From: Thiomonas sp.
GTDB taxonomy: Bacteria; Pseudomonadota; Gammaproteobacteria; Burkholderiales; Burkholderiaceae_C
Assembly (NCBI GenBank): GCA_028706735.1
Contig: JAQTVS010000013.1
Coordinates: forward strand, 1 to 18,858
Reading direction: 5' to 3'
DNA length: 18,858 nt
Made by a program: the position numbers and the translations under genes. Under the pieces are notes generated by a model that searched no databases, was not told the origin of the DNA, and was given only the letters and a program-made list of their open reading frames with translations. Positions 1 through 18,858 of the stretch are shown in pieces (position 1 is the stretch's first letter; every line of letters starts with the position of its first letter).

Positions 1-286
1 CGGCCAGCGCAGCCTGCAGTTCGGCCTGGGAGATGTCGAGGGCGGCCATGCTCGGCGCATCGAGCCGGTCGAACTTGCGCGTGCAATCGAGCACGGCGGC
101 ATCGCCACGCTGCTGCACATCGCGCAAAATCTCGGCGGCGCGCAGGTCGATCTCGGCATTTTCCTCGGCCATGCGCGAAAACAGCGCGCGATACTGCGTC
201 TCGAAATCGGCGCCGGTGGCGTCGAGCCTGCGCAGTTGCAGGGCATTGAACGGTGAAATAGACGGGACAACGAGCGGTGCATTCAT
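1..286 (-). CDS. hisD: Histidinol dehydrogenase, N-terminal part (cut by window edge)
   Basis: HisD catalyses the last two oxidations of histidine synthesis, histidinol to histidinal to histidine, using NAD and zinc in the cytoplasm. Only the first 95 codons are in the window. The translation starts [13 protein letters not shown] and contains the helix-rich N-terminal segment typical of HisD, with [20 protein letters not shown] near residues 50-69. The catalytic histidines and zinc ligands lie outside the window. The ATG at 286 overlaps the hisG stop in the 4-base pattern ATGA (286-283), which fixes the start and suggests translational coupling. HisG directly upstream supports the identification. 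The gene is partial only because of the window edge; no damage is visible. Confidence 0.9.
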
Positions 287-951
287 GCGGCGGTCTCCTC
301 GGCGCGCTGTGCAGCGTCGCGCAGTTGGTCGATCAGGGGCTTGAGCAGGGCGGTGCGGGTTTTGAGCGCGGCCTGGTTGACAATCAGCCGCGCCGAGATG
401 TCCATGATGTGCTCGACTTCGACCAGTCCGTTCGCCTTGAGCGTGCCGCCGGTGGACACCAGATCGACGATGGCATCGGCCAGCCCGGTCAGCGGCGCGA
501 GTTCCATTGAACCGTACAGCTTGACCAGATCGACGTGCACGCCTTTGGTGGCGAAATGCTCGCGCGCCATGTGCAGATATTTGGTGGCCACCCGCAGTCG
601 CGTGCCTTGTTTCACTTGCCCGGCGTAATCGAAATCCTTGCGCACCGCCACGCTCAGACGGCAGCGGGCAATGCCCAGATCGACCGGCAAATACAGGCCG
701 TCGGCGCCGTTGCCGGCGAAGTATTCGCGCAGCACGTCCAGCCCCGCCACGCCGATGTCGGCGCCGCCATAGCGCACATAGGTCGGCACATCGCTGGCGC
801 GCACCAGCACCACGCGCACGTCGGGCCGGTTGGTCGGCAGGATGAGTTTGCGGGTGGACTCGGGATCGCCCGAGACCGTGATGCCCGCCCGCTCCAGCAT
901 GGGCAGGGTGTCTTCGAAGATGCGTCCCTTGGACAGTGCGAGGGTCAGCAT
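283..951 (-). CDS. hisG: ATP phosphoribosyltransferase, short form
   Basis: HisG joins ATP and PRPP to give phosphoribosyl-ATP, the first and feedback-controlled step of histidine synthesis. The protein has 222 residues. It opens [19 protein letters not shown], and near residues 155-185 it has the PRPP-binding and core motif [20 protein letters not shown]. The length is that of the short HisG class, which lacks the C-terminal regulatory domain and in known cases needs HisZ as partner. No hisZ lies in this window. The ATG at 951 sits inside the end of murA, with 7 bases of overlap. An AAGGAG lies about 11 bases upstream, within murA. hisD follows with an ATGA overlap, so murA, hisG and hisD are probably cotranscribed. 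Confidence 0.95.
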
Positions 952-2243
952 GATGAGAGGATCTCCTTGCCGCTGAGGCGGTCGATCTGCGCGCCCAGGC
1001 CGCGCAGCTTCACTTCCATGGCGTCATAGCCGCGGTCGAGGTGATAGATGCGGTCGATCAGGGTGTCGCCTTCGGCCGCCAGCGCGGCCACCACCAGCCC
1101 GGCCGAGGCGCGCAGGTCGGTGGCCATGACCGTGGCGCCCGAGAGCAGCGGCACGCCGCGCACCACGCAGGTGTGTCCGTCGATGTCGATCTGCGCGCCC
1201 AGCCGCATGAACTCCTGCACATGCATGAACCGGTTCTCGAAAATGGTCTCGGTCATCCGCGCCGCGCCGTCTGCCAGGCAGTTCACCGCCATGAACTGCG
1301 CCTGCATATCGGTGGCGAATCCGGGGTATTCGGTGGTGCGCACCGAGACGGCGCGCGGCCGGCCGCCCGGCAGCGCGTCGGCGCGCAGGCGGATCCAGTC
1401 GGCGCCCGTCTCGATATGTGCACCGGCTTCGCGCAGTTTGTCGAGCAGGGCGTCCTGGTGCGCGGGTTCAGCGCCCTGCACCGTGACATCGCCCCGCGAG
1501 GCCAGCGCGGCGCACAGAAAGGTGCCGACTTCGATCCGGTCGGGAATGATGCGGTGCTCCGCACCGTGCAAGGTCTCCACGCCCTGAATGCGGATCTGCG
1601 AGCCGCCATCACCGCTGATCTGCGCGCCCATGCCGCGCAGCATGTTCGCCAGGTCGATGATCTCGGGCTCGCGCGCGGCGTTGTCGATCAGGGTCTCGCC
1701 CTCGGCCAGCGTGGCGGCCATCATCAGGTTTTCGGTGCCGGTCACAGTCACCATGTCGGTGGTGATGCGTGCGCCGCGCAGGCGGCCAGACGGCGTGGCG
1801 ACGCGCGCAACGATGTAGCCATGCTCCACCACAATGTCCGCGCCCAGCGCCTGCAGCCCTTTGATGTGCTGATCGACCGGGCGCGCGCCAATCGCGCAGC
1901 CCCCCGGCAGGCTCACCCGCGCCTGGCCGAAGCGCGCCAGCAAGGGCCCGAGCACCAGCACCGAAGCGCGCATGGTCTTGACCAGCTCATAGGAGGCCTC
2001 GTAATGGTTCACCCCCGCGGCGTTGAGGCGGATTTGGGCGCCGTCCTGCTCAACCTGCGCGCCCAGGCTGCGCAGCAGCTTCGCCAAGGTGCGCACATCC
2101 ATGAGCTGCGGTGCGTTGTGCAGATGCACCGCCTCTGCGGTCAACAGCGCAGCGGCCATCAGCGGCAGCGCGGCGTTCTTCGCCCCGCTGGCCTGCACCA
2201 CGCCGTGCAGCGCGCGCTGCCCGGTGATTTTGAGTTTATCCAT
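945..2243 (-). CDS. murA: UDP-N-acetylglucosamine 1-carboxyvinyltransferase
   Basis: MurA transfers enolpyruvate from PEP to UDP-GlcNAc, the first committed step of peptidoglycan synthesis in the cytoplasm. The chosen ATG at 2243 gives 432 residues beginning [14 protein letters not shown], which matches the usual MurA N-terminus; E. coli MurA has 419. Lys22 and Asn23 in [10 protein letters not shown] are the conserved substrate-binding pair. The fosfomycin-target cysteine is present as Cys116 in [13 protein letters not shown], so the enzyme is predicted to be fosfomycin-sensitive, unlike forms with Asp at this position. An in-frame TTG at 2282 would add 13 residues but has no ribosome site. 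The ibaG-murA order matches E. coli. The last codons overlap hisG. Two small hairpins lie just upstream of the start. Confidence 0.96.
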
Positions 2244-2255
2244 GACGACTTTCAG

Positions 2256-2300
2256 GCCCGCAGCTTTACTGCTGACGGGCAAGCACGCATCGGCGCGTGC
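2256..2300 (-). other. Two adjacent inverted repeats in the ibaG-murA gap
   Basis: In the 72-base gap between ibaG and murA there are two dyads. One pairs GCACGC (2283-2288) with GCGTGC (2295-2300). The other pairs GCCCGCAGC (2256-2264) with GCTG-A-CGGGC (2271-2280), nine pairs with one bulged base around a six-base loop. On the transcribed strand the second hairpin ends 12 bases before the murA ATG. No T-run follows either one, so they do not look like intrinsic terminators. They could be mRNA structures affecting murA translation or RNA processing. Their function is not known. Confidence 0.4.
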
Positions 2301-2315
2301 GAAAAAGACGAGATT

Positions 2316-2567
2316 TTAGGCGCTGCGCAATGCCGCGAATTCCTGCGGGGTCAGCGTTTTCATCGACAGCGCGTGAATTTCCGCGCGCATGCGCTCGCCC
2401 AGCGCGCCGTAGACCAGTTGATGCCGCTGCACCCGGTTGCGGCCTTCAAACGCCGTGCTGACAATGGTGGCGTAAAAATGTTGTCCATCACCCTCGACCT
2501 GAAGATGGCTGCATTCCAGCCCTGCAGCGATGTAGCGGTGGAGATCTTGCGGGGTGGGCAAAGACAT
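2316..2567 (-). CDS. ibaG: BolA-family protein, IbaG type
   Basis: This is a BolA-like protein of 83 residues beginning MSLPTPQDLHRYIAAGLECSHLQ. Proteins of this family bind [2Fe-2S] clusters together with monothiol glutaredoxins and are linked to iron handling and envelope stress. The family signature is visible as RVQRHQLVYGALGERM near residues 44-59, with the conserved histidine, followed by the IHALSMKTLTP end motif. Cys19 may add a ligand. The ATG at 2567 is chosen because family similarity starts there; the frame is open further upstream but overlaps the permease gene. It starts 4 bases after the permease stop and precedes murA. In E. coli the order is mlaB-ibaG-murA; here an ABC exporter sits between mlaB and ibaG. 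Confidence 0.88.
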   Translation of the reverse strand: MSLPTPQDLHRYIAAGLECSHLQVEGDGQHFYATIVSTAFEGRNRVQRHQLVYGALGERMRAEIHALSMKTLTPQEFAALRSA

Positions 2568-2571
2568 GGAT

Positions 2572-3327
2572 TCAGTTCCGAAGTTTGGCGCCGCGCACCA
2601 GCATGGCCAGTGCAATGCCGCCACAGAGCAGGTTGCCGAGCAGCGCCGCGAGCAGGCTGATCCAGGGCGACACATCGCCCGCGCCAAAAAAACCGTAGCG
2701 AAAACCGTCGATCAGGTAGAAAAATGGATTGAGGTGCGAGGCCATCTTCCAGAAACCGGGCAGGCTATGCACAGAGTAGAACACGCCCGAAAGGAACGTC
2801 GCCGGGGTGATGATGAAGTTCTGGAACGCCGCCATCTGGTCGAACTTCTCCGCCCAGATGCCGGCAACCAACCCCAGTGCGCCGAGCATGCTGGCGCCCA
2901 GAATGGCGAATACGAGAATCCACAAGGGGTAGACGAAAGTCAGCGGCACGAACCACACCGTCACCAGCAACACCCCGGCGCCGACGATCAACCCGCGCAA
3001 CACCGAGGCGCCCACATAGGCGACGAAGAGCTCCCAGGGCTTGAGCGGAGACAGCAGCACAAACACCAGATTGCCGGTGATCTTGGACTGAATGAGCGAG
3101 GACGAGGTGTTGGCAAACGCGTTCTGCAGCACGCTCATCATCATCAGGCCGGGAATGAGAAATGCGGTGTACGGCACATGGCCGAACACCTGCATCTGTG
3201 CGGTGAACGCATGCGAAAAAATCAGCAGATAGAGCAATGCCGTGACCACGGGCGCAGCCACGGTCTGGAATCCCACCTTGAGAAAACGCTGCAGTTCTTT
3301 TTCCAGCAGGGTGTACAGGCCGGTCAT
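2572..3327 (-). CDS. ABC-2 type transporter permease (YadH-like)
   Basis: This is a 251-residue integral membrane protein, the usual length for the ABC-2 exporter permease family (YadH/NodJ type). The N-terminus MTGLYTLLEKELQRFLKVG is the amphipathic lead-in typical of the family. About six hydrophobic segments follow: near residues 22-40, 53-75, 105-128, 133-158, 165-185 and 224-245. The conserved ABC-2 region is visible as FQNFIITPATFLSGVFYSV followed by LPGFWKMASHLNPFFYLIDG, near residues 163-205. Its ATG at 3327 overlaps the ATPase stop in the pattern ATGA, so the two are translated together and presumably form a 2+2 exporter. The substrate cannot be read from the sequence. The setting between mlaB and ibaG suggests an envelope role. 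Confidence 0.88.
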   Translation of the reverse strand: MTGLYTLLEKELQRFLKVGFQTVAAPVVTALLYLLIFSHAFTAQMQVFGHVPYTAFLIPGLMMMSVLQNAFANTSSSLIQSKITGNLVFVLLSPLKPWELFVAYVGASVLRGLIVGAGVLLVTVWFVPLTFVYPLWILVFAILGASMLGALGLVAGIWAEKFDQMAAFQNFIITPATFLSGVFYSVHSLPGFWKMASHLNPFFYLIDGFRYGFFGAGDVSPWISLLAALLGNLLCGGIALAMLVRGAKLRN

Positions 3328-4220
3328 CGCGCGGCTCCGATCAATTCGAGAAAGACATCTTCGAGGTCGGCGCGGCGCAGCTCCAGTTCATCAATCTCGC
3401 AACCCGCCTGACGCAGCGCGGCGAGCTTGGCCTCCACGTCTTGCGCGCCCCGCACCGCAAGCGCCACGCGCCCGCCCTGCTCTGTCCCCAGCCCTTCGGG
3501 CAAGCGCCCTTTGAGCAGACGGAAATACAGCACCGACGACGCAAACCGCTGCAACAGGGCATCGGTGCGATCTAGCGCGACCACCTTGCCGCTCTTGATC
3601 ACGGCAATGCGCTTGCACAGGGCCTCGGCTTCTTCGAGGTAATGCGTGGTCAGCAGCACGGTATGCCCTTCGGCATTGAGCCGGGCGATGAACTCCCACA
3701 GCGACTGGCGCAATTCCACATCCACCCCAGCGGTCGGCTCGTCCAGCACGATAACCTGCGGGCGATGCACCAACGCCTGCGCCACCATGACGCGGCGCTT
3801 CATGCCGCCGGATAGCGCGCGCATATTCTTGTCCGCCTGCGCGGTCAGTCCGAGGTTGTGCAGGAGTTCATCGATCCACAGATCGTTCTGCCGGAAGCCG
3901 AAATAACCCGACTGGATGCGCAGCACCTGGCGCACGGTGAAGAACGGATCGAACACCAGTTCCTGCGGCACCACGCCCAGCACGCGGCGGGCCGCGGCGG
4001 CGTCATGCTGCACATCGTGGCCCTGCACCAGCACCCGGCCGGAGGTGGGGCGGGTGAGCCCGGCGAGCATGCTGATCAGCGTGGTCTTGCCCGCGCCGTT
4101 GGGTCCGAGCAGGCCGAAGAATTCGCCCTCGGCAAGATCGAGCGCAACGCGGTCGACCGCCGTGTGCTGGCCATAGCGCTTCTCGACTTGATCAAAGGAG
4201 ACTGCAACAGTGGAGGTCAT
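3324..4220 (-). CDS. ABC transporter ATP-binding protein (YadG-like)
   Basis: This is the ATPase subunit of the ABC-2 exporter encoded with the following permease. From the ATG at 4220 it has 298 residues, starting MTSTVAVSFDQVEKRYGQHT. Walker A is GPNGAGKTT (residues 39-47), the signature is LSGGMKRRVMVAQAL, and Walker B is VIVLDEPTAGVD. The H-loop histidine is in LLTTHYLEEAE. After the roughly 220-residue nucleotide-binding domain there is a C-terminal extension of about 75 residues, ending RRADLEDVFLELIGAAR, as in YadG, CcmA and NodI-type exporters. An upstream GTG at 4268 is possible but falls before the conserved domain. A 65-base gap separates it from mlaB. All catalytic motifs are intact. 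Confidence 0.9.
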   Translation of the reverse strand: MTSTVAVSFDQVEKRYGQHTAVDRVALDLAEGEFFGLLGPNGAGKTTLISMLAGLTRPTSGRVLVQGHDVQHDAAAARRVLGVVPQELVFDPFFTVRQVLRIQSGYFGFRQNDLWIDELLHNLGLTAQADKNMRALSGGMKRRVMVAQALVHRPQVIVLDEPTAGVDVELRQSLWEFIARLNAEGHTVLLTTHYLEEAEALCKRIAVIKSGKVVALDRTDALLQRFASSVLYFRLLKGRLPEGLGTEQGGRVALAVRGAQDVEAKLAALRQAGCEIDELELRRADLEDVFLELIGAAR

Positions 4221-4285
4221 GGAACAAAGGAAGCGCCCGCCGGACCGACGCGATGCGTCACCCCGCACGGACGCAGAGAACAGGT

Positions 4286-4564
4286 TCAGGACTGCGGAGC
4301 AGCCGGGGCGAGCAGAAAATCCAGCCCGTAAGCTTGTGCCAGATCGCCCAGACGCTCGGGCACGCCGCGCACTTGCAGCGCCTGTTGCGGCGCGGCGCGG
4401 CGCAACTCGAGCAGCAGCGCAAGCCCCGAGGAATCAAATGTCAGCAGCGCGCCGGCATCCACCATCCAAGGACTGGCGTCTGCCGCCAATGCCGACAGCG
4501 CCTGACGCCGCACCGCAGTGGCGGTATCCAAGGTCAGTTCAGCGGGCAGAGCGAACAAGGGCAT
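4286..4564 (-). CDS. mlaB: STAS-domain protein of the Mla transporter
   Basis: This is a 92-residue single STAS domain. In E. coli MlaB binds the ATPase MlaF on the cytoplasmic side and is needed for stability and activity of the MlaFEDB complex. The core STAS motif is LLTFDSSGLALLLELRRAAP near residues 41-60. Ser45 lies where E. coli MlaB has the functionally important Thr52. The start MPLFALPAELTLDTA gives a length close to other MlaB proteins. It follows mlaC by 15 bases and precedes the ABC-2 exporter. Sequence similarity within STAS proteins is low, so the identity rests mainly on length, motif and position in the mla operon. Confidence 0.85.
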   Translation of the reverse strand: MPLFALPAELTLDTATAVRRQALSALAADASPWMVDAGALLTFDSSGLALLLELRRAAPQQALQVRGVPERLGDLAQAYGLDFLLAPAAPQS

Positions 4565-4579
4565 GGCGATGGACCCGGC

Positions 4580-5218
4580 TCAGCCCGCTGCTTTGGCTTG
4601 CGCCAGATTCTGATTTTTTTCCTTGAGCGTGGCGATCAGGCCATCAATGCCCTTTTGCCCGATTTCCTGCGCAAACACGCTGCGGTAGTTGTCCACCAGC
4701 CAGATGCCCATCACATTGACATCGGTGATTTTCCAGCCAGCCGAGGTGCTTTCCAGGCGATAGTCAAGCTGCAGCGGTTCACCGTTGTTGATCACGCGGG
4801 TGCGCACGGTCACATCCTGCGCATTCGCGGGCTCGCGGTAGGGCAGCACCTTGACTTTCTGATCCTTGATCTGCTTCACCGCACCGGCGTAGGTGTAGAC
4901 CAGCAGTTGCTTGAATTGCTGCTCCAGTGCGGTGCGCTGCGCGGGAGTGGCTTCACGCCAATAGCGGCCGACGGCGCTTTGGGTGATTTTCTGGAAGTCC
5001 ATATTGGGCAGGATTTTGTTCTCGACAAACTGCATCACCACCTCGGGATTGCCCGAGCGCAGTTTTGGATCCTGCTGCACATCCCGAATGATCTCGTTGG
5101 ACATGCTCTCGATCAGTTGCGGCGGAGTCTGCGCGTCTGCTGCGTAGGCGGCCAAGGGAAGGCTCGCCATCCATGCAATGGAGGAAAGTGAAAAGGCCAT
5201 AAAAAGGCGTCGAAGCAT
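4580..5218 (-). CDS. mlaC: Periplasmic phospholipid-binding protein MlaC
   Basis: MlaC carries phospholipid across the periplasm between the MlaA complex in the outer membrane and MlaFEDB in the inner membrane. The protein has 212 residues. A signal peptide is clear: MLRRLFMAFSL, then a hydrophobic core, with probable cleavage after AYA near residue 26. The mature part shows family features including PEVVMQFVENKILPNMDF, VGRYWREATPAQRTALEQQF, and WKITDVNVMGIWLVDNYRSVF near the C-terminus. The ATG at 5218 is supported by GGAG at 5230-5227, 8 bases upstream. The frame is open another 35 codons upstream, but that part is not signal-like. mlaA lies 88 bases upstream and mlaB follows. Confidence 0.93.
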   Translation of the reverse strand: MLRRLFMAFSLSSIAWMASLPLAAYAADAQTPPQLIESMSNEIIRDVQQDPKLRSGNPEVVMQFVENKILPNMDFQKITQSAVGRYWREATPAQRTALEQQFKQLLVYTYAGAVKQIKDQKVKVLPYREPANAQDVTVRTRVINNGEPLQLDYRLESTSAGWKITDVNVMGIWLVDNYRSVFAQEIGQKGIDGLIATLKEKNQNLAQAKAAG

Positions 5219-5306
5219 GGGAGGTTCTCCAGTTTTCATGTTGTTCTGTATTAACGCGCCATCACCCCGCAAGATGACAGGGGCTCTGGTGACAGGGGGT
5301 GCCGGC

Positions 5307-6137
5307 TCAGGGCTTTGCGGCATCGGCTTTTGCTGCGCTGGCCGGCTGCGACGGCGCCTCGGTAGCAGCGTTCAAGATGCCGTCATGCACCGGACCGTAA
5401 CTGTATTTGGCCAGCGGATTGGGTTCGCCCAGATCAATGATGGGCCGATCACGCACCTCTTCGACCTGCGACTTGCGGCGCTGTTCATAGGCGCTGCGAG
5501 AAAAGACGTAGGGATCGAGCGCAATCTGGTCGAACAGATTGGAGGCGTCGAGCAGACTGGCTCGGGTGTTCACCAGATTCAGCGCCAGCGCGCCATAACT
5601 GGCGCTGGGCGGGTTGATCTGGGCGGTTGGCCCATACGCCAGAAACACGCCAGTGCCAGCCGCGTCGCGCACCGTGCTCGGTCCGTAGAACGGCAGCACC
5701 ACATACGGCCCGGAGCCCACGCCCCAGCGCGCCAGGGTGAGGCCTAAATCGTTGGGGTGTTTATAAATCCCCATCTCAGTGGCGATGTCCAGGGTGCCGA
5801 ACAACCCAAATACCGAGTTGACGCCCACGCGCATGAAGGTGCTCATGCCGTCATGCACATTGCCCTGCAGGAAATCATTGGTCATCGACCACACGTCGCC
5901 AAAATTGCCGAAGAAATTGGTGACGCCGTGACGGATCGGCGTGGGCGTAATGTCCTTGTACCCCGTGGCCACCGGCTTGAGCACGGCCCGGTCCACCTTG
6001 TCGTTGATGGTGAACATCGCCCGGTTGTAGGGCTCAAGCGGATCTTGGGGGTTGTGCGTGGCACAGCCGCTCAGGGCTCCTAATGCGACAAATGCGGCGA
6101 GTGCCGGCAGCGGGAGAATTCGTGCAGACTGGTTCAT
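5307..6137 (-). CDS. mlaA: Outer-membrane lipoprotein MlaA (VacJ)
   Basis: MlaA is the outer-membrane component that removes misplaced phospholipid from the outer leaflet and passes it to MlaC. The protein has 276 residues. It has a lipoprotein signal with lipobox LSGC, so Cys25 is the predicted lipidated residue. The VacJ signature DPLEPYNRAMFTINDKVDRA lies at about residues 32-51. Other conserved segments are VTNFFGNFGDVWSMTNDFLQ, TLARWGVGSGPYVVLPFYGP and a YGALALNLVNTRASLLDAS-like helix. The C-terminus is an Ala/Pro/Lys-rich tail. Its ATG overlaps the mlaD stop (ATGA, 6137-6134). In E. coli mlaA is unlinked; here it sits between mlaD and mlaC, so the whole pathway is encoded together. Confidence 0.94.
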   Translation of the reverse strand: MNQSARILPLPALAAFVALGALSGCATHNPQDPLEPYNRAMFTINDKVDRAVLKPVATGYKDITPTPIRHGVTNFFGNFGDVWSMTNDFLQGNVHDGMSTFMRVGVNSVFGLFGTLDIATEMGIYKHPNDLGLTLARWGVGSGPYVVLPFYGPSTVRDAAGTGVFLAYGPTAQINPPSASYGALALNLVNTRASLLDASNLFDQIALDPYVFSRSAYEQRRKSQVEEVRDRPIIDLGEPNPLAKYSYGPVHDGILNAATEAPSQPASAAKADAAKP

Positions 6138-6610
6138 TTGCCGTCTCCAGAGCCGCTCGAAGCCGCCTTGTTGTAGAGGAACTGGCCAATCAGGTTCTCC
6201 AGCACCACCGCCGACTGGGTGTTGCGAATGACCGAACCATTGGCAAGATTTTTCTCGCTGCCGCCCGGGCTGAAGTCGATGTATTGATCCCCGAGCAAAC
6301 CGGCCGTGAGAATTTTTGCCGAGGTATCCACCGGAAATTTGAACCGCTGGTCGATGGCCATCTGCACATCGGCCTGGAAGGTCTGGTTATCAAAGGTGAT
6401 TGAGGTCACACGCCCCACCACGACGCCTGCGCTCTTGACAGGCGCGTCGGACTTCAGCCCGCCGATGTTGTCGAAGCGTGCAGTCACCGTGTAAGTCGGC
6501 CCCCAGTTGATCTGCAGCAGGTTGCCTGCCTTGAGCGCCAGGAATAGCAGGGCGGCGGCGCCCAGAACGACCAGAATGCCCACCCAAAGATCTGTTTTTC
6601 GTTGATTCAT
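6134..6610 (-). CDS. mlaD: MCE-domain substrate-binding protein MlaD
   Basis: MlaD forms the hexameric lipid-binding ring of the MlaFEDB complex on the periplasmic face of the inner membrane. The protein has 158 residues. One N-terminal transmembrane helix spans about residues 8-27. The MCE domain follows, with YTVTARFDNIGGLKSDAPV, AGVVVGRVTSI and TAGLLGDQYIDFSPGG visible. A C-terminal helical segment, SAVVLENLIGQFLYNKA, probably lines the central channel. The ATG at 6610 is chosen: GGAG at 6623-6620 lies 9 bases upstream. An in-frame TTG at 6619 is too close to this site. mlaE lies 27 bases upstream and mlaA overlaps the stop. Confidence 0.93.
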   Translation of the reverse strand: MNQRKTDLWVGILVVLGAAALLFLALKAGNLLQINWGPTYTVTARFDNIGGLKSDAPVKSAGVVVGRVTSITFDNQTFQADVQMAIDQRFKFPVDTSAKILTAGLLGDQYIDFSPGGSEKNLANGSVIRNTQSAVVLENLIGQFLYNKAASSGSGDGK

Positions 6611-6637
6611 TTGCGACAACTCCAGGGCCTCATGCCC

Positions 6638-7423
6638 TCAGGTGCTGAACATCATGGCGGTCAGCACAAAATCCAGTGCCAGCACCGACAGTGAAGCGAT
6701 GACAACGGTCCGCGTGGTGGCGCGAGAAACGCCTTCGGGCGTCGGCTGGCTGCGCCAGCCTTGCAGCAACGCGATGAAAGTCACGGCCAGGCCGAACACC
6801 ACGCTTTTGATCACCCCGTTGCCGACATCCTTGAACACATCGACTCCGCTCTGCATCTGGGACCAGAACTGGCCGGAGTCCACGCCGATCATCAGCACGC
6901 CAACCACATATCCGCCCATGATGCCCACCGCGCTGAACACCGCAGCCAGCAGGGGCATGACGATGACGCCGGCCCAGAAGCGCGGCGCGAGCACGCGCAC
7001 CACCGGGTCCACCGCCATCATTTCCATGGCGGCAATCTGCTCGCCGGCTTTCATCAGGCCGATCTCTGCGGTGAGCGAGGTGCCGGCGCGACCGGCAAAC
7101 AGCAAGGCCGTGACCACCGGGCCAAGTTCTCGCACCAGAGACAGCGCCACCAGCACGCCGAGTGCGCTCGATGAGCCGTAACGCGACAGGGTGTAGTACC
7201 CCTGCAAGCCCAACACGAAACCGACGAACAGCCCGGACACGGCGATGATGACCAGCGACAGATTGCCGAGAAAATACATTTGTTGAATCAACAGGCTCGG
7301 GCGCATGAACACCCGGCCGGCCAGCAACATCAACCTGGCGAACAGCCGCGCGGCATAGCCAAGATCGCTCAGCAGCCTGCGTGTGCCCGCACCGATGGAA
7401 ACCAGCCTGTCTGTGACCATCAT
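6638..7423 (-). CDS. mlaE: Mla ABC transporter permease MlaE
   Basis: MlaE is the inner-membrane permease of the phospholipid transporter MlaFEDB. The 261-residue length and sequence fit the MlaE/DUF140 family. An N-terminal amphipathic region of about 50 residues is followed by about five membrane helices. The family core is visible as [45 protein letters not shown]; its charged loop, with the conserved Glu and Arg residues, couples to MlaF. The gene starts ATGATG at 7423, overlapping the mlaF stop TGA at 7422-7420, so translation is probably coupled. mlaD follows after 27 bases. No disruption is visible. Confidence 0.94.
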
Positions 7424-8256
7424 TCGCGTCCTCCGCGCGCCGCGGCCGTCGGGCTTAGAAAGTCTTCGCCGATGTCTGCAGCAGGGTAATGAAAATGCAC
7501 CGGCCCATCCGGCTCGCCGCGCACGAACTGATGCACCAGCGGATCGTCGCTCTCGCGCATCTGTTGCGGCGTGCCGTGGGCAATCAGGCGACCGTTGCCC
7601 AGGATGTAGACATAGTCGGCGATGTCGAAGGTCACCTCGACGTCGTGCGACACCACGATGCTGGTCAGGCCCAGCGCGTCGTTGAGGCTGCGGATCAATC
7701 GCGCAGAGATGCCCAGTGAAATGGGGTCGAGCCCCGCAAACGGCTCGTCATACATCACCAATGCCGGGTCGAGTGCGATGGCGCGGGCCATGGCCACCCG
7801 CCTTGCCATGCCGCCGGAGAGTTCCGCAGGAACCAGGTCGCGCGCGCCGCGCAGGCCGACAGCGTTGAGCTTCATCAGCACCAGATCACGGATCATCGCG
7901 GCCGGCAGATCGGTGTGCTCGCGCAGCGGAAATGCCACGTTGTCAAACACGCTCATGTCCGTGAACAGCGCACCGAACTGGAACAGCATGCCCATGCGCC
8001 GCCGCATGGCGAATATCTGGTTTTGATTGGAGACAGCGAGGTCTTTCCCCTCGAACCGCACCGAACCGCGCTGCGGTTTGACCTGCCCGCCGATGAGCCG
8101 CAGCAGCGTGGTCTTTCCTCCGCCCGATGCGCCCATCACCGCGACCACCTGGCCTGGATGAATGGTCATGTCGATATTGCGCAGAATCAGCCGCTCGCCA
8201 TAGCCGAAATCGAGTGCGTCGATCTGAACGATGGCTGAGGCGGATGGCACGGGCAT
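7420..8256 (-). CDS. mlaF: Mla ABC transporter ATP-binding protein MlaF
   Basis: MlaF powers the phospholipid transporter MlaFEDB. From the ATG at 8256 it has 278 residues. Walker A is GASGGGKTT (residues 42-50). The Q-loop region reads [20 protein letters not shown], a hallmark of MlaF. The signature is [17 protein letters not shown], Walker B is [13 protein letters not shown], and the switch histidine is in [13 protein letters not shown]. The C-terminal tail may be the part that contacts MlaB in known complexes. Neither this ATG nor the in-frame ATG at 8328 has a clear ribosome site. I prefer 8256 because homology begins about 10 residues after it. It is the first gene of the run and faces a divergent methyltransferase gene. 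Confidence 0.93.
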
Positions 8257-8430
8257 GGGATCTGTGAAAGCGGCTTTCAAGGGCGATGTCGCAACGCGCC
8301 GCCAAGACAGCAGGCGGGAAAATTGCATTCAAAACAGCATGTCATTCTAGGGATTTCCCGATCGGCCTGCCGAACCGATCCAAACGACTGCGCAGTAGCA
8401 TCGAACAATTTTCCTGGAACCTCTGCGCAC
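8257..8430. promoter_or_regulatory. Divergent intergenic region between mlaF and the methyltransferase
   Basis: These 174 bases separate two divergent genes and must hold both promoters. On the minus strand, TAGAAT (8349-8344) is a fair -10 match and would start transcription near 8337. No good -35 is seen at normal spacing; TTCGGC at 8374-8369 is 19 bases away. A dyad GATCGG (8360-8365), nine-base spacer, CCGATC (8375-8380) covers the -35 zone and could be an operator. No convincing plus-strand promoter was found. If mlaF starts at 8328, the gap shrinks to 102 bases. Confidence 0.4.
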
Positions 8431-9057
8431 ATGTCCGGACCCACCGTCGAATTCTGGAACGAACGCTTTCGCTCTCGCACCACCGGGTGGGATCGCGGCG
8501 GCGTCCACCCGCAACTGCTGCGCTGCCTCGCCTCTGGCGAATTGCTGCCTTGCCGCATCCTGGTTCCGGGGTGCGGAGCGGGGCACGAAGTCCTGCATCT
8601 GGCCGCCGCCGGTTTCGAGGTCACTGCGCTGGATTACGCCCAGCAGGCGATCGATCTGCTCAGGCAGCGCCTGCGCGAGCAGGGTTTGCGCGCCGAGGTG
8701 CTGCAAGCCGACGTGAGGCAATGGGAGGCGCCGCAACCGTTTGACGTCATCTGGGAGCAGACCTGCCTGTGCGCACTCTACCCGGACGACTGGAATCAGT
8801 ACGCGCAGCGCCTGCATCGCTGGCTCGCGCCGCAAGGTCGGCTCTTCGCCCAGTTCATGCAGACCAATAAACCCGGCGCCGAAGAGGGCTGGATTCAGGG
8901 TCCGCCCTATCACTGCGACATCCTGGCAATGCGCGCGGTCTTTCCGTCCAGCCTGTGGGAGTGGCCCAAACCGCCCTACCCGCGCGTGCCGCATCCCGGC
9001 GGCTCAACTGAGCTGGCGCTTGTCCTGACCCCCAGCCGCATCGGGTCGATGGATTAG
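8431..9057 (+). CDS. SAM-dependent methyltransferase, TPMT-like
   Basis: This is a class I SAM-dependent methyltransferase of 208 residues resembling the bacterial thiopurine methyltransferase family, which can act on thiol, selenium or tellurium compounds. The N-terminus MSGPTVEFWNERFRSRTTGW is the family lead-in. SAM motif I is ILVPGCGAGHE (residues 43-53), followed by the acidic residue after strand 2 in VTALDYAQQAIDLL. A later motif reads FDVIWEQTCLCALYPDDW, typical of TPMT relatives. The C-terminal part, with GPPYHCDI and FPSSLWEW, fits the lid region. The ATG at 8431 is preferred because similarity begins immediately; the frame is open upstream to 8323. The substrate is unknown. It converges with the regulator gene, leaving 7 bases between their stops. 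Confidence 0.82.
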   Translation: MSGPTVEFWNERFRSRTTGWDRGGVHPQLLRCLASGELLPCRILVPGCGAGHEVLHLAAAGFEVTALDYAQQAIDLLRQRLREQGLRAEVLQADVRQWEAPQPFDVIWEQTCLCALYPDDWNQYAQRLHRWLAPQGRLFAQFMQTNKPGAEEGWIQGPPYHCDILAMRAVFPSSLWEWPKPPYPRVPHPGGSTELALVLTPSRIGSMD

Positions 9058-9064
9058 GGCCTGT

Positions 9065-9820
9065 TCACGCTGGGTCGGAGGGCGAGACTGGCCCCTGTGG
9101 CGGGTTTGCCCCACTTCGGCCGTTCAGGCTGCGATATTCCCAGGCGCGCAACTTATCCTGATCAAGAATTTCCACCCCGCCGTACTGCAAATGCAGCACA
9201 CCATCCGCCTCCAGTCGTTGAAACGCTTGGTTGACCCGTTGGCGCGACAAATGGCAAAGTTGCCCGATTTCTGACTGCGTCACCCGCAATGCACCGCCGT
9301 TCGCCCCGGCCAGCGGGTGAAACAAATGGCGCAGAGTGCGCGCAACGATGGATTCCGCTCCACCCTGGTGATCATCGAGGGCCTGCAGAGTCATCAACTC
9401 CAGGCGGTCGTTGAGTTGCTGCAGCAGATAATGGCTGAAACTGATATTGCGCTCCAGCAGCCAAAGAAACGTCTCTCGTGGAACCAGTGCCAATTCGCAA
9501 TCCCTGATGGCGAGCGCTTGGTAGCGCCAGACCCCCTGGCGCATCAATGTTCCTTCGCCAAACCAAGCTCCGGCGCCAATGCCGGAATAGATCAGCGGCT
9601 TTCCGCTCACCGTCGTGACGTTGAATTTGGCAAGTCCAGAAATGACGCCGATCCAATACAAAGCGGGCATGCCATAGTGCTGCAAAGGCTCCCCGCTGCG
9701 AACGGCCTGATAATTGACCTCGGACACCACACGCGCCCTCTCGCCCGGTTGCAGGCGCCCCCACCAGCCACTACGCGCAGCCCAAATTGGAATTTGGCAG
9801 TCGTTCATTGCGTCGCTCAT
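9065..9820 (-). CDS. CRP/FNR-family transcriptional regulator
   Basis: This is a 251-residue regulator with an N-terminal cyclic-nucleotide-binding fold and a C-terminal winged helix. The effector domain shows FGEGTLMRQGVWRYQALA, aligned with the phosphate-binding cassette of CRP; the Arg is kept but the following Ser/Thr is Tyr, so cAMP binding is doubtful. There is no N-terminal cysteine cluster of the FNR type, only Cys8. The DNA-binding part reads VTQSEIGQLCHLSRQRVNQAFQRL; its recognition helix SRQRVNQ differs from the SRETVGR of CRP. GAGG at 9833-9830 supports the ATG at 9820, 9 bases away; an upstream TTG at 9823 is less likely. A Pro-rich tail ends the protein. The target genes and the signal are unknown. 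Confidence 0.85.
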   Translation of the reverse strand: MSDAMNDCQIPIWAARSGWWGRLQPGERARVVSEVNYQAVRSGEPLQHYGMPALYWIGVISGLAKFNVTTVSGKPLIYSGIGAGAWFGEGTLMRQGVWRYQALAIRDCELALVPRETFLWLLERNISFSHYLLQQLNDRLELMTLQALDDHQGGAESIVARTLRHLFHPLAGANGGALRVTQSEIGQLCHLSRQRVNQAFQRLEADGVLHLQYGGVEILDQDKLRAWEYRSLNGRSGANPPQGPVSPSDPA

Positions 9821-9906
9821 CAAAATGCGCCTCTATGCTCGTCATTTTCTGCCATCAAGGGCGCCACAACTTGTAATCGTCATGTCACAACGAAAGCGCC
9901 AAAGAT

Positions 9907-9931
9907 AAAAACCGGGGATACCCCGGTTTTT
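9907..9931 (-). terminator. Rho-independent terminator after hns
   Basis: An 11-base perfect inverted repeat, AAAAACCGGGG (9907-9917), three-base loop ATA, CCCCGGTTTTT (9921-9931), ends in a T-run on either strand. It lies 55 bases past the hns stop and is read from that side. It also isolates the regulator gene downstream. The A/T flanks make it potentially bidirectional, although no plus-strand gene ends here. Confidence 0.85.
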
Positions 9932-9986
9932 ATGTCACGCCCGCCACGGCCACCGCAGTCGATGAAGCCCGGCAAAAATGTGCAGA

Positions 9987-10286
9987 TCAGATCAGGAAAG
10001 ATTCCTTGGTCTTGCCGCCATCCACCGCGCTCTGCAACCAGCGGGGCATCTTGCCACGTCCGGTCCAGGTTTCCCCGGTTTGCGCATTGCGATATTTCGG
10101 CGCCACAGTCGACCCTTTTGACGACGCCCCAGCACGGCGCGAGCCGAGATCGGCAAGGGTAATGCCGTATTCATCCATTTTTGCGCGAATATCCGCCACG
10201 ACTGCTGCAATCTCCGCCTTGCGCTGGGCCTCCGCCTGTTGTTTGAGGGCTTCGATCTGGGATTGCAATTCTTTATACGTTGCCAT
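9987..10286 (-). CDS. hns: H-NS family nucleoid-associated protein
   Basis: This is a 99-residue H-NS-like DNA-binding protein. These proteins form filaments on AT-rich DNA and silence transcription. Residues 1-45 are a charged helical dimerisation region beginning MATYKELQSQIEALKQQAEA. A flexible linker rich in Ser, Gly and Lys follows. The C-terminal DNA-binding motif is TGETWTGRGKMPRWLQ near residues 71-86, the signature of the Burkholderiales-type H-NS. AGGAG at 10300-10296 is 9 bases from the ATG at 10286 and fixes the start; an ATG at 10292 is too close to it. The gene stands alone between two minus-strand terminators, so it is probably a single-gene unit. Confidence 0.92.
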   Translation of the reverse strand: MATYKELQSQIEALKQQAEAQRKAEIAAVVADIRAKMDEYGITLADLGSRRAGASSKGSTVAPKYRNAQTGETWTGRGKMPRWLQSAVDGGKTKESFLI

Positions 10287-10324
10287 GTGCATCTGCTCCT
10301 GTGTTGAAAGTTGAAACGTCGCAG

Positions 10325-10352
10325 ATCATACGACAGAATCACCAATAAAAAA
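10325..10352 (-). promoter_or_regulatory. Candidate hns promoter
   Basis: On the minus strand TATGAT (10330-10325) is a five-of-six match to the -10 box and lies 38 bases before the hns ATG. The -35 region at 16-17 bases spacing falls in the T-run of the upstream terminator and matches poorly. hns must have a promoter here because a terminator closes the transcript before it. The exact position is uncertain. Confidence 0.4.
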
Positions 10353-10373
10353 GCCCGCATCAAGCGGGCTTTT
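10349..10373 (-). terminator. Rho-independent terminator of the pnt operon
   Basis: A 10-base perfect inverted repeat AAAAGCCCGC (10349-10358), loop ATCAA, GCGGGCTTTT (10364-10373), lies 26 bases after the pntB stop. On the minus strand the stem is followed by TTTTTT. It ends pntAA-pntAB-pntB and separates it from hns. Confidence 0.9.
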
Positions 10374-10399
10374 CAAACACGGTGAAATCTCTTCAGAAA

Positions 10400-11836
10400 T
10401 TACTCGATCGCCTTGGTGATGTCCTCGACCACCTTTTTGGCATCGCCGAACACCATCATGGTCTTATCCATGTAAAACAACTCGTTGTCCAGACCTGCAT
10501 ACCCCGCAGCCATTGAGCGCTTGTTCACGATCACAGTTTTCGCCTTGTAGGCCTCTAAAATCGGCATGCCGGCAATCGGCGATTTTGGATCGGTTTTTGC
10601 AGCCGGATTGACCACATCGTTGGCGCCAAGAATTACCGCCACATCCGCCTGCCCGAATTCGGGGTTGATGTCGTCCATCTCGAAAACCTGGTCGTAGGGA
10701 ACTTCAGCCTCAGCGAGCAGCACGTTCATATGGCCAGGCATGCGGCCGGCCACCGGGTGAATGGCATATTTCACGTTGGCGCCGTGTTCAGTGAGTTTTT
10801 GAGCCAGTTCCTTGACCGCGTGCTGCGCGCGTGCAACCGCCAAGCCATAGCCCGGAACGATAATGACGGTTTCTGCGTTCGACAGCAGAAATGCCGCGTC
10901 ATCCGCACTTCCCGACTTGACCGCACGCTGCTGGGTTTGCGCTGCGCTGCTTGAAGCCTCCGCGCCGAAGCCGCCCAGAATCACGCTGATGAATGAGCGG
11001 TTCATCGCCTTGCACATGATGTAGCTCAGAATCGCACCGGAAGAGCCAACGAGCGAGCCGGCGATGATGAGCATATTGTTTTCGAGCGAAAACCCAATGC
11101 CAGCCGCCGCCCAGCCTGAGTAGCTGTTGAGCATGGACACCACCACTGGCATATCCGCCCCGCCGATCGGGATAATGATGAGCACGCCCAGTACGAACGC
11201 CAACGCCATCATGATGAGAAATGGCGTCCAGGACAGCGAGCTGAAAAACCAGATGCCGCAGGCAATCGCGCCAAGGCCTATGATTAGATTCACCCAATGC
11301 TGCGCTGGAAAGCGCACAGGCGCGCCCTGAAACAGCCGGAACTTATAGCGCCCGGACAATTTGCCAAAGGCAATGACAGAACCGCTGAAAGTCACTGCGC
11401 CAATGATGGTGCCGATGAACAGTTCAATGCGGTTGCCCGGCGGCAGCGGATCGCCCGCAGCCTGAACAATGCCGAAAGCATGCGGTTCCGCCACGGCCGC
11501 CACGGCAATGAAGACCGCTGCCAGACCGATCATGCTGTGCATGAAGGCAACGAGTTCTGGCATTTTGGTCATTTCCACCCGGTTGGCCATCACGGCGCCA
11601 ACCCCGCCGCCAATCACCAGCCCGAGGAGCACATAGCCAAGGCCGAGCGCACCGGCGTCTCCGCCGATTTTGATGATCAGCGCTACGGTGGTGACGACGG
11701 CAATGCCCATGCCGACCATGCCAAACACATTCCCGCGCCGACTGCTTGTCGGGTGCGACAAGCCTTTAAGCGCCTGAATGAAAAAGACCGCTGCCAGCAA
11801 ATACAGCAGGGTGACCAGATTCATGCTGAGAGTCAT
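10400..11836 (-). CDS. pntB: NAD(P) transhydrogenase subunit beta
   Basis: PntB carries the larger part of the proton channel and the NADP(H)-binding domain III of the membrane transhydrogenase, which drives NADPH formation from NADH with the proton gradient. The protein has 478 residues. Hydrophobic helices fill roughly residues 5-270. Domain III is recognised by VIIVPGYGLAVARAQHAV, AIHPVAGRMPGHMNVLLAEA, VILGANDVVNPAA and VIVNKRSMAAGYAGLDN, all intact. The start ATG at 11836 has AAGGA about 8 bases upstream. It lies 97 bases after pntAB, a gap without a recognisable gene. A strong terminator follows. Confidence 0.97.
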   Translation of the reverse strand: MTLSMNLVTLLYLLAAVFFIQALKGLSHPTSSRRGNVFGMVGMGIAVVTTVALIIKIGGDAGALGLGYVLLGLVIGGGVGAVMANRVEMTKMPELVAFMHSMIGLAAVFIAVAAVAEPHAFGIVQAAGDPLPPGNRIELFIGTIIGAVTFSGSVIAFGKLSGRYKFRLFQGAPVRFPAQHWVNLIIGLGAIACGIWFFSSLSWTPFLIMMALAFVLGVLIIIPIGGADMPVVVSMLNSYSGWAAAGIGFSLENNMLIIAGSLVGSSGAILSYIMCKAMNRSFISVILGGFGAEASSSAAQTQQRAVKSGSADDAAFLLSNAETVIIVPGYGLAVARAQHAVKELAQKLTEHGANVKYAIHPVAGRMPGHMNVLLAEAEVPYDQVFEMDDINPEFGQADVAVILGANDVVNPAAKTDPKSPIAGMPILEAYKAKTVIVNKRSMAAGYAGLDNELFYMDKTMMVFGDAKKVVEDITKAIE

Positions 11837-11933
11837 ACCTTGATTCCTTGGTGCTGCGCGCTGAATGTGTTGCGCCTATGCCTTGAAGGCCAGGCGATTG
11901 AACAACCACGCCAGAGTGCCGTTAGGGTGTTTG

Positions 11934-12236
11934 TTATTTCTTGTCGCCGGTTTTTTTCTTGAACATGGCCAGCATCCGCCGGGTCACGAGAAACCCACCA
12001 AACACGTTCACGGCTGCCAGTGCCACAGCCAGCGTTCCCATCACTTTGCCCAAGGGCGTGACGGTCAGCGCAGAAGCAAGCATGGCGCCGACGATGATGA
12101 TGGCGGAGATGGCATTGGTCACCGCCATGAGCGGCGTATGCAATGCCGGGGTGACATTCCACACCACGTGATAGCCGACGTAAATTGCTAGAACAAATAT
12201 GGTGAAGTTGATCACCAGGGGGGAAATTTCATGCAT
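11934..12236 (-). CDS. pntAB: NAD(P) transhydrogenase subunit alpha, membrane part
   Basis: This is a 100-residue membrane protein that corresponds to the C-terminal membrane segment of E. coli PntA. It starts [20 protein letters not shown]. It has three to four hydrophobic helices near residues 6-24, 33-55 and 60-84, including [20 protein letters not shown], a highly conserved stretch of the proton channel. A basic tail, [15 protein letters not shown], faces the cytoplasm. AAGGA lies about 7 bases before the ATG at 12236. It follows pntAA by 45 bases. Split alpha subunits of this type are known from Rhodospirillum and many other bacteria, so this is a normal gene and not a broken pntA. Confidence 0.95.
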
Positions 12237-12281
12237 GGTTCAATCCTTGATCACAATAGGAAGGAGCGGACGCGCAGGGGA

Positions 12282-13403
12282 TCAGGCAGTTTTGCGCAGT
12301 AATTGCCCGTCGCGGCACATCAGGCAGGCGGCAACGATGTCGTCTTCCATATTCACGACAAACCCTTTTTCCTTGTCGAACACCAGCTTGAGAAAATCGA
12401 GGACATTGCGCGCATACAAGGCTGAGGCGTCCGCAGCGACCAGGGCGGGCAAATTGGTTTCGCCTACCAGCGTGACACCGTGTCTGACCACGGTTTTTCC
12501 GGCCTCTGTCAGCGGGCAGTTGCCGCCCTGCGCTGCCGCCATGTCGATAATCACGGCACCCGGCTTCATCGACTTGACCATGTCTTCGGTAATCAGCACC
12601 GGCGCGCGGCGGCCGGGAATGAGCGCTGTGGAAATCACCACATTGGCCTGCTTCACCCGCTCGGCGACTAGCGCCGCCTGGCGCTGCATCCAGCTCGCAG
12701 GCATAGGGCGGGCATAACCGCCCACGCCCTGCGCAATATCGCGTTCCTCATCGGTTTCAAACGGCACGTCGATGAACTTGGCGCCGAGAGATTCGACCTG
12801 TTCTTTCACCGCGGGCCGCACATCGGAAGCCTCGATCACCGCGCCCAGGCGCTTCGCCGTGGCAATCGCCTGCAGACCGGCCACACCCGCGCCAAGGACG
12901 ACCACGCGGGCTGCCTTGACCGTACCGGCCGCCGTCATCAACATTGGCATGAAGCGCTGGTAAATGTTTGCCGCGAGCATGACCGCCTTGTAACCGCCGA
13001 TATTGGCCTGGCTGGACAACACGTCCATGCTCTGCGCCCGCGAGGTGCGTGGCGCGGCTTCGAGCGCAAACGCCGTGAGGCCCGCGGCGGTCATGGCCTG
13101 CAGGCCATCGGCGTCAAATGGATCGAGCATACCCACCAGCACCGTGGCGGGTTTCATCAAACTCAGTTCATCGGCCGAGGGGGGGCGAACTTTCAACACC
13201 ATCTCGGCGGCAAACGCCTCGGAACGATCGCCGATGGTCGCGCCGGCGGCGATGTACTCTTCATCCGGTGCATCCGCGCGCAAGCCAGCACCGGCCTGCA
13301 GCACGATGGCGTGCCCCTGGGCAATCAATTTTTTGACTGTTTCCGGTGTTGCTGCAACACGGGCTTCGCCGGCCAAGGTTTCTGCCGGAATGCCAATACG
13401 CAT
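12282..13403 (-). CDS. pntAA: NAD(P) transhydrogenase subunit alpha, NAD(H)-binding domain I
   Basis: This gene encodes the soluble NAD(H)-binding subunit (domain I) of proton-translocating transhydrogenase. From the ATG at 13403 it has 373 residues, starting MRIGIPAETLAGEARVAATP, the standard PntA N-terminus. The dinucleotide-binding loop is VVLGAGVAGLQAIATAKRLGA (glycines at 171-177). The segment SQANIGGYKAVMLAAN and the later GAVIIDMAAAQGGNCPLTE are conserved in the family. AGGAG at 13415-13411 lies 7 bases before the ATG and decides the start; the frame is open 40 codons upstream but is not conserved there. The protein stops before any membrane helix, and pntAB supplies that part. Confidence 0.96.
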   Translation of the reverse strand: MRIGIPAETLAGEARVAATPETVKKLIAQGHAIVLQAGAGLRADAPDEEYIAAGATIGDRSEAFAAEMVLKVRPPSADELSLMKPATVLVGMLDPFDADGLQAMTAAGLTAFALEAAPRTSRAQSMDVLSSQANIGGYKAVMLAANIYQRFMPMLMTAAGTVKAARVVVLGAGVAGLQAIATAKRLGAVIEASDVRPAVKEQVESLGAKFIDVPFETDEERDIAQGVGGYARPMPASWMQRQAALVAERVKQANVVISTALIPGRRAPVLITEDMVKSMKPGAVIIDMAAAQGGNCPLTEAGKTVVRHGVTLVGETNLPALVAADASALYARNVLDFLKLVFDKEKGFVVNMEDDIVAACLMCRDGQLLRKTA

Positions 13404-13626
13404 GGAGTCTCTCCTATGAAATCTTCTTGATTTGTGCCCAGAGACGCAATACCGACAATGCGCGCAGTCCCTGATCAGCTGCGACAACTCGGCTGGCCTG
13501 ACCGAGTCATCAAAGCTGGGCATTATCTCGCGTTTTCCCTAGGATTGCTCAAACGCAAATCGCGCGCACATGGAAAAGAGTTTTGCATTTTCCAATCCAT
13601 CCACGCACTCCAAACCCGCTCCTGCC
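13404..13626. promoter_or_regulatory. Divergent region between pntAA and the Nudix gene
   Basis: This region should carry the pnt promoter and probably the Nudix-mnmA promoter. On the minus strand GATAAT (13527-13522) is a good -10. TTGAGC (13552-13547) is a partial -35, but the 19-base spacing is long. Use of this promoter would give pntAA a leader of about 110 bases. No convincing plus-strand promoter was seen. If the Nudix gene starts at its alternative ATG, 13570, the region ends there. Confidence 0.4.
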
Positions 13627-14112
13627 ATGCCGCATGATTTGATTTTGCGTCCGCGCGTGACTGTTGCCGCCCTCATTGAGCGGGACGGCCTTTTTCTGCT
13701 GGTGGAGGAACACACCGCCGACGGCCTTCGGCTGAACCAGCCGGCGGGGCATCTGGAAGCGGGCGAAAGCCCGGAGCAGGGCGTGGCGCGCGAAGCGCTG
13801 GAGGAAACCGGCCGGGCGTTCGTCCCGCAAGGACTGGTTGGCCTGTATCTGTCGCGCACGCGGCGCGGCGCGCAGCAGGGTGATGCGGATGTGAGCTATC
13901 TGCGCCTTGCATTTTTCGGCACGGCATCGGCTGCCGATTCTGATCGCTCGCTGGATGAAGGCATCGTGCGCACGCTGTGGATGGACATCGACGCACTGCG
14001 CGCCAGTGTTGGCCGTCACCGGAGCCCCCTGGTGTTGCGCTGCGTGGAGGACTATTTGCGCGGACAGCGCTATCCGCTGGAACTGATTTCCACCGATCCG
14101 AGCGTGTTCTGA
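13627..14112 (+). CDS. Nudix hydrolase, NudJ-like
   Basis: This is a Nudix-family hydrolase of 161 residues (180 if the ATG at 13570 is used; neither start has a clear ribosome site). It resembles E. coli NudJ, which hydrolyses thiamin pyrimidine pyrophosphates and nucleoside di- and triphosphates with a metal ion. The Nudix box is at residues 41-63, GHLEAGESPEQ then REALEETGR, with the catalytic Glu residues present; the last hydrophobic position is Arg. NudJ-like features around it are LNQPAGHLE before the box and RSPLVLRCVEDYLRGQRYPLELI at the C-terminus. The mnmA gene follows after 48 bases, as in E. coli. I am sure of the family and fairly sure of the NudJ subgroup. Confidence 0.85.
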   Translation: MPHDLILRPRVTVAALIERDGLFLLVEEHTADGLRLNQPAGHLEAGESPEQGVAREALEETGRAFVPQGLVGLYLSRTRRGAQQGDADVSYLRLAFFGTASAADSDRSLDEGIVRTLWMDIDALRASVGRHRSPLVLRCVEDYLRGQRYPLELISTDPSVF

Positions 14113-14115
14113 ATT

Positions 14116-14142
14116 GGCCGCGCGCCAACGCCTTGCGCGGCC
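14116..14142. repeat. GC-rich inverted repeat before mnmA
   Basis: GGCCGCGC (14116-14123) pairs perfectly with GCGCGGCC (14135-14142) across an 11-base loop. It begins 4 bases after the Nudix stop codon. No T-run follows directly, so termination is uncertain. It lies immediately upstream of a -10-like TACAAT, where it could also be a protein-binding site. Confidence 0.5.
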
Positions 14143-14148
14143 GCTTCC

Positions 14149-14154
14149 TACAAT
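14149..14154 (+). promoter_or_regulatory. Candidate -10 box of mnmA
   Basis: TACAAT matches the -10 consensus at five of six positions and ends 6 bases before the mnmA ATG at 14161. A start of transcription at normal distance would fall on or beside the ATG, giving a leaderless mRNA. No -35 box is visible at 16-18 bases, where the GC-rich dyad lies. No ribosome site precedes the ATG, which fits a leaderless transcript. Confidence 0.4.
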
Positions 14155-14160
14155 TTGCGC

Positions 14161-15261
14161 ATGATGACTTCTCCTCGCGGTACGGTTGTGGTTGGGCTCT
14201 CCGGCGGTGTGGACTCGTCCGTGTCCGCCTGGCTGTTGAAGCAACAGGGCTACAACGTGGTGGGCCTGTTCATGAAAAACTGGGAGGACGATGACGACAG
14301 TGAATACTGTTCCTCCCGCCAGGACTGGCTCGACGCCGCCAGCGTGGCGGACCGCATCGGCATCGACATCGAGGCGGTCAATTTCGCAGCCGAATACAAG
14401 GAGCGCGTGTTTGCCGAATTCCTGCGCGAATACGCTGCCGGGCGCACGCCCAATCCTGACGTGCTGTGCAATGCCGAGATCAAATTCAAAGCGTTTCTCG
14501 ATCACGCCATGCGGCTGGGCGCGGACACAATCGCCACGGGACATTACGCGCGCGTGCGGCAAACCGATCAGGGTTTCGAGTTGCTGCGCGGCCTCGATCC
14601 CGCCAAGGACCAAAGCTATTTCCTGCACCGGCTCAGCCAGTCGCAGCTCTCGCGCACACTCTTTCCCGTGGGCGAATTGGAAAAGACCGCGGTGCGCCGC
14701 ATCGCCGCTGAGATCGGCCTGCACAACGCGCGCAAAAAGGACTCCACCGGCATCTGTTTCATCGGCGAACGCCCGTTCCGCGAATTTCTCGGCCGCTACC
14801 TCCCGGCCCGTCCCGGGCCGATGCAGACCCCGGAGGGCAAGACCGTGGGCCAGCATGTGGGACTCGCGTTTTACACCCTGGGACAGCGCAAGGGCATTGG
14901 CCTGGGCGGCAGCGCAACGGGCAACGGCGCGCCGTGGTTCGTTGCGGGAAAAGACCTGGAACGCAACATTCTCATCGTGGCGCAGGGGCACGATCATCCG
15001 CTCTTGCAAACCCGCACGCTGCGGGCCATGTCAGCCAGTTGGGTGGCGGGAGATACGCCTGAGGAAGGCCGAATGTATGGCGCAAAAACGCGCTACCGCC
15101 AAACCGATGCGTCTTGCCGTTATGGGCCGCAGAGCATGGATGCCTTTGCCCTGGATTTCGATGCGCCGCAATGGGCGGTGACGCCGGGCCAATCGGCCGT
15201 GCTGTATGCGGGCGAGGTGTGCCTGGGCGGCGGCATCATCGAAGCTGCTGGGGCGGATTGA
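14161..15261 (+). CDS. mnmA: tRNA-specific 2-thiouridylase MnmA
   Basis: MnmA puts sulfur on U34 of tRNA-Lys, tRNA-Glu and tRNA-Gln (s2U), using ATP and persulfide sulfur delivered through the Tus relay or a substitute. The protein has 366 residues from the ATG at 14161. The PP-loop ATP motif is [15 protein letters not shown] near residues 12-26. The two catalytic cysteines are present: Cys103 in [12 protein letters not shown] and Cys199 in [12 protein letters not shown], at positions close to E. coli Cys102 and Cys199. The tRNA-handling segment GHYARV and the C-terminal beta-barrel ([18 protein letters not shown]) are complete. A TTG at 14155 would add two residues and is unlikely. It converges with the CsoR-like gene 27 bases further on. 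Confidence 0.97.
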
Positions 15262-15288
15262 GCGAGCAAGGCTCCCAGCCCCGGAGCA

Positions 15289-15582
15289 TCAGGACATGCG
15301 CGCCAGCAAGGTTTCGACTTCGTCGAGCATGGCGCTGAGCTTGGGTTGCTCTCCACCCTCTGCCGCCTCCAGGCGGCCGTCGAGTTCCTGTTCGAGATAG
15401 CACACGGTCATGCGGACAAAGGTGCTGTCGAGCGCCTTGCGCACCGCCGAGAGTTGCTGCGCCACCTTCAGGCAGGGTTCGCCTTCTTCGATCATGCGCT
15501 GCACACCACGCATTTGCCCTTCGGCACGCTTGAGGCGGTTGAGAATGTCTGTGCGCGAGGCTTCGTTCGTCAGAACTGACAT
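15289..15582 (-). CDS. CsoR-family repressor with unusual ligand residues
   Basis: This is a small all-helical repressor of the CsoR/RcnR/FrmR/CstR family (DUF156), 97 residues from the ATG at 15582. The helix 1 motif RTDILNRLKRAEGQMRG and the core EEGEPCLKVAQQLSAVRKAL are typical. Cys37 matches Cys36 of M. tuberculosis CsoR. Counting on, the positions of CsoR His61 and Cys65 hold Tyr62 and Glu66. A second cysteine, Cys61, sits one residue before the His position, and there is no histidine at all in this version. Copper binding of the usual type is therefore unlikely, and a thiol or persulfide sensor is possible. GGAG sites precede both this ATG and an in-frame ATG at 15627, each by 8 bases. 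It is last in the RND-DUF2892-SLAC1 run. Confidence 0.85.
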   Translation of the reverse strand: MSVLTNEASRTDILNRLKRAEGQMRGVQRMIEEGEPCLKVAQQLSAVRKALDSTFVRMTVCYLEQELDGRLEAAEGGEQPKLSAMLDEVETLLARMS

Positions 15583-15686
15583 GGTGATGGCTCCGGGAAT
15601 CTGTATGGGCTTGGTGCTGCGCTTCATCCAATCATCTCCATCATAGGCGAGTCACCTGCATGCGTCGTGCGGTCTGCGCGGCCGAG

Positions 15687-16700
15687 TCAGGCTGAATGAA
15701 TCAAGGCAACAGGCTCCGGCGCCAACAGAGTGCCGTCGCGCAGCCCGCGTGCGGTCGCCAAGGTCAGCCAGCCAATGATCACCGAGGCCAGCGCCAATGC
15801 GAGGATGGCAAAGGTCTGCATGGCTCCGTTTTGGGAGACGAGCGCCACTTGCATGGACAACCCGGCAAACGCGGCCAGCGGGAAGGACAGCGCCCAGTGC
15901 CCGATCGTGAACGCCTCCTGCATCATCGGCTTGAAGGACAGAAAGCTCAGCACGACAAAAAACAGCGCAATCCCCCAGGCCCCTTCAAGCACTTCGACGG
16001 GGGCGCCAATCTGCGCCAGTCCAAGCCCCCCTGCCGCCGGCGGGGCGATGCTGATGAACAGCATGGGCAACAGCTTGCGCGGGAGCATGCCATAGGCCGC
16101 AACGCGCACCATGAACAACAACTGCACGATTGGAAAAAAGAACGCTCCCACGGCCCACTGCGCCACGGACCAAGTGGAGTAGCCCAAAGCAACGCCGGCA
16201 TATGGCACAACGACATTGCCCGCCGCAGCGAGAAACAGCGCGGGTGTGACGCCCGCCCAGTTCGGCCCCTTGTCGTTGGCCGCCTGCAGGCGAAAACGGT
16301 GGAACACCCAGACTGTCACCGCGAGTTGCGCCAGCGCGCCGATCATCCAGAACCCGGCCATCCAGGCGTTGTTTGCGCCAAGCACCTGCACAGCGAATCC
16401 CGCCACCACCAGCATGGCCATGGGAATCATGGCGAGCAGCGGATGGCGGACGGGGTGGCGCAAGTCGGCAAGCAGATCGGGGGTGTGCCGTTGCAGGCGG
16501 ATGCCGGTCAGGACAAGCAAAATGCCCAGCGCGCCGATGGCCGCCCAGCCCAGTCCTTGTGCAATGCCTGCAGCGGGTGCACCGAGCAAGGGCGTGGCCT
16601 GGTGCCAGGCCAGGCCCAGCCCGCCCCAGCCCATGACCAGCGCGAACCAGCCGGGAGCAAGGAATTTAAGCCGCGGCGGCACGGTGCGGGCCATGGTCAT
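15687..16700 (-). CDS. SLAC1/TDT-family anion channel protein
   Basis: This is a 337-residue membrane protein with about ten hydrophobic helices and short loops, the fold expected of the tellurite-resistance/dicarboxylate (TDT) and SLAC1 family. Known members include plant anion channels, TehA and the yeast sulfite exporter Ssu1. The N-terminus LKFLAPGWFALVMGWGGLGLAW is characteristic of the bacterial SLAC1 group. Further markers are GNVVVPYAGVALGYS, FIVQLLF-like and IAPPAAGGLGLAQIG in the middle, and FTIGHWALSFPLAAFAGLS near the end. The ATG at 16700 lies 6 bases after the DUF2892 stop; a second ATG at 16694 is possible. The transported anion is not known. Context in an RND/CsoR operon suggests export under stress. 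Confidence 0.83.
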   Translation of the reverse strand: MTMARTVPPRLKFLAPGWFALVMGWGGLGLAWHQATPLLGAPAAGIAQGLGWAAIGALGILLVLTGIRLQRHTPDLLADLRHPVRHPLLAMIPMAMLVVAGFAVQVLGANNAWMAGFWMIGALAQLAVTVWVFHRFRLQAANDKGPNWAGVTPALFLAAAGNVVVPYAGVALGYSTWSVAQWAVGAFFFPIVQLLFMVRVAAYGMLPRKLLPMLFISIAPPAAGGLGLAQIGAPVEVLEGAWGIALFFVVLSFLSFKPMMQEAFTIGHWALSFPLAAFAGLSMQVALVSQNGAMQTFAILALALASVIIGWLTLATARGLRDGTLLAPEPVALIHSA

Positions 16701-16706
16701 GCGCGG

Positions 16707-16931
16707 TCAGCCGCAGCAGTTGGCTTTGGAATCGGGCACGCCCAGCTTGCGCAGGAAAAAGCCCAGCGGGCACAGATTCGTGAAACCGAATTGCAGCAGA
16801 TTGGCGCCCACGAAGCCGGTGAACAGCAGGAACCACTGCGACACGAAGATCGGGCTGGCGGGCGCGCCCAGCAGCACCGAGATCAGGATGAATGTGCCGG
16901 CGATGACACGGATGTAGCGTTCGATTGTCAT
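16707..16931 (-). CDS. DUF2892 (YgaP-type) small membrane protein
   Basis: This is a 74-residue protein with two hydrophobic helices, near residues 9-23 and 31-51, matching the DUF2892 family. The same unit forms the membrane part of E. coli YgaP, where it is fused to a rhodanese domain; here it stands alone. The family motif NLCPLGFFLRKLGV follows helix 2, with Cys54. The protein ends NCCG, so Cys72 and Cys73 are vicinal near the C-terminus. GGAG at 16943-16940 lies 8 bases before the ATG at 16931. It is 37 bases after the RND stop and 6 bases before the SLAC1 start, so the three are surely cotranscribed. The biochemical role of stand-alone DUF2892 proteins is not established. Confidence 0.85.
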   Translation of the reverse strand: MTIERYIRVIAGTFILISVLLGAPASPIFVSQWFLLFTGFVGANLLQFGFTNLCPLGFFLRKLGVPDSKANCCG

Positions 16932-16968
16932 TTCAAAATCTCCAAGGTTGTGTTGTCAAGCATCAGAC

Positions 16969-18858
16969 TCAGGTGGCGTGCGCAGGTTCGGCCGGTGCGG
17001 CGGGCGCCGCGGGGGATTTTGGCGGAACCTTCGGTTTCACCCGGACCTGCCAGACGTAGTAGAGCAGAGGAATCACAATCAGGGTGAGGATGGTGGACAG
17101 CAACGTGCCGAAGATCAGCGACACGGCCAGCCCGCCGAACACGGGATCGGACACCATGATGGCGGAACCGAAGATGATGGCCAGCGCCGTGAGCAGAATG
17201 GGCCGCAGCCGCACCGCACCGGCCTGCGCCACCGACTCCTGAAGGCTGTAGCCGCGGGCACGGTAGTCGAGGATGAAGTCGATCAGCAGCAGCGAGTTGC
17301 GCACTACCACACCAGCCAGGGCGATGACTCCGATCATCGACGTGGCGGTGAACGACTGGTGTGTGATCCAGTGGCCGGGGAACACGCCAATGAGAGTCAG
17401 CGGAATGGCGCCCATCACAATGACCGGCAGCAGGAAGGACTTGTAATACGCCACCAGCAACAGGTAGATGAACACCAGCGCCACCATGAAGGCCGCGCCC
17501 AGATCGCGGAACACGTCGAGCGTCAAGCGCATTTCTCCGCCCCAGAGCAACTGATAGCCCTTGAGGTCGCTCGCCGGGGTTTCGGTGAATCCGAGGTTGC
17601 CAGTGGTGAAGGTCGTTCCGTTGGCCAGTTTCTTGCCGTCGAGCATGGAGTTCAGGCTCAGGGTGGCATAGACCGGGCTCGAATGAATCATCTCGCCTCC
17701 CACATAGACGACAGGATGCTGATCGCGGGTATAGATGGGTTTGGCCAGCGTGGCTTTCTCCACCGTGGCGATGCTTGAGAGCGGAATGACCTTGCCCTGC
17801 GCGTTCTGGATCGGCACGTCCAGCAGTTGCTGCGGGTTCTGCCGATCGACGCGCGGCACACGCACGATGATGTTGACCGGCTCCAGCGCATTGCTGTCGT
17901 GAATGGCGCCCACCTTCAGCCCTGACACATAGTTGTGCAGCAGCTGGATGACCTGCCCCGGCACGATGCCCGACATCGCCGCTTTCTGGCGGTCGATCTT
18001 GATGCGGTATTCAGAGATCGTGGAGGTCACCGAGTCGTCCCGGTTCATCAGGCCATAGGTCTTGTCGAAGTCGCCCAGCACGTCCTTGGCTGAGGCGCGC
18101 AGAGTCGCATAGCTCGGGCCATACAACTCGGCCATGACCTGCGCGCGCACCGGCGGGCCCGGAGGGGTTTCAAACAGTTTGATGAAGGTGGACGGGAAAC
18201 GTGCGCGCACCGGGGCAAGCTGTTCATAGAGCTTCTGCACGATTTCGTGAGACTCGACCGAACGCTCGCCCTTGCCCACGAGGTTCACGCGAATCTGCGC
18301 GAAATTGTCACCGCGCTTGAGCATGTCGCCGCGCACCAGCGAGGCAAAGTCGATCGGCGCCGCCTGCCCGACGAAGGTCTGGTAATCGACCACATAAGGA
18401 TTGGTGGCCAGCACATCGCCCACCGCGCGCGCCACCTGATCGGTGCGCTCCAGCGTGGAACCCGCCGGGGTATCGACCTGCACCAGAAAGGTGTTGGTGT
18501 TGTCGTTGGGCAGCATCTTGAGTTCAACGCCCAGAGCCGACAAAGGCCCGTTCATGCCCGAGGGCCGGATGAACTGCCAGGCAGGCATCAGCATGGCCAC
18601 GATCAACAGCAGCAGCACGGCAAGGAACATCAGGTTGCGTTGAACACGGTTGCGCAACAGCGGCTCGATCATTTTCAGATACGCCGTGTGCAGCTTGTCC
18701 TGCTTGTGTGCGCCCGCTTCTTCCAGGCTGCTGCTGTGCGCCAAGGCTTCGCGCATCGCTTTCTTTTTCAACCATAGCCGCGCCGCCCAGGGCACCACGG
18801 TATAAGCCAGAATGAGCGAGGCAATCATCGCCACCGGCACGTTGATGGGGATGGGGCG
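16969..18858 (-). CDS. RND efflux permease, C-terminal part (cut by window edge)
   Basis: This is the C-terminal 629 residues of an inner-membrane RND (AcrB-type) efflux permease; the frame is open to the window edge, and about 450 N-terminal residues are missing. The fragment begins in the region of TM6 (NVPVAMIASLILAYTVVPW), then TM7 (NLMFLAVLLLLIVAMLMPAW), a large periplasmic domain of about 350 residues, and TM8-12. In the TM10 motif GVIALAGVVVRNSLLLIDFI, Arg takes the place of the proton-relay Lys940 of AcrB. The TM4 aspartates are outside the window. The C-terminal tail is Pro/Ala-rich (PPKSPAAPAAPAEPAHAT). An adaptor protein gene would be expected upstream. DUF2892 follows after 37 bases. 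The substrate is not readable from sequence. Confidence 0.92.
   Translation of the reverse strand, partial: RPIPINVPVAMIASLILAYTVVPWAARLWLKKKAMREALAHSSSLEEAGAHKQDKLHTAYLKMIEPLLRNRVQRNLMFLAVLLLLIVAMLMPAWQFIRPSGMNGPLSALGVELKMLPNDNTNTFLVQVDTPAGSTLERTDQVARAVGDVLATNPYVVDYQTFVGQAAPIDFASLVRGDMLKRGDNFAQIRVNLVGKGERSVESHEIVQKLYEQLAPVRARFPSTFIKLFETPPGPPVRAQVMAELYGPSYATLRASAKDVLGDFDKTYGLMNRDDSVTSTISEYRIKIDRQKAAMSGIVPGQVIQLLHNYVSGLKVGAIHDSNALEPVNIIVRVPRVDRQNPQQLLDVPIQNAQGKVIPLSSIATVEKATLAKPIYTRDQHPVVYVGGEMIHSSPVYATLSLNSMLDGKKLANGTTFTTGNLGFTETPASDLKGYQLLWGGEMRLTLDVFRDLGAAFMVALVFIYLLLVAYYKSFLLPVIVMGAIPLTLIGVFPGHWITHQSFTATSMIGVIALAGVVVRNSLLLIDFILDYRARGYSLQESVAQAGAVRLRPILLTALAIIFGSAIMVSDPVFGGLAVSLIFGTLLSTILTLIVIPLLYYVWQVRVKPKVPPKSPAAPAAPAEPAHAT

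Follow-up and report, generated by a model that had tools for sequence, protein, structure and literature searches.

In Staphylococcus aureus, the cst operon comprises CstR, TauE, CstA, CstB and SQR, and CstR carries the cysteine pair C31/C60 (PMC5480029). Sulfane-sulfur regulators of the ArsR family adjoin genes for SQR, PDO, rhodanese, RND efflux pumps and TauE exporters (PMC12423496), and the persulfide-sensing pair of one of them, BigR, is C34/C100 (PMC7315123). The sulfide response of Acinetobacter baumannii under FisR/BigR takes in SQR, PDO and TauE or YeeE/YedE, with CydAB upregulated (PMC7315123). In Thermus thermophilus, the CsoR-family protein TTHA1953 has two cysteines and controls sox genes, and oxidation of its thiols lowers DNA binding (PMC10318464).

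The stretch of DNA analysed here (the window, 18,858 nucleotides) is the entire contig C352 of a Thiomonas-like genome. Its open reading frame list includes four minus-strand frames, namely, the C-terminal 629 residues of an RND permease (16969..18858; Pfam ACR_tran, 221 bits), a 74-aa DUF2892/YgaP-like transmembrane protein (16707..16931; PF11127, 44 bits), a 337-aa SLAC1/TehA-family anion channel (15687..16700; PF03595, 129.6 bits), and a 112-aa CsoR/DUF156-family repressor (15289..15627; PF02583 [Trns_repr_metal], 75.8 bits against a cut-off of 22.8). A sequence-only reading had described a one-direction run of four genes with gaps of 37, 6 and about 104 bases and had named these four families; the frame coordinates bear out the former and Pfam the latter. 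The SLAC1-csoR gap is 59 bases when measured to the first csoR ATG and 104 when measured to an alternative ATG at 15582, which would give a 97-aa product and at which many 96-aa homologues begin. Because the window spans the whole contig, at the end of which the RND frame is still open, the RND gene is represented by its C-terminal part only. Contig C238 of the same genome (L040) carries an N-terminal RND part (L040:2-1546), an adaptor and a TolC-type factor, and the RND pieces on the two contigs share a 33-residue overlap that is 91% identical. Given this overlap and the unbroken order in relatives, C238 appears to continue the window. The adaptor, permease and outer-membrane factor of a tripartite RND pump were thus found in one gene run, read across two contigs (L040 and the window), and the same run is uninterrupted in L041-L045, L048 and L054. 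The set is probably the 3' end of a six-gene operon encoding the outer-membrane factor, adaptor, RND permease, DUF2892 protein, SLAC1 and CsoR.

This system shares with the cst operon a dithiol repressor of the CsoR superfamily, genes for sulfide oxidation and a putative efflux protein for an oxidised sulfur anion (PMC5480029). Unlike it, the Thiomonas operon has SLAC1 in TauE's place, its constant part is the tripartite RND pump with DUF2892, the SQR gene of the genome lies outside the operon on a separate contig (C177), and the repressor cysteines are 24 residues apart rather than 29. The parallel with CstR that had been drawn from the sequence alone therefore holds for the family (PF02583) and fails for the cysteine spacing, and identity with canonical CstR was rejected. 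The ArsR regulons of SqrR, BigR, sHdrR and SoxR also place two-cysteine repressors beside sulfur genes and RND pumps (PMC12423496), whereas the window has a CsoR-family regulator; its pump-DUF2892 core also occurs in the ArsR-type loci described below. As RND pumps near such ArsR regulators are already in print in that paper, the CsoR-controlled operon is a variant of that kind. TTHA1953 is likewise a CsoR-family two-cysteine regulator but differs in its pair (C39/C68, 29 apart), in its consensus (TACNNTACNNNNGTANNGTA) and in being unlinked to its own targets (PMC10318464). The A. baumannii response shares the sulfur-gene set and CydAB, but the term RND is absent from the main text of that paper (PMC7315123). 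A search of the open-licence literature found no paper joining at least three of SQR, RND, OsmC and PDO.

Neighbourhoods were counted by tblastn across 80 related CsoR loci, with frames in the G+C-rich DNA of the relatives called by codon-usage scoring; greedy longest-frame calling gave wrong frames. Among loci with enough upstream DNA, DUF2892 lay upstream of csoR in 71 of 72, RND in 63 of 65 and the adaptor in 55 of 57. Near csoR, SLAC1 was found in 16/80 loci, SQR in 19/80 (18 of these on the upstream, pump side), OsmC in 17/80 and a PDO-like-rhodanese fusion in 6/80. Adaptor-RND-DUF2892-CsoR is a nearly constant core, while SLAC1, SQR, OsmC and PDO-like-rhodanese vary. The sequence-only reading had looked to pump conservation and to co-occurring sulfur genes, and both were found; it had also taken the RND pump as an addition to the set, and here the roles are reversed, RND belonging to the core and SLAC1 being the optional part. 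Of the loci read, only those of close relatives of the window have SLAC1 in the place between DUF2892 and CsoR (L026 was left out of one SLAC1 comparison). Compared with the solved SQR 3sz0, one csoR-neighbouring SQR reached 586 bits; the linkage to SQR, PDO and rhodanese genes belongs to part of the relatives and is absent from the window's own operon.

We consider it fairly probable that the six-gene set is a sulfane-sulfur-responsive export and detoxification operon, one responding to reactive sulfur in the form of persulfide or polysulfide. The predicted response to reactive sulfur has good support, and the substrates of pump and channel would be sulfite or reactive sulfur species. The sulfur-linked function suggested earlier gains support from the SQR and PDO-like-rhodanese neighbours and from a predicted operator that also precedes other sulfur genes.

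E. coli YgaP is a rhodanese-DUF2892 protein. The 74-aa Thiomonas protein belongs to the same Pfam family as its membrane unit but is free, without a rhodanese domain, and matches the YgaP transmembrane domain (2mpn) weakly (E 0.001). Across 70 aligned relatives, Cys54 occupies 99% of filled cells and Cys72 96%, some relatives ending before the latter. The SLAC1 protein matches the solved TehA homologue 3m72, with Phe273 aligned to Phe262 of that structure, the pore Phe of SLAC1/TDT channels; it combines the PF03595 score given above with the pore residue.

Outside the CsoR clade, MFP-RND-DUF2892 adjoins an ArsR repressor in six neighbourhoods, and four of these six repressors have cysteines 66-67 apart, close to the spacing of the BigR pair; one matches solved HlyU and the biofilm growth-associated repressor. 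By its sequence, the RND protein is nearer to the HAE/multidrug branch than to CusA/CzcA, which counts against the sulfur-export reading: the part in the window scored 105.2 bits against the HME (CusA/CzcA) cut-off of 701 (TIGR00914), and a full-length relative, L091, scored 451 bits with the multidrug (HAE-type) model (cut-off 1250) and 236.7 with the CusA/CzcA model, each under its cut-off. The pump could therefore export drugs, dyes and other hydrophobic compounds, with reactive sulfur only triggering its expression as in MarR/MexR-controlled pumps, and sulfane sulfur has been reported as an inducer of MarR-type multidrug-resistance regulators. We regard such a multidrug pump as a serious but rather unlikely alternative, since the pump accompanies DUF2892, since some of the loci add SQR, OsmC, rhodanese or PDO-like genes, and since its regulators come from two families that are unrelated to each other, known persulfide sensors being among the members of one. 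This company and these two regulator families point to a sulfur-specific cargo, short of proof.

Upstream of the first pump gene of the operon stands the palindrome ATACCC-N4-GGGTAT. The 80 loci contain 17 perfect copies of it, while 59 other palindromes built from the same letters average 0.05 copies. With up to two mismatches allowed, the site was present at the operon start in 33 of 55 loci and missing in 22, compared with 1.5% of control stretches; the 55 exclude loci with no called pump gene or with that gene less than 200 bases from a contig end, and the count is not independent because the motif was first discovered in these same upstream regions. At L101, the site stands before a SLAC1 gene that is not adjacent to the operon. 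There is good support for the prediction that the small repressor binds this palindrome.

Cys52 and Cys76, 24 residues apart, are the only cysteines of the repressor, which has no histidine; the spacing is kept in all 75 aligned relatives (the alignment took in 75 of the 80 repressors). The metal ligands of the CsoR copper sensor are Cys-His-Cys. When these ligand places were transferred by alignment, all 75 relatives had Phe or Tyr directly after the second cysteine, at the place of the His ligand, and Glu or Gln where the second Cys ligand would be, and identity with copper CsoR was rejected. All NCBIfam models for sensors of copper, nickel and formaldehyde scored the repressor far under cut-off, and FrmR and RcnR identities were likewise rejected (equivalog scores of 29.8 bits against 133 and 21.6 against 138, respectively). 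A plasmid search for the repressor gave no match at E 1e-15. These features bear on a metal efflux module in which a Cu/Ni-sensing CsoR/RcnR would control a CusA/CzcA-type pump, as the family names and the metal-rich water inhabited by Thiomonas might suggest, CsoR-family members being mostly known as metal sensors. Against it stand the missing ligands, the sensor model scores, the preference of the L091 pump for the multidrug model and the result of a search of 79 loci, in which no protein encoded up to 8 kb from csoR had the P-type ATPase signature DKTGT[LI]T, and we consider it very improbable. An FrmR-like sensor of formaldehyde or another electrophile, driving a general detoxification operon, seems less probable still: many homologues are annotated as "FrmR family" and the repressor aligns without gaps with a solved FrmR, but the FrmR model score is far too low and the neighbours, among the gene families counted, are sulfur genes. 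That the genes are chance neighbours without common function, for which the restriction of SLAC1's place to close relatives might be cited, is scarcely credible, because the four-gene order is repeated within the genus and the core extends well past it, across 80 loci, which refutes chance adjacency of the core, and because a SLAC1 gene away from the operon bears the same site.

In the proposed sulfane-sulfur-responsive operon, the repressor bound to ATACCC-N4-GGGTAT would hold transcription off, and sulfane sulfur would react with the invariant Cys52 and Cys76, which probably pair across the dimer, and release the DNA; both steps have good support. With less support, the tripartite pump might expel organic or inorganic persulfide or polysulfide, or a toxic product thereof, out of the envelope, the DUF2892 protein might handle sulfane sulfur at the membrane through Cys54, and SLAC1 might serve as the exit for sulfite or another oxidised sulfur anion. 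A broader proposal, which we find conceivable while leaning against it, is that many Proteobacteria use MFP-RND-DUF2892 as a machine for sulfane-sulfur export, in which the cysteine of DUF2892 hands sulfur on at the membrane. Its control would fall to persulfide sensors that can replace one another although they come from two unrelated families; one of these would be a new C-x23-C class within the CsoR superfamily, having an operator and a regulon of its own.

Sulfide-handling bacteria must keep persulfides and sulfite low, and enzymes for such control are known; we know of no route by which sulfane sulfur leaves Gram-negative cells. Export of reactive sulfur by the pump would answer this transport question; should the pump not export it, sulfide signalling would control an efflux pump. 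The same pump-DUF2892 pair occurs with two unrelated types of cysteine-pair repressor, and the predicted regulon includes cytochrome bd, a sulfide-resistant oxidase. The repressor also presents an additional cysteine layout in a family whose members are mostly labelled as sensors of metals or formaldehyde, and many of those annotations would need correction.

Beyond the operon, all seven genus genomes whose gbsR-type gene is near full-length have the site before that gene, and a cydA-like frame after it (a Pfam check was done on one cydA). This site may instead be that of the neighbouring GbsR-type regulator, a kind that represses its own operon in Chromobacterium, although the two CydE sites footprinted in Alishewanella differ from it. 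A CMD gene follows the site in five cases. Six class-level genomes that encode a distant repressor contain seven perfect sites, every one of them beside PDO-like, SulP/DUF6691, OsmC, sox or DUF2892-MFP-RND genes, and across class-level genomes the presence of the site tracks that of the repressor (6/8 versus 35/265; Fisher P 0.0002). The two of the eight with a repressor match and no perfect site are G209 and G176, the latter match being without the second cysteine. In the 11 loci read from the Thiomonas genus, no site with up to two mismatches was found near the SQR gene, which stands apart from the operon, and one-mismatch sites in genus genomes were read in part. A near-match, ATACCCCTCTTGGTAT, which was not counted as a target, is kept in five genus genomes and stands before a thioredoxin-like frame in the two that were read.

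The four-gene run of the sequence-only reading (RND, DUF2892, SLAC1 and csoR) was confirmed, on the minus strand, in reading frames and by Pfam. Contig C352, which the window spans entirely, belongs to a 2.93-Mb genome in 425 contigs, and its RND gene extends past the contig end. Read in the direction of transcription, another contig, C238, encodes a thioredoxin-like protein (Trx), an outer-membrane factor of the TolC type (OEP), an adaptor (MFP) and the N-terminal portion of an RND protein, whose gene likewise extends past its contig end; the overlap between the two contigs is 33 residues at 91% identity. On longer contigs of relatives (L041 to L045, L048 and L054), the order Trx-OEP-MFP-RND-DUF2892-SLAC1-CsoR is unbroken, and mnmA follows csoR on the opposite strand. 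SLAC1 was found beside the run parts present on contigs in 11 of the 12 other genus genomes compared, with no SLAC1 match in G004. The palindrome ATACCC-N4-GGGTAT is common to upstream regions of the operon. In the window's genome a one-mismatch copy (C238, L040:4354-4369) separates Trx from OEP, which makes OEP the probable first gene of the operon. This genome has a further site with one mismatch at G000:C314:18883-18898.

Scanning GTDB species genomes with 38 aligned repressors gave 501 related loci, and the 80 best were taken forward. The close named relatives of the repressor were from Thiomonas, and titles of the best 80 of 501 loci named Thiomonas, Rubrivivax, Rhodoferax, Curvibacter, Leptothrix and others, or gave just a broader taxon such as Proteobacteria. 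The window repressor contains two cysteines, at positions 52 and 76, and lacks histidine. Among the 75 of 80 loci taken into the alignment, the Cys pair was always 24 apart, the residue directly after the second Cys was Phe (55) or Tyr (20), position +29 was Glu (73) or Gln (2), and 28 had one or two His elsewhere. In an ungapped comparison with solved FrmR, the second Cys falls immediately ahead of the His ligand position. Copper CsoR was therefore rejected on the lack of His and the Phe/Tyr and Glu/Gln residues, and CstR on the spacing of 24. The published pairs, each 29 apart, are C31/C60 for CstR (PMC5480029) and C39/C68 for TTHA1953 (PMC10318464). A distant repressor match (E 1e-15) was obtained in 8 of 273 class-level genomes besides the window's; among the seven read, C-x23-C was present in six (L199, L200, L202, L203, L204 and L206), and the second Cys was missing in L205 (G176).

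Neighbors of csoR in the 80 loci were counted by tblastn, upstream counts being same-strand. Where at least 1 kb of upstream DNA was available, DUF2892 lay upstream in 71 of 72 loci; the figures were 63/65 for RND (with 2.5 kb), 55/57 for the adaptor (with 6 kb) and 18/53 for a window-type OEP (with 7 kb). L130 had no DUF2892, RND, adaptor or OEP match near csoR, and L111 retained DUF2892 and a perfect site with no RND match found. Within 7 kb on the same strand (n = 80) were SQR (19 loci), OsmC (17), SLAC1 (16), a PDO-like-rhodanese fusion (6), a 253- to 255-residue family (2) and CMD (1). One SQR scored 586 bits against solved SQR 3sz0. The fusion joins metallo-beta-lactamase and rhodanese domains, and its sulfur dioxygenase model score was below the cut-off, so "PDO-like" is a putative name. 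The 253- to 255-residue protein, without a Pfam match, lies between CsoR and SLAC1 (L097 10253-11020; L132 10386-11147).

The palindrome occurred 17 times in 17 of the 80 loci. For 59 alternative half-sites built of the same letters the mean was 0.05 and the maximum 2, and in four first-order Markov copies the count was 0. In the interval from -300 to +40 bases relative to the called start of the leading pump gene (OEP or MFP), the best site had at most two mismatches in 33 of 55 loci versus 1.5% of control stretches, and at most three in 49 of 55 versus 7.6%. Since the motif was derived from this same set, genome-wide tests weigh more. Thirty repressor-bearing genomes held 19 perfect sites, in 18 genomes, against one for the reversed pattern. 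Separately, at L105 and L113 a ferredoxin gene of the FixG/CcoG type (assigned by Pfam at L105) lies upstream of MFP and diverges from the pump genes, and the region between them contains degenerate palindromes.

Of the 19 perfect sites, 18 were read: 13 mark the operon, or the SLAC1 gene in the case of one genome, and five adjoin a gene of the CMD family (one checked with Pfam), followed at two of the five by methyltransferase and rhodanese genes. At L119 a perfect site precedes a FAD protein gene (Pyr_redox_2). A near full-length gbsR-type gene was found in 7 of 13 genus genomes, with a fragment in an eighth and no match in the window's own genome; in all seven it is preceded by the site (at most one mismatch, differing spacers) and followed by a cydA-like frame (Pfam tested on one). 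Cytochrome bd is reported to sustain growth in the presence of sulfide (PMC4815019). In two other bacteria, GbsR-type regulators encoded next to cytochrome bd genes act as repressors of their own operons (PMC11837568, PMC6096048), and the two footprinted sites of CydE are unlike our palindrome. The sequence ATACCCCTCTTGGTAT was conserved in five genus genomes, L141 and L150 among them; a thioredoxin-like frame follows it in the two that were read.

At class level, perfect sites were present in 41 of 274 genomes. Among the 8 genomes, other than the window's, that have a distant repressor, 6 had a site, versus 35 of 265 others (Fisher P 0.0002). Those six hold seven sites. Three flank PDO-like genes (L240, L243 and L245); the other four flank SulP paired with DUF6691 (L241), a run of sox genes (L242), OsmC (L244) and a DUF2892-MFP-RND set (L239). 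No site with two or fewer mismatches was found at the Thiomonas SQR gene in 11 loci, which disfavors a simple all-sulfide regulon.

A profile of 14 pumps (E 1e-200) strongly matched 169 of 398 phylum-level genomes; the pump family is broad, so most of these matches need not share function. DUF2892 lay within the flank of nine of 30 pump loci kept. An ArsR-type repressor replaces CsoR in six DUF2892-bearing neighborhoods (L247, L248, L250, L251, L253 and L254); L246 has CsoR, L249 has DUF2892 with no regulator noticed, and L252 and L255 lack DUF2892. The six ArsR-DUF2892 neighborhoods include SQR in three and OsmC in two (BLAST) and rhodanese in four (Pfam). In L250 and L251 glutaredoxin- and SecB-like frames follow the rhodanese (by eye), which may be a mere neighbor because this gene run is common. 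ArsR repressors were read from these six neighborhoods and from L255; in five of the seven the cysteines are 66 to 68 apart, the exceptions being L247 and L248. The C34/C100 pair of BigR senses persulfide (PMC7315123). The L253 repressor had solved HlyU, a biofilm growth-associated repressor and YgaV as best or near-best matches. A 2025 paper (PMC12423496) describes RND efflux genes adjoining sulfane-sulfur ArsR regulators. Searches of open-licence papers showed no description of the C-x23-C type of CsoR, of its palindrome or of DUF2892 paired with RND, which is weak evidence of absence.

We propose that the reduced repressor would occupy the palindrome, and that sulfane sulfur joining its cysteines would free the operon, with the pump, DUF2892 protein and SLAC1 then being produced. 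Regulation by reactive sulfur is the firmer part of this proposal; the pump cargo we infer from neighboring genes. That the pump exports other compounds, with sulfur merely the inducer, is a live rival for the cargo, since the RND protein is closer to multidrug than to metal pumps. Regarding SLAC1, the operon proteins separated from the other TehA-like protein found in this genus in a quick tree (23 rows; 10 of 19 inner branches open; long branches flagged). A related SLAC1 in another genus of the family (G013; L049 8239-9297) adjoins SoxA, SoxZ, SoxY and a SoxB-like gene (5'-nucleotidase Pfam), and the surrounding DNA that was read shows neither pump nor repressor.

Elsewhere in the window, a TPMT-type methyltransferase (8323-9057, plus strand; Pfam 91 bits, weak TehB similarity) may be a further enzyme of sulfur or selenium detoxification; a methyltransferase in the CMD-rhodanese set of L153 has weak TPMT similarity. 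The minus strand carries ordinary Mla lipid-transport genes (MlaA, MlaC, MlaD, STAS and ABC; 4286-8328) and an H-NS C-terminal domain protein (9987-10292).
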